Positions 1-64,000 of a stretch of DNA of 64,000 nt are shown here, in pieces. A program made the position numbers and the translations under genes. The notes under the pieces are model-generated. The model was not told the origin of the DNA. It searched no databases and worked only from the letters and a program-made list of their open reading frames with translations. How positions within the stretch are numbered: position 1 is the first letter of the stretch; each line of letters begins with the position of its first letter. Source of the DNA: Cordylochernes scorpioides (lineage: Eukaryota > Arthropoda > Arachnida > Pseudoscorpiones > Chernetidae); assembly GCA_030710605.1 (NCBI GenBank), contig CP092879.1, forward strand, positions 46,804,374 through 46,868,373, given 5' to 3'.

Positions 1-175
1 GGCCTTGCCTATTTATATATAAAAAAGAGAGAGAGAAAGATGGTAAACCACAACTGAATAAGTAAATCCAAGTAGGAATTGCTGTCACCACAATTGTTGT
101 CCGTGTTGATGAGGAGGTTGTTGCGAGAGCTGACAGGAAATGTTGGCTCCGTGACAATTGAACTGATTAGTTTGA

Positions 176-398
176 TGTCAGTTCTCTGTGCTCCTGGAGC
201 TGTGGGAACTTTTGTTCATTCCTGTGTAGCAGTTTGATGTCAATTCTCTGTGCTCCTGGAGCTGTGGGAACTTTTGTTCATTCCTGTATAGCAGTTTGAT
301 CTCAGTTCTCTGTGCTCCTGGAGCTGTGGGAACTTTTGTTCATTCCTGTATAGCAGTTTGATGTCAGTTCTCTGTGCTCCTGGAGCTGTGTAGCAGTT
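176..398 (+). repeat. 62-bp tandem repeat, 4 units
   Basis: The unit contains GTTCTCTGTGCTCCTGGAGC followed by TGTGGGAACTTTTGTTCATT and a GTAGCAGTTTGATGTCA end. Four GTGCTCCTGGAGC cores recur about 62 bp apart; the last unit is truncated after CTGTG. The paralogue at 51897 has six units. Confidence 0.9.
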
Positions 399-719
399 GG
401 ATGGCAGTTGTGTGCTGTTGATGATATATCTTTTGCCTGTAGCATTATTTATACCAATTTTGTTTTATTACCCTGTGTTTCTAATCTATAATCCAAATTG
501 TACCTCACCAACTCTCTATTTTTTAGGTACAGAAATTAAAGAATGGATTATTTATGTTTTTCAGAAGGGAAAGAATTCTGTCTTCTCGCGTGTGAATAAT
601 ATTTTGGTGCGACATTCCAACAATTTGAAAAATAGTACAAATGTGATATTGTACTGGGATAAGGTGCATAAATTATGAAAAAGGGGCACTCCTTATCGTA
701 CAACTAAAAAGTTGCAGAA

Positions 720-930
720 CCCTGTTAGGGCTCCTAACCCAGGGATACAGGATGAGCAGCGTTTGTACTCCATGTTAGGAGCGGCACACATGGCGTCTGT
801 TCCTCATGTCAGAGGCGGCCATTTATTTTGGAGCTAAGTCGGCCTGCCACTGAGTAGTGCTCCCAGTCTTAATGACAAAGGCAGACGCATTCTACTTCAC
901 CCAGTGTGGAGATAAGAAAGAAGAAGAGAA
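720..930 (-). mobile_element. LINE-tail-sharing short retroelement (family A), 5'-truncated
   Basis: The + strand shows the element in its sense orientation here: AGGGATACAGGATGAGCAGC through GGCCTGCCACTGAGTAGTGC to the tail GTGGAGATAAGAAAGAAGAA (strand field follows the other copies' naming and should be read as opposite to the copies at 3507, 8447, 14340 and 19450). The tail equals the 3' end of the LINE at 13692-14340. No tRNA-like head is seen; it may be an internally deleted LINE. Confidence 0.7.
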
Positions 931-1340
931 GAAGATTTCCTGGATGGCTGTTAAGAGATTGCCGAGAGGGACCCTGAGGTGTGAGGGTCAAGGGTCCATT
1001 GGCCTTGGTCAAGAAGGACCTCCAGGGAGGGGCCACACAGCTGTGGGAGTTGGTGTGGGAGGTGACCTCCAACCCACCGATTGGATCTTATCACAGGCAG
1101 GATGAAATTTGTTTTTGTTGTCAAACTCTGGGAATCTTTTTTTTTGTGGATTATAGGATATCTTCAGTGGACAGACAGGGCATTGATCCTCTAGTCTACA
1201 ACGATAAGATTAGATTGGTGGATGATGTCTAAGTCCATATGTTTCATATTTTGGTTATTGTTGTTGTCTCTTTGAGAAAAAATGGATGTGTGGGGTGCGT
1301 GCGTGTTGATGTGGCTTGTGGATTGACCGCTGATAAAATG

Positions 1341-1560
1341 AATTTATTTAAATTATTAAAAAGGCATCTCCTGATCTCGTGCAACTGAAATTTGCAAATG
1401 GCTTGCACCATCTATCGGAATAAATATCAACTATTCTCGTTGATTTTTTAATTATTCCAGATTTGGCCAAATACCCATTCTTGATTAATCAAGAAAAGCT
1501 AACCACGGACGCGTTTCGGGCTGTTGGCCCTCATCAGCGTGGTGCAAGCTGTACCTCAAC
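1341..1560 (-). mobile_element. Retroelement fragment carrying a hammerhead ribozyme
   Basis: Contains AAAAAGGCATCTCCTGATCT, a TTGCACCATCTATCGG segment and a TCGTTGATTTTTTAATTATTCC segment also found in the loop of the foldback at 28345-28528, and then the ribozyme at 1502-1543. The paralogue is at about 53220-53440. I infer a Penelope-like origin because hammerheads with very short stem III are described from that class. Confidence 0.55.
1502..1543 (-). ncRNA. Type I hammerhead ribozyme, complete core
   Basis: Read on the minus strand from 1543 to 1502: stem I strand ACCACG, core CTGATGA, stem II GGGC-CAACA-GCCC, core GAAA, stem III plus cleavage dinucleotide CGCGTC, then CGTGGT, which pairs with ACCACG (6 bp). 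All invariant hammerhead positions (CUGANGA, GAAA, UH) are present. Stem III within one molecule is only A-U and C-G, but ACGCGT is self-complementary, so two copies could share a 6-bp stem III. Predicted cleavage is after the C at 1508. This is a structural prediction; activity is not shown. Confidence 0.75.
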
Positions 1561-1922
1561 AACCAAAAACAGGTCATTCAGGCATCCTGAAAAATCATCA
1601 AACGGGTAGTTAAGGCCAGAATTGCGTGAGACCGCAGCACAATGTGAAAAATGAATTTATTTAAAGCCTGAAATAAAGAGAGGAAAGAAATAATGGCTGC
1701 TGGAAGAAACGCTTGTGGTTGAACAGCGTGCATGCCATGAGTCCCTGATGCCACGTGCTTGCGATGCATGCTGAGTTGTTCTCTAAACTCGTGCACTGGC
1801 TGAGGCATGGTGTGGCCCCCCACAGGTGTTTCAATACACCACTGATTCTTGCACACTCCACTCGAAAAATATTTTTCGATTTAACACATTTTAACTTATA
1901 ATACAATATAATGCGGCTCATG

Positions 1923-2062
1923 ATTGTAGAAGGACATTTGAAAATTATCCCGCATGTGTTTCTTTTGAACGAAAAATTGAAATTATTTCTCCTTAAAATA
2001 AATTTTGATTTTCCGTTCTAAAGAAACACATGCGGGATAATTTTCAAATGTCCTTCTACATT
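1923..2062. mobile_element. Foldback element with about 40-bp arms
   Basis: Left arm TGTAGAAGGACATTTGAAAA through CCCGCATGTGTTTC and right arm GAAACACATGCGGG through TTTTCAAATGTCCTTCTACA are inverse copies around a spacer of about 55 bp. Paralogue at about 53814-53945; a half copy at about 13285-13370. Confidence 0.75.
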
Positions 2063-2078
2063 TTAACTTGTTCAGATT

Positions 2079-2208
2079 GTAAGTGCAAAGTCGAACTGCT
2101 TTTCACATGTGTAGACATGTGGTACGCTTACAGTAAAAGCACTTGCTAACTACCCACCATGATTATCATGGCCTGTACCAGGTGTACTAGGGATAAGCAA
2201 AAAAAAAA
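2079..2208 (+). mobile_element. tRNA-derived SINE, 3' fragment
   Basis: Only the 3' body and A-rich tail of the SINE described at 18683-18996: AAGTGCAAAGTCGAACTGCT, then CCACCATGATTATCATGGCC and GTGTACTAGGGATAAGCAAA. Paralogue at about 53965-54100. Confidence 0.75.
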
Positions 2209-2539
2209 CTTGTTCAGATTAGAAAGTTTTTCATGTTGAATCGAATAAAAATCCTTTCCTCACATGTCTTTATGAAGCCCAAACACTAAGGGGGAAGATT
2301 TGGAATTTCACAAGCAACTTCACATGCTACCTCAACTTCGAACCTGAAACTGAAAACTTTCACAAGGTAAAAGCATGATAGATTGGCATGGCAGATAGTT
2401 AGCATAGTGCATTCATGTAACTTAAACGGCACTCTGACATAAGTGCAAATTCCATAAGTCTCCATGATGGGGAGTTGCTGTCGTTGGTTGGCTATCCACC
2501 ACATGGCAGTCACCCAAGATTACTCTACCAAGATTATAA

Positions 2540-2787
2540 ACAAAAGTAATAAGACCAAATACAAATAAATAAATAGTGTGTGGGGTTTTGGTAACAGCGT
2601 TGTTACCATCTTCATTACCATTTTATTTACCATTATTATTACCATTCAGCACTTTTGTCTGAAGATGGTAACAACACTGTTACCAAACTGTTACCGAAAC
2701 GTCAGACACTATTTATTTATTTGTGTTTGGTCTTATTACCTTGTGTTTATAATCTATAATCCAAATTGTGCCTTATCATCTCTACCA
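2540..2787. mobile_element. Palindromic foldback element, subfamily A
   Basis: Left half GTAATAAGACCAAATACAAA through GTTGTTACCATCTTC is mirrored by GAAGATGGTAACAACACTG through TTTGTGTTTGGTCTTATTACC, then the one-sided end ATAATCCAAATTGTGCCTTA. The loop has expanded with ATTACC repeats. The right half holds CTGAAGA, the hairpin and GAAAC of the hammerhead-like core. Paralogue at 54445-54685. Confidence 0.85.
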
Positions 2788-3506
2788 AGATTTTAAATTT
2801 AATCTATGAATTTAGTCTCCATGACCACTTGTATAATTATATACAATGGGAGAATAATAAAAAAAATAAAAATAATAATAAGTGCAAATTAGAACTTTCT
2901 TTTAAAATGTGTAGATATGTGATGCTCCCCAACACACCGTTAAAAGCAGTTGTGCTAACTATCCGTCATGATTATCATAGCTTGTACTTTGTAAAAAAAG
3001 TTTTATTTTTCAGGTTCTGGTTTGTAATTGAGGCAGCTTGTGAAGTTGCTTGTGAAATTCCAAATCTTCCCCTAGTGTTCATGTTTCATATTGACATATG
3101 AGGAAGGGATTTTTATTTGATTCAACACAAAAAAACTTTCGATTTTGAACAAGTTAAAATTTGTTTAATCGAAAGATATTTATATAGAATTTTCAATAAA
3201 CCTCTTGTAAGATTTAAGAATGATTTTTACCATTTAAAAATACATTTCTTTTTGACAGGATAGCTGAAAAGGTCTAATCTGTCAGATTCCAGGTGTGTGA
3301 TTGGAACCAGTAAAAAATTTTAAACAATGGTGTAGAAGGCTATGCACACACTCATAGGTTCTATAAAAAATACAAATTGAATGAGTGCCAAGATGGACCC
3401 ACCTTATAGGAAATGACCTTGGGAATCTCTGGTCACTCCTTTCTTAAGAAATGTTTTTCACAGAATTAGCTCATGTGGTTGTATGGGGGAGATTTGACAA
3501 CCAATC

Positions 3507-3781
3507 ATGACTAGGTGAAGTCATCTGCCTTTGTCATTAAGACTGGGAGCACTACTCAGTGACAGGCCGACTTAGCTACAATATGAAATGGCTGCCTCTG
3601 ACATGAGGAACAGAGGCCATGTGCAACCGATAACCTGGAGTACAAACGCTGCTCATCCTGTATACCTGGATTAGGAGCCCCTACAGAGTACTATCAGCTG
3701 GGCCAGCTGAGCCCAGGTTTTTAGTGAGCTTGTTACTGCTCCCCCTCCTCCTTTTTCATCCGGGACTGGCAAAGGCTTGAG
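3507..3781 (+). mobile_element. LINE-tail-sharing short retroelement (family A)
   Basis: Reverse complement of the retroelement sense strand: GCCTTTGTCATTAAGACTGG, GGCAGGCC-like block, CTGAGCCCAGGTTTTTAGTG and CATCCGGGACTGGCAAAGGC. Paralogue at 55409-55682. Confidence 0.7.
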
Positions 3782-3909
3782 TGGTATATTCCCTGAACTA
3801 TAGAATCATCCCACCTGTCAGGTAGTGCTACAAAATATAAATATCAAAATATTAATGACATGAACATAAAATATATTAAATACTTGACTACAATATCAAC
3901 ATCACCTGG

Positions 3910-4045
3910 TAATAAGACCAAATCCAAATAAATAAATGTGTGTGAAGTTTCGGGAACAGCATTGTTACCATCTTCAGACAAAAGTACTGAATGAATCTAT
4001 AATCCAATATGTTCATAATCTATAATCCAAATTGTGCCTTATCAT
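3910..4045. mobile_element. Foldback element, subfamily A, one half plus end
   Basis: GGTAATAAGACCAAATCCAA, the inverted core TTACCATCTTCAG and the end ATAATCCAAATTGTGCCTTA are present, but the second palindromic half is missing. Paralogue at about 55812-55945. Confidence 0.7.
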
Positions 4046-4588
4046 CAACATCACCTTTGTTACCAAATCACTATCCTGATAAACAGGGAAAAAATTACTC
4101 TCAACTTCAAATCTGTGATCACAGTTTTGATAATTTTAGACACCACCTTGTATTCTACACAGTCTTCCAATTTTTCCTGGCAATTAGGTATTGCACCAAG
4201 TCTGCCAGCTGACCTGCCCTTGACCTACTAATACCACATAAGGTCCATGGGAATCTCAGGTCTCCGGCCGTCAAGGACCCGTAGTACATGTCCTGGACAC
4301 ACAATGCCATCACCTAAATAATACATAAAGTAATTTAAACCTTTTTTTTCTATCTATAGAGATTTCTCAATGGTCTATGTAGGATTCACAGAGGGAAAAT
4401 CTCTTTAGGTAACATTAATATAAGTGTGCAAATTTATCGTTTTTTTACCTATCTACAAATAATTCCTCAATTTATTCATAATAATAAAAAATAGATAAAA
4501 TTAACCCAGATTTCCTGGAGTGTACAAAAGATGCTGCCAACTACCCAATTTTTTTTATATCCACATTATGCAATGGTAAATTTATATA

Positions 4589-4765
4589 CAGTTAAACCTG
4601 TCTATAGCGCCCCCTCTAAATAGAGCCTTTCTCTCTATAGCGCCCGATTTTAAATACGTAGTATGATGCGATTCACATTAAAAGTGACCTGTCTATAGCA
4701 CCCCCTCTCTATTGCACCCTATTTTGGAGAGTCCCAAGAGGGGGCGCTATAGACAGGTTTAACTG
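4589..4765. mobile_element. pogo/Tigger-like TIR element (CAGTTAAACCTG family), left copy only
   Basis: Starts CAGTTAAACCTGTCTATAGC and ends with its inverse, flanked by TA on both sides (4587-4588, 4766-4767). It is 177 bp with no coding. The paralogous site at about 58510 in the right duplicate is uninterrupted. A second copy of the family is at 20578-20966. Confidence 0.88.
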
Positions 4766-4769
4766 TATA

Positions 4770-5110
4770 ATGAATCATTTTATTAATAATATGTTTTAAA
4801 AAATGTATTATAAATCATTCCGAATGTACACCTTTTTTTTTTATTCATATCTCATGACAAAGCTTCTCCTTCCAATAAAAAGTTTGTGAGGCCATCATGG
4901 TTTAGCACCTAAGTTCAAAAACAGAAATTCTCATTTAACTATAAACCTACAGAACCATAAAAATATATTGGTAATCAATTTAAAATCCAAACCAAGTTCT
5001 CATTTCAAAAATATGGATATTATACAAATTAATGTTGCTCAATGATGCAATGATACTCATCTCCAAAGAAAACTGTTATTTGTTTCTAGTACATAAGGTA
5101 AAGGCCATGG
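4770..5110. other. No gene; duplication block without named repeat
   Basis: AT-rich DNA matching scattered blocks at about 58560-58985 in the right copy. Nothing coding is visible. Confidence 0.4.
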
Positions 5111-5114
5111 TACT

Positions 5115-5402
5115 TGTTGGATCCTGTGATATAATTTTGGAAGTCGGATTTTTCTTTAAATTAAATTTTGTATTAAGCAATTTTTTAATTTTTATTCTTA
5201 TATGTAAATAATTGTAAATCCTTTAAAATTTCAATTTTTGTATATTGTTGATGATTCAGTAAGATATGTAAATTTCTATCAGGAAAAAGAAAAGACTCAA
5301 TTTAGATAACTAATGTTGTAGCTACTCCTAACTCTAAAACTCAAATAAATCAAATAATTCAAGACAAGTGGTAAGATGCTTCTTTATATCATTTACTGAA
5401 CA
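5115..5402 (+). mobile_element. Candidate 5' LTR of the Bel/Pao element
   Basis: A TG...CA-bounded stretch (TGTTGGATCC...CTGAACA) directly precedes an internal segment with GGTCCCTCGAGCCGGATTC, a motif I associate with the start of Bel/Pao internal regions, and the gag frame. No second LTR is present, so the boundaries are inferred. Confidence 0.35.
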
Positions 5403-5492
5403 TTCAAGCCATAACAGTATGGTCCCTCGAGCCGGATTCTTTAAAAAATTAAGGTAAGCCATTTGAAAACTTAAAATTATTAAAATAAAGTC

Positions 5493-6572
5493 ATGCCTAA
5501 ATCAGAAGTTAAAATTCGGCATAAATTCAACTTTATTATTCAGGAAATAAAGGATCTGGAATCAAGGAATAAAATCTATTGTAGAATCCAAAAATATACA
5601 TAGATTAAAGCTATTCCAACAAGAAGTTAATGAAAGGAAAATTAGCCTAAATCAAATTGTCAACACATTATTAGAATCAGAGTTAGATGAGACACAATAT
5701 GAGGATTATTCAAAAGCCAAAGATGATATTTTTAATATGTTGGTGTCTATTGAAGAAGCTTTATCTTTGATTGAAACCAAAGAAAATACTCATAGTGATA
5801 AACAACTGCCCGAATCCAATGTCAATTTACCTAAGATAAATTTACCCATTTTCAATTGTGATTCAGCCAATTGGCTTAGTTTTAGAGAAATATTTAACTC
5901 CACCATTAATTCAAATCAAACACTAACTGAAATACAAAAATTTCAATATCTAAATGCATCAGTTAAGGGTCCTGCGGAAAAGTTGATTCGGGGTTTTCCC
6001 ATTTCTGACAGAAACTACCAGCAAGCATGGGATACCTTATGCAATAGATTTAATAACAGAAGAGAATTGGCTTTTTCACAAATCAAAAAAATATTCTCCA
6101 TAAGGCCATTAAAATCTATTTCAACTGGTTCTCTCTATGAAATCCTTGATGTTTGCAATGAAGGCATTAGAAATCTCTCAGTGCTAGGACTTGAGAAAAA
6201 CACATTAACAGATCTAATCCTGATCAATTTTTTTGAAAAAAGAATTGGTGAAGCCCTCAGGAAAGAATGGGAATTAACCCTTCAAAATGAAGAATATCCA
6301 ACATTTGAAAACTTTGTGAATTTTTTAGAAAAACATGCTAGAAGCCTGCAAGGTATGAGAATTCCTTTGTTCCAGGAACAAAAAACCTCTAGCAAAAATA
6401 TGATGGCTCACGGCCTTTATGTCAACAAAGGTCAAAATTGTATTTTATGTCATCAAATTCATAAACTAAATGACTGCCATAGATTCATAAATCTTCCCTT
6501 GCCTAAAAAATGGGAATTAGTTAAAAAACATAAACTTTGTCAAAATTGCCTTAGAGCAAATCATGAGATATC
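5493..6572 (+). pseudogene. Bel/Pao retrotransposon gag, truncated and frameshifted
   Basis: This encodes most of a Bel/Pao Gag, the particle-forming protein of an LTR retrotransposon. A start at 5493 (MPKSEVKIRHKFNF) runs in one frame to about 5575, then the homologous frame shifts and continues open through 6572. The main part carries the family signature LPKINLPIFNCDSANWLSF with REIFNSTINSNQTL, a long helical capsid-like region, then Cys/His motifs CILCHQIHKLNDCHRF and KHKLCQNCLRANH. The protease, RT and integrase are absent because the frame runs directly into a Helitron fragment at 6573. It is found only in the left copy of the duplication, so it inserted after it or was lost from the right copy. 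Confidence 0.85.
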
Positions 6573-6689
6573 CAAAGGTGGCGTGATCGTAGCCAACCAA
6601 TAGGAGGGCGCCATTCCAAAAAAAAAGCAAACGGTGACAGAGATGACTGATTAAGAGATGAAGAATGACGCTCGTAACTGTATATAGAA
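6573..6689 (-). mobile_element. Helitron fragment (5' end only)
   Basis: Matches the end of the Helitron family at 32705-33119: GGTGGCGTGATCGTAGCC, AATAGGAGGGCGCCATTCC, A-run, then GACGCTCGTAACTGTATATA. It shares with that copy the private GATTAAGAGATGAAGAATGACG-like stretch and the same right flank (AATCCAAATTGTGCC). Confidence 0.8.
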
Positions 6690-6754
6690 TAATCCAAATT
6701 GTGCCTTATCAGTGTTGATTAGATTATTAGGTACTATTTGGAGTATAGATAGGA

Positions 6755-6930
6755 AACAAAAAGTAATAAGACCAAATAAAAATAGCATATTATTTATTTG
6801 GATTTGATAAAGCACAATTTTGATTATAGATTATAATACAAGAAAATAAGACCTAATCCAGATTAGGATCTTGTATTAGGTCTTATTTTCCTGTATTATT
6901 TGGATTTGGTTTTATTACCTTTGTGTGAGA
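6755..6930. mobile_element. Nested foldback remnants, subfamilies A and B
   Basis: Arms AGTAATAAGACCAAATAAAA, GAAAATAAGACCTAATCC and inverse copies TAGGTCTTATTTTCCTGTAT and TTTGGTTTTATTACC, with the end GCACAATTTTGATTATAG. The ribozyme-like core is lost. Confidence 0.65.
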
Positions 6931-7136
6931 TAAGAAAGAAGAAGGAAGACCTTTTGTGTAGAATTGGTAAGAAGATTATCAATTCATTTCAACACATTCA
7001 TTGCTAGCAGACCATTTTATTGTCAATGCTTAAGGGTGAGGGATGTGTCTGAGTTGATTTACAGTCTGTTAATTAAATAGGTTGATTAAAGTTTGGAAAA
7101 TTGATCAATTATAGTATGGACTTGTATATTTATATA

Positions 7137-7387
7137 CAGTAGAACCTCCCTTTAGCAGACACCCCGCTAGAGGACACCTCTCCACTAAGGACAGTTTTCA
7201 TTTGCAAAAATTACCATTTTTACAATTCAGCAACTCTCCGGTAAGAGGACACCTCTCCACAAAGGACAGTTTTTATTTGCAAAAATTACCATTTTTACAA
7301 TTTAGCAACTCTCTGGTAAGAGGACACCTCTCCCTAAAGAACATTTTGGCTCTGCAATTAGGTGTCCTTTACAGGAAGGTTCTACTG
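7137..7387. mobile_element. pogo-like element (CAGTAGAACCTCC family) with internal duplication
   Basis: Bounded by CAGTAGAACCTCCC and GGTTCTACTG with TA flanks. A block of about 80 bp (AAGGACAGTTTTCATTTGCA to GTAAGAGGACACCTCTCC) is repeated inside. Confidence 0.85.
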
Positions 7388-7797
7388 TATATGTATAATT
7401 TGGTTTAAAGATTGTATTTTGTGTAAGGGAAATGGTTGGGATTTGAAAAAAATTGGTTGAATTAAAGTAAATGTTGAATTTTATAATCAATTGAATTAAA
7501 AGAGTTTCAGCTGTAAATGTGTTTTTAGAATTGTGCCTTATCAATAGAAGAACATTTTTGAAACCAGATAAGTTTCTCCTCGATGGTAACAAGGTTAAGT
7601 AAACATGTTTGTGAGTAATGAGGGGCAAAGACCCAGGAACCAGTAAAGTTGGACAATCTAGTTTGGATAATCAACCAGAATAGTTAAACCAAAATAGCAC
7701 CCAATTCTCTCTAATTAAATGTTATTAATTTAAAACAAGTGTTGACCTCTTCAACTAACATGTTTTTTTTCCCCTGGCTTCATCGGAGAGCATTAAA

Positions 7798-8030
7798 TTA
7801 CACCCTAATTACAAGGTAATAAGACCAAATCCAAATAAATTAATAGTATGTGACCATTTCGGTAGCCACATTGTTATGATTATCAGACAAAAGTACTGAA
7901 TAAAACTATTTTGTTTTGGTTACTGATGATGGTAACAATGTTGTTACTGAAATGTCACACACTATTGATTTATTTGGATTTGGTCTTATTTCCTTGTAGT
8001 TCTAATTGATAATCCAAATTGTAACTTTTC
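7798..8030. mobile_element. Foldback element, intermediate subfamily
   Basis: Mirror halves with AAGGTAATAAGACCAAATCC and TTGGATTTGGTCTTATTTCC. The core reads CTGATGA, GGTAACA/TGTTACT and GAAAT, so it is slightly decayed. Paralogue at 59920-60135. Confidence 0.8.
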
Positions 8031-8344
8031 ATTGCACCCTAATTGTTTATTATGGGATTTGCTTTTGTAAGTTCATAAGATGTTACTAGAGCTGATATAA
8101 ATTATGGTTCAATGTACCTTATAAACTTTTTGTTGTTGTTTTAACACTATGATGAAGTTTGTGGTTGAAACCCATAGCAGTACAACCTAATTCAACCAAT
8201 TATAGAAGCAGTTTGGTAGATTTAGCTGGCAAAACCCCTTGGAGGGTTCACCACTGATTAACTCCAGATATTTTTTCATGGCAATTAGAGCCGTAGGAAG
8301 TTTGTTTTGTTTATAAAAAAAAAGTAATATTGGTGTTTTATATA

Positions 8345-8887
8345 CAGTAGAACCTCCTTGTAAAGGACACTTAATTGCAGAGCCAAAGTGTCCTTTAGGG
8401 AAAAGTGTGTCCTCTCTCTTACCAAAGAGTTGCTAAATTTTAAAAATGGTCTCTCTTCTTTCTTATCTCCACTCAATCATATTAGGGTATCAAGTTGTGA
8501 CCCTTGAAGGTGTCTGTTTTACAACCATCATGACTGGGTGAAGTAGAATGCATCTGCCTTTGTCATTAAGACTGGGAGCACTACTCAGTGGCAGGCCGAC
8601 TTAGATCCAAAAGAAATGCCGCCTCTGACATGAGGAACGGATGCCATGTGCAGCCACTCCTAAAATGGATTACAAATGCTGCTCATCCTGTATCCCTTGA
8701 TTAGGAGCCCTTACAGGGTACTATCAGCCGGGCCAGCTGAACCCAGGTTTTTTAGCGAGCTTGTTACTGCTACCCCTCTTCCTTTTTCATCTGGGCTTGG
8801 GACCAGCAAAGGCGGAGTAAAAATGGTAATATTGCAAATGAAAACTGTCCTTTGTGGAGAGGTGTCCACTAAAGGGAGGTTCTACTG
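8345..8887. mobile_element. pogo-like element split by a family-A retroelement
   Basis: Left end CAGTAGAACCTCCTTGTAAA and right end GAGGTTCTACTG belong to one element. The insert at 8447-8817 is flanked by a TAAAAATGG duplication. Paralogue at 60832-61374. Confidence 0.85.
8447..8817 (+). mobile_element. LINE-tail-sharing short retroelement (family A) with target duplication
   Basis: Sense strand is minus: it ends in GGAGATAAGAAAGAAGAGAG. It carries a piece of the LINE-A 3' end (ATCATATTAGGGTATCAAG on the + strand) followed by the common body up to GGGACCAGCAAAGGCGGAG. TAAAAATGG occurs on both sides inside the interrupted pogo-like element, so this insertion unit is complete. Paralogue at about 60930-61304. 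Confidence 0.8.
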
Positions 8888-9136
8888 TATCTTAATTGAA
8901 TATTTTGGATTCACAAATAGGAAAAAAACCTTTCTACACATGGTCAGCCAATTTTTGTGTTACTTGAGGCTGACTTATTATTTGTGGTGTGGCTTGCTTC
9001 AGGCAGTAGATACAAATGGAGCTAACAGTCTCTAGAAAAAACACAACAAGAATAATTGAGGCTCATGTTGTAATATATTGTGTTGGCCTACTAGGATGTA
9101 AAGCTATGCCTTCTCACACACACCTGGCGTTGCAAC
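8788..9136 (+). repeat. Left arm of a 350-bp inverted repeat
   Basis: From GGGCTTGGGACCAGCAAAGG through half a pogo-like element and the segment with GTGTTACTTGAGGCTGACTT to ACACACACCTGGCGTT. Its inverse is at 9790-10138. The same pair exists in the right duplicate (about 61275-61623 and 62280-62625). Confidence 0.85.
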
Positions 9137-9498
9137 ACGGCTTGTTCTGCCTTATCTCAGCACAGCATCTCTACATATCATTATCCCTGGTTGGAAGCTA
9201 GAGCACTGTTTCTCTGTGTTTGTCCCAACACATTTAACCTACTAATATCTGAAATTTACACCTAATATTCATACACCCATGGGCAAAACTGGCTGATTAA
9301 AGATTATTAAAGTCTTTGATGTTGCTGGCCTTCTATTTTTTGAAGGAGACAGAGGCAAGTTCACACTTGGTTATCATGTGTGTCTTCAATAAAAGTCACT
9401 GTGTATCAAATATCTTTCAGAGTTATTGTCTGAATCCCAATATACGTGCTAAAAGGTACAACTTCCATAAGTTTTGTTCTAAAGTGTATATATATTTA

Positions 9499-9674
9499 CA
9501 TTAGAACCTCCCTGTAAAGGACACCTAATTGCAGAGCCAAAGTGTCCTTTAGGGAGAAGAGTCCTCTTACCGGAGAGTTACTAAATAGTAAAAAAAGGTA
9601 ATTTTGCAAATGGAAACTGTCCTTTGTAAAGAGGTGTCCGCTAGTTTGAGTGTCCTCTCATGGAGGTTCTACTG
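9499..9674. mobile_element. pogo-like element
   Basis: CATTAGAACCTCCCTGTAAA ... GGAGGTTCTACTG, lying in the spacer of the long inverted repeat. Paralogue at 61986-62160. Confidence 0.85.
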
Positions 9675-9789
9675 TATATAGTTTTTAAAACTGTGTGTGC
9701 TAGACCTACAGAATACTATCTCAGTAGATATGTCTGCTTGGAAATGTAAAGATAATAAAAAGTCTGCTTACAGATTCATAGTTTATGTA

Positions 9790-10138
9790 CAAGAACGCCA
9801 GGTGTGTGTGAGAAGGCATAGCTTTACATCCTAGTAAGCCAACACAATATATTATAACATGAACCTCAATTATTCTTGTTGTGTTTTTTCTAGAGGCTGT
9901 TAGCCCCATTTGTATCTACTGCCTGAGGCAAGCCACACCACCAATAATAAGTCAGCCTCAAGTAACACACAAATTGGCTGACCATGTGAAGAAAGGTCTT
10001 TTTCCTATGTGTGAATCCAAAATATTCAATCAAGATACAGTAGAACCTCCTTTTAGCGGACACCTCTCCACAAAGGACAGTTTTCATTTTCAAAATTACC
10101 ATTTTTACTCCACCTTTGCCGGTCCCAAGCCCGGATTT
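9790..10138 (-). repeat. Right arm of a 350-bp inverted repeat
   Basis: Inverse of 8788-9136: AACGCCAGGTGTGTGTGAGA through CAAGTAACACACAAATTGGC to CGGTCCCAAGCCCGG. The spacer of about 650 bp holds one complete pogo-like element. Confidence 0.85.
10040..10115. mobile_element. pogo-like element, half copy in inverted-repeat arm
   Basis: CAGTAGAACCTCCTTTTAGC to ATTACCATTTTTACTCC; inverse of the half in 8788-9136. Paralogue at about 62525-62600. Confidence 0.75.
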
Positions 10139-10299
10139 ACTTCCCATCTGTTGCATCACCCAGTCTGGTGGCAACTCTTATCACTAGGTATCATAGCTTC
10201 ATTTAGCAGTCTCTCAGATAATTGATTATCTCCTATTGCCCTGATATATTTTGTGGCTATGTCATCATCCTTTAGGATATGTTGCATTCCTCACCAGGA

Positions 10300-12190
10300 C
10301 AATCTAATGTTATCTTCTACAGATTTGTAGAAAGGTGTTCCATTCTTCATTGGAACATTCCAATGTCATCTTCTTTGGATTTGTAGAAAAGTGTTCCATT
10401 CCTCACTAGCACAATTCAATGTCCTCTTCCTTGGATTTGTAGAGAAATGTTCCATTCCTCACTAGCACAATTCAATGTCCTCTTCCTTGGATTTGTAAAA
10501 AGTGTTCCGTTTCCCTCACTGGCACAATCCAATATCATATACAGGCTTGTAGAAAAGTGTTTCATTCCTCACTGGCACAATTCAATGTCATCTTCCTTGG
10601 ATTTGTAAAAACTGTTCCGTTTCCCTCACTGGCACAATCCAATATCATATACAGGCTTGTAGAAAAGTGTTTCATTCCTCACTGGCAAAATTCAATCTCA
10701 TCTTTGGATTTGTAGAGAAATGTTCCATTCCACACTGGCACAATCCAATGTTATCTTCCTTGGATTTATAGAGAAATGTTCCATTCCTCACTGACACAAT
10801 TCAATGTCATCTTCCTTGGATTTGTAGAGAAATGTTCCATTCCTCACTGGCACAATTCAATGTCATCTTCCTTGGATTTGTAGAGAAATGTTCCATTCCT
10901 CACTGGCACAATCCAATGTCATCTTCCTTGGATTTGTAGAGAAATGTTCCATTCTTCACTGGCACAATACAATGTTATCTTCCTTGGATTTGTAGAGAAA
11001 TGTTCCATTCCTCACTGGCACAATTCAATGTCATCTTCCTTGGATTTGTAAAAACTGTTCCGTTTCCCTCACTGGCACAATCCAATATCATATACAGGCT
11101 TGTAGAAAAGTGTTTCATTCCTCACTGGCAAAATTCAATCTCATCTTTGGATTTGTAGAGAAATGTTCCATTCCACACTGGCACAATCCAATGTTATCTT
11201 CCTTGGATTTGTAGAGAAATGTTCCATTCCTCACTGGCACAATTCAATGTCATCTTCCTTGGATTTGTAGAGAAATGTTCCATTCCTCACTGGCACAATT
11301 CAATGTCATCTTCCTTGGATTTGTAAAAACTGTTCCGTTTCCCTCACTGGCACAATCCAATATCATATACAGGCTTGTAGAAAAGTGTTTCATTCCTCAC
11401 TGGCAAAATTCAATCTCATCTTTGGATTTGTAGAGAAATGTTCCATTCCACACTGGCACAATCCAATGTTATCTTCCTTGGATTTGTAGAGAAATGTTCC
11501 ATTCCTCACTGGCACAATTCAATGTCATCTTCCTTGGATTTGTAGAGAAATGTTCCATTCCTCACTGGCACAATCCAATGTCATCTTCCTTGGATTTGTA
11601 GAGAAATGTTCCATTCCTCACTGGCACAATACAATGTTATCTTCCTTGGATTTGTAGAGAAATGTTCCATTCCTCACTGGCACAATCCAATGTCATCTTC
11701 CTTGGATTTGTAGAGAAATGTTCCATTCCTCACTGGCACAATACAATGTTATCTTCCTTGGATTTGTAGAGAAATGTTCCATTCCTCACTGGCACAATTC
11801 AATGTCATCTTCTTTAGATTTGTAGAGAAATGTTCCATTCCTCACTGGCACAATACAATGTTATCTTCCTTGGATTTGTAGAGAATGTTCCATTCCTCAC
11901 TGGCACAATTCAATATCATCTTCCTTGGATTTGTAGAGAAATGTTCCATTCCTCACTGGCACAATCCAATGTCATCTTCCTTGGATTTGTAGAGAAATGT
12001 TCCATTCCTCACTGGCACAATACAATGTCATCTTCCTTGGATTTGTAGAGAAATGTTCCATTTGTCACTCGCACAATCCAATGTTCTCTTCCTTGGATTT
12101 GTAGAGAAATGTTCCATTCCTCACTGGCACAATCCAATGTCATCTTCCTTGGATTTGTAGAGAAATGTTCCATTCCTCACTGGTAGAATT
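10300..12190 (+). repeat. 56-bp tandem array, about 34 units, with higher-order structure
   Basis: The unit holds TTCCTTGGATTTGTAGAGAA, ATGTTCCATTCCTCACTGGC and ACAATCCAATGTCATC. A variant block with AAAACTGTTCCGTTTCCCTC and ATCATATACAGGCTTGTAG recurs near 10500, 10614, 11048 and 11331, so several units have been copied together. It ends at a LINE-A remnant just before the assembly gap, so the copy number may be incomplete. Confidence 0.92.
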
Positions 12191-12191
12191 C

Positions 12192-12392
12192 TACTGGCAG
12201 CTCTACTCATCCCCAGAAGACACCATCAANNNNNNNNNNNNNNNNNNNNNNNNNNNNNNNNNNNNNNNNNNNNNNNNNNNNNNNNNNNNNNNNNNNNNNN
12301 NNNNNNNNNNNNNNNNNNNNNNNNNNNNNAAGTCTCAAGCTTTACAAGCTTGATACCCTAATATGATTGAGTGGAGATAAGAAAGAAGAAGA
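12192..12392 (+). pseudogene. LINE-A 3' end remnant interrupted by assembly gap
   Basis: CTCTACTCATCCCCAGAAGA before the gap and AAGCTTTACAAGCTTGATAC, then GTGGAGATAAGAAAGAAGAA after it, match the tail of the LINE at 13692-14340. Both flanks come from the same element, so the gap probably hides little or a collapsed repeat. Confidence 0.7.
12230..12329. other. Assembly gap (100 N)
   Basis: Exactly 100 N, a conventional gap of unknown true size, right after a 1.9-kb tandem array. Confidence 0.99.
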
Positions 12393-12650
12393 TTGAAGAA
12401 TTTTCTGGTGTCTCTCTGCTAGAAGAGCAAAGATATGCCTATTATCTTATTTTCTTTTGTTTTCCTCATTTATCTCGATCCTTTTTTCCTTGGTATTTTC
12501 TTCCCACTTCCTGCTTCTAAAATATCTCTTTAACACACTTTTTACTACCGATGCTCTCCATCCAGATCTGGCCTATTTATTCCTGTGCCGTTAAAAAAAA
12601 AGTTATATTTATTAGATTTAGTTTTAATTAGAGTTGTTAATATCTATATA

Positions 12651-12834
12651 TCAAATTACAAAACTATTCTAGACGCGTAATATTCTTTTTAAAATAAAAC
12701 AATTTCTACTGCCCTTACTGCAATGGAAAAATTAAATTGCAGTAAGGGCAGTAGAAATTGTTTTATTTTAAAAAGAATATTACGCGTCTAGAATAGTTTT
12801 GTAATTTGATAACAGATGGCGCTCTAGTGCATCG
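12651..12834. mobile_element. Perfect 74-bp palindrome with one-sided tail and 13-bp target duplication
   Basis: Arms 12651-12724 and 12736-12809 are exact inverse copies (TCAAATTACAAAACTATTC ... ACTGCAAT) around 11 bp. A 25-bp tail with CAGATGGCGCTCTAGTGC follows only the right arm. TAATATCTATATA flanks it at 12638-12650 and 12835-12847. Fragments of the arm recur at about 34966-35030 and 58645-58710. Confidence 0.85.
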
Positions 12835-12921
12835 TAATATCTATATACCTCACATTTCTCTTTTTATCTAGTTTGTCCTTTAAAACCTCCTCAGAAATTG
12901 GCTTTGAATCTTCTTCTAACT

Positions 12922-13476
12922 CTCATGGACAAAACTTAAGTAAGTTGTACCTTTTAGCATGTACATTGGGATTCAGACAATAACTCTGTAATAAACAAGG
13001 TAATAAGACCAAATCCAAATAAATAAATAGTGTGACTTTTTGGTAACAGTGTTGTTACTGAAACGTCACACTATTTATTTATTTGGATTTGATCTTATTA
13101 CCTTGTGTTTATAATCTATAATCCAAATTGTGCCTTATCAACTCTGTAAGATATTTGATGCACAGTGACCTTTATTGAGGACACATGAGATAGCCAAGTG
13201 TGAACCAAATTTTTATTTTTCCGTTTATCATTGCTCTTCACAATTCATCCTTTCATACCTCATCCCTAAGGTTAGAAATAATAATTTATTTCTCCTTAAA
13301 ATAAGTTTTGATTTTTCGTCCAAAAGAAACACATGCGGGATAATTTTCAAATGTCGTTTTACAATCACAAGCCGCATTATATTGTATTATAAATTACCTC
13401 TTGTCTCCTTAAAAAAAAAAATAGACAACTGGCGACATAAAAGTTTCTACTTCCTCAAGTTTTGTCCGTGAGTGTA
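12922..13476. mobile_element. Tc1-like TIR element (CTCATGGACAAAACTTAAG family), interrupted
   Basis: Ends ACTCTCATGGACAAAACTTA and CAAGTTTTGTCCGTGAGTG are inverted. The interior includes GCATGTACATTGGGATTCAG and AGACAACTGGCGACATAAAA, shared with 39708-39912 and 41461-41657. A foldback element (12992-13139) and a half foldback (about 13285-13370) are inserted in it. Confidence 0.7.
12992..13139. mobile_element. Foldback element, subfamily A, with 10-bp target duplication
   Basis: Short-loop palindrome with GTAATAAGACCAAATCCAAA, GGTAACAGTGTTGTTACTG and GATCTTATTACCTTGTGTTT. AACTCTGTAA flanks it at 12982-12991 and 13140-13149; related elements without the insertion read AACTCTGAAAGATATTTG. Confidence 0.8.
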
Positions 13477-13691
13477 TTTATCCAATGATTCACTGCTCTA
13501 TTAAGGCATCAAAGAAACCGGTTGAAGACATTATTTTTTAATGCATAAAAACATCTTCCTTGGAGGAATGTCCATGAGAGACTGCTTTAATAAACGTGGT
13601 ATTCCTGGTCTCTTATTGGAGGTTGGATTAAGATAAAAGTGGTCACATAAGGGAGGTGATCTGTCTTGGGTTATATTACTCTCAATGATGA

Positions 13692-14340
13692 TGGTCTTCT
13701 TTCTTATCTCCACACAATCATATTAGGGTATCAAGCTTGTAAAGCTTGTTGATGGTGTCTGCTGGGGAAGAGTAGAGCTCATCAATGGATGAGTCAATAC
13801 AGTCAATAATGTGTTTTGGGGTTGCAGCTTGAGAATTGCACTTAGTACATAGTAAGAATACCTTGCAACCATTCTGGAAAGTCATTGTACGTAGATGACC
13901 AGACCTAAGTCTGGAAATCAAAGACTGTTGTTCTCTTGGGAGGACAGAACTGGTGCTTGTCCCTCCTGCTCTGTACCAGTCATGTGCAGCATTAGATTTC
14001 CATTCCTGCAGGCATTGGGTTTTGATAGTACGGAGGAGGTCTCTTTCGTCTAGTTGGGTGGTAGATTCTCTGGCTTCAGGTAGGCCAAGAACTCCAGCCT
14101 TTGCCAGAGAGTCTGCTAGCTCATTTCCAGGAATTCCAACGTGAGCTGGAAGCCATTGCACTGTGACAGAGCTGTTGGCTGGGAGTCGGTTTACAGACTT
14201 AGCAATGTACTTTTGTCTGAAGATGGTAGCAACGCTGTTACCGAAACGTCACACACTATTTATTTATTTGGATTTGGTCTTATTACCTTGAGACTTAGCA
14301 ATGATATTGAGGAGAGGTTCTTGACTGGAGAAGCAGCTTT
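13692..14340 (-). pseudogene. LINE-A retrotransposon 3' end: RNase H C-terminus, zinc finger and tail
   Basis: Minus-strand coding at 13718-14207 carries WLPAHVGIPGNELADSLAKA, the conserved C-terminal part of a LINE RNase H domain (spacing His and Asp of HxGxPGNExAD). A terminal finger follows (RLRSGHLRTMTF, LCTKCNSQAATPKHIIDC), then the stop. The 3' UTR ends GTGTGGAGATAAGAAAGAAG. A foldback monomer with a 13-bp target duplication interrupts the RNase H region at 14208-14288, and the frame resumes at 14302. The RT and endonuclease are missing (5' truncation). The terminal CCHC-like finger is typical of R1/Jockey/I-group LINEs. Confidence 0.88.
14208..14288 (+). mobile_element. Single foldback half (subfamily A) inserted with 13-bp target duplication
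   Basis: TACTTTTGTCTGAAGATGG through CGAAACGTCACACACTATTT to CTTATTACCTTG. AGACTTAGCAATG occurs at 14195-14207 and 14289-14301, cutting the LINE-A frame cleanly. This shows that a monomer missing the left arm can insert by itself, as expected for a 5'-truncating retroelement. Core: CTGAAGA 14217-14223, GAAA 14243-14246. Confidence 0.88.
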
Positions 14341-14640
14341 CTTCTTCTTTTTCTTATCTCCACACTGGGTGAAATAGAATGTGTCTGCCTTTGTCATTAA
14401 GACTGGGAGCACTACTCAGTGGCAGGCCGACTTAGCTCCAAAATAAATGGCCGCCTCTGACATGAGGAACAGACGCCATGTGCAGCCGCTCCTAACATGG
14501 AGTACAAACGCTGCTCATCCTGTATCCCTGGATTAGGAGCCCTAACAGGGTACTATCAGCTGAGCCCAGGTTTTTTAGTGAGCTTGTTACTGCTCCCCCT
14601 CCTCCTTTTTCATCCGGGCTTGGGACCGGCAAGGGCGGAG
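14340..14640 (+). mobile_element. LINE-tail-sharing short retroelement (family A), near full length
   Basis: Sense strand is minus. On the + strand: TTCTTATCTCCACACTGGGT, GCCTTTGTCATTAAGACTGG, CAGTGGCAGGCCGACTTAGC, AGTACAAACGCTGCTCATCC, GAGCTTGTTACTGCTCCCCC and TTGGGACCGGCAAGGGCGGAG. It abuts the LINE-A copy, both ending in the same GATAAGAAAGAAG tail. Confidence 0.8.
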
Positions 14641-14911
14641 TTAGAGAGCTTGAAGGCTTTGAAGGGTATAAATGGCTGCTCTTGAGTCGGAGTAGATTAT
14701 TATTTTTCTTCACCCAATCATGATGATGATGATGGTGACATGCTGATGTACAAAGCCTCCCCAACAACTCCTTGTATCTGTAGTGATTCCATATGCTGAG
14801 AGATTGGTCCCCCCCCTTATTATTATTTTTTTTTTTTTTGAAGAAAAATGCCGTAAATATGTAAATTTTTCATTAGAGAAAAGAAAGGTTATGTAAATAT
14901 GGAAGGATATA

Positions 14912-15850
14912 CAAGGTGCGTTCATTAATTTCCAGGACTGGTTAAAAAATGAAATAAATAAAAAAGCTAGAGAAAATATTTTTTACAGAGTTGAATATTG
15001 GACATTCGACCACACCTGACTGAAAGCACGAGTCTCGTGGCGCACGCGCCGATCTAAAAATAGAACAAAACAACTTCCTTGTAAGGTTCGCATTTCTAAT
15101 TTTAAAATGGCCATTTTCGAAGAGCAGAGAATCTGCATTAAGTTTTGTTTTAAATTGAAAAAAAAGTGATACTGAGACGTATGAATTGATTAAAGAAGCT
15201 TTTGGCGATGCAGCTTTATCCCGTTCAAGAACTTTTGAATGATTTTCACGCTTCCAAAAAGGTCGGGAAAAGGTAAACGATGATCAGCATACTGGGCGTC
15301 CAAGATCATTTCGTTGCGAGGAAAACAAGCTCAAAATAAAGGAGTTAATTAAATCTAACAGAAGAATTATCTTCAGTGACTGGACTATCTGTTTATTTGG
15401 AGATAATGAGGTGCTTAAGGGAGGCAGTGCGCCTTAAAAGACCTGAAAGATGGCAAAACAATGACTGGATACTTCACGTCGGTAATGCGCGGCCGCACAC
15501 AGCCCATGTTGTTTTGCAGTTTTTGGCCAAGCATTCAACCATACAGATCCCTCATCCACCCTATTCCCCCGACTTAGCCCCCAATGACTTTTTCCTCTAT
15601 CCTAAATTGAAAATTAACTTGAAAGGACGGAAATTTGACAACGTTGATATGATACAAGCTGAATCGAAGGCAACCTTGAGGAACCTCTCAAAAAGTGATT
15701 TTATCTCCTGCTTCGACAATTGGAAAAAAAGATGGAACGGGTGTATTGAGGCAGGAGGGGCATATTTTGAAAAATATTGAATTAGTTTTTTTATTTGTTT
15801 TATTTTTTCAAAGATACAGAGCAGTCCTGGAAATTAATGAACGCACCTTG
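14912..15850 (+). mobile_element. mariner transposon, internally deleted and inactive
   Basis: Perfect 29-bp terminal inverted repeats (CAAGGTGCGTTCATTAATTT ...) at 14912-14940 and 15822-15850, with TA on both sides. The transposase remnant includes HTGRPRSF at about 15290 and, at 15376-15780, HVGNARPHTAHVVLQFL with PHPPYSPDLAPNDFFLYPKL and a C-terminal GAYFEKY. These are the mariner DD34D second and third catalytic regions. The usual second Asp in HxDNA(R/P)xH is Gly here, and about 350 bp are missing compared with a usual 1.3-kb mariner. Several frame breaks occur before 15376. It cannot encode active transposase. Confidence 0.92.
15376..15780 (+). pseudogene. mariner transposase, C-terminal part
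   Basis: 134 codons of the C-terminal catalytic half of a mariner transposase, described under the element 14912-15850. The third-acid motif SPDLAPND is intact; the preceding Asp is replaced by Gly in HVGNARPH. The ATG at 15376 lies in decayed sequence and is not a native start. Confidence 0.88.
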
Positions 15851-16117
15851 TATATAAGGTGTGTGTGTGTGCTGAAGTTTGGTTGTATTTGTCGAAATAA
15901 AGACTTTATCTTTTATGGTGACTGAGATTTGAGGCAACCAATAGGTAGAAAACACTTCAGTATCCAAGTCACAAAACAGAATCTTTGGGACAATCCAGGA
16001 AAAAATTGACAAGTTTTTCTGAGACATAGTCAAGTTACGGAGAGTTGGTCTGATATTCATTTGAACCTTTCCTAGGAATAAGTAACAACAATAACATACA
16101 ATGCTGTCACAGAAATA

Positions 16118-16292
16118 CAGTAGAACCTCCCTGTAAAAGACACCTAATTGCAGAGGCAAAGTGTCGTTTCGAGAGAAGTGTCCTCTTAACGGAGAGTTAC
16201 TAAATAGTAAAAATGCTAATTTTACAAATGAAAACTGTCCTATGTAGAGAGGTGTCCTCTACCACGGGTGTGCTCTCATGGAGGTTCTACTG
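16118..16292. mobile_element. pogo-like element
   Basis: CAGTAGAACCTCCCTGTAAA ... GGAGGTTCTACTG with TA flanks, 69 bp upstream of CSRP exon 2. Confidence 0.88.
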
Positions 16293-16360
16293 TATCACAT
16301 ATTTAACCAATCCTCCAGAGTAAGAAGAGAAGAGGTTCTCCAATTCACTGTGATGTGCAG

Positions 16361-16538
16361 CCAATGACCAATGCAAGAGGAGACTGGACAGCGGGAACCT
16401 GACAGAACATGAGAATGATATCTACTGCCGCACTTGCTACGGCAAGCTGTTTGGTCCCAAGGGCTACGGCTACGGTGGCGGAGCAGGGGTTCTGTCTATG
16501 GACACAGGAGACAAGTACAAGAATGGTCCCCCCACCAG
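16361..16538 (+). CDS. CSRP: CSRP/MLP exon 2: second half of LIM1 plus glycine-rich linker
   Basis: Acceptor TGTGCAG ends at 16360 and donor GTACCT starts at 16539. Frame is fixed by TGC at 16372. The translation runs CKRRLDSGNLTEHEND, then [19 protein letters not shown], then GGGAGVLSMDTGD. This is the diagnostic second zinc finger followed by the FGPKGYGYG glycine-rich repeat of CRP/MLP proteins. The exon begins in phase 1 and ends in phase 2 (AG, completed by C of the next exon). Its partner exon 1 is not in the window upstream; an equivalent occurs at 47860. If joined to such an exon the spacing reads C-A-N-D-Q-C, four residues between ligands instead of two. The intron to the left is longer than 16 kb and filled with repeats. 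Confidence 0.93.
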
Positions 16539-16801
16539 GTACCTTCACTTCTACACCCTCTGTACTGGATCCTTAGTTGTGATTATCTTTGTTCTTACCA
16601 ATATTTTAACAAAAGCAAATAATCGTTTGCGAATCTCTATGTATAAAATATATTCATCAGATTCAAACAGATTGTAATGTAGCTTCTCCTATAGAAGGAC
16701 TTCTATGTCCGAAAGCTAGAGAGAGATTTGTGAATAAAAAAATTTTAAAACAAAATTTATCCTTGGAGGTCTGATATTTCCAAGTTGAGATTGTAATATT
16801 A

Positions 16802-17266
16802 CTAGCCGAATGACCCAGGCAACGCCCGTGTTTTAATTTAGACACGTGGACCTGTTGGATCATTAACGCCCGTGTTTTACCCGATTGAATGTTTTTATTC
16901 AAATACTATTTGTTACAATTATAAATTGGCGCCTTGAATAAATGCATATATTAGTTAATAACTATAGCCTATGTGCTTTATCTGTCTATGTACTGTTGGC
17001 TTCCGTAGGCGTCTCTTACTGGGAAAAAGAAAGAGAGGATTCCATTTAGTTATTAACTAATATATGCATTTATTTAAGGAGCAACCTGCTCCAACACAAT
17101 AGTTACAAAAACCAAAAAGCGAGTGTGGGGTGGGCAAAGTCAAAAACAAAGTGTCTCGCGCATTGGCGGCGCCATCGTAGCGAACCAATAGGAGAGCGCC
17201 ATTCCAAAAAAAAAGCAAACGGTGACAGAGATGAAGAACGCATGACGCTCGTAACTGTATATAGAA
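16802..17266 (-). mobile_element. Non-autonomous Helitron with internal duplication at its 3' end
   Basis: On the minus strand it begins TTCTATATACAGTTACGAGC, next to A, and ends with the hairpin GGGCGTTGCC-type stem and CTAG, next to T. AACGCCCGTGTTTTA occurs twice near the + strand left end (16821 and 16865), so the hairpin region is duplicated. Lies in CSRP intron 2-3. Confidence 0.85.
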
Positions 17267-17544
17267 TAAAGTAGAACTTCCAAGAGAGGATGCTCTCGCT
17301 AGAGTATACCTCTCTATAAAGTAGTACGTGGTACTCTAGTAAGTGTGGAATTATAGTCAATTGAATTAAAGAGGTTATACACACATACACATAAAGCTTT
17401 ATTAAGACCAGCAGCCTTATACAGATTCACCACAGGAAGGAAGCTTAGATTGAGCTCCTATAAAGAGGTTATACTTTATTTAATAATATTAAGTCATTGT
17501 CTCCTTTGCAATCTTAATAGAGAGCATTTAGTTATCTTTTATCT

Positions 17545-17690
17545 ATGATAAGGCACAATTTGGATTGTAGATTAGAAACACAAGGTAATAAGATTAAATC
17601 CATATAGTGTGATGTTTCAGTATCAGCGTTGTTACAGAATAACACCCTATTAATTTATTTGGATTTGGTTTTATTCTTGTGTTTCTTTAA
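17545..17690. mobile_element. Foldback element remnant
   Basis: GATAAGGCACAATTTGGATT, CACAAGGTAATAAGATTAAA and inverse TTGGATTTGGTTTTATTC; core largely lost. Confidence 0.65.
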
Positions 17691-17903
17691 CTATTTATGC
17701 CAGACACTTTTGTAATTGCTGTTCACAAAACTACAACCTTGGAACATCACCAACAGCTGCAGTCAGATGGCTTGAGAGAGTGCTGCTGCTTTGAATTAAC
17801 ATGTTTGTTTAATCACCTCTTTTTTATACGAGTTATTCTATGTTTGGTTTTTGTTCCTTAAATATCTTTAGATCATCACATCATGTTTCCTGTGTGTCTA
17901 CAG

Positions 17904-18054
17904 CAATATCCCAGCCACAGCCCAGGCCTACGTGGCTCCCAAGATAGCGGCTGCTCCACCTCCAGGGAAAACCTCAAAGTGGGGTGGAGCTGACATCTGC
18001 CCCCGCTGTGGCAAGGCCGTCTACATGGCCGAGAAGATGATGGGGGGAGGCTCG
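17904..18054 (+). CDS. CSRP: CSRP/MLP exon 3: inter-LIM linker and first half of LIM2
   Basis: Acceptor GTCTACAG ends at 17903 and donor GTGAGT starts at 18055. The frame continues from exon 2 (phase 2) and gives an Ala/Pro-rich linker (NIPATAQAYVAPK, then AAAPPPGKTSK), then WGGADICPRCGKAVYMAEK, the start of a second LIM domain with its first CxxC pair. It ends in phase 0 after GGGS, just before the WHK of the next exon. The linker length and composition fit two-LIM CSRP proteins. The upstream intron (16539-17903) holds a Helitron copy and a foldback element. Confidence 0.93.
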
Positions 18055-18227
18055 GTGAGTGGGGACATCTATTGGTGGTGGTGGTGGGACGTGTAGTGTA
18101 TTAGCATCTATTCGAGTCTTGAGTTAATTTGCAATGAAGTATCTTTTATATTTTTATATATTTATTTATTTTTAATTATTATTATCCTCTCTCTCTCCTT
18201 CTATATATACTACACATTGTAAAGGCC

Positions 18228-18484
18228 TAGAAGTTGGTAACTGCTTTTACAGTAAGTACACAACATGTCTACACATGTGAAAAGTGCATTTCAACTTTTG
18301 CACTTACCAGTGTGCCAGATCTCTGCTCATGGTTACTTGCACTTGCTGGTGGGGTGTCGGACTTTTGAAAGAATCAGGGGCCATTGGAGCATTTTTTTTT
18401 TATAGGAAAAAAAATGCCCAATTCGATCCCAGGTTGTAGCAGTCGAAAAACCAACAGTTTAGACCATTCATCCACCAACCCCCA
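18228..18484 (-). mobile_element. tRNA-derived SINE
   Basis: Reverse orientation copy with tRNA-like head at the right (ACCAACAGTTTAGACCATTC with GATCCCAGGTTG at the degraded box B) and body at the left. With 18683-18996 it forms an inverted pair about 200 bp apart in a CSRP intron. Confidence 0.8.
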
Positions 18485-18682
18485 GTATATATTATAATGC
18501 ACTTGAACATGGCACTTGAAGTGTATTTGCCTTAAATGGCTGAAGCTCTTGGTGCGAATCTCAATCATATTCTTTTTGTTTCTCCTCACTGTTGGCTAAT
18601 AGCTGTCTGCCAATGTCAGGATCCTCTGCCAAAACAGGTGTCAGAATTGAAGGAAGAATCCCTGGAGTAAATTAATATCTGG

Positions 18683-18996
18683 GGGGGGCCGGTGGAAGAG
18701 TGATCTAAACCGTTGGTTTTCGACTGCTATGACCCGGGTTCAATTCCGGCATTGAGCACTTTTTTCTGATTAAAAAGATGCTCCAATGGCCCCCAATTCT
18801 TGAAAAAGTGTAACCCCACCAGCGAGTGCACGTAACCAAATGGGGCTATACCACATTTGTAATTGCAAAGTCGAACTGCTTTTCACATGTGTAGACATTT
18901 GGTGCACTTCAGTAAAAGCAGTTGCCTACTTCTACCCACCATGATTATCATGGCCTGTACCATGTTTACTAGGGATAAGCAAAAAAAAAAAAAAAC
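18683..18996 (+). mobile_element. tRNA-derived SINE, full-length reference copy
   Basis: The head shows a box A-like AGAGTGATCTAAACCGTTGG and a box B GGGTTCAATTCC, the internal Pol III promoter of a tRNA. A body follows with ATGCTCCAATGGCCCCCAAT, CCCCACCAGCGAGTGCACGT and CCACCATGATTATCATGGCC, then TACTAGGGATAAGC and a poly(A) tail. It is about 310 bp. I could not match the head to a specific tRNA. At least ten other copies or fragments lie in the window. Confidence 0.88.
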
Positions 18997-19449
18997 TATC
19001 TATTGAATGGATTAGGAAAAAAGAGGAAGAAATCCCCAGTAGATGTAGATTCTGAACAAATTAGATAAGCTGCCGGACTGATCTTTGGAGAAACAGTTTT
19101 CCGGAGAGAGAAAGAAATGGAGAGATTTTACAGCAGGCTTAAATATCTCAGTAGAGTAACTGCTATCAATTCAAAGAAAGAGAATGAAAGAAGTCGGGGA
19201 CAAGTCGTAGAGGAACTATGGGGAAATATGTCATCGTTACAATTAATTAGTTTTAATTATTAGGCGTACTAATGAAAGTGGGCCATATAATTACTGGCAA
19301 CCTCCTGGTTGTTTTGTAACTGCCATCTTTTTTTTTTTAAACTTATCCCAAGATAGGGTACTTGTTGGGCAATCATTGTTATCAAAAGTTCTGATTGCTT
19401 ATGTGCTGTCCATACATAGAAACCTGACTTGTTTTTGCACTTTTGTCTT

Positions 19450-19726
19450 TTTCTTCCTTATCTCCACTCTGGGTGAAGTAGAATGCATCCGCCTTTGTTA
19501 TTAAGACTGGGAGCACTACTCAGTGGCAGGCCGACTTAGCTCCAAAAGAAATGGCCGCCTCTGACATGAGGAACAGACGCCATGTGTAGCTGCTCCTAAC
19601 ATGGAGTACAAACGCTGCTCATCTTGTATCCCTGAATTAGGAGCCCTTACAGGGTACTATCAGCCAGGCCTGCTGAACCCAGGATTTTTAGCGAGCTTGT
19701 TACTGCTCCCCCTCTTCCTTTTTGTA
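19450..19726 (+). mobile_element. LINE-tail-sharing short retroelement (family A)
   Basis: Body as at 14340-14640, bounded by TTTTGCACTTTTGT-like sequence on both sides, possibly a target duplication (TTTTTGCACTTTTGTC before, TTTGTACTTTTGCACTTTTG after). Confidence 0.75.
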
Positions 19727-19944
19727 CTTTTGCACTTTTGTAAAGTGTGAAAACTTTCTTGTGTTTGAGTCTGGAGGTATTGGACTCACACACAAATGGA
19801 TTGGTGGGCCTGTGGAAGTAATTTTATTTTTATATTGTGTTGGTAAAAAACGATCAAACCTCTTTAATTCAAGGGAGTGTTGAATTGTATCAAGTTAAAT
19901 AGTGGTTGAAATTTAAAAAAAAAAAGGATAAATTATGGTTGAAG

Positions 19945-20152
19945 TACAAGGTAAATAGTTTGTGACGTTTCTGTAACAGCGTTGTTACCATCTTCAGACA
20001 AAAGTGCTGAATGATTGCTGAATTGATTCAGTACTTTTGTCTGAAGATGGTAATAATGCTGTTACCGAAATGTCACACACTATGTATTTATTTAGATTTT
20101 GGTCTTATTACCTTGTGTTTATAATCTATAATCTAAATTGTGCCTTATCATT
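19945..20152. mobile_element. Foldback element, subfamily A
   Basis: CAAGGTAAATAGTTTGTGAC with inverted core TTACCATCTTCAGAC, then TTTTGTCTGAAGATGGTAA and the usual CTATAATCTAAATTGTGCC end. The left arm is shortened. Confidence 0.78.
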
Positions 20153-20426
20153 TTACCATTTTATCATCTCTTTGGCAGTTTCAAAAGATATTAGGAATCT
20201 GTGTTGTGAAGAAAAAAAATTACCTTTATACTAATGAAAGGGCCCACAAAACTGTGTTCTTTATGTAAGTTTTTCAATGATGTCTTTGTCTTACCAATAC
20301 TAGCTTAGAGAAATGGTTAATGGATAACATATAGTTTTATATCTATCTTTGACTTTCTTTCTTTTTTTTAAAAGAATATACGATTTGTTCCACATTTTAG
20401 TAGAAGTAACATAGCCATCATCTGAA

Positions 20427-20528
20427 TATGTGTAGACATGTGGTGCACTTAAAGTAAAAGCAGTCGCCTACTTCTACCCACCATGATTATCATGGCCTGT
20501 ACCACGTGTACTAGGGATAAGCAAAAAA
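20427..20528 (+). mobile_element. tRNA-derived SINE, 3' fragment
   Basis: TGTGTAGACATGTGGTGCAC through CCACCATGATTATCATGGCC to GTACTAGGGATAAGCAAAAA. Confidence 0.75.
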
Positions 20529-20577
20529 TATATATATTTACATTGAGCATGAGCTGTTATCTTAGTACAGTTAAACC

Positions 20578-20966
20578 TGTCTATAGCGCCCCCTCTAAAT
20601 AGCCCCTTCCTCTCTATAGCGCCCTATTTTAAACATTAAAATGTGAACGTTTTACATTAAAAGTGACCCAATAAAGCAAAATTTAGATTATAGATTATAA
20701 ACACAAGGTAATAAGAACAAATCCAAATAAATAAATAGTGTGTGACGTTTCGGTAACAGCGTTGTTACCATCTTCATGTATCCATTCCGTACTTTTGTCT
20801 GAAGATGGTAACAACGCTGTTACCAAAATGTCACACATTATTTATTTATTTGGATTTGGTCTTATTACCTTGTGTTTATTAAAAGTGACCTGTCTATAGC
20901 ACCCCCTCTCTATAGCACCCTATTTTGGTGAATCCCAAGAGGGGGTGCTATAGACAGGTTTAACTG
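20578..20966. mobile_element. pogo/Tigger-like element (CAGTTAAACCTG family) split by a foldback
   Basis: Same family as 4589-4765, TA flanked. A foldback at 20669-20877 interrupts it, with ATTAAAAGTGACC duplicated at 20656-20668 and 20878-20890. Comparison with the intact copy proves the duplicated target. Confidence 0.9.
20669..20877. mobile_element. Foldback element, subfamily A, with 13-bp target duplication
   Basis: Left end GCAAAATTTAGATTATAGAT and left arm with the inverted core, then right arm TTTTGTCTGAAGATGG to CTTATTACCTTGTG. The right side lacks the ATAATCCAAATTGTGCC end present at the left, so the two halves are unequal. Confidence 0.9.
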
Positions 20967-21337
20967 TATTTTGAACCTAGTATTTTCTCTTATTTCTAAT
21001 TTCAAAATAATATGTAAAGAGAGATTTGTGGATTGAAGAAAGGTTGAACCAGCTGGTCAAGATGACATTGGAAGGTTGGGTTACCCAATGAGGGAAGTGG
21101 GCTTGCCCAATCTTTTAATGCAGACTCATCAACATTGCTGCGACACTCTTGTTGTTGTTTCCAGTTAACCTTGATGTTTGATGGACAAACTTTTCTGGAG
21201 TTCTGACCTTAGAGATAGTTTTGCTTCCATAAAACTTTATTATAAAAACAGACTACTCGGGGGTCTTAGGGGATAGAAGTTTTATAATTAGAAATTTTTA
21301 TAAAAAGTTTGTTTTTTAGACCAGGGTCAAGAAAATA

Positions 21338-21490
21338 AACAAATTTATAATGTGTGTGATGTTTTGGTAACAGCATTGTTACCATCATCAGACAAAATAA
21401 TACATTTTTAATTTAGTAACAATGATGTTACCGAAATGTCGCACACTATTAAATTATTTGGATTTGATCTTATTTTCTTGTAGCTATAGG
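21338..21490. mobile_element. Foldback element, subfamily B remnant
   Basis: GTGTGTGATGTTTTGGTAAC with CATCATCAGACAAAA, mirrored by GTTACCGAAATGTCGC and TTTGGATTTGATCTTATTTTC. Confidence 0.72.
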
Positions 21491-21744
21491 TAATCAAGTA
21501 ATAAGGTCACAAGAAAAAGATCACAGTAGATGAATTTGATCCTCACAACCCCCCAGGTTTCCCATGATGTTCTGTTGTTAAGGAATGTTGCAATTTTAAC
21601 TTTGAGGTCTGAGGAGGTTTCTGTTTGTATTCTCTACTTTTAATCATTAATATCTCATTGTAATATACAGCTCACATCTAGAATAGATTCTTCAATTAAA
21701 AAGAGCTGAAATATATATATTTTTTACTTATCCTTTTATTAGTC

Positions 21745-22020
21745 TAAATTAGATAAGATCTTGGAGGTCGTGCTCATAAAGAAGTTCAAGAACTCTTCTT
21801 GGTTCTCTGTACAGGGATCCTTTGTCCTTTCCAATACAATTTAGTATATGTTGGGGAGTGTCCTCTTCGGTTTTGCACCTAGTGCACATGGTGAAGCTTT
21901 TGGCTCCCTCTTTATAGACTAGAGGGCGCAGGTGACCAGATTTCCATCTGGCCAACTGTGTCGACTTCCTTCTGTTTAGTTGGATGGTCTGTTTTTGGGG
22001 TTTTCTATTTGGTACCAAGA
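21745..22020 (-). pseudogene. LINE-C C-terminal fragment (zinc finger and stop)
   Basis: Minus-strand frame with STQLARWKSGHLRPLVYKEG, then SFTMCTRCKTEEDTPQHIL, NCIGKD and a terminal LLYEHDLQDLI before the stop at about 21749. The layout (SGHL, CxxC, H/C, LY, DLI) matches the terminal finger of LINE-A, but the sequence is a different family. It is 5'-truncated, with no RT. Confidence 0.82.
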
Positions 22021-22284
22021 ATGATGGAAACTATCTCTATGGTTCCTTATCAGGTGAAATCTAAATGTGTTAAAATCTTCAAAGTTAAAATTTAGCACAA
22101 TACCAAATTTCAAATAAGGAAAGAGCTGGTAATTTGAATACTTGGAATTTGAAAAATTAGTTGAAGTAAGTGTTGAATCAAAGAGATTCTGTTTTTTTTT
22201 TTTTTTTTAATATATAATTGCTCAAGCCATCAACAATGTTCAATTGCATCATCAGAACTCTTTTATTTTTTGCAACTACACCAG

Positions 22285-22600
22285 GTTTATATAAAAGTGA
22301 GTACCTGGATCTGTAAAGAAAAAAAAAAAAATTTTTTTTTTCTTTCTCAAAATATTTCGAGAGATTGCTCCCTCTTTATCAATTTATTGCACAGTAAACT
22401 TAATTTGCAAATTCTTGTAGATCACATGAAAACAACTTTGTCATTGGTCAAAAATAATTAATGATAATAATACATTAAAATTGAAAATAATAATTTAAAA
22501 AGAATTTGTATATCAAGTTTACTGTGCAATAAATTGATAAAGAGGGAGCAATCTCGAACTATTTTGAGAAAAAAAAAAGTTTTTTTCTTTACAGATTCAG
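22285..22600. repeat. Inverted repeat, about 105-bp arms
   Basis: Left CTGTAAAGAAAAAAAAAAAA with AATATTTCGAGAGATTGCTC and CTTTATCAATTTATTGCACA; right TTGTGCAATAAA-type text TACTGTGCAATAAATTGATA with GGGAGCAATCTCGAAC and TTTCTTTACAGATTCAGG. A related single arm is at 59285-59370. Element class not recognised. Confidence 0.7.
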
Positions 22601-22732
22601 GTACACCCTTTTCTATAAACTTAATTGAAGGATCAACTTTTGACTTAAACTATACACCAGGTGTTCTGTACTATTTAAAACACCATACAATATGTGTAGA
22701 AGTATTGTTGGGAGCTGAGGTGTGTGATGCAG

Positions 22733-22829
22733 GCCTGGCACAAGACCACCTGCTTCAACTGCAAGGAGTGCAACAAGAGGCTGGAGTCCACCACCCTGTG
22801 TGAGAGGGAGGGGGAGATTTACTGCAAGA
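22733..22829 (+). CDS. CSRP: CSRP/MLP exon 4: core of LIM2
   Basis: Acceptor GTGATGCAG ends at 22732 and donor GTAAGA starts at 22830. Translation [19 protein letters not shown], then [13 protein letters not shown], supplies the H, C, C, C ligands and the start of the last pair of LIM2. The exon enters in phase 0 and leaves in phase 1. The ligand spacing is H-x3-C (HKTTC) instead of the usual H-x2-C, while the following CFNC and CKEC pairs are normal. The 4.7 kb intron before it contains an inverted pair of tRNA-type SINEs, a LINE tail and several foldback elements. Confidence 0.93.
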
Positions 22830-23039
22830 GTAAGACACCATCATCATTTATTGTACAGTTACTAACTATAGAACACCCCCATAGACAGCACCAAACAATA
22901 AGATTTAGAACAACCCATTGTTAGAGGAGGAGTAGACCTCTTTAAAATTCCTGACTTTTACTGACCCGGTTGATAGACCTCAGCAAGGGTCCCACTCCAG
23001 GGATACAGAGGAGCTGCGTCTGTACTCATGTTAGAGTCA

Positions 23040-23215
23040 GCAGCAAAGGCTTCCATGTTAGGAACGGCCTCAAATTACAGGCAAAGTCAGACTTTCACCA
23101 AAGTGTGCCTGGATAATGATGCTATGATCAACGAAAGCTACACCCCATTCCATGAGAAACTCATGGAATTTGTGTAATCTTTACACAAGGGGATAAGAAA
23201 CAACACTAACAATAT
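23040..23215 (+). mobile_element. Short retroelement sharing the LINE-B tail (family B)
   Basis: GTGTGCCTGGATAATGATGC, CATTCCATGAGAAACTCATG, then TTTACACAAGGGGATAAGAA and ACAAC, the tail of LINE-B at 30103-30325. Other copies: 25363-25480 (minus) and 28140-28262 (plus). Confidence 0.68.
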
Positions 23216-23227
23216 TTAGAACAAATC

Positions 23228-23342
23228 ATAAGGCACAATTTGGATTATAGATTAGTTCATTCAGTACTTTTGTCTGAAGATGGTAACAACGCTGTTACCG
23301 AAACATCACACACTATTTATTTATTTGGATTCGGTCTTATTA
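23228..23342. mobile_element. Foldback element, subfamily A, half copy
   Basis: GGCACAATTTGGATTATAGA then directly TTCAGTACTTTTGTCTGAAG with the GGTAACA/TGTTACC hairpin, GAAACATC and TTCGGTCTTATTATCTT. Confidence 0.78.
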
Positions 23343-23560
23343 TCTTACATCTCAAGCCATTGAAGATATAAAATAACAACAAAATATACCTCACTTGCCC
23401 AAAATGTAGCTTGGCACCTGCAGCTCCAGAACACATTTTAGCTTGCATTAGATGCACTAAACAGGACCTTTGGGAGAGGCCACTGCTTATCATAAAACAG
23501 CTTGAGAAGCATTGACTCATGGAATTTGTGTAAGCTTTACACAAGAGGATAAGAACACCT
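23343..23560 (+). pseudogene. LINE-B C-terminal fragment
   Basis: Plus-strand remnant related to 30103-30325: CTCAAGCCATTGAAGATA, CCCAAAATGTAGCTTGGCAC, CACATTTTAGCTTGCATTAG and GACCTTTGGGAGAGGCCACT, then ACACAAGAGGATAAGAACA. Translation gives a broken finger with HILACIRCTKQDLWE. Confidence 0.75.
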
Positions 23561-23587
23561 CAGTGTGAGAGGACCATCCCCCTAGAG

Positions 23588-23774
23588 CAGGGTTCAGCAA
23601 CCTGCGCCTCGTAAGTCACATGCAGCTCTTTGGATGTGAAGCTGTGTGTAGTACTCACATAAATAAAGTTTTTTATTATACGAGTACTATTTATTGTTGG
23701 CAAGAACAAATGTTGTGGCTCTTTAAAAACTTTGAAATTTTGTAAATTGTAATTTTTGACTCTTCCGACCCCTG
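23588..23774. mobile_element. hAT-type non-autonomous element
   Basis: Begins CAGGGTTCAGCAACCTGCG and ends CCGACCCCTG; 8-bp target CCCTAGAG / CTCTAGAG on either side with one mismatch. Same family as 43012-43172 (AGTACT and GCAAGAACAAATGTTGTGGC blocks). Confidence 0.82.
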
Positions 23775-23829
23775 CTCTAGAGGATACTTATCTACAAAGA
23801 GGACACCTCTCCCTAATTTAAGACATTAG

Positions 23830-23996
23830 CAGTAGAACCTTTCTGTAAAGGACAACACCAAGTTGCAGAGACAGATGTCCTATAGAAAGATGTGTGGAGA
23901 ATTGCTAATTAGTAAAAATGGTAATTTTTTTGGTGATGAAAACTGTCTTTTGTAGAGTGGAGTCCTCTTGCCAGAGTATCTTCTAATGTTCTACTG
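23830..23996. mobile_element. pogo-like element
   Basis: CAGTAGAACCTTTCTGTAAA ... TGTTCTACTG. Confidence 0.82.
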
Positions 23997-24011
23997 TATG
24001 TCCAAAAATAT

Positions 24012-24145
24012 ACTTTTATTATCTTCTTCTTTCTTCTCTCCACTCAATCATATCAGTGTATCAAGCTTGTAGAGCTTGTTGATGGTGTCTGCCCGAGATG
24101 AGTAGAGCTCGCCAATGGATGAGTTAATACAGTCAATAATGTGGT
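24012..24145 (-). pseudogene. LINE-A 3' end remnant
   Basis: CTTCTTTCTTCTCTCCACTC, GTATCAAGCTTGTAGAGCTT, GATGAGTAGAGCTCGCCAAT and CAGTCAATAATGTGG match the reverse complement of the LINE-A tail and terminal finger. Confidence 0.75.
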
Positions 24146-24249
24146 TAGAGTATTATGATGTTTGTTTGTGCCATAATAAAGCCAATTTGGATTTAATATC
24201 AGATCAATTTATCCTTTGAATACCATTTTAAAAATTGAATTAAACAGTA

Positions 24250-24431
24250 CACTAGAACCTCCCTGTAAAGGACAACACCTAATTGCCGAGATAAAGTGTC
24301 CTTTAGGGAAAAGGTGTCCTTTTACCGGAGAGTTTCTGAATACTAAAAATGGTAATTTTACAAATGAAAACTGTCCTTTATAGAGAGCTGTCCTCTAGCA
24401 GGAGTGTACTCTCATGGAGGTTGTTCTACTG
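24250..24431. mobile_element. pogo-like element
   Basis: CACTAGAACCTCCCTGTAAA ... GGTTGTTCTACTG, TA flanks. Confidence 0.85.
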
Positions 24432-24464
24432 TACTTGATTATAAAAGAGAAGACATTTTTTTTG

Positions 24465-25050
24465 CTTATTCCTAGTACACGTGATACAGGCCATGATAAT
24501 CGTGGTGGGTAGAGGTAGACGACTGCTTTTACTGTAAGTCACCACATGTATACACGTGTGAAAAGCAGTTTGACTTTGCACTTACAAATGTGCCAGAGCC
24601 CCATTTGGCTACTTGCACTCTCTAGTGGAGTTGGACTTTTGCAAGAATCGGGGGCCATTAGAGCATTTTTATTTATTTATTTTTTTAATCAGAAAAAAAA
24701 GTGCCCAATGCAGGAATCGAACCCGGGTCGTAGCGGTCGAAAACCAATGGTTTAGACCAGCCCTGGCCAACCTAAATGACGCCACGGGCCGCACGGAATC
24801 GTAAACAAGGTCTAAAAACTTTAACTATGTCAAAATTTTAACTTTAAATTGTATTAAAATATTTTAAAGAAAAAATTATTATAATTATTTCAATATATTT
24901 TCTGTTTTTGAATATACAGACGAGAAATGAAAGTTACAAAAGAAATATAAAGTTAAATGGCGAGCCGCACATTTTTTTACGGCGGGCCGCGGGTTGGCCA
25001 GGCCTGGTTTAGACCATCCTCCCACTGACCCCCCCCATCAGCAAAGTGCT
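24465..25050 (-). mobile_element. tRNA-derived SINE split by a hAT element
   Basis: Minus-strand SINE: poly(A) side TTTGCTTATTCCTAGTACAC at the left, body, and tRNA-like head GAATCGAACCCGGGTCGTAG and AAAACCAATGGTTTAGACCA at the right. The head is interrupted after GTTTAGAC by the hAT element at 24758-25006. Confidence 0.87.
24758..25006. mobile_element. hAT-type non-autonomous element with perfect 8-bp target duplication
   Basis: CAGCCCTGGCCAACC at the left is the inverse of GGTTGGCCAGGCCTG at the right. GTTTAGAC flanks both sides (24750-24757, 25007-25014) and is present once in uninterrupted SINE copies. No coding. Confidence 0.93.
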
Positions 25051-25362
25051 GACAGCAGAAAAAGTACCCGACATGAAGGAGGCTAGTAGGTTTGTGTTCA
25101 GTTTCCCAACAACTGAATGTAGTGCTGACTGGCTATATCTATATCAGAGATCTCCAGACAGACATCCTTCCCAAACTGGTGGTAAACAAGGATGTTTATA
25201 GGACTCCCCTCCTTCCTCTGTAGAGGTGTGTTAGCTGCTCTTCCCTCCCTCCCTTCATCAGTTTATTTAAATGGTGTTGACCAAATGTATTTGTTTGAAG
25301 AGATAATATTATTAACATATATATATGAAAAATGAAAGAAAAAAATAAAAGATTGTTGTTGT

Positions 25363-25480
25363 TTCTTATCCCCTTGTGTAAAGATTACGCGAATTCCATG
25401 AGTTCTCATGGAATCGGGTATAGAGGTGCAGCTTTCGTTGATAATGGCACCATGATCCAGGCACAAAAAAAAATAAAAAT
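25363..25480 (-). mobile_element. Short retroelement sharing the LINE-B tail (family B)
   Basis: GTTGTTGTTTCTTATCCCCT, CATGAGTTCTCATGGAATC and TGGCACCATGATCCAGGCAC, the reverse of the copy at 23040-23215. Confidence 0.68.
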
Positions 25481-25630
25481 GGCATATTCTGACCAGGAGC
25501 ACATGTGCTTTACAGAAGGCAGAGCGCCATCTGGTGGAACAGAAATCAACTAAACATTGATTTAGCCTGTTCCCTGATATTTGGCCAACCCAATTTCTTG
25601 ATAAATAAAGAAAAGCCATCCACGAATATA
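25480..25630 (-). repeat. Unclassified interspersed repeat (CAGATGGCGCTCTGCC family)
   Basis: Reverse complement of 31990-32140: shared blocks TTATCAAGAAATTGGGTTGG, CCAAATATCAGGG, CACCAGATGGCGCTCTGCC and AAAGCACATGTGCTCC. Its TTGGCCAAAT block also occurs next to the hammerhead at 1455-1500. Confidence 0.65.
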
Positions 25631-25962
25631 TGTGTATGCAAATTTGCCACCCAGTTAGTATGGGATTGATGTCAAATAAAATTCCATACAATGTGGCAAC
25701 AAAGGGAAGAAAGACATCTAGGCTATACATTCCATTCAGAGGTCACAGTTTTCTTAAAGGACATCTTGAACACAGAGGTAGAAGGCATGTCTAAATTAGG
25801 TGACATTTTTAAAGAGGCTTGGGAAAGTTGGACAAGCATCTCTGTCATTTGGGGCACTGACCAGATGACAAGTTGTTTCTCTCGCTCCATGATCATGGAG
25901 TTTCTTTCCCTTTGAAGTTCCTGTCAGCAAATCTTGACTGTTCAATTGATCACATCTATTGA

Positions 25963-26262
25963 AGGGGGGTTGGTGGATGAGTGGCCTAAACTGTTGGCTT
26001 TCAACTGTTATGACCCCGGGATTGAATCCCACATTGGTAACTTTTTTTTGTTTTTCGATTTAAAAAAAATATCCAATGGGCCCCAATTCTTGCAAAAGTC
26101 CAACCCCACCAGCAAGTGAAAGTAACCAAACGGGGCTATGGCATATTTGTAAGTGCAAAGTCGAACTGCTTTTCACGTATGTAGACATGTAGTGCACTTA
26201 CAGTAAAAGTAGTCACCTACTTCTACCCACCAAAATTATCATCACCTGTACCACATGTACTT
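25963..26262 (+). mobile_element. tRNA-derived SINE joined to the Penelope-like element
   Basis: Head GGGGGGTTGGTGGATGAGTG with box B-like GGGATTGAATCCC, body and CCACATGTACTT end. It runs straight into the Penelope-like coding sequence at about 26263 instead of a poly(A) tail. Confidence 0.82.
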
Positions 26263-27442
26263 AATTGTCACCTCCCTCTACCTCTGTCTTCCTCATCAGC
26301 TCATCACAGATGGCTTGACTCATTTCCTTCAATCTCAAAATGTCGATTCTCACACTTCCTCAACCATAGTCCAACTTACCAAAACATGCTTAAGCATGAA
26401 CACATTCTCATTCCTACAGCACCATTACAGACAGTTCAGGGGCTCCCCAATGGGCAGCCCTCTATCTACCATTATTGCCGAAATTGTCATGACTAGAATA
26501 GATAATTGGATTACTCATACCCTTCCAACAGATATCCAGTTCTGGCGCAGGTACATTGATGATGTCTTCTGTGTATGCAAAAGGGGTCAGGAGAGCTTCA
26601 TACTATCAACCCTTAATAATTACAACCAAGATATTTCCTTCACTCTAGAAACTGAAACTAACCATGTTCTCCCATTCCTGGACATCTTAATTATCCGCAC
26701 CCCATCCTCATTTCACACTACAGTTTATCATAAAAAACAATGCCCCCCCTGCTACACTCATTACAATTCTCACTGCCCCACCTCCCATAAAATCAATATT
26801 GTTAGAACTCTTACAAAAAGAATATCCACCCATTGTTCCATAGACATCTTTAAAATAATAGAAAGAAATCGCATTATAACCCAGCTCTCCATGGCTTCTT
26901 TTCCACTCTGGTTCATTAACAAATATACTTACACACCTGCATCCTCCAATCCTTCCATGACATACAGATCATTGTGTTTTCTCCCTTACTCCCCCTCCTC
27001 TGTTGATATAGCCAGAAAACTCAAATCCTATGGCATCCGTACCATATATAAAAACTCCCCGAACCTTCTTTCATCCCTCCGTCACCCTCATACTAAGTCC
27101 TCAGCTCCTCCTGCCCCCCTTCGTTCTGTGGGTGCAGTCTACTCCGTCTCATGCGAACAGTGCCTTGCCACTTACGTCGGTGAGACGGGTAGATCTGTAT
27201 CCATCAGGATGACTGAACATTCCCGCAATATTTCCCGTCAAGATACCAAGTCCCTCATTTACCAACATATGCAGACCACGGGCCACACGTTCAACTTCAA
27301 CAACCCCACCATACATTACAACCACATACATATCTTACACCAAAGACTCATTTTAGAATCAATAGTATCCCACAAACTAAATAGCATCAATAGAAAAATA
27401 GACCTTCCAGAAGCCTATCATCCTCTCCTGTCCTTTATTTAA
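26263..27442 (+). CDS. Penelope-like element: reverse transcriptase and GIY-YIG endonuclease, 5'-truncated
   Basis: An uninterrupted frame (first ATG 26255, in the SINE; native sequence from about 26263) encodes the C-terminal part of a Penelope-like retroelement protein. Counting from 26255, residues 63-71 are GSPMGSPLS and 100-103 YIDD, the RT catalytic core. After a linker, residues 294-300 AVYSVSC and 306-313 TYVGETGR form a GIY-YIG endonuclease with a CxxC in between (C300, C303), R319/H322 nearby and a candidate metal-binding Glu at 368. It ends QHPLLSFI-like before TAA at 27440. Full elements are about 800 codons, so the first RT motifs are missing. It is open through the whole catalytic C-terminus, suggesting a fairly recent insertion. 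Confidence 0.92.
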
Positions 27443-27868
27443 ACCTCCCCCTTGTATTTAACTGTAGAATATTGACCTCCCTGAAGCATGTCAAGCTCTC
27501 CTGGCCTTTATGTATAAATTTCTCTTTTATATGCTTGATATCCCATTGCAGCCATGTGTTATGCCTCACTGATATTTCTTACCTACAGCTAATGTTCTAG
27601 CATCCCTTCTATTACCCTATAGGATTTCTATTTCATTTTTTCCATTTTTATTTTTACCTCTCATTTTTACAAATAGTTAAATTGCCCATTTGCATGCTTT
27701 TTTCTATATTTATGTAAATTAATAAGTGTATATATTCTCTACAGCCATCTATGTCGTTCATAGCGTCGTTATATCTTGCCAGTCGAAGGGCTTTTGCCCG
27801 AAAGCTCGCTCTTATGCACCAATAAAGATACTCGTCTTCCTTCGCCTTGTTATTATCGTATAAGTTCA
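27443..27868 (+). mobile_element. 3' UTR of the Penelope-like element
   Basis: Follows the stop directly. Near its end is the hairpin GGGCTTTTGCCC followed by GAAAGCTCGC (27786-27815), the stem-GAAA layout usual at Penelope-like 3' ends, although the CUGANGA box is not recognisable (AGTCGAA). The element seems to end around CCTTGTTATTATCGTATAAG. Confidence 0.72.
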
Positions 27869-28139
27869 TTCCAGGAAGAATTACTCTACTATTATTCTAA
27901 AAAAAAAAGGATTCAGCTAACCTTCAGATACTTGATTGGTAGGTTTTTTTTATTGTTAGACAATATGTAACTCCTCTTGCATATAATTGGATTATCTTGC
28001 TCTGGAGGCTCTGTTGTCGACAAAGAATAAATACAATGCATTGGCTCTCTCCTTATAGGGCTGCACAATAGAAGAAACATTGAGAAAAGAGAGCTCTATG
28101 TAAATGAACCTGTAAATAACTAACTAATATTTTCTAAGG

Positions 28140-28262
28140 GATTATGCTTGGATGTGCCTGGATCATGGTGTCATGATCAACAAAAGCTGCACCCCTATAC
28201 TCCATTCCATGAGATTATGGACTCATGGAATTTATGCAATCACAAGGAGATAAGAAACAACA
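28140..28262 (+). mobile_element. Short retroelement sharing the LINE-B tail (family B)
   Basis: GGATGTGCCTGGATCATGGT, CTCATGGAATTTATGC and CACAAGGAGATAAGAAACAA. Confidence 0.66.
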
Positions 28263-28344
28263 CAAGATTATGTACCTGAGAGAATCCTGTGTAGGACATA
28301 GGTCACCAATAAAAGGCTTGTTGTTGGTAGACAATATGTAAATT

Positions 28345-28528
28345 ATGAAAAAGGCATCTCCTTATCGTGCAACTGAAAGGAATAATTAGAAATCAACGAG
28401 AATAGTTGATATTTATTCCGATAGATGGTGCAAGCCATCAGCAACTTTCAGTTGCACGATAAGGAGATGCCTTTTTCATAATTTATGCACTTTATCCCAG
28501 TACAATATCACACTTGTACTATTTTTTT
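28345..28528. mobile_element. Foldback element with 14-bp target duplication next to CSRP last exon
   Basis: Arms ATGAAAAAGGCATCTCCTTA with TCGTGCAACTGAAAG and inverse CTTTCAGTTGCACGATAAGG with AGATGCCTTTTTCAT; the right side alone has a tail with CCCAGTACAATATCACAC and a T-run. ACAATATGTAAATT occurs at 28331-28344 and 28529-28542. The loop shares TTGATATTTATTCCGATAGA with the hammerhead-bearing repeat at 1341-1560. Confidence 0.87.
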
Positions 28529-28584
28529 ACAATATGTAAATTGTGTCTCTACACCCAACTGACAGAAAGGTTATGTTGCTGCAG

Positions 28585-28658
28585 CTTGCTACGGTCGCAT
28601 GTTTGGCCCTAAAGGATACGGCTATGGCCAAGGAGCCGGCACATTGCAGATGGCCTGA
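28585..28658 (+). CDS. CSRP: CSRP/MLP terminal coding exon with stop
   Basis: The acceptor is TTGCTGCAG ending at 28584. Phase 1 from exon 4 gives T (a + ct), then [20 protein letters not shown], then QMA and TGA at 28656-28658. This closes LIM2 and carries its glycine-rich FGPKGYGYG motif, the normal C-terminal end of the family. A palindromic element with a 14-bp target duplication ends only 42 bp upstream of the exon, so the branch point and polypyrimidine tract must lie in that short remainder or in the element's T-run. The following T-rich DNA is the likely 3' UTR. Confidence 0.93.
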
Positions 28659-29218
28659 AGAGATGACAAGTCTACCTGACCACATGTTGTTTCAACACAC
28701 TCTCTATTTTACCTATTTCTTGGATTTTTTAAATCGTTTTTTATTTTTTGACCAGTATCATATTTTGATTATTATGTTTTTTCCTCTTTCTCTTTCTATT
28801 CCAGCAATTTAAAACAAAATGTTTTATATATTTTTTGGACCAGCATCATATTATGATTATTATGTTTTTTCCTTTCTCTATTCCAGCAATTTAAACACAA
28901 AATGTTTTATCATTTTTATATTTCTTAGGTTTTTTAAAAATCTTTTATATATTTTTTGGACCAGTATCCTCCTTTGATTATTATGTTTTTTTCCTCTTTC
29001 TCTTTCTATTCCAGCAATTTAAAAACAAAATGTTTTACCATTTTTATAATTCTTAGGTTTTTTAAATCTTTTATATATTTTTTGGACCAGTATCATCTTT
29101 TGATTATTATGTTTTTTCTTCTTTCTCTTTATTCCAGCAATTTGAAAAAAAAAATGTTTTACCATTTTCCATCTTTCTTTCCTCTTGATACCATTCCATT
29201 CCAATCATTATTATCATT
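28659..29218 (+). repeat. T-rich presumed 3' UTR of CSRP with four degenerate tandem units
   Basis: The sequence after the stop is very T-rich. A unit containing TTTTTTGGACCAGTATCAT, a TTGATTATTATG block and TTCCAGCAATTT recurs four times, with GACC at about 28750, 28837, 28959 and 29084 (spacing 87-125 bp). No conserved reading frame crosses it. It is probably transcribed as 3' UTR, but I could not identify the poly(A) site. Confidence 0.6.
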
Positions 29219-29219
29219 A

Positions 29220-29397
29220 CAGTAGAACCTCCTTGTAAAGGACAACACCTAGTTGTAGACACAAAGTATCCTTTAAGAAGAGGTTTCCTCTTACAAGAGA
29301 GTTACTAAAGACTAAAAATGCCAATTTAACAAATGAAAATTGTCCTTTGTAGAAAGGTGTTCACCAGCGCGAGTGTCCTTTAATGGAGGTTCTACTG
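29220..29397. mobile_element. pogo-like element
   Basis: CAGTAGAACCTCCTTGTAAA ... GGAGGTTCTACTG in the presumed CSRP 3' region. Confidence 0.87.
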
Positions 29398-29990
29398 TAT
29401 ATCTTTTATTATTTAAAAAAAAAGTTGTATTCCAATCTACTTATCAACTTTTATTCTTTCTCTCATATTTTTTTAAACATTTTTTTAATGAGGAGTATTT
29501 TTTCTTATTTTTTATAACTTTTCTCCATATATTATTTTTTTTTTTGTTGTTTTAGACTTTTATATTGTGTAGTAATCTCCAATTTTTTGTTTTATTATTA
29601 TTCTTTTTTCCATTTTTTTTTTTTTGTGTTTTCTTTGAATTTTTTTGGGACTGCCTTATATATAAAAAAACATTTGGGGTTATTCAATGTTAATGGCCAA
29701 ATTTATTTTACAAAAAAAAATGTGTTTTTTTCTCTATTCTATGATATATAAGAGACTATATAAAATAAATGTTGTGTTTGCCAAATTGTTGTCAAGTTGT
29801 TGTGCCAAAATTGTGGTGCTTATCTCCTTTCAAGCCATTTGGCAATATTGTTCTAACAAGTGTTATAAACCCCCCAATCAATAAAAGAAAGAAAGGATTT
29901 TTAACTGAATCTTCTTTTTATCTTTTATTCATTTTTTCTCTCTTTTTTATTATAGAATTTATAAATCTTGAAAATCATTTGGTAGTTGAA
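29398..29990. other. T-rich DNA, no gene seen
   Basis: Homopolymer-rich (long T and A runs), lying between a pogo-like element and a foldback/LINE cluster. It may be more of the CSRP 3' UTR; an AATAAA lies near 29880. I see no coding signal. Confidence 0.4.
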
Positions 29991-29997
29991 AGTAGAT

Positions 29998-30390
29998 TCA
30001 GAGAAAAACACAGCCACATCAACCTATAGTGTAACTCCCGACATTTCAGTGACTTCCTGTCATTCTCTTCAGTGGAATGATAAAGTGACAAAGTAGAACA
30101 GGCCATCTCAAGCCATTGAAGATAGAAAATAACAACAAAATCTCCCCCACTTGACCTAAATGTAGCTTGGCACCTACAGCTCCAGAACACATTTTGGCTT
30201 GCATTAGATGTATTAAACAGGACCTCTGGGAGAGGCCGCTGCTTATCATAAAACTGTTTGAGAAGCATGAACTCATGGAATTCATGTAATCTTTGCACAA
30301 GGGGATAAGAAACAACAACATGATAAAGTGAGTGACATGAATTCACTAAAACATCGGGAGTTAAACTATTGTTTGATGTAGCTGTGTTTT
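29998..30390. mobile_element. Foldback/Penelope-type repeat enclosing LINE-B
   Basis: Left ACACAGCCACATCAACCTAT with AACTCCCGACATTTCAGTGA and CATTCTCTTCAGTGG is inverse to right AAACATCGGGAGTTAAAC and GATGTAGCTGTGTTTTTTC. The minus strand of the left arm reads CTGAAGA, a TGAC/GTCA hairpin, then GAAAT, a third hammerhead-like variant. LINE-B lies between the arms. Confidence 0.65.
30103..30325 (+). pseudogene. LINE-B C-terminal fragment with 3' tail
   Basis: Reads LKPLKIENNNKIS, then after one stop PKCSLAPTAPEHILACIRCI and KQDLWERPLLIIKLFEKHEL, MEFM and TAA. This is a terminal LINE finger like those of LINE-A and C. The tail TGCACAAGGGGATAAGAAAC with CAAC repeats follows. It is 5'-truncated. 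Confidence 0.8.
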
Positions 30391-30599
30391 TTCTCCAAAT
30401 TTCTAAATATCATCCGAATTTTAAAATATATATATGAACATCTTTTTTTTTTTTTTCAAGAGGCTGCTTTTAGCTCATAACATTTTTAAAAGTTCTAAAA
30501 TAAAATTTATTGTTCTTGTTACAAAACCACTTTATTAGGTACCACTCAAAAAACAACCTAGTTTATGATATTTACAACAATGAATAATATGTGAAGGTT

Positions 30600-30700
30600 A
30601 TTCACATATTAAACAAAATGTTAACTCGGGATTCGTTCCCGTTTGATGGCTGTCGGGAATCGAGGGTGTTGCCCACTCATCCACCGACTCTAATACAATT
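30600..30700 (-). mobile_element. Possible tRNA-like SINE head
   Basis: On the minus strand GGTGGATGAGTGGGCAACAC is like the SINE head and GGGAACGAATCCC is box B-like. The rest is unrelated to the main SINE, so this is weak. Confidence 0.4.
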
Positions 30701-30920
30701 TGTTATTTCATAGCTATATATATGTATTATAAAGTTGTGCAGGAGGATGGTTTTTCATGTACCAAAAGAGGCATTTATCTCTGCCTTTAAATATCATTGA
30801 AACAATACAATTTTGTTTGTTATACCTGTACAGAACGTACTGTTAGTAATAAAGAATGAGACACAACACCAGTTTGGGAAAATACAGACAAAACCCAACC
30901 TTTTTTTTTTTCAAATTTTA

Positions 30921-31265
30921 TTATTATCCCAAGTATACATGGTACAAGCCATGATAATCATGGTGGGTAGTAGTTGACGACTGCTTTTACTGTAAGTCAC
31001 CACATGCCTAAACCTGCACAGAATTTTAACATAGGAATCATACTAATTGTTACAGGCCATGATAATCATGGTTTGTAATAATTGGCGACTGCTTTTACTG
31101 TAAGTGCACCACATGTCTACAATGCACAGCATTTTAACATGGGAATCATACTAATTGGTATAGGCCATGATAATCATGGTGGGTAATCATTGGCGACTCC
31201 TTTTACTCTAAGTGCATCACATGTCTACATATGTGAAAAGAAGTTCTAATTTGCACTTATAAATA
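30921..31265 (-). repeat. SINE 3' body triplicated in tandem
   Basis: Three direct units of about 110 bp, each with CCATGATAATCATGG, CGACTGCTTTTACTGTAAGT and CACCACATG; units 1-2 and 2-3 are joined by GAATCATACTAATTG-type text. The last unit continues into the normal SINE body. Confidence 0.8.
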
Positions 31266-31539
31266 GGAACCAGAGCCCAGTAAAAGCTAACCTGATTACC
31301 ATGATATCAGGTTATGATCTTCATATTCTTTATTACCACAACAGTGAGTGCTGTTAAAAATCTTCATTTTTAACGCCATCTATTACAGAAATTTATAAAT
31401 AATTTTTTTACACTTTTTTTTTTTTAAAAATACTTACAATTTAAACCTAATTCTACCTTATATTATAATGCATAAGGATGGAATTCCATTTGAATTCATT
31501 GCAGTATGAGGTCTGTAGATACAGATTTTAATTTCTATA

Positions 31540-31721
31540 CAGTAGAACCTCCCTGTAAAGGACAACACCTAATTGCAGATCCAAAGTGTCCTTTATAGAG
31601 AGATATCCTCTTACCTACCAGAGAGTTACTAAATAGTAAAAATGGTAATTTTACCAATAAAAACTGTCCTTTGTAGAGAGGTGTCCTGTAGCGGGAGTGT
31701 CCTCTCATGGAGGTTCTACTG
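31540..31721. mobile_element. pogo-like element
   Basis: CAGTAGAACCTCCCTGTAAA ... GGAGGTTCTACTG, TA flanks. Confidence 0.88.
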
Positions 31722-31989
31722 TATATTTTAAAGAAGTAACGGTAAAAATGATCATTTTTATTAAGTTCTGTACTGGTATGATAAACCAAAATGCATTGTT
31801 TTTTTAAAGGGAGAGGTGTCTCTGTTGGTATATATATATACCATCCCCTCTCAATTTTGTTATTTCTATCTATATATATAAATGTTTTTACTATTTTATT
31901 CCTCCTTTTTTTTATTTCTAATACTAAAATTGGCAGCTTTTTATATTTTATTATTATGTATTTTTAATGAAATATATATTTTGAGATTA

Positions 31990-32140
31990 TATACTTCGTG
32001 GATGGCTTTTCTTGATTTATCAAGAAATTTGGGTTGGCCAAATATCACGGAGCAAGTTAAATAAACATTTAGTTTATTTTTGCTTCACTAGATGGCTCTC
32101 TGCCAATCTAAAAAGCACATGTGCTTTTGGTTAGGAAATG
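31990..32140 (+). repeat. Unclassified interspersed repeat (CAGATGGCGCTCTGCC family)
   Basis: GGATGGCTTTTCTTGATTTA, GGGTTGGCCAAATATCACGG, AGATGGCTCTCTGCCAATCT and AAGCACATGTGCTTTTGG; see 25480-25630. Confidence 0.65.
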
Positions 32141-32507
32141 CCTTCTTTATTTTTAATACTATATTCTCTTTGTTTTTTAGAGCTTATATATATAATGTAT
32201 GTGTATAGTTTTAGATATTGTTTCTCTCTCTCTCTCTGTGAAAAATGTGTTTGTTAGTAATCCTCTCTGTGTTTAATTTGCTCAAATCTCCTCCATGACC
32301 AATGTTATGTAGTACAAACAGGACAAAGCTACCTGCTGCTAATAGATGTTACCCAGATATTGTGTATTTTTGTAGATGACTCATATATAAAACTACCCTC
32401 TCTCTCTCTATTTTTTTGATGTTATATTCCCTAATGTTTAGAGAGAAAACTAAATAAAAAAAGGCAATATATATTTTAACAATGCTATTAATTTTGTGTG
32501 TTTTTTG

Positions 32508-32607
32508 NNNNNNNNNNNNNNNNNNNNNNNNNNNNNNNNNNNNNNNNNNNNNNNNNNNNNNNNNNNNNNNNNNNNNNNNNNNNNNNNNNNNNNNNNNNNN
32601 NNNNNNN
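32508..32607. other. Assembly gap (100 N)
   Basis: Exactly 100 N; a foldback element begins right after it (ATGGTAATAAGACTAAATTC). Confidence 0.99.
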
Positions 32608-32608
32608 A

Positions 32609-32704
32609 TGGTAATAAGACTAAATTCAAATAAATAGTATGTCACATTTACACACTATTTATTTATTTAATCATTTGGATTTATTACCTTGTGTTTATAA
32701 TCTA
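32609..32704. mobile_element. Foldback remnant interrupted by a Helitron
   Basis: GGTAATAAGACTAAATTCAA ... TTGGATTTATTACCTTGTGT, TTATAATCT; its end ATAATCCAAATTGTGC resumes at 33120. The insertion point gives the exact Helitron ends. Confidence 0.8.
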
Positions 32705-33119
32705 CTAGCCGAATGACCCGGGCAACGCCCGTGTTTTACCTGATTGAATGTTTTTATTCAAATACTATTTGCTACAATTATAAATTGGCGCCTTAAATAA
32801 ATGCATATATTAGTTAATAACTATAGCCTATGTGCTTTATCTGTCTATGTACTGTTGGCTTCCGTAGGCGTCTCATACTGGGAAAAAGAAAGAGAGGATT
32901 CCATTTAGTTATTAACTAATATATGCATTTATTTAGGGAGCGACCCGCTCCAACACAATAGTTACAAAAACGAAAAAGCGAGTGGGGGAGGCATGATGGG
33001 GGGGCAAAGGTGGCGTGATCGTAGCCAACCAATAGGAGGGCGCCATTCCAAAAAAAAAAAGCAAACGGTGACAGAGTTGATTAGGAGATGAAGAATGACG
33101 CTCGTAACTGTATATAGAA
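32705..33119 (-). mobile_element. Non-autonomous Helitron, complete
   Basis: Minus strand starts TTCTATATACAGTTACGAGC and ends with GGGCAACGCCC-type hairpin (CGGGC/GCCCG) about 14 nt before CTAG. It splits AATCTA/TAATCC of a foldback, so the target is A^T with no duplication, diagnostic of Helitrons. No coding. Internal palindrome TTAGTTAATAACTA and AGTTATTAACTAATATATGC. Confidence 0.9.
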
Positions 33120-33305
33120 TAATCCAAATTGTGCATTATCAGCGTATAACTTCTTTTATTCAACTGACTATAGTCCAACATTTACTTTAATTCAACAAAT
33201 TTTTCACTTGCCAAACATACAATTTACTTTAATCAAATATATTTCTACATACCAACTTTAATGATGAGTCACAATTTGAATTATAGATTATAAACACAAG
33301 CTAAT

Positions 33306-33540
33306 AAGACCTTAAGTCTGGTCATCTACAGACAATGACTTTCCAGAATGGTTGCAAGGTTTTCCCACTATGTACTAAATGCAATTCTCAACCTGCAACC
33401 CCAAAACACATTATTGACTGTATTAACTCATCCATTGATGAGCTCTACTCATCCCCAGCAGACACCATCAAAAGTCTCAAGCTTGTAAAGCTTGATACCA
33501 TAATATGATTGTGTAGAGATAAGAAAGAAAGAAGAAGACC
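33306..33540 (+). pseudogene. LINE-A 3' end remnant
   Basis: GTCTGGTCATCTACAGACAA, AGAATGGTTGCAAGGTTTTC, CACATTATTGACTGTATTAA and CAGACACCATC, then GTAGAGATAAGAAAGAAAGA. Encodes a decayed terminal finger. Confidence 0.8.
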
Positions 33541-33552
33541 AAATAAAAAAAA

Positions 33553-33623
33553 TCCCACACTGGGAATCGAACTCGGGCCTCCTGGGTGAGAGCCAGTTAA
33601 CCTAACCACTAGACCATGTGGGA
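33553..33623 (-). tRNA. tRNA-Glu(CTC)-like gene, probably decaying
   Basis: The minus strand folds as a cloverleaf of 71 nt: 7-bp acceptor TCCCACA/TGTGGGA, D region GGTCTAGTGGTTAGG, anticodon loop CTCTCAC (CTC) on a CTGG/CCAG stem, and T loop TTCGATT. Box A and box B are intact and an oligo-T run follows directly, as a Pol III terminator. The T stem CCGAG/CCCAG has two A-C mismatches, each explained by one CpG decay, and the length is one short. It lies between foldback half-arms, so it may be a pseudogene or a SINE founder. Confidence 0.65.
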
Positions 33624-34274
33624 GATTTGGTCTTAATACCTTGTGTATACTGACCTTAATAAAACGGAAAATTTTGATCCCTTGGGGTGTTGAATTAGAG
33701 AAGTGAGACTTTTTTTTAGCATCAAGACTCTTGCAGACCACCTTTAGATAGTGGGGTCTAAGAATAGGAAAATTTCTATCTACTTGAAGAGGATTAGGTC
33801 TTATTTTCTTGTATTATAATCTATATTCCAAATTGTGCTTTATCATTTTTGATAGACTTCAATGGACCTAAGAAGTTATTCTTCCTATGAGGTGAAGAAA
33901 ATGAATGGATTAGGTCTTATTTTATTGTATTATAATCTACTTGAAGAGAAATAGGTTACCACCTTGCAAAAATATTATCTATATGCAACTTCAGCATTAA
34001 CACATATAAAAAGAACATCGAATATAGCTACTTCAATTCAGTCAAACTATTTTTCAACTCCCGACCAAACTACCAACTTTTACTTGAATCAACTATAATA
34101 CAAATGTGGACCCTCTTATTTCAATTAGGGATGTTGAACTAAAGAGGTGTTTATGACTAAATATTCTTTTAAATACGGCTCTTTAGGAAATGAAAAAGAA
34201 AAAAAAAAAAAAGGTACATACATTCTCTCCTCTATTCAAATCCTGTCTGAGGAAATGCTATAAAAATATATATA

Positions 34275-34450
34275 ATAGAACCTCCCTGTAAAGGACAACA
34301 CCTAGTTGCAGAGCCAAAGTGTCCTTTAGGGAGAGGTGTCCTCTTACCGGAGAGTTGTTAAATAGTAAAAATGGTAATTTTGGTGATGAAAACTGTCCTT
34401 TATAGAGAGGTGTCCTCTAGCATGAGTGCCTTCTCTTGGAGGTTCTACTG
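34275..34450. mobile_element. pogo-like element
   Basis: TAGAACCTCCCTGTAAAGGA ... GGAGGTTCTACTG; first bases of the left end changed. Confidence 0.83.
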
Positions 34451-35234
34451 TATAAAAGCCACAAATGAAGGCATCAAAACTAAACAGATTGATTAGACTG
34501 GCTGAACCAGCTGTCCCAACCTTATATCACATCTAATCTTATCCCTCTTCTTGGAACCTTCTTCCTAAGACTTGAGGCAGGAAACAAGACAATAAACACA
34601 TAATGAAACCAATAAAGTATCCAGAGCTATTTTTTTTATTTTTAATTTTGGGTCTTGTTAAACCGTTACCATTTTAAAACTAGAATGGCAATAAAAAAAG
34701 ATTTAATATAATGAGGTGGATGCTTTGAACCACAGGAACCTTTGATTTTACATGTAATTAGGAGTAGATTAAGACAGTAATTCTACTGTCCTCAGAGCTT
34801 ATGTACATAGTTCATTTAAAATACCCATTCCAAGAGTCTAGTAACAGTATAACTATAAAAGGAAGATCGAAAATGCAATATAACAGCGGTATGGTAGATT
34901 AAACTGGCGAAACCGCTGGGAGGGTTCACCACTGATGAGTCAGGCCCTCCCATTAATTTTTCCATTGCAGTAAGGGCAGTAGAAATTGTTTAATTTTCAA
35001 AAGAATCTTACGCGTCTATAATAGTTTCGAATATAAAGGTATTGTTTATATTATTATTGAAATCTCACACAAATAATTTCTAATATTTAATATTTATATT
35101 TTTGAAGATTATTTGTTGATTGGAAGTTGATTTGGAAAAAATATCATAGCTACATATTAACCAATAATTTATTTCATTCTCGAAGTTTTAGTGTGACATC
35201 GAGTCAGTGAAACATTGAGAATTAAATAAATTAT

Positions 35235-35450
35235 TGGTTAATTGAAAATTTTATATGCGTTACCAAAAGGATCATTTGATTCATTTTCTTCGATGAATTT
35301 TTTCAAACTATTTCTCTTTGCTTTCTTTATCATATTATTAAATTTGTTTCTGACTTGTTTAAATCTTGTTGCATCGATAGTCTTACTGTGATAAGTTTCT
35401 AACTTATGTAAATAAACTTTTCTCCTTGTTTGGCGCAAGTATCCGCGCAA
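35235..35450 (-). pseudogene. LINE fragment from the endonuclease-RT linker
   Basis: The minus-strand frame has RFKQVRNKFNNMIKKAKRNS and LKKFIEENESNDPFGNAYKI. The K/R-rich pattern (FKxxRNKxNxxIKKAKR) is the usual linker between endonuclease and RT in R1/CR1/Jockey-type LINEs. Only about 70 codons remain. Confidence 0.6.
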
Positions 35451-35529
35451 TAATTGTAATTGTAATATTTACCTCGAAAACTCGCATTTGAAAAACTATT
35501 AAAAAAGGTATAATTACAACGATGTAACT

Positions 35530-35650
35530 ATAATATTTATATTATAAAATAAATAAAGCTTCCAAGGTAAAGTTTCTTGTGTAACTTTTTATTTTCAAGC
35601 TTTCGGACTTGTCAGTCCTTCATTCTTATTTTTAAGAACTATGAATGCCG
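35530..35650 (-). mobile_element. Penelope-like 3' end fragment
   Basis: Minus strand: GGACTGACAAGTCC hairpin followed by GAAAGCTTGAAAATAAAAAG, a stem-GAAA-AAGCTT layout like that at Penelope-like 3' ends. The CUGANGA box is degraded. Confidence 0.5.
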
Positions 35651-35747
35651 GCCAGTCAACATCTTCAAGAGTCTTCTTTTTATATATATTTTTTAAGGTG
35701 GGCAGAAATGGTTTCTCTACTTTTTAATAAAGGTATCAAAATACATA

Positions 35748-36092
35748 AGGTAACTAGACCCCATCCAAATGAATTAATAATGTAAGACATTTCAGCAACA
35801 GCGTTGTTACCATCTTCAGACAAAAGTACTGAATTAAGAAAAAAAAAAAAAAAACCACAGCATATTTTTAAATAGTTGGTAATGAGTTTTCAATTGGGTA
35901 AGTAGAAATAGAAAAAAAAATAAGAGTACTAACAAGAAAAAAAAAAAAAGTTTCCAAGAATCCTAAAATATTATTTGCAAACTATTTAAAAACAGGGTGT
36001 GAAATCTCATTAAGTACTTTTGTCTTAAGATGATACTAAAGCTGCTATCGAAATATCACAAATAATTTATTTATTTGAATGTAGTCTGTTGT
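35748..36092. mobile_element. Foldback element, subfamily A, long loop
   Basis: Left half with AACAGCGTTGTTACCATCTT and CAGACAAAAGTACTGAATTA, right half TTAAGTACTTTTGTCTTAAG to TTGAATGTAGTCTG. The loop of about 175 bp contains A-runs and an inner inverse pair. Core is damaged (CTTAAGA). Confidence 0.72.
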
Positions 36093-36345
36093 TGTTTCTT
36101 ATTCCCTTGTGTAAAGATTACACGGATTCCATGAGTTGATGCTCCTAGAGCTGTTTTATGATAAGCAGCAGTCTCCCAAAGGTCCTGTTTAGTACATCTA
36201 ATGCAGGCCAAAATGTGTTCTGGAGCTGCAGGTGCCAAGCTACATTTTGGGTAAGTGGGGTAGATTTTGTTATTATTTTCTATCTTCAATGGCTTGAGAT
36301 GGCTTGTTCTAAATCTTGTTAGTGTTGTTTGATGCTGTCTATTTT
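36093..36345 (-). pseudogene. LINE-B C-terminal fragment joined to GC-rich upstream segment
   Basis: Minus strand: TRFRTSHLKPLKIENNNKIY, then PKCSLAPAAPEHILACIRC and TKQDLWE, then LINE-B tail ACACAAGGGAATAAGAAACA. The frame continues upstream without break into the GC-rich segment 36350-37115. Confidence 0.8.
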
Positions 36346-36349
36346 TGAA

Positions 36350-37115
36350 GTTCAGAGCTCCTCCTGGGTCCACTCCACTGTACCAACATATGACGGGGAA
36401 AGAAGCCCTGTCTTGGCACCAGCCTGAAGGCTGGGAAAAGGGCAGGGACGCCCACCCCTCACTCACCCTTGAGGATAGGGGAGTGGAGAGGCGACTCTGC
36501 GTGTCTCGTCTTCGCGTCGGGGTGCCACTGGCTGATCGCCAGTGAAGCTGTAAGCTGGCCATCTGCCCTTGGTTGGCTGGCACAAGGCGCCACGTGTCTT
36601 GAAACTCTTGGGTCTTCGCTCTGTGTGTGCGCCATTGGGAGCGTCCTTGCCGTGCGCGCCATGAAAAACCAAGGGATGCACACAGTAGTACCACCCTCCC
36701 ACCTTCACGTTGGTTCCCTGTGTAAACCTCAGAACCTCAGAGGTCCTTGATTCGTCGGCAGATTCAGGGAGTACTGTAAACAAAGGGTACGAGGGCCAAA
36801 GGGGGGGAGTCCTATTGGAGCGTAGGATGGGTTAAGCCAAGTCCGAACGGGAGGGCTCGGTCAGCAACCTTGCCATGAACTCTCGGAGACGCCTGTGGGT
36901 TGATAGGTCATCCCCATGGAGCCAGACCATAATGGCGGGCGCGAGGGGCCAAACAATGGCCGCTCGGTGCATAGAGAATGCATCATTCCTTTTGGTACGG
37001 TGGCCATATTAGCAGCATAGGTGCATGCTTCCTTCGCATGCAGGCTTGTGGACCGAAAGGTCTGGGTAGCCATTACTGCTCCAAGGATGTACCAACTGTG
37101 CTTAGTAGTTAGGAT
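36350..37115 (-). mobile_element. GC-rich segment, candidate LINE-B 5' region
   Basis: Sharply GC-richer than its surroundings and bounded on the left by the LINE-B terminus and on the right by a foldback end (TTCAAATTGTAACTTATCA, 37148-37167). On the minus strand a 70-codon frame starts MATQTFRSTSLHAKEACTYA at 37073, and another frame merges into LINE-B. It may be the promoter/5' end of LINE-B fused to its 3' end by internal deletion. I do not recognise the encoded peptides. Confidence 0.45.
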
Positions 37116-37431
37116 GTGGTATGATTACCTTATGTTTCTAATCAATGATTCAAATTGTAACTTATCATGCAGAAAAATGGGTTTATTAAATGTATTTACA
37201 CAATACATTAAAAGAAAGTCTTTACATAGAGTACTCAAATTAAAATCAATGAACATGCCAGTTTTGGCATATGTTAGTTAGTTTTGAACAAAAGGCTTTA
37301 CCAGTCTATACCTGGGTTTTGACCAACCAAATTGCTCTATTCTAAAGTGAAATTGCCAAAACTGGTATTGTGGCTAATTCCACATCAACACTAGTAGTTT
37401 TTCACTAGGATGATAAACCTAATTCTCTTTT

Positions 37432-37608
37432 TTCTTATCCCTGGTACACGAGGTACAGATCATGGTAAACATGGTTGGTAGAAGTAGGCGACTGCTTTTA
37501 CTGTAAGTGCACCACATGTCTACACATCTGAAAAGCAGTTCAACTTTGCACTTACAAATGTGCCTGAGCCCTGTTTGCTTACTTGCACTCGCTGGTGGGG
37601 TTGGACAA
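37432..37608 (-). mobile_element. tRNA-derived SINE, head missing
   Basis: TTTTCTTATCCCTGGTACAC through CGACTGCTTTTACTGTAAGT to ACTTGCACTCGCTGGTGGGG. Confidence 0.8.
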
Positions 37609-37639
37609 TAAATCTAATGCATTGTTCTAATGCAGAATT

Positions 37640-39700
37640 AAAGAGAGAAATACATCTTTAGGTATATAATTAAAATTGTTTCTAGAGCTTTTATCCTGGA
37701 ATGATTAAAAATTGAAAAGGGCATGGCTCATCAGTGGTAAGTTACTTTGTAAACCATCAATTATTGTATTATTATTATGTGCATAGAGGCCTACTGGCTG
37801 TAAGCAAATATAGTTACATTTTTGAATCAACCTAATTTAACCAATTGATATACTCAATGCAATTTTGCTATCAGTGGTCCGCAGAAATGTGTATATCACC
37901 TGTAAATATATTAAGATCATTGCAAAGGATGGGAAACATATATATAGAAGGAAGGGCTTCAATAAAACTTTTGGTTAAACAAATATAATAAAAGGTATCA
38001 ACATGATCTAAAATTATATATCCTCTTTTGTTTTATAATTATTATACAATGCTTTTATTTATATTAAATATTTTTATATATTTCGTCTTTTACATAATCC
38101 ATAAAATTAATTAAATTATTTATATTTTGTATATACATGTTTTTACTATATTATATAATATATAAACTATTTTTTTAAAACGATTAACGTTTATAAAAGT
38201 ATTTATTAATATCTATTTACACCTATATTTATTATATGGGTATATTTCTAAGCATACTTGATTTTATTTATTTAAAAAAATACAACACGTAAACAATAGT
38301 TTAAATGACCCTACCTCTTTTATATGGCCACAATTTATAAATTATAATATCTTTACAATATATTTATAAAATATTAATAAATTTACCAAAAATAAAATTA
38401 AATTGTTTACTATTTTATATATAAAATGAAGAGTATAACTTTTTAATTCTATATTGAGGAGAAAACATGGAGGACATTCTTACATTCATCTTAAAATATA
38501 CTTTTATAGTTCCAACTCAGCCAAAATGTTAATTATAAGCTAATTCAATAGTTTTTTCGCTTTTTTTATTAATTCCAATTTTTGATGTACGTAATTTTTG
38601 TATTTTTTACAATATAATTAATAAAAGAGGAATAAAGCTAATATTTTTAGTTGTCAAACTACAGTGTTGCCGAATTTTAAGAAAATCTTTAAAATTACGT
38701 TAGTCGTCAACATATTAATATAGAAAATTAAAACACTCTTGAATGTTGCGAAAAAGGTTGGATATCTAATTTATATCAAATAAACATTTGAAATTGAACC
38801 CTATTCATCAGCTAAAGATGTTATATATTTAAATGCCTTGCTATCAAATTTTGGTGGGTGTTAATAGATAATATTTTATAATTTCATTAATTTTAAATAA
38901 AACTTTTAATATACCTTAACATTAAATAAAATAGTTCTAAAATAAAATAATATAAAATATATCATATTGAAATTGGTCGCACTGCGAATGGGTGTGCATA
39001 TATTTTAAAAGAGACCTTGAAAATACCATTTAAAAGCGAATTGGTTGTTTACTTTTTTCAAAGGCTGTTCATCAAAATAAAAAGAGAGGTAACTATTTTT
39101 TAAACTTCCCTTTCATGTTTTCCATCATCATCAAATTACATAGGCCTTTTAAACTCTATAAAAAATACGATCAGACTTATATTTTAATATATGAACACCT
39201 GAAAATCTCTATAATTAGGATTTATAAATAAGAACATAAATTTATATCACTTTTAACGTACATTTTACACACTTTTGCAACTTTGATATATACATATATT
39301 TTATTCACAAATACCCATTTGATTTTTATCTAAATAACTTAACATTTGAAATTATTCGTCATTAAGTTACAATTACCTAATATTTCTTAGGTAAATTATG
39401 CACTGCCAACAAAATTGGAGCCATATGTAGGTTTCGGTTTTAAAAACTCCTTTAACAGCTAAATGACATTTGTGAATTAGATCAGGGAATATAAACAATT
39501 TGGTAAAGAAATAGTTTAAATTATCCCTTGCACACCAATAAATTCATAGAAACACTAAGAAAATGTAATCAAACAAACATCCACAATTATAATTTTTGGT
39601 GAGATACTCATTTCAGTGATTGGCAATGTGTCACTGAGTTTATTAATCTGTTAGGAGAGGTTGTTTAAAAAGAATATTTTTGATGAGTTTTTCACCTAAC
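37640..39700. other. Very AT-rich DNA without recognised feature
   Basis: About 2 kb of A/T-dominated sequence with no long open frame, no terminal repeats and none of the window's repeat families. I see nothing assignable in it. Confidence 0.5.
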
Positions 39701-39707
39701 TATACAC

Positions 39708-39912
39708 TCAAGAATTTGTACCTTTTAGCATGTATATCGGGATTCAGATAATAACTCTGAAAGATATTTGATACATCATAGTGACCTTTATTGAAGCCAC
39801 GAGATAACCAAGTGTGAACAAAATAGCCTCTGTTTCCTTAAAAAAAATAAAAAATAGACAACTGGCGGTGGCATCAAAGACTTTCCACTTCTTTAAGTGT
39901 TCATGAGAGTAT
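39708..39912. mobile_element. Tc1-like TIR element (ACTCATGGACAA family)
   Basis: ACACTCAAGAATTTGTACCT and CTTTAAGTGTTCATGAGAGT ends, interior GGGATTCAGATAATAACTCT and AGACAACTGGCGG as in 12922-13476. Confidence 0.65.
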
Positions 39913-40067
39913 ATATAACTTTATATCTAAGCTTCATCCATCTGTCCAAACTTGGAGTAGTGTCACTTCATATACTGGTGTATTTGATCTTGATAAAGAC
40001 AGCCAATAAAATACAGAATACAGAAACCACAACAAGTTTACATCATTAGAAGACTTTTTTTTTTTGC

Positions 40068-40322
40068 TTATCCCTAGTACACGTGTGGTACAGGCCATGA
40101 TAATCATGGTGGGTAGAAGTTGGCGACTGCTTTTACTGTAAGTACACCACATGACTACACAGGTGAAAAGCAGTTTGACTTTGCACTTACAAATATGCCA
40201 GCAGAATTTTGCAAGAATCTAGGGCCATCGGAGCATTTTTTTAAATCAGAAAAAAAGTGTCCAATGCGGCAATTGAACCCGGGTCTTAACGGTTGGTTTA
40301 GGCCATCCTCCCACCAACCCCC
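40068..40322 (-). mobile_element. tRNA-derived SINE, internally deleted
   Basis: TTTGCTTATCCCTAGTACAC, body, then head GGCAATTGAACCCGGGTC and TTAGGCCATCCTCCCACCAA. A piece of the body between ATATGCCAG and TTTTGCAAGAATC is missing. Confidence 0.82.
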
Positions 40323-40385
40323 TTATTAGAAGACATAGATAGTACAATCCTCTCATTACTAAGAGGAACTTTAAAACATTACATA

Positions 40386-40562
40386 AGTCATCTACAGACA
40401 ATGACTTTCCAGAATGGTTGCAAGGTTTTCCCACTATGTACTAAGTGTGATTCTCAACCTACAATCCCAAACTACATCATCACTGCATTAGTTCATCCAT
40501 TGATTACTTCTACATATCCCAAGAAGACACCATCAAAAAGCTAAAGAACCACAGATTCAACA
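40386..40562 (+). pseudogene. LINE-A C-terminal fragment
   Basis: GTCATCTACAGACAATGACT, AGAATGGTTGCAAGGTTTTC and AGACACCATCAAAAAGC; finger decayed, tail absent. Confidence 0.75.
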
Positions 40563-40589
40563 CCCTTTTCTTTCTATATATATATTTTT

Positions 40590-40762
40590 TTGCTTATCCC
40601 TAGTACACGTGGTACTGGCCATGATAATCATGGTGGGTAGTTAGCGACTGCTTTTACTGTAAGCGCACCACATGTCTACACATGTGAAAAGCAGTTTGAC
40701 TTTGCACTTACAAATGTGCCAGAGCCCCGTTTGGTTACTTGCACTCGCTGGTGGGTTGGACT
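40590..40762 (-). mobile_element. tRNA-derived SINE, head missing
   Basis: TTGCTTATCCCTAGTACACG through CCATGATAATCATGGTGGG to TTGCACTCGCTGGTGGG. Confidence 0.8.
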
Positions 40763-40816
40763 TTTCTTTCTCTTAATTATCTTTAGTATGCCTGGTACAG
40801 ACCATGATAATTATAA

Positions 40817-41240
40817 TTCTATATACAGTTACGAGCGTCATGCGTTCTTAATTCTTCAGTTTTCATCTCTGTCACTGTTTGCTTTTTTTTTTTTTGGAAT
40901 GGCGCGCTCCTATTGGTTGGCTACGATCACGCCACCTTTGCCCCCCCCCATCATGACCCCCCCACTCGCTTTTGGTTTTTGTAACTATTGTGTTGGAGCA
41001 GTCGCACCTTAAATAAATGCATATATTAGTTAATAACTAAATGGAATCCTCTCTTTCTTTTTCCCAGTAAGAGACTCCTACGGAAGCCAACAGTACATAG
41101 ACAGATAAAGCCCATAGGCTATAGTTATTAACTAATATATGCATTTATATAAGGCGCCAATTTATAATTGTAACAAATAGTATTTGAATCAAAACATTCA
41201 ATCGGGTAAAACACGGGCGTTGCCCGGGTCATTAGGCTAG
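40817..41240 (+). mobile_element. Non-autonomous Helitron, complete
   Basis: TTCTATATACAGTTACGAGC start beside A, end GTCATTAGGCTAG beside T, with the CGGGCGTTGCCCG hairpin before it. Opposite orientation to the other copies. Confidence 0.9.
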
Positions 41241-41460
41241 TTGGATTATAATCTTGGTGGTTAGTAGCTCTAAATAGTAAAAATGTAAAAAAAAAAGGAT
41301 GATTATGTTCAAGTCTACAACATCTGTTGACAACTCCACACAGAGTGGTTCAAGATAAACTCCTACATCTCCAAGAGCAGGTTGAGTACCAGCTCTGTAA
41401 TCAAGGATAAGAAGAACAATGTATACTTATTAGGGGCCCGGAGCTGCTATAGAATAACTA

Positions 41461-41657
41461 CACTCATGGACAAGGTGTTTGGACATCTTAGCATGTATAT
41501 CGGGATTCAGACAATAACTCTGAAAGATATGCACAGTAACCTTTATGGAAGACATACCAGATAACCAAATGTGAACAAATTGCCTCTGTCTCCTTAAAAA
41601 ATGTTGACTGGCGATATCAAATATTTGAGACTTCCATAGGTTTTGGGTATGAGTGTG
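41461..41657. mobile_element. Tc1-like TIR element (ACTCATGGACAA family)
   Basis: CACTCATGGACAAGGTGTTT start and GTTTTGGGTATGAGTG end; interior GTATATCGGGATTCAGACAA and GTTGACTGGCGATATCAA. Confidence 0.7.
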
Positions 41658-42156
41658 TTTGGAAAAGTGTGCTGTGTTGAAAGGTAGTGTTGTTTTTCTG
41701 ATTCTACCACCATGATTGACAAAGGTCTTTAATGAAAGAACATCATGCAATTGAATTTTGCTGATGGTCCACTACCATCTATTGAAATAATATCAAATAA
41801 CTGTTGATTTTTTAAATTTTATTTTCTTTAAAAATGGAATAAAGAGTGCCTCCTTCCATTATATCAACCTGGTATTCTCTTTCTTTTGAACTTTTTTTTC
41901 TAACAATATTTACAGTAGAAATTATATGAGAGGACACTCCTGATAGATGACACCTCTCTACAAAGGACAGTTTTCATCACCAAAATTACTATTTATGCTA
42001 CAGAATCCAAATGTGCCAAAACTGATTTTGTAGTTCAATTATAGGGCTCTGAATCTGTGTATTGTTTAACAGAGATCATGAGAAAACATGATCAGACATT
42101 TTATTGCATTTAATAAAAAGGAGAGAGAAGTGCATTTTTTTTTCCTTTCATATATG

Positions 42157-42697
42157 GTAGAACCTAATTAATAGACAACACCTAGTTGTAGAACCTAATT
42201 TCTTTAGAGAGGTGCACTCTTACCGGAAAGAAGTTAAATAGTGAAAAATGGTAATTTTTTGGAGATGAAATTGCTCTTTATAGAGAGACTAGCCGAATGA
42301 CCCGGGCAACGCCCGTGTTTTACCCGATTGAATGTTTTTATTCAAATACTATTTGTTACAATTATAAATTTGGCGCCTTAAATAAATGCATATTTTAGTT
42401 AATAACTATAGCCTATGTGTTTTATCTGTCTATGTACTGTTGGCTTCCGTAGGCGTCTCTTACTGGGAAAAAGAAAGAGAGGATTCCATTTGGTTATTAA
42501 CTAATATATGCATTTATTTAAGGAGCGACCCGCTCCAACACAATAGTTACAGAAATGGGGGGGGGGGGCAAAGGTGGCGTGATCGTAGCCAACCAATAGG
42601 AGGGCGCCATTCCAAAAAAAAAGCAAACCGTGACAGAGGCCACACATGACGCTCGTAACTGTATATAGAATGTCTTCTCATAGAGATTCTACTGTAT
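42157..42697. mobile_element. pogo-like element split by a Helitron
   Basis: Left GGTAGAACCTAATTAATAGA, right TCTCATAGAGATTCTACTG; the Helitron at 42289-42670 sits inside. Confidence 0.82.
42289..42670 (-). mobile_element. Non-autonomous Helitron, complete
   Basis: CTAGCCGAATGACCCGGGCA at the left and ACTGTATATAGAA at the right on the + strand; flanks A and T. A G-run lies inside near 42557. Confidence 0.9.
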
Positions 42698-42727
42698 CAG
42701 AATTTATGTAAGGGAGGGGGGGGGGGG

Positions 42728-43200
42728 GGGGGGGTTGTGGACAAGTGGTATAATCAGTTATTTCTGACCTCTGGATCACAATCTTGTATTGCACACTTTT
42801 TTTTTTTTCTTAACAAAACTTTGCTCCAATGGCTCTCTTTCCCAATTCTTGCAAAAGTCCAATCCTACCAGTGAGTGTAAGTAATCAAATGGAGGTCTGG
42901 CATACTTCTAAGTGCAAAAGTCAAACTGCTTTTCACATGCGTAGACATATGGTGCACTTACAGTAAAAGTATGCGCCAATTACTACCCACCATGATTATT
43001 ATGGCCTCTACCTGGTGGCCGAAAACTTTGAGTCAGAAGAGTCAAAAATGACAATTTACAAAATTTCAAATTTTTTAAAGAGCCACAAATTTTTTCTTGC
43101 CAACAATGAATAGTACTCGCAAGTACTACATGCAGCTTCACATCCAAAGAGCCACAGGTTTGCAGACCCCTGGCCTATACCATGTGTACTAGGGATAATA
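42728..43200 (+). mobile_element. tRNA-derived SINE split by a hAT element
   Basis: Degraded head after the G-run at 42716-42734, body CCAATCCTACCAGTGAGTGT, CACCATGATTATTATGGCC, then GTGTACTAGGGATAA after the hAT insertion at 43012-43172. Confidence 0.82.
43012..43172. mobile_element. hAT-type non-autonomous element
   Basis: On the minus strand it starts CAGGGGTCTGCAAACCTGTG. Flanked by GCCTCTAC and GCCTATAC (8 bp, one mismatch). Same family as 23588-23774. Confidence 0.85.
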
Positions 43201-43513
43201 TTAATAAAAAATATGTGTGTTACCCAAGATCAATAATACTAGAAATGTGCAATAATTATGAAAAATTTACTCACAATGTTGCCTGCCTGGTATGAATTCA
43301 GGGCACAATTCACATTAATATTCAGTTTGTGTTTCTTCCAAAAAGATATATTCCACACTTTGAAAGGTGTGTTTCTGCAAGTAAAAGGTTGGGCAAAGAA
43401 TCACTGTAGAGCTATATGAACATCCCAATGATACTTTATAGTACAAATACAGTATAGCCGACTATAATTCACAACTGCTTTTTTCAAATATCACTCAAAT
43501 TACCTACCATAAT

Positions 43514-43612
43514 ACAAGGTAAAATAAGACCTAATAATTTAATAGTATGTGATGTTTTAGCAACAGCATTCTCACCATCATCAGACAAAAGAATAAATTA
43601 TTTTTTTTTTCA
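43514..43612. mobile_element. Foldback element, subfamily B, half copy
   Basis: ACAAGGTAAAATAAGACCTA, GTGATGTTTTAGCAACAGCA and CACCATCATCAGACAAAAGA. Confidence 0.72.
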
Positions 43613-43615
43613 ACA

Positions 43616-43812
43616 CAAGGTAATAAGACAAAATCGAAATAAATAAATAGTGTGTGACGTTTCAGTAACAGCATTGTTACCATCTTCAGACAAAAGTACT
43701 GAATGTATTATTCAGTTATATTCAGTACTTTTGTCTGAAGATAGTAACAACGCTGTTACCGAAACATCACACGCTATTTATTTATTTGGATTTGGTCTTA
43801 TTACCTTGTGTG
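43616..43812. mobile_element. Foldback element, subfamily A
   Basis: Mirror halves ACAAGGTAATAAGACAAAAT ... TTTGGTCTTATTACCTTGTG, core CTGAAGA, AGTAACA/TGTTACC, GAAAC. Confidence 0.85.
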
Positions 43813-43894
43813 GGAGAAAAATTTCTACCATCATTTGATCAATCAATATTGTCACGGCAGAGAAGACAAATATTCAAAAGTTTAATTTAAAAAT

Positions 43895-44017
43895 TGTTTT
43901 AATGTCCATCATACAGCGTTCAAAACAAGAACTGACTCACCCGTGCTGGCAAGGTCACGCTCCGCTGCGTCACGTGGGAAAACATACGTAGATGTTTTCT
44001 TACATGTTCTCAGCACA
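43895..44017 (-). repeat. 3' LTR of the Ty3/Gypsy element
   Basis: 123 bp, TGTTTTAATG...CTCAGCACA on the + strand; same as 46663-46785. Confidence 0.94.
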
Positions 44018-44077
44018 TCCCCCTTTTTAAGACTTGAAATATATATATACATTACAAACTTTAAATGCATAATATAA

Positions 44078-46120
44078 TTAATAATGAAGGCGATCCACAG
44101 GTTTAACAATTCGTCCACTCCGGGTTCTTATCTGGCCGTCTTCTGAATCGTTAGAGGGATAATCCACAACTGGGGTCTTTTCATTTTCAACCAGTTCCTC
44201 CCCCGAAAAGGTCGGCGTCGATGGGTCGGCTGGATATTGCACTGTAACTCCTTTTCGTAAATGGAACCTGTTTCGACGTAAAGTCCCAACTGGAGTATCA
44301 ACCATATACGACCTTGGTGTCGATGCTTTCTTCTTTACAATCCCCCAGGTTCGCATATCTGTAATCCAAACCGTGTCACCTTCGGATAGCTCCTCCATGT
44401 CCGTAGCTCCGCAGCGTCGATCATATCTGGATTTCATATCCTTTCTCCTTCTCCCCTCCTTTCTTTTCAGGGTCTGAGAGTCCACCAACTTTGGATTAAG
44501 ATTCTCTGGTGCAATTGGCAAGGTCGTTCGGAGTTTACGTCCCATGAGAAGCTCAGCAGGGCTGTAACCGTTCTCCAAAGGGGTCGATCGATACTCCAGG
44601 AGTCCAAGCGATGGGTCTTGATTTTTCTTGAGGATCAACTTAGCAATTTTCACACCTGCTTCTGCCATCCCATTGCTCTGCGGGAATCGAGGACTTGAAG
44701 TGACATGTGTGAATCCGTACTGCCTTGCGAAATTTGCAAATTCACGAGCAGCTCCAAATTGCGTCCCATTATCGCTTACAACAGTTTCTGGTATTCCATG
44801 TCGGGCAAATATCAGGATATCGTCCAGGTAACACATTACACCGTCCATGCCTTGCAAGATTATTGACATAACTCTCTGAAAATACTCTGGGGCGAGTGAG
44901 ATTCCAAATGGCATTCTGCAGTATTTATATCTCCCAAAAGGAGTGATGAAGGTCGTAAAATGCTGGCAGTCCGGGCTCAACGGAATCTGGTGAAAGCCAC
45001 TGTTCGCGTCCAGTTTCGAAAAGAATCTTGCTTCCCCCAGTTGCCCCAGCATGTGCTCCACCACTGGCATGGGATGCACTTCGCGCTGTACATGTTCGTT
45101 CAGCCTTGAGAGATCCACACAGAGTCGTATGTCGCCATTCGGTTTACCAGCAATCACAGTCGGTGCACACCATTCAGTCGCAACGTTAACTTGTGCTATG
45201 ATTCCCGCCTTCTCGAGCTCTTCCAATCTTGTTTTGAGCTTTTCCATCAAAGGTATTGGTACCCGTCGAGGAGTATGCACAGCATATGGTTTTGCTCCAG
45301 GTTTCAATTTGATTTCGTGAGTGTTTCCGATCTGTCCCAGTCCTTCAAATACTTCAGGGAATTCCTTGATCGGGTTAATTCTCGTCGCAACCACTTCAAT
45401 CCGCCTCGCCAGGTTCAAGAGCTCACATGCCCGGCGACTCAGAAGAGGTTCACTCAAACGACGAATGACATAAATCTTCTCCTTGATTTCATAATTGCCA
45501 TTTCGCAGCGTTGATATAAACATACCCACAGTCTGAAGTTCGGAGAATTCAGCAGCTCTAATGTTGATATCACTTTCCACTAGTCGTTGCTGTCCCATTA
45601 TCTTCTTGAAGAGACACAGAGGAACACATGTAACATCCGCCTGGGAGTCGAGCTTGAACTTCACCTGTTTCCCGTTCACTTGGATTTCTGCTGTCCATCG
45701 CCTCCTGCACTCGCCTTCATCATCATCGAGATTAGATGAATCCTCCACAGATGAGACCTCCAGGAGAAAACCAATTTCTTCATCAAGTTCAGAAACAGCT
45801 TTGACTTCCGCAGTCTTCGCCTGCTTATCTGGGCAGCAATTTGCAAAATGGCCTGTTTTTGAACATAGGTTACATCTTTGTCCTTCAGCACGGCAGGCCT
45901 GTCCTTCCCTGTGGGTGAAACCTCCGCATTTTGGACATCGTGATCTTGTTTTGGCTGACTTCTCCTTCTTCCTCGAAGGCTGCTGTTGTTGTTTCGGTGA
46001 TTGTTTCTTCGAGTTGAACTTCACCTGATTGACCTCTTGGCTTGTTGAGGGACGCTGCAGGTCGACTTGCTGCTGTCGAACGGCTTCCTGCTGTCGAACC
46101 ATTTTCACCGCCTTTTCCAA
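44078..46120 (-). pseudogene. Ty3/Gypsy Gag C-terminus, protease, RT fused to half an integrase
   Basis: 680 codons. A zinc knuckle CNLCSKTGHFANCC (residues 83-96) follows a CPKC pair; the protease region FKLDSQADVTCVP has its Asp at 158, with DSQ where DTG or DSG is usual. RT spans about 270-440 with DLSRLNEHVQ, KLDANSGFHQIPL and YLDD at 431-434. At about residue 440 (genomic position near 44803) it jumps directly to integrase GIPETVVSDNGTQF, keeping the second Asp (450) and the Glu (487). The RT thumb, RNase H, the HHCC finger and the first integrase Asp are deleted. The frame stays open over the junction. It ends RSGRIVKPVDRLHY. No functional integrase can result. Confidence 0.93.
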
Positions 46121-46580
46121 GTTCGCTGTCCAACTGCATTCTTTCAGACAAAGCTTTGTCCCTCACTCCAACCACTATTCGGTCACGGATCAACTGCTCA
46201 TGAAGACCCTCAAATTCGCAACTATCAGCCAATTTGTACAATGAAGTGATGAATTCGTCCACTGGCTCCCGATCCTCTTGGATTCTTGAATTAAATTTCG
46301 CACGTTCGTAGATAATATTCTTTCTGACACAGAAGTGGCTGTCGAACGCCTTGAGGACGGAATCAATTTTCGTTGCCTCTTCCTCCTTTTCGAACTTGAA
46401 GGTCCTGAATATATCATCCGCGCGGTCGCCCATCAAGTACATGAACAAATCGATCTTGTCCGCCTCCTCTTTCTTCTTCATTCCACTGACCATGAGGTAT
46501 CGTTCGAATCTTTTCCTCCATTTGGGCCATTCGTTGGGAGTCGAGAAGTCGAAAGTTTCTTGAGGTTGAATCTGAGCCAT
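45885..46580 (-). CDS. Ty3/Gypsy Gag (N-terminal frame)
   Basis: Starts MAQIQPQETFDFSTPNEWPK at 46580 and encodes a capsid-like protein: WRKRFERYL, a YLMGDRADDIFRTF helix region and FNSRIQEDREPVDEFITSLY with LADSCEFEGL, all typical of Ty3/Gypsy Gag. After DSELG the reading changes to low-complexity serine/alanine sequence, while the homologous continuation (LEKAVKMVRQ) is found in another frame. So the natural Gag probably passes at about 46120 into the frame of the next entry, through either a one-base deletion or a programmed shift. The last part of this frame to 45885 is out of register. Confidence 0.85.
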   Translation of the reverse strand: MAQIQPQETFDFSTPNEWPKWRKRFERYLMVSGMKKKEEADKIDLFMYLMGDRADDIFRTFKFEKEEEATKIDSVLKAFDSHFCVRKNIIYERAKFNSRIQEDREPVDEFITSLYKLADSCEFEGLHEQLIRDRIVVGVRDKALSERMQLDSELGKGGENGSTAGSRSTAASRPAASLNKPRGQSGEVQLEETITETTTAAFEEEGEVSQNKITMSKMRRFHPQGRTGLPC

Positions 46581-46662
46581 GTTGAATTATCTTCCAAAGT
46601 ACGCAAAAATCGATATTTTGCGATATACGGGTTCGTATTTTATCCAGTTATCGCTGCCACCA

Positions 46663-46785
46663 TGTTTTAATGTCCATCATACAGCGTTCAAAACAAGAAC
46701 TGACTCACCCGTGCTGGCAAGGTCACGCTCCGCTGCGTCACGTGGGAAAACATACGTAGATGTTTTCTTACATGTTCTCAGCACA
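46663..46785 (-). repeat. 5' LTR of the Ty3/Gypsy element
   Basis: 123 bp, no difference from the 3' LTR found by eye; AAAAT follows it. Confidence 0.94.
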
Positions 46786-46799
46786 AAAATAATATATTA

Positions 46800-47430
46800 A
46801 CAAAATCTATAGAATGTAAAACGAGATAACAATTTTACAAGTGATAATCTACAAGAATGGTAAGTGACGTAGCCAAGTTATTTAGGTTGATAAACTAAAC
46901 AACAACAGAGTATTTACAATAATTATTCTGTGACAATATTCTCACTGCAGGAAAAAAGAATGTGGGTGTAAGTAATCTTCCCAACCGGCCATTTTGATAA
47001 AATTCAAAATGATTTGTTCTCCCATTTAAGCAAACCTCCATTGAACAACCTCCTCCAGGAGAGGCCAAATGTATACTTATGTTTTTAGGGAGAAGGGGGT
47101 TCTGGTAAGGGACCATGGAAGGATTGGTTTGATAATGTAATAGAATGGTCTGGGATTAGAGAAGTTATGTGAGTGATGCACAGAGAGTTGTGCAGAACAG
47201 GGTGAGATGGCATTCCATGATGTCTGCTGACCTCTCTATCAGAGGTGTCATCCACAATGATGATTACTAAGTTCAACTCTATCTACCTCTAGGTCATCAT
47301 AGGTACAGCAATGGTTTATATAGAAGAGCTAGTCACACAACTTTGTCATAGAGCGGTATTCTATGGGTGATTAGAGAAACAGGTCTTGCTCTTGAATAAA
47401 GGTTTTTTCCCTCTAGCCGGTTGAATTATA
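46800..47430. other. No gene seen
   Basis: Ordinary mixed-composition DNA right of the Ty3/Gypsy element and upstream of the second CSRP start exon. No repeat family, splice-supported exon or long frame recognised; promoter or 5' UTR exon could hide here. Confidence 0.4.
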
Positions 47431-47436
47431 AGAGTA

Positions 47437-47595
47437 CAGTAGAACCTCCATGAGAGGACACATCTCTATAAAGGACAGTTTTCATCGCCAAAATACTATT
47501 TTCACTATTTAGCAACTCTCCAGTAAAAGAACACTTCTTCCCAAAAGGACACCTTGGCTTTAAAATTAGGTGTCCTTTACAGGGAGGTTATACTG
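47437..47595. mobile_element. pogo-like element
   Basis: CAGTAGAACCTCCATGAGAG ... GGGAGGTTATACTG, 264 bp upstream of the CSRP start exon. Confidence 0.86.
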
Positions 47596-47859
47596 TATAA
47601 TTCTTTTTTTTTTTTTGCAAGTTTTAGACATATTTATTGATTTAAAAAAAATCTAAATTCCAAATGCAGTTGAACTTAGTTATAACATCATAATTCTAAG
47701 GTATCAATTCTCCATTGTTTTAACCGGTATGGTGTTATTGGAAGATAAAATGATGGTTGAGATGCTGTTATAGAGAGATTCCACTGTAGGGAAGCTTCTA
47801 CAATTAGAGCATAGACATAGTACTTCATGTACTACAAGAAAGTGTACTTGGTGTTTTAG

Positions 47860-47956
47860 ATGCCTCAGATCTGTCCCCGGTGCAATACCACTGTTTACTT
47901 CAACGAGGAGAAGATAGCTGTGGGCAAACATTGGCACAAGCACTGCTTCGTGTGTG
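47860..47956 (+). CDS. CSRP: First coding exon of a second CSRP/MLP gene copy (LIM domain 1, first half)
   Basis: This exon encodes the N-terminal half of a LIM zinc-binding domain of the muscle LIM / cysteine-and-glycine-rich family, adaptor proteins of the actin cytoskeleton, Z-disc and nucleus. It starts with ATG directly after a TTTTAG acceptor (47854-47859) and ends before a GTAAGT donor at 47957. The 32 complete codons begin MPQICPRCNTTVYF and end WHKHCFVC, giving zinc ligands CxxC, then H-x2-C-x2-C. One base of the next codon is left over (phase 1), exactly what the exon at 16361 needs. Since that exon lies upstream on the same strand and its gene already has a stop at 28658, this must belong to a second copy whose later exons lie beyond the window. 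The 5' UTR would be on an upstream exon that I could not find. An internal or pseudogene exon is possible but less likely. Confidence 0.85.
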
Positions 47957-48266
47957 GTAAGTCTCCCTTCCTTTCATATGTCTATTTTTATCTCCCAACT
48001 GCTGGAGCTTTGTATGGATCCTTTATTTATAGCCTGGCTTAAACACTTCTTCAAACTGCCTTCTGTGTGGAATTCATTTTCCAACTTTCACTCCTGGGTA
48101 GTCGGTCAGTCACAGTTCATAGAGAACATGTTCCTCCATGTTCCTAATTGATGGGTATAAAAAACCGCACAAAATTTCAATAAAAATGTGACACACTCTC
48201 TGAGATTTAAAAACTATATATAAATAACTTTGTATGTACATTATACAGTAGCTATAATACAATATA

Positions 48267-48441
48267 CAGTAGAATCTCCATGAGAGGACACTCCCGCTAG
48301 CAGACTCCTCTCCACAAAGGGCAGTTTTCATTTGCAAAATTACCATTTTTACTATTTAGTAACTCTCCGGTAAGAAGACACTTCTTCCTAAAGAACACTT
48401 CGGCTCAGCAATTAGGTGTCCTTTACAGGGAAGTTCTACCG
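48267..48441. mobile_element. pogo-like element
   Basis: CAGTAGAATCTCCATGAGAG ... GGGAAGTTCTACCG. Confidence 0.85.
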
Positions 48442-48654
48442 TATCACAGAACTTGAACTATTAAAAGAGAATGATAAGGCACAGTTTGGATTATAAATTA
48501 GAACTTCAATTATAAATAGTAGAAATTCAATAAAAGAGAAATAAAATTGCTATACAATTTTTTTTAAACTATCAAATACAAAAAGTTGACAATGTCTTTC
48601 TTTATTGGTGTATGGTGAGATTTCGCATATTTATTGTCCTTCTACAGGCATAGA

Positions 48655-48785
48655 TATGGACTTGTTGTTGTTGTTGCTTATTCCTCAAGTCGTTTAAACG
48701 ATCTCCATTAGGTTCCATTGTCTCAGTTTTTTCTATTATAGTCCTGGAGTTTTCCCAGAGGTCTTTTTGGAGGATTAGATATGGA
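48655..48785 (-). pseudogene. LINE-D C-terminal fragment
   Basis: Minus strand reads LILQKDLWENSRTIIEKTE, TMEPNGDRLNDLRNK and then a CAA-repeat tail (ATAAGCAACAACAACAAC). QKDLWE corresponds to KQDLWE of LINE-B, so this is a related LINE with a similar tail. Confidence 0.6.
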
Positions 48786-48829
48786 CTTAAAATATGGCAA
48801 CTTTGATATATTTTGCTATAACCATGTTA

Positions 48830-49208
48830 CAAGAAAATAAGACCTAATCCAAATAATTTATTAGTGTGTGACCTTTCGGCAACAGCATTGTTACCATCAT
48901 CAGACTAAAGAATAAGTGAGAAAAAATATCACAGCAAGTTCTTAAATAGTACTGTTATCAAGTGTTTAAACAAAATAACAGATAATGAAAAATAGTTTTT
49001 TTTAAGACAACTTGAAGACTTCTTAGAATTAAAATGGATTTTTTTTATAACAGTACTATTTAAGAACTTGCTGTGATATTTTTTCTCACTTATTCTTTTG
49101 TCTGATGATAGTGACAATGCTGTTGCCGAAACATCACACACTAATAAATTATTTGGGTTAGGTCTTATTTTCTTGTATTATAATCTATAATCCAAATTTT
49201 GCCTTATC
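48830..49208. mobile_element. Foldback element, subfamily B, long arms
   Basis: ACAAGAAAATAAGACCTAAT ... TTAGGTCTTATTTTCTTGTA, and the inner arms extend through AAAAAATATCACAGCAAGTT / ACTTGCTGTGATATTTTTTC. The right half has CTGATGA (about 49101) with AGTGACA/TGTTGCC and GAAAC; the one-sided end CTATAATCCAAATTTTGCC follows. Confidence 0.85.
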
Positions 49209-49209
49209 A

Positions 49210-49970
49210 CTATAACCATGTTGTTGTTATATAACCACGGTTAAGACAACTGGGACTTGGGAACATGGGACCTTAGAACTATGATGTTATCACCAAGTTC
49301 TAACATTTAAAAAGAGGCTGTTATTAGGGAGTTTCCCTGTAGATGTGAAAATCAGATTTACCCATCGGAAATTTCATGTTGAGAAAACATATCTACCAAC
49401 TAACAGTTTCTCTTTTTTATTTTCAAACTTCCACATTTCAGCAGCAGTTTCCTATGACAAAGAGAGTGACTGAGTGTTATTGAATCATTGGGTTTAAAGT
49501 AAAAAGAAACTTAATGGTTTTTGATTTGGCACTTTTTCTCCCAATATGGTTTTCTAAATTACTTTTTTTTTTTTACCAGGAATGCAATTTTTATGTCCTA
49601 TATTTTTTTCCCAATATAAAAAGCTAAATTTAAATTAATTTCTCTTAAAGCATATTGTAATCCATAAATTGCCAATCTTCAAGTTTCTCATTCAATATTT
49701 AGATGATGACTCTTTCTTTGTCTCTTGTTTGATTGCTTGTGTTTCTCTATAAAATACTTCTTTTGGACCTCATCCATATAGAGAAGTTTTTATACTGGAG
49801 GAAGTAATTGTTTGAAGGAATAATCTCTATGGCTTCTATAGAAATGGTATCATTTTAGTGGTATGAGACTTTCAAAAGAAAGAGACAGAGATAAAGGTGG
49901 TTGTCCCTAATGTAAATTGACAGTATGGCATACTCTTTGCTGAATAACTACGTTAGGCATCACTTATTTA
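49210..49970. other. No gene seen
   Basis: Intron-like AT-rich DNA before the 37-bp array; no repeat family or exon recognised. Confidence 0.4.
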
Positions 49971-49974
49971 CATA

Positions 49975-50280
49975 TTAAGGCATTTATATATAGAATTGCC
50001 TATTTACATATAAAGGCATTTACATATAGGCATCACCTATTTACATACAGTAGAACCTGTAAAGGACACCTAATTGGAGAGCCAAAGTGTCTTTTAGGGA
50101 GAGGTGTCCTCTTACCGGAGAGTTGCTAAATAGTAAAAATGTTCATTTTGCAAATGAAAACAGTCCTTTGTAGAGAGGTGTCTGCTAGCTGGGTGTCCGC
50201 TAAAGGGAGGTTCTACGGTATAAAGGTATTTACATATAGGCATCACCTATTTATATATAAAGGCATTTACATATAGGCAT
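49975..50280 (+). repeat. Degenerate leader of the 37-bp array
   Basis: Ancestral-looking units CATTTACATATAGGCATCAC with CTATTTACATATAAAGG. Interrupted by the pogo-like element at 50048-50218. Confidence 0.8.
50048..50218. mobile_element. pogo-like element inside the array
   Basis: CAGTAGAACCTGTAAAGGAC ... GGGAGGTTCTACGG, TA flanks. Confidence 0.85.
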
Positions 50281-50370
50281 TCGGCCTGCCACTGAGTAGT
50301 GCTCCCAGTCTTGATGACAAAGGCAGACGCATTCTACTTCACCCAGTGTGGAGATAAGAAAGAAGAAGAA
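50281..50370 (-). mobile_element. LINE-tail-sharing short retroelement (family A), 3' end only
   Basis: CGGCCTGCCACTGAGTAGTG to GTGGAGATAAGAAAGAAGAA, inserted between array units (sense strand +). Confidence 0.75.
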
Positions 50371-50374
50371 CATA

Positions 50375-51715
50375 TAGGCATCGCCTATTTACATATAAAT
50401 GCTTTTACATATAGGCATCACCTATTTACAGCTAAAAGTGTTTACATATAGGCATCACCTATTTACAGCTAAAAGTGTTTACATATAGGCATCACCTATT
50501 TACAGCTAAAAGTGTTTACATATAGGCATCGCCTATTTACAGCTAAAAGTGTTTACATATAGGCATCACCTACTATTTACAGCTAAAAGTGTTTACATAT
50601 AGGCATCCCCTATTTACAGTTAAAAGTGTTTTACATATAGGCATTGCCTATTTACAGCTAAAAGTGTTTACATATAGGCATCGCCTATTTACAGCTAAAA
50701 GTGTTTACATATAGGCATCGCCTATTTACAGTTAAAAGTGTTTACATATAGGCATCTCCTATTTACAGCTAAAAGTGTTTACATATAGGCATCACCTATT
50801 TACAGCTAAAAGTGTTTACATATAGGCATCACCTATTTACAGCTAAAAGTGTTTACATATAGGCATCACCTATTACAGCTAAAAGTGTTTACATATAGGC
50901 ATCACCTATTTACAGCTAAAAGTGTTTACATATAGGCATCACCTATTTACAGCTAAAAGTGTTTACATATAGGCATCACCTATTTACAGCTAAAAGTGTT
51001 TACATATAGGCATCACCTATTTACAGCTAAAAGTGTTTACATATAGGCATCACCTATTTACAGCTAAAAGTGTTTACATATAGACATCACCTATTTACAG
51101 CTAAAAGTGTTTACATATAGGCATCACCTATTTACAGCTAAAAGTGTTTACATATAGGCATCACCTATTTACAGCTAAAAGTGTTTACATATAGGCATCA
51201 CCTATTTACAGCTAAAAGTGTTTACATATAGGCATCACCTATTTACAGCTAAAAGTGTTTACATATAGGCATCACCTATTTACAGCTAAAAGTGTTTACA
51301 TATAGGCATCACCTATTTACAGCTAAAAGTGTTTACATATAGGCATCACCTATTTACAGCTAAAAGTGTTTACATATAGGCATCACCTATTTACAGCTAA
51401 AAGTGTTTACATATAGGCATCACCTATTTACAGCTAAAAGTGTTTACATATAGGCATCACCTATTTACAGCTAAAAGTGTTTACATATAAGCATCACCTA
51501 TTTACAGCTAAAAGTGTTTACATATAGGCATCACCTATTTACAGCTAAAAGTGTTTACATATAGGCATCACCTATTTACAGCTAAAAGTGTTTACATATA
51601 GGCATCACCTATTTACAGCTAAAAGTGTTTACATATAGGCATCACCTATTTACAGCTAAAAGTGTTTACATATAGGCATCACCTATTTACAGCTAAAAGT
51701 GTTTACATATAGGCA
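50375..51715 (+). repeat. 37-bp satellite-like tandem array, about 36 units
   Basis: Unit CATATAGGCATCACCTATTT plus ACAGCTAAAAGTGTTTA. Units from about 50890 to 51680 are almost identical; the first ones vary (TCGCC, TCCCC, TTGCC) and the last ends TTGCC. Many flank variants keep ATAGGC...GCCTAT, a small inverted repeat. Confidence 0.95.
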
Positions 51716-51896
51716 TTGCCTATTTATATATAAAAAAGAGAGAGAGAAAGATGGTAAACCACAACTGAATAAGTAAATCCAAGTAGGAATTGCTGTCACC
51801 ACAGTTGTTGTCACAGACAGTTGTGTTGATGAGGAGGTTGTTGCGAGAGCTGACAGGAAATGTTGGCTCCGTGACAATTGAACTGATTAGTTTGAT

Positions 51897-52246
51897 GTCA
51901 GTTCTCTGTGCTCCTGGAGCTGTGGGAACTTTTGTTCATTCCTGTGTAGCAGTTTGATGTCAGTTCTCTGTGCTCCTGGAGCTGTGGGAACTTTTGTTCA
52001 TTCCTGTGTAGCAGTTTGATGTCAGTTCTCTGTGCTCCTGGAGCTGTGGGAACTTTTGTTCATTCCTGTGTAGCAGTTTGATGTCAATTCTCTGTGCTCC
52101 TGGAGCTGTGGGAACTTTTGTTCATTCCTGTATAGCAGTTTGATCTCAGTTCTCTGTGCTCCTGGAGCTGTGGGAACTTTTGTTCATTCCTGTATAGCAG
52201 TTTGATATCAGTTCTCTGTGCTCCTGGAGCTGTGTAGCAGTTGGAT
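51897..52246 (+). repeat. 62-bp tandem repeat, 6 units
   Basis: Same unit as the array at 176-398, but with six GTGCTCCTGGAGC cores. The two extra units mean gain here or loss in the left copy after the duplication. Confidence 0.9.
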
Positions 52247-52561
52247 GGCAGTTGTGTGCTGTTGATGATATATCTTTTGCCTGTAGCATTATTTATACCA
52301 ATTTAGTGTTATTGCCCTGTGTTACTAATCTATAATCCAAATTGTACCCCTCACCAACTCTCTATTTTATAGGTACAGAAATAAAAGAATGGATTATTTA
52401 TGTTTTTCAGAAGGGAAATAATTCCGTCTTCTCGCGTGTGAATAATATTTTGGTGCGACATTCCAACAATTTGAAAAAATAGTACAAATGTGATATTGTA
52501 CTGGGATAAGGTGCATAAATTATGAAAAAGGGGCACGCCTTATCGTACAACTAAAAAGTTG

Positions 52562-52776
52562 CAGAACCCTGTTAGGGCTCCTAACCCAGGGATACAGGAT
52601 GAGCAGCGTTTGTACTCCATGTTAGGAGCGGCTGCACATGGCGTCTGTTCCTCATGTCAGAGGCGGCCATTTATTTTGGAGCTAAGTCGGCCTGCCACTG
52701 AGTAGTGCTCCCAGTCTTAATGACAAAGGCAGACACATTCTACTTCACCCAGTGTGGAGATAAGAAGAGAAGAAGA
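52562..52776 (-). mobile_element. LINE-tail-sharing short retroelement (family A)
   Basis: Paralogue of 720-930 (sense strand +), with the complete GCGGCTGCACATGGCGTCTG that the left copy has lost in part. Confidence 0.72.
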
Positions 52777-53382
52777 AGTTGAAGAGATGCCCTTTTTTCA
52801 TAATTCCAACAATTTTTTCCTGGATGGCTGTTAAGAGATTGCCGAGAGGGACCCTGAGGTGTGAGGGTCAAGGGTCCATTGGCCTTGGTCAAGAAGGACC
52901 TCCAGGGAGGGGCCACATAGCTGTGGGAGTTAGTGTGGGAGGTGACCTCCAACCCACCGATTGGATCTTATCACAGGCAGGATGAAATTTGTTTTTGTTG
53001 TCAAACTCTGGGAAGCTTTTTTTTTTGTGGATTATAGGATATCTTCAGTGGACAGACAGGGCATTGATCCTCTAGTCTACAACGATAAGATTAGATTGGT
53101 GGATGATGTCTAAGTCCATATGTTTCATATTTTGGTTATTGTTGTTGTCTCTTTGAGAAAAAATGGATGTGTGGGGTGTGTGTGTGTGTTGATGTGGCTT
53201 GTGGATTAACCGCTGATAAAATGAATTTATTCAAATTATTAAAAAGGCATCTCCTTATCGTGCAACTGAAATTTGCAAATGGCTTGCACCATCTATCGGA
53301 ATAAATATCAACTATTCTCGTTGATTTTTTAATTATTCCAGAATTGGCCAAATACCCATTCTTGATTAATCAAGAAAAGCTA

Positions 53383-53424
53383 ACCACGGATGCGTTTCAG
53401 GCTGTTGGCCCTCATCAGCGTGGT
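53383..53424 (-). ncRNA. Hammerhead ribozyme paralogue with two damaging changes
   Basis: The duplicate of 1502-1543 keeps CTGATGA, GAAA and the ACCACG/CGTGGT stem I. On the minus strand two C-to-T or G-to-A changes alter it: stem II now ends GCCT, making the pair next to the core a G-U wobble, and stem III reads ACGCAT, no longer self-complementary. Both are CpG-type transitions, so this copy is probably weak or inactive. Confidence 0.65.
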
Positions 53425-53813
53425 GCAAGCTGTACCTTAACGACCAAAAAACAGGTCATTCAGGCATCCTGAAAAATCATCAAACGGGTAGTTAAGGCCA
53501 GAATTGCGTGAGACCGCAGCACAATGTGAAAAATTAATTTATTTAAAGCCTGAAATAAAGAGAGGAAAGAAATAATGGCTGCTGGAAGAAAACGCTTGTT
53601 GTTTGAACAGCGTGCATGCCATGAGTCCCTGATGCCACGTGCTTGCGATGCATGCGGGCTGAGTTGTTCTCTAAACTCGTGCACTGGCTGAGGCATGGTG
53701 TGGCCCCCCACAGGTGTTTCAATACACCACTGATTCTTGCACACTCCACTCGAAAAATATTTTTCGATTTAACACATTTTAACTTATACTACAATATAAT
53801 GCGGCTCATGATT

Positions 53814-53945
53814 GTAGAAGGACATTTGAAAATTATCCCGCATGTGTTTCTTTTGAATGAAAAATTGAAATTATTTCTCCTTAAATAATTCTGATTTTTC
53901 GTTCTAAAGAAACACATGCGGGATAATTTTCACATGTCGTTCTAC
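53814..53945. mobile_element. Foldback element (paralogue of 1923-2062)
   Basis: Same arms ending in CCCGCATGTGTTTC / GAAACACATGCGGG, with several substitutions in the right arm. Confidence 0.7.
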
Positions 53946-53964
53946 ATTTTAACTTGTTCAGATT

Positions 53965-54100
53965 GTAAGTGCAAAGTCAAACTGCTTTTCACATGTGTAG
54001 ACATGTGGTACGCTTACAGTAAAAGCACTCGCTAACTACCCACCATGATTATCATGGCCTGTACCAGATGTACTAGGGATAAGCAAAAAAAAAAAAAAAA
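53965..54100 (+). mobile_element. tRNA-derived SINE, 3' fragment (paralogue)
   Basis: Same fragment as 2079-2208 in the duplicated block, ending in a longer A-run. Confidence 0.75.
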
Positions 54101-54444
54101 ACTTGTTCAGATTAGAAAGTTTTTCATCTTGAATCGAATAAAAATCCTTTCCTCACATGTCTATATGAAGCCCAAACACTAAGGGGGAAGATTTGGAATT
54201 TCACAAGCAACTTCACATGCTACCTCAACTACGAACCTGAAACTGAAAACTTTCACAATGTAAAAGCTATGATAGATTGGCATGGCAGATAGTTAGCATA
54301 GTGCATTCATGTAACTTAAACGGCACTCTGACATAAGTGCAAATTCCATAAGTCTCCATGATGGGGAGTTGCTGTCGTTGGTTGGCTATCCACCACATGA
54401 TAGTCACACTTTGTCCACCCAAGATTACTCTACCAAGATTATAA

Positions 54445-54685
54445 ACAAAAGTAATAAGACCAAATACAAATAAATAAATAGTGTGTGGGGTTTTGGTAAC
54501 AGCGTTGTTACCATCTTCATTACCATTTTATTTACCATTATTATTACCATTCAGCACTTTTGTCTGAAGATGGTAACAACACTGTTACCGAACTGTTACC
54601 GAAACGTCACACACTATTTATTTATTTGTATTTGGTCTTATTACCTTGTGTTTATAATCTATAATCCAAATTGTGCCTTATCATC
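54445..54685. mobile_element. Palindromic foldback element, subfamily A (paralogue)
   Basis: Same insertion as 2540-2787, so it predates the duplication. It retains CTGAAGA and GAAACGTC; the stem region carries a small internal duplication of CTGTTACCGAA. Confidence 0.85.
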
Positions 54686-55408
54686 TCTACCAAGATTTTA
54701 AATTTAATCTATTAATTTAGTCTCCATGACCACTTGTATAATCATATACAATGTGAGAATAATAAAAAAAATAAAATAATAATAATAAGTGCAAATTAAA
54801 ACTTTCTTTTAAAATGTGTAGATATGTGATGCTCCCCAACACACCGTTAAAAGCAGTTGTGCTAACTATCCGTCATGATTATCATAGCTTGTACATTGTA
54901 AAAAAGTTTTATTTTTCAGGTTCTGGTTTGTAATTGAGGCAGCTTGTGAAGTTGCTTGTGAAATTCCAAATCTTCCCCTAGTGTTCATGTTTCATATTGA
55001 CATATGAGGAAGGGATTTTTATTTGATTCAACACGAAAAAACTTTCGAATTTGAACAAGTTAAAATTTGTTCAATCGAAAGATATTTATATAGAATTTTC
55101 AATAAACCTCTTGTAAGATTTAAGAATGATTTTTACCATTTAAAAATACATTTCTTTTTGACAGGATAGCTGAAAAGGTCTAATCTGTCAGATTCCAGGT
55201 GTGTGATTGGAACCAGTGAAAATTTTAAACAATGGTGTAGAGGGCTATGCACACACTCATAGGTTCTATAAAAAATACAAATTGAATGAGTGCCAAGATG
55301 GACCCACCTTATAGGAAATGACCTTGGGAATCTCTGGTCACTCCTTTCTTAAGAAATGTTTTTCACAGAATTAGCTCATGTGGTTGTATGGGGAGATTTG
55401 ACAACCAT

Positions 55409-55682
55409 CATGACAGGGTGAAGTTGTCTGCCTTTGTCATTAAGACTGGGAGCACTACTCAGTTGCAGGCTGACTTAGCTCCAAAAGAAATGTCCGCCTC
55501 TGACATGAGGAACAGACATGTGCAGCCACTCCTAACATGGAGTACAGACTCATCCTGTATTCCTGGAATAGGAACCCTTACAGGGTACTATCAGCAGGGC
55601 CAGCTGAGCCCAGGTTTTTTAGCAAGCTTGTTACTGCTTCCCCTCCTCCTTTTCCATTCAGGCTTGGGACCGGCAAAGGCTC
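55409..55682 (+). mobile_element. LINE-tail-sharing short retroelement (family A)
   Basis: Paralogue of 3507-3781: CATCATGACAGGGTGAAGTT ... GGCTTGGGACCGGCAAAGGC. Confidence 0.72.
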
Positions 55683-55811
55683 GAGTGGTATATTCCCTGA
55701 ACTATAGAATCATCCCACCTGTCTGGTAGTGCTACAAAATATAAATATAAAAAAATTAATGATCTGTACATAAAATATATTAAATACTTTGCTACAATAT
55801 CAACATCACCT

Positions 55812-55945
55812 GGTAATAAGACCAAATCCAAATAAATAAATGTGTGTGACATTTCGGTAACAGCATTGTTACCATCTTCAGACATGATGAATGAATCTAT
55901 AATCCAATATGTTCATAATCTATAATCCAAATTGTGCCTTATCAT
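55812..55945. mobile_element. Foldback element, subfamily A, half copy (paralogue)
   Basis: Paralogue of 3910-4045. Confidence 0.7.
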
Positions 55946-56461
55946 CAACATCACCTTTGTTACCAAATCACTATCCTGATAAACAGGGAAAAAATTACTC
56001 TCAACTTCAAATCTGTGATCACAGTTTTGATAATTTTAGACACCACCTTGTATTCTATACGGTCTTCCAATTTTTCCTGGCAATTAGGTATTGCACCAAG
56101 TCTGCCAGCTGACCTGCCCTTGACCTACTAATACCACATAAGGTCCATGGGAATCTCAGGTCTCCGGCCGTCAAGGACCCATAGCACATGTCCTGGACAC
56201 ACAATGCCATCACCTAATAAAGTAATTTAAACCTTTTTTTTTTTCCTATAGAGATTTCTCCATGGTCTTTGTAGGATTCACAGATGAAAAATCTCTTTAG
56301 GCAAGATTAATATAAGTGTGCAAATCTATTTTTTTCTCATTTCTACAATTTAATTCCTCGATTTATATTCATAAATAGTTAAAATTAACTTAGTTTTCCT
56401 GGAGCATACAACAGAAGTTGCTAGCTACCCAAATTTATTAATATACACATTATTAATCAAA

Positions 56462-56562
56462 TATAAACACAAGGTAATAAGACCAAATCCAAATAAATAA
56501 AGAGTGTGTGACGTTTCGGTAACAGCGTTGTTACCATCTTCAGACAAAACTTTTGTCTTATA
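56462..56562. mobile_element. Foldback element, subfamily A, half copy
   Basis: ATAAACACAAGGTAATAAGA, GTGTGTGACGTTTCGGTAAC and TTACCATCTTCAGACAAAAC; right half missing. It lies next to the Helitron at 56572. Confidence 0.75.
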
Positions 56563-56571
56563 TATTTATTA

Positions 56572-58190
56572 CTAGCCAAATGACCCGGGCAACGCCCGTG
56601 TTTTACCCGATTAAATGTTTTGATTCAAATACTATTTGTTACAATTATAAATTGGCGCCTTAAATAAATGCATATGTTAGTTAATAACTATAGCCTATGT
56701 GCTTTATCTGTCTATGTACTGTTGGCTTCCGTAGGCGTCTCTTACTGGGAAAAAGAAAGAGAGGATTCCATTTAGTTATTAACTAATACAGTCGAACCTC
56801 TTTAATTCAACACCCCAAGGGATCAGAGCTTTCGGTTGAATTAAAGGAAGTGTTGAATTAAGGTTATATGATTAGGTAATCATCTAACTCGCTAAAATAA
56901 TATTTTTTTTAAATAGCTTTGTAATATAAATTAATGATATTAATTGAAAGCATTGTGTGTTTTTATATTATTTTCATGATTAACTTTTAGTATCAGTGAC
57001 AAAATGGCATTAATACATATTTTCGAAACATAAATAATTGTAACAAATAAATTTATTGGCAATGTGTTTCTTTTCAGTAATATAATCAAATATTAACTCT
57101 ACAGACATTAAAATATTAAATATAATATATTAAATAATATTTTATTCTAATTGAAAAATATAGCAGTTGAAAGGAAATAAATATGGCAAATATATAAAAA
57201 GAAAATTCTAAAATATTATTTTAAAATAATCATGAAGAGATCTTTTAAAAAATTCCTTTATAGATAACTGTTTTTGCACTGAAATCCTATTCAGGATGTA
57301 TTCCAGATGGCATTTTGCAAAAACATGCATGCCTTTCTTCCTCTGAAATGTCTTTTAATAAATAAATTTTAATGTATTAAAGGCATCCACTGCTGCTGCA
57401 GGTGTTATTGATTGTGTGTTTAAATCTTTTATAATAACACAGAAATGGAATATTGAAATAAAATGTTATCATAATCATTGTTGGATCATTTTATAAAGAT
57501 TTATTTATTTAAAAAGAAATTATTTATAAATTTAAAAATAGCTAAAATATTTCAATGTTAAAAATAAAAAAATAAAAATTATTATTAGTTAGCGCATGAT
57601 GCCGAAATTCCCGCGTAAAAAAAAACAACAATAACATCCGCGAAATTGCGCAACGGCACTGCAAAGTGAAACTTAAACTAACCAGAAACCAAAAGTGCGC
57701 AGGCGCGATCGTATCGGCGCCCGCCGATGCCGATCGTCGCCGCCCGCCGATGCCGATCGTCGCCGCCGTAATACCGTTTAGCGGTAAAGTTGCATGTAAA
57801 ATAACATTCAACTGTCGAAATTCGAATTTTAAAATGGTCGAACTATCGGAACTGTCGTATTATCGATACTGTCGAATTACGGTTTGTTATTTGATAGGCC
57901 GGAGGTCAGGACATCAGAACATGGTCGAATTATCGCCGAGTGTCGAATTGGGGTGTGTCGAATTAACGAGGTTACACTGTATATGCATTTATTTAAGGAG
58001 CGACCCGCTCCAACACAATAGTTACAAAAACGAAAAAGCGAGTGGGGGGGCATGATGGGGGGGGGGCAAAGGTGGCGTGATCGTAGCCAACCAATAGGAG
58101 AGCGCCATTCCAAAAAAAAAAAAAGCAAACTGTGACAGAGATGAAAAATGAAGAATTAAGATCGCATGACACTCGTAACTGTATATAGAA
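56572..58190 (-). mobile_element. Non-autonomous Helitron split by a Tigger-like element
   Basis: CTAGCCAAATGACCCGGGCA at the left and ACTGTATATAGAA at the right on the + strand, flanks A and T. The Tigger-like element at 56789-57979 splits the ACTAATA/TATGCATTT palindrome. Absent from the left duplicate. Confidence 0.88.
56789..57979. mobile_element. pogo/Tigger-like element, 1.19 kb, with GC-rich core
   Basis: Ends CAGTCGAACCTCTTTAATTC and CGAATTAACGAGGTTACACTG are inverted; TA on both sides (56787-56788, 57980-57981). Most of it is AT-rich, but 57640-57790 is CpG-rich with a repeated GCCGATGCCGATCGTCGCCG block. TCGAATT and its inverse recur in the right part. No transposase frame is visible. 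Confidence 0.85.
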
Positions 58191-58352
58191 TATATTAGGA
58201 TTTGGTCTTATTATCTATAATCCAAATTGTGCCTTATCAATTAATCAAATATAAATCTCCGAAGATAAATAAACTTAACCTCGGAGATTTATATTTGATT
58301 GATCTAATTGATACAGAGGATTATATTTCTGATAATATACACATTATTCAGT

Positions 58353-58497
58353 AAAGAAAATAAGACCTAATCCAAGTAAATTAATAGTGTATGACATTTC
58401 AGTAATAGTGTTGTTACCTAAACGTCACACACAATTAATATATTTGAATTAGGTCTTATTTTTCTTATAGCTATAATTCAAATTGAGCTTTATCACA
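58353..58497. mobile_element. Foldback element, subfamily B, right duplicate only
   Basis: AAAGAAAATAAGACCTAATC ... GAATTAGGTCTTATTTTTCT, end ATAATTCAAATTGAGC. CACATTAT is on both sides; the left duplicate reads straight through CACATTATGCAATGG at about 4563. Confidence 0.82.
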
Positions 58498-58984
58498 TTA
58501 TATGCATTAGTAAATTTATATTCTGTTTTTATAACACATTCTGATATATAACCAATTTCTTAATAATATATTTTAAAAAATAATTCTCTTCACAGAGCAC
58601 TTATAAATCATTTTCATTGTGCATATATTTCCTTTCAAATCGAACAATTTTCTACTGCCCTTACTGCAATTATAAAAATAATGGGAGGCTACTAGAAAAT
58701 TGTTCAATTTGAAAAGAAATATAAATGCTGTAAAAAAAAAAGTAGAGTTTATATTTTCATTAACAGATGAAAAACAAATGCAACTCGTTTAACTTAGAAA
58801 TCACTCCAGATGTGTGTACCATTTTTTTTTTTTTGCTTGCCCTCCTTCCCCTTCCACTTTTTTTTTTTTTTTGTGCTAAAAATTCATATTTCATTACCAA
58901 GCTTCTTCTCCCCCCCCCCACCCTAAAAAAAAAAGCTTGTAAGGCCATCGGTTGTTCAGCACATAACTTGTTACAAGTTCAAAA

Positions 58985-59209
58985 CGCAAGGTAATAAGAT
59001 CAAATTCAAATAAATAAATAGTGTGTGACATTTCGGTAACAGAATTGTTACCATCTTCAGACAAAAGTACTGAATGAGGATATTTTTTTAGTACTTATGT
59101 CTGAAGATGGTAACAACGCTGTTACCGAAACGTCACACACTATTTATTTTTTTGGATTTGGTCTTATTACCTTTTGTTTATAATCTATAATCCAAATTGT
59201 GCCTTATCA
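58985..59209. mobile_element. Foldback element, subfamily A, with 17-bp target duplication
   Basis: CGCAAGGTAATAAGATCAAA ... TTTGGTCTTATTACCTTTTG, end ATAATCCAAATTGTGCCTTA. TTGTTACAAGTTCAAAA flanks it at 58968-58984 and 59210-59226. The left duplicate (about 4912) is empty. Core CTGAAGA, GGTAACA/TGTTACC, GAAACGTC is intact. Confidence 0.92.
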
Positions 59210-59227
59210 TTGTTACAAGTTCAAAAA

Positions 59228-59286
59228 CTGTCCTCTATAGAGAGGTGTCCTCTAGCGCGAGTGTCCTCTCATGAAGGTTCTACTGT
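59228..59286. mobile_element. pogo-like element, right end only
   Basis: CTGTCCTCTATAGAGAGGTG ... GAAGGTTCTACTG. Confidence 0.7.
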
Positions 59287-59464
59287 ATATTGTGCAATAA
59301 ATTAAGAGGGAGCAATCCCTCAAAATATTTGGAGAAAATAATTTTTTTTTCTTTAACAGAATCAGGTACGCTCTTTTTTTTTTTATTTAAATTAAAGATG
59401 GTATTTTGAAAGGGAAATGGTTGGGATATGAAAAAATTGTTTGAGTTAAAGTAAGTGTTGAATT

Positions 59465-59595
59465 GATAAAGCATAATTTGGATTATAGATTATAATAAAA
59501 GAATCCAAATCCTTTTGTCTAATGATGGTGACAATGTTGTTGCCGAAACGTCACACACTAATAAATTATTTAGATTAGGTCTTATTTTCTTTTAT
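59465..59595 (+). mobile_element. Foldback element, subfamily B, with 13-bp target duplication
   Basis: GATAAAGCATAATTTGGATT, then CTTTTGTCTAATGATGGTGA, hairpin and GAAACGTC, ending TAGGTCTTATTTTC. TAAGTGTTGAATT flanks it (59452-59464, 59596-59608); the left duplicate is empty at about 7470. Confidence 0.9.
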
Positions 59596-59919
59596 TAAGT
59601 GTTGAATTTTATAGTAAATTGAGAATTTTACAAGAGGTTATAATGTGTTTATAGAGTAGAAGAACATTTTTGAAACTAGATAAATTTCTCCTCGATAGCA
59701 ACAAGGTTAAGTAAACATGTTTGTGAGTGATGAGGGGCAAGGAACCAGTAAAGTTGGGACAATCTAGTTTGGATAATCAACCAGAATAGTTCAACCAAAA
59801 TAGCACCCAATTCTCTCTAATTAAATGTTATTAATTAAAAACAAGTGTTGACCTCTTCAACTAACATGTTTTTTTTTCCCCTGTCTTCATCGGAGAGCAT
59901 TAAATTACACCCTAATTAC

Positions 59920-60135
59920 AAGGTAATAAGACCAAATCCAAATAAATTAATAGTATGTGACCATTTCGGTAGCCACATTGTTATGATTATCAAACAAAAG
60001 TACTGAATAAAACTATTTTGTTTTGGTTCTGATGATGGTAACAATGTTGTTACTGAAATGTCACACACTATTGATTTATTTGGATTTGGTCTTATTTCCT
60101 TGTAGTTCTAATTGATAATCCAAATTGTAACTTTT
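59920..60135. mobile_element. Foldback element, intermediate subfamily (paralogue)
   Basis: Same insertion as 7798-8030, with the same CTGATGA and GAAAT core. Confidence 0.8.
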
Positions 60136-60309
60136 CATTGCATCCTAATTGTTTATTATGGGATTTGCTTTGGTAAGTTCATAGGATGTTACTAGAGCTG
60201 ATATAAATTATGGTTCAATGTACCTTATAAACTTTTTTGTTGTTGTTTTAACACTATGATGAGGTTTGTGGTTGAAACCCATAGCAGTACAACCTAATTC
60301 AACCAATTA

Positions 60310-60690
60310 CACTGATAGACAAAACTTAAGGATAATCAACCAGAATAGTTCAACCAAAATAGCACCCAATTCTCTCTAATTAAATGTTATTAATTAAAAA
60401 CAAGTGTTGACCTCTTCAACTAACATGTTTTTTTTTCCCCTGGCTTCATCGGAGAGCATTGGATAATCAACCAGAATAGTTCAACCAAAATAGCACCCAA
60501 TTCTCTCTAATTAAATGTTATTAATTAAAAACAAGTGTTGACCTCTTCAACTAACATGTTTTTTTTTTCCCCTGGCTTCATCGGAGAGCATTGTACCTTA
60601 TAGCATATATATATCGGGATTCAGAAAATAACTCTGAGAGATATATATATGCTATAAGGTACAACTTCCTTAAGTTTTGTTTATCAGTGT
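60310..60690. mobile_element. TIR element carrying two copies of neighbouring DNA
   Basis: Ends CACTGATAGACAAAACTTAA and TTAAGTTTTGTTTATCAGTG are inverted. Inside are two tandem 131-bp copies (60330-60460 and 60461-60592) of the host segment at about 59774-59903, then GTACCTTATAGCATATATAT. The left duplicate reads CAACCAATTATAGAAGC at about 8195, the empty TA site. Confidence 0.85.
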
Positions 60691-60831
60691 TATAGAAGCA
60701 GTTTGGTAGATTAAGTTGGCAAAACCCTTGGAGGGTTCACCACTGATTAACTCCAGATATTTTTTCATGGCAATAAGAGCCGTAGGAAGTTTATTTTGTA
60801 TATAAAAAAAGTAATATTTGTGTTTTATATA

Positions 60832-61374
60832 CAGTAAAACATGCTTGTAAAGGACACTTAATTGCAGAGCCAAAGTGTCCTTTAGGGAGAGGTGTCCTCT
60901 TACCGGAGAGTTGCTAAATTTTAAAAATGGTCTCTCTTCTTCTTCTTTCTTATCTCCACTCAATCATATCAGGGTATCAAGTTGTGACCCTTGATGGTGT
61001 CTGCTTTACAACCATCATGACTGGGTGATATAGAATGCATCTGCCTTTGTCATTAAGACTGGGAGCACTACTCAGTGGCAGGCCGACTTAGATCCAAAAG
61101 AAATGCCGCCTCTGACATGAGGAACAGAGGCTATGTACAGCCACTCCTAAAATGGATTACAAATGCTGCTCATCCTGTATCCCTGGATTAGGAGCCCTTA
61201 CAGGGTACTATCAGCCGGGCCAGCTGAACCCAGGTTTTTTAGCGAGCTTGTTACTGCTACCCCTCTTCCTTTTTCATCTGGGCTTGGGACCAGCAAAGGC
61301 GGAGTAAAAATGGTAATATTGCAAATGAAAACTGTCCTTTGTGGAGAGGTGTCCGCTAAAGGGAGGTTCTACTG
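60832..61374. mobile_element. pogo-like element split by a family-A retroelement (paralogue)
   Basis: Same nested arrangement as 8345-8887, with the retroelement at about 60930-61304. Confidence 0.85.
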
Positions 61375-61623
61375 TATCTTGATTGAATATTTTGGATTCA
61401 CAAATAGGAAAAAAACCTTTCTACACAGGGTCAGCCAATTTTTGTGTTACTTGAGGCTGACTTATTATTTGTGGTGTGGCTTGCTTCAGGCAGTAGATAC
61501 AAATGGGGCTAACAGTCTCTAGAAAAAACACAACAAGAATAATTGAGGCTCATGTTGTAATATATTGTGTTGGCCTACTAGGATGTAAAGCTATGCCTTC
61601 TCACACACACCTGGCGTTGCAAC
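61275..61623 (+). repeat. Left arm of inverted repeat (right duplicate)
   Basis: Paralogue of 8788-9136. Confidence 0.85.
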
Positions 61624-61985
61624 ATGGCTTGTTCTGCCTTATCTCAGCACGGCATCTCTACATATCATTATCCCTGGTTGGAAGCTAGAGCACAGTTTCT
61701 CTGTGTTTGTCCCAACACATTTAACCTACTAATCTCTGAAATTTACACCTAATATTTATACACCCATGGGCAAAACTGGCTTATTAAAGATTATTAAAGT
61801 CTTTGATGTTGCTGGCCTTCTATTTTTTGAAGGAGACAGAGGCAAGTTCACACTTGGTTATCATGTGTGTCTTCAATAAAAGTCACTGTGTATCAAATAT
61901 CTTTCAGAGTTATTGTCTGAATCCCAATATACATGCTAAAAGGTACAACTTCCATAAGTTTTGTTCTAAAGTGTATATATATATA

Positions 61986-62160
61986 CATTTGAACCTCCCT
62001 GTAAAGGACACCTAATTGCAGAGCCAAAGTGTCCTTTAGGGAGAGGTGTCCTCTTACCGGAGAGTTACTAAATAGTAAAAAAGGTAATTTTGCAAATGGA
62101 AACTGTCCTTTGTAGAGAGGTGTTCTCTAGTTTGAGTGTCCTCTCATGGAGGTTCTACTG
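61986..62160. mobile_element. pogo-like element (paralogue)
   Basis: Same insertion as 9499-9674; left end changed to CATTTGAACCTCC. Confidence 0.82.
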
Positions 62161-62279
62161 TATATAGTTTTTAAAACTGTGTGTGCTAGACCTACAGAAT
62201 ACTTCCTCAGTAGATATGTCTGCTTGGAAATGTAAAGATAATAAAAAGTCTGCTTACAGATTCATAGTTTATGTACAAG

Positions 62280-62625
62280 AACGCCAGGTGTGTGTGAGAA
62301 GGCATAGCTTTACATCCTAGTAGGCCAACACAATATATTACAACATGAACCTCAATTATTCTTGTTGTGTTTTTTCTAGAGACTGTTAGCCCCATTTGTA
62401 TCTACTGCCTGAGGCAAGCCACACCACCAATAATAAGTCAGCCTCAAGTAACACACAAATTGGCTGACCCTGTGTAGAAAGGTCTTTTTCCTATGTGTGA
62501 ATCCAAAATATTCAATCAAGATACAGTAGAACCTCCCTTTAGCGAACACCTCTCCACAAAGGACAGTTTTCATTTGCAATATTACCATTTTTACTCCACC
62601 TTTGCCAGTCCCAAGCCCAGATTTA
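62280..62625 (-). repeat. Right arm of inverted repeat (right duplicate)
   Basis: Paralogue of 9790-10138. Confidence 0.85.
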
Positions 62626-62779
62626 CTTCCCATCTGTTTCATCACCCGTCTGGTGGCAACTCTTATCACTTGGTATCATAGCTTCATTTAGTAGCCTCTC
62701 AGATAATTGATTATCTCCTATTGCCCTGATATATGTTGTGGCTATGTCATCATCCCTCAGGATATGTTGCATTCCTCGC

Positions 62780-63815
62780 CAGGACAATCCAATGTTATCA
62801 TTTATAGTTTGTAGAAAAGTGTTCAATTCTTCCATGCACAATCCAATGTTCTCTTCCTTAGATTTGTAGAGAAATGTTCCATTTCTCACTGGCACAATCC
62901 AATGTCATTTTCCTTGGATTTATAGAGAAATGTTCCATTCCTCCATGGCACAATCCAATGTTCTCTTCCTTGGATTTGTAGAGAAATGTTCCATTTCTCA
63001 ATGACACAATCCAATGTTCTCTTCCTTGGATTTGTAGAGAAATGTTCCATTTCTCAATGGCACAATCCAATGTTCTCTTCCTTGGATTTGTAGAGAAATG
63101 CTCCATTTCTCACTGGCACAATCCAATGTCATTTTCCTTGGATTTGTAGAGAAATGTTCAATTTATCAATGGCACAATCCAATGTTCTCTTCCTTGGATT
63201 TGTAGAGAAATATTCCATTTCTCACTGGCACAATCCATTGTCATTTTCCCTGGATTTGTAGAGAAATGTTCCATTTCTCAATGGCACAATCCCATATTCT
63301 CTTCCTTGGATTTGTAGAGAAATGTTCCATTTCTCAATGGCACAATCCAATGCTCTCTTCCTTGGATTTGTAGAGAAATGTTCCATTTCTCACTGGCACA
63401 ATCCAATGTCATTTTTCTTGGATTTGTAGAGAAATGTTCAATTTCTCAATGGCACAATCCAATGTTCTCTTCCTTGTCATTTTTCTTGGATTTGTAGAGA
63501 AATGTTCCATTTCTCACTGGCACAATCCAATGTTCTCTTCCTTGGATTTGTAGAGAAATGTTCCATTTCTCACTGGCACAATCCAATGTTCTCTTCCTTG
63601 GATTTGTAGAGAAATGTTCCATTTCTCACTGGCACAATCCAATGTTCTCTTCCTTGGATTTGTAGAGAAATGTTCCATTTCTCAATGACACAATCCAATG
63701 TTCTCTTCCTTGGATTTGTATAGAAATGTTCCATTCCTCCATGCACAATCCAATGTTCTCTTCCTTGGATTTGTAGAGAAATGTTCCATTCCTCCATGAC
63801 ACAATCCAATGCCCA
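62780..63815 (+). repeat. 56-bp tandem array, about 19 units
   Basis: Paralogous array with the same 56-bp period but mostly the GTTCTC and ATTTCTCA unit variants, and without the AAACTGTTCCG higher-order block. The minus strand stays open for long stretches only because the unit lacks stops; this is not coding. Confidence 0.92.
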
Positions 63816-64000
63816 TCCTCTTCGGAGCATTTAACATACTGTATCATCACAGGATGTCATTTCACCCAATTCATTGAGCCATTCTATTCACCTCCCCTCC
63901 TATCTTCTCCAGACCATTCTATTAGATGATCACACCAATCCTTTATACCTTGGTCTATGGCTTACTTAAATGATCTACACTTAGTGAAATATTGTCTCAC

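Follow-up and report, generated by a model that had tools for sequence, protein, structure and literature searches.

The window analysed here, a stretch of 64,000 nucleotides from the 2.62-Gb, 24-contig genome of the pseudoscorpion Cordylochernes scorpioides, contains numerous foldback palindromes, which a preliminary description had taken for ribozyme-bearing retroelements of the Penelope type and not for DNA transposons. The direct repeats quoted there were recovered base for base at all five intervals by exact comparison within the window. Copy H (20669..20877, minus strand) is a head-to-head palindrome that, on the plus strand, has its long end with the tail on the left and its short end on the right, and it is flanked on both sides by ATTAAAAGTGACC, an exact 13-bp direct repeat (20656-20668 and 20878-20890). 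The hammerhead-like core in its long arm (20744..20777, minus strand) has ATGAAGA where CTGAAGA would be expected, owing to truncation of the arm at this point, and the motif in its short arm (20799..20832, plus strand) reads CTGAAGA ... ACCAAAATGTC, with a decayed core. A 96% match to copy H is present outside the window at C17:46875952. Copy E (14208..14290, plus strand), situated at the border of an open frame of the RNase H type, is a single arm with a short end only and carries the exact 13-bp duplication AGACTTAGCAATG (14195-14207 and 14291-14303). Copy D (12992..13139, plus strand), a palindrome joined inside the hairpin with its long end on the right, is surrounded by an exact 10-bp repeat (12982-12991 and 13140-13149). 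The palindrome of copy P (58985..59209, plus strand; short end left, long end right) lies within an exact 17-bp repeat (58968-58984 and 59210-59226), which probably consists of 13 bp plus an AAAA microhomology with the element end. Copy Q (59465..59595, minus strand) belongs to the CTGATGA subfamily, its own reading being CTAATGA; its long end is on the left, where most of the arm is absent, its short end is on the right, and the exact 13-bp duplication TAAGTGTTGAATT is found at 59452-59464 and 59596-59608.

Further copies are distributed over the window. Copies A (2531..2778), C (7803..8028) and M (48828..49209), all on the plus strand, run from a short end on the left to a long end on the right. 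Copy A is flanked by the duplication CTCTACCAAGATT and copy C by a 14-bp duplication with one mismatch; copy M, a member of the CTGATGA subfamily with arms that extend further up the pLTR, is flanked by CTATAACCATGTT. In copy B (3895..4043, plus strand) a short arm on the left is joined to a right arm that consists of the tail only, with ATCAACATCACCT on both sides as judged by eye. No clear duplication was seen around the plus-strand copies G (19951..20150, a palindrome with short end left and long end right), I (21318..21488, a palindrome with both outer ends short or decayed), K (35742..36089, two inverted arms with ~180 bp of other sequence between them) and L (43607..43813, a palindrome with two short ends and an extra arm beside it at 43512-43591), nor around the minus-strand copy J (23228..23350), in which the long end on the left is cut to ~24 bp and the short end lies on the right. 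Copy O (58342..58494, plus strand), again a palindrome joined inside the hairpin, shows only an 8-bp repeat by eye, and a short palindrome at 6806..6895 (minus strand), composed of tail-proximal sequence only and nested in another member, has CAAATCCAAATAA on both sides, likewise by eye. Part of the window is itself directly duplicated, the region at ~1-12 kb corresponding to that at ~52-64 kb with 92-98% identity in the main blocks; this duplication, which terminates in a region of tandem repeats, takes in several foldback copies. Copy A thus has a counterpart at 54436-54682 in the duplicated block, copy B a duplicate at 55799-55943 and copy C one at 59910-60134. Consequently, part of the window copies are not independent, and some are counted twice.

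An old copy at 33263..33647 (minus strand) comprises a short-end arm, a tRNA-Glu sequence, other sequence and then a long-end arm, and is flanked by a degenerate 13-bp repeat (10 of 13 positions by eye). The arrangement looks like a capture of other RNAs in the centre of a palindrome. The tRNA-Glu(CTC), on the minus strand, was called intact by both ARAGORN and Rfam and is followed by a run of T.

Read outward from the centre, an arm is composed of pLTR sequence of varied length, TTTTGT, a hammerhead-like motif and ~40 bases leading to a short end (S) at ATTACCTTG; in some arms ~33 further bases lead to a long end (L), GTGCCTTATCA. A profile built from one arm matched the window 43 times, and one arm gave 1191 first-look candidates in the genome, while exact-pattern scans of viral and genome contig collections yielded no match. 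For a larger sample, three queries (a palindrome, one arm and an arm of greater length) were used to retrieve 68 similar loci; the window and these loci (276,960 bases) contained 308 arms once overlaps had been removed. As the loci were chosen by their similarity to the queries, the sample is biased and non-random, and the counts given below describe only this sample. Among neighbouring arms within 400 bases, 108 pairs were oriented head-to-head, 42 in the same direction and 25 tail-to-tail.

The 108 head-to-head pairs were reduced to 105 by requiring full flanks and to 92 unique pairs by counting each duplication only once. At least 8 bp matched exactly at the two ends in 52 of these 92, as compared to 4.1% of shuffled pairings of left and right flanks. 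When mismatches were allowed and pairs with equal end types were dropped, a duplication was found in 45 of the remaining 74 short/long pairs and in 0.55% of the shuffled pairings; the other 29 showed none at the threshold used. Two of the 45 (L074/L076 at 1329/1331) have both their duplication and their centre in common, and probably represent a single event entered twice. The duplication measured 13 bp in 14 of the 45 and 12-15 bp in 32, with extremes of 9 and 24, and this peak at 13 bp indicates a nearly constant length. Longer duplications can be explained by identity between the target and the element end, and shorter ones by decay. The preliminary description had argued from 'long and variable' duplications; since their length is close to constant at ~13 bp, this argument fails as worded.

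The end types are likewise unevenly paired. Among all 92 unique pairs, 74 combine a short with a long end, 13 have two short and five two long ends; among the 40 pairs with a duplication of at least 10 bp the corresponding numbers are 37, three and zero. The position of the long end hardly varies, and that of the short end scatters over ~10 bases. Moreover, the two arms of one insertion often stop at different arm positions, for instance at 2 and 15-16, at 2 and 32, or at 40 and 2. Among the 64 solo arms, an exact end repeat of at least 10 bp appeared in six rows, namely copy E twice, three tandem junctions and L036; given that E is counted twice and three rows are tandem junctions, one-sided insertions with a duplication look rare. 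Direct head-to-tail tandems were observed in L041 (~1374-1694) and L043 (~579-883), where the tail of one arm joins ATTCAGTAC or the GTAC start of the next, as if the enzyme had jumped between templates.

When the protein of the Penelope-like element (PLE) of the window was searched against the fetched loci, a GIY-YIG-like fragment was found just upstream of the arm in L056. A genome search with the L056 peptide, of which the best 150 of 30,540 candidates were scored, yielded open frames of up to 897 amino acids. At the place with the 897-residue frame, on C9, pLTR, motif and short end of the foldback family lie downstream of the endonuclease frame, the arm being identical to the foldback sequence over the 100 bases compared, and Pfam GIY-YIG was called with 24.9 bits at a cut-off of 22.6. 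The pieces upstream are open as well; one contains MGSPISP and YVDD, and a one-sequence comparison of this piece with the PLE of the window gave 28% identity over 318 positions (E 2e-32). As Pfam RVT_1 did not match the pieces of this element, termed PLE-2, its assignment as a reverse transcriptase rests on these motifs and the pairwise match. Judged from its sequence, PLE-2 is an endonuclease-containing PLE in which a reverse transcriptase and a GIY-YIG ORF are linked to the foldback ends, the long open frame adjoining the arm having been read at this one place. Inverted pLTRs with a short tail at one end and a target-site duplication are further PLE features present here. The preliminary description had set beforehand the search for an autonomous Penelope-like element sharing the 3′ end as a check on its Penelope-type claim, and such an element is indeed present in the genome.

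A DNA query spanning PLE-2 from the endonuclease to the end matched at all 40 places scored, its own included (40 of 4046 first-look candidates); 19 of these reach the long end L and 21 stop in the short (S) zone. The small foldbacks are devoid of an ORF, and L034 contains endonuclease pieces: it is a ~1-kb palindrome, 93% self-complementary, with arms of ~500 bp that run into the endonuclease sequence; its ends are of the short/long type and its duplication measures 12 bp. The arm was also considered as the start of the PLE-2 ORF, as an ATG overlaps the motif; this was dismissed, because in L056 the frame is closed by a stop codon inside the tail.

The window itself harbors a second PLE family, PLE-1 (26213..27442, plus strand), with a Pfam RVT_1 match and a region that aligns with the GIY-YIG part of PLE-2; Pfam made no GIY-YIG call in PLE-1 at this position. 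PLE-1 was rejected as the autonomous partner of the foldbacks, its architecture being alike and its 3′ end sequence different. Although this 3′ sequence differs from that of the foldback family, PLE-1 likewise has two ends, 36 bp apart, and the 17 ends located in 20 loci and sorted by eye comprise nine long and eight short ones. The longer copies of both families are predominantly inverted. Neighbors within 8 kb were head-to-head in 21 of 27 cases for PLE-1 (six tandem, none tail-to-tail; 102 scored places) and in 27 of 30 cases for the PLE-2 endonuclease (two tandem, one tail-to-tail; 150 scored places). Both outer flanks were covered for four head-to-head pairs of PLE-1, and all are of the short/long type; three have duplications of 12-13 bp, one of them read by eye, and the fourth is without a convincing one. 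Two of the PLE-1 loci, L011 and L022, share one flank. PLE-1 is very uniform, with 95-100% protein identity over the 102 scored places.

The hammerhead core comprises C3-U4-G5-A6-N7-G8-A9, G12-A13-A14-A15.1 and U16.1-H17. The layout CTGA(A/T)GA - hairpin - GAAACGTC, in which the preliminary description had recognized this core, is present across the window, with 22 matches at up to one mismatch per part, two of which look unrelated. In the window and the 68 loci together, 178 of 190 long arms show the layout when up to five substitutions are allowed on each side. In an alignment of 99 of the 109 distinct motif sequences, from which the 10 of non-modal length were left out, the core positions are retained in 93-99 of the 99 arms, with the exception of G12 (83 of 99, mostly changed from G to A), and one extra U follows A9. 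The majority motifs of the subfamilies differ at N7, at one loop position and at two stem positions, which still pair as wobbles. Pairing is retained in 96.4% of the stem cells. Covariation is weak: double changes occur in seven of 990 cells, a value reached in nine of 500 shuffles, and at two pairs, reached in 228 of 500. An Rfam search of the motif gave no hammerhead match, and in the predicted fold of a monomer only stem II forms, part of the core being paired elsewhere. The sequence GAAACGTC leaves helix III without a loop, so the motif departs from the type I hammerhead with a capped helix III that characterizes animal retrozymes. Hence, what is shown of the term 'ribozyme-bearing' is the conserved core layout, and the ribozyme itself is putative.

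Hammerhead cleavage products were also considered as substrates for insertion and rejected, as by eye no pile-up of arm starts was noticed at the predicted cleavage point among the listed centres. With purified anole PLE, insertion in vitro does not require hammerhead cleavage (PMC11167929). Moreover, in our alignment the PLE-1 hairpin motif AGTCGAAGGGC...GCCCGAAAGCTC is off the hammerhead core at two positions, U4 and A6 in the numbering given above. In view of these two observations, the sequences examined here do not support a role for hammerhead cleavage in insertion, and the motif is probably carried along within the pLTR.

We then asked whether the palindromes are made afresh. The centres of the 45 insertions supported by a duplication fall into 33 groups, even at a loose threshold that also merges long arms via shared pLTR. 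For the comparison of arms, strongly truncated ones were dropped, which left 41 insertions. Here, the two arms of one insertion differ by 0.056, as compared to 0.076 when partners are swapped inside the subfamily, and none of 2000 swaps gave a value as low; even so, the own partner ranked first in similarity among all arms for only 14 of the 41 insertions. The simplest reading is that both arms derive from one source and are joined at insertion. Four insertions (L042, L045, L050 and L053) have an identical centre, GTACTGAATGTAC, at different sites and in both short/long orientations, and L048 and L049 have a nearly common centre at different sites. Given these shared centres, it is probable that whole palindromes were copied in some cases. 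Where the tail is present in the former four loci, it shows the variant CTACAATCC ... CATCA.

Taken together, these results support the view that the palindromes of the window are PLE material, and the class to which the preliminary description assigned them was right. We consider it likely that the foldbacks are 5′-truncated, double-ended insertions of the autonomous PLE-2, primed on both strands from a staggered cut. Each arm would copy the region around the pLTR, that is, upstream pLTR sequence, the hammerhead-like hairpin and either end, S and L being two putative internal start sites for reverse transcription. The endonuclease would cut both target strands ~13 bases apart, whereupon the 3′ end of one strand would prime at S and that of the other at L. 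The two cDNAs, copied from RNA of one source, would grow toward the 5′ end of the RNA, terminate at differing positions and be joined in the middle, presumably by end joining and sometimes with filler. Such a reaction would leave a head-to-head palindrome whose outer ends are short on one side and long on the other, together with a ~13-base duplication. The purified PLE of the anole has been shown to cut both target strands and to extend each of them, with copying initiated at two neighbouring positions inside the RNA that delimit a 'tail' (PMC11167929). However, the start site of the anole enzyme in vitro was reported there to be the same on both strands, and in the absence of such a strand difference the pairing of S with L needs an extra rule. 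For PLEs in general, the chances are about even that they integrate by coupled asymmetric double target priming, with S used on one strand, L on the other and the cDNAs end-joined, and that head-to-head PLE pairs and MITE-like palindromes form one continuum. If they are products of one and the same reaction, many foldback 'MITEs' of animal genomes rich in PLEs may be footprints of such elements.

The similarity between the two arms of one insertion is not specific to double priming, as it is also expected from conversion between arms or from self-priming, in which one cDNA or antisense template would fold back and copy itself to give a head-to-head repeat. Self-priming on an antisense template was preferred for the rotifer Penelope elements (PMC3846280) and has thus already been proposed for the same arrangement; it accounts for palindromes at the inverted junction as well as for the likeness of the arms. 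However, fold-back copying explains the differing stops of the two arms only with long unpaired loops. Moreover, S is also an end of coding PLE copies (21 of 40 PLE-2 places, eight of 17 for PLE-1) and so looks like a start site and not like a premature stop; we therefore regard self-priming as rather unlikely, though it is the first alternative to be weighed. The common centre GTACTGAATGTAC at four sites in both orientations, and the nearly shared one of L048 and L049, are what would be expected if a palindrome were a non-autonomous element transcribed and copied whole by the PLE-2 protein. Yet most centres differ between copies, an arm is on average more similar to its partner in the same insertion than to arms from other insertions of the subfamily, and the lengths grade into copies with endonuclease sequence, which makes propagation as a unit improbable as the general route.

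Inverted-repeat ends, a nearly constant duplication and a copy number as high as the first-look candidates for one arm suggest would all suit a MITE or foldback family of a DNA transposon, moved by a transposase that duplicates 13 bp. This identity was rejected because the ends belong to an autonomous PLE, and we assign it almost no weight. The termini are not the equivalent, defined inverted repeats of a MITE, as the long end is near-fixed and the other is fuzzy over ~10 bases; in addition, the centres mostly differ, and a single-arm copy with a duplication exists (copy E). Along with the grading of arms into PLE endonuclease and the same geometry in full-length PLE pairs, this bears out the statement of the preliminary description that the palindromes are not DNA transposons.

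Double priming from PLE-2 can be compared with known systems. The PLE class, inverted pLTRs, the tail and the hammerhead motif are known already. The preliminary description knew of no name for the family; the anatomy of inverted pLTRs, tail and target duplication has been described for Penelope elements (PMC3846280). In the canonical Penelope of Adineta vaga, as in the foldbacks, the pLTRs are inverted, one of them bears a tail, which in Penelope measures ~31 bp, and the target is duplicated. However, it is present in very low copy number with duplications of 8, 9 and 10 bp (PMC3846280), whereas here one arm alone gives 1191 first-look candidates, pairs without an ORF fill the window and the duplication is ~13 bp. 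The Poseidon PLE of Anolis carolinensis, PAc, also has a hammerhead motif in the pLTR region (PMC11167929), and in both systems two nearby ends bound a tail of 30-40 bp, which are start sites in PAc (PMC11167929) and may be such here. Cleavage and extension on both strands by PAc in vitro are what the anatomy of the foldbacks suggests (PMC11167929). PAc is a different element, whose ORF begins at the motif (PMC11167929), and the passages of the PAc account that were consulted make no mention of short palindromes of the short/long type (PMC11167929). The non-LTR retrozymes of animals (PMC7229834) resemble the foldbacks in being small and non-autonomous, with hammerhead motifs and target duplications of >4 bp. 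They consist of 150-450 bp repeats with type I hammerheads and a capped helix III (PMC7229834), in contrast to the mostly inverted arms of the foldbacks and their motif without a helix III loop. Minimal hammerheads lacking helix III are known inside PLE repeats (via PMC6155905 and PMC7229834), and the foldback motif can be likened, by description alone, to the minimal PLE hammerheads of Cervera and de la Pena (2014), which have a core without helix III. Abundant MITE-like palindromes that lack an ORF and combine the short/long rule with a ~13-bp duplication were not found in the literature searched, and an earlier description is possible.

Proposals on how PLEs insert include self-priming (PMC3846280) and initiation inside the RNA, with both strands being extended in vitro (PMC11167929). 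The pairing of S with L, the near-constant duplication and the diversity of the centres are traces left in the genome that are relevant to these models. If double priming holds true, they would constitute an in vivo counterpart to two-strand extension, and the pairing of start sites would become a testable property. On this reading, a repeat annotation that relies solely on inverted ends can also place the products of PLEs among the DNA transposons by mistake.

The Rfam search of the window returned additional matches. Matches of the palindromes to micro-RNA families were below the gathering scores (at best 76.4 vs 140 bits), were read as hairpin matches and were rejected. A weak match to Hammerhead_HH9 lies at 1488-1553 on the minus strand (26.5 bits vs 52; E 0.024). 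Three matches to the type-P1 twister at 14593-14647, 8770-8824 and 61257-61311, all on the minus strand, scored 49.2, 38.7 and 38.7 bits, respectively, at a gathering score of 67.2, with E values of 6e-8 to 6e-5; the first of these is located upstream of an RNase H-type frame (13718-14248, minus strand).
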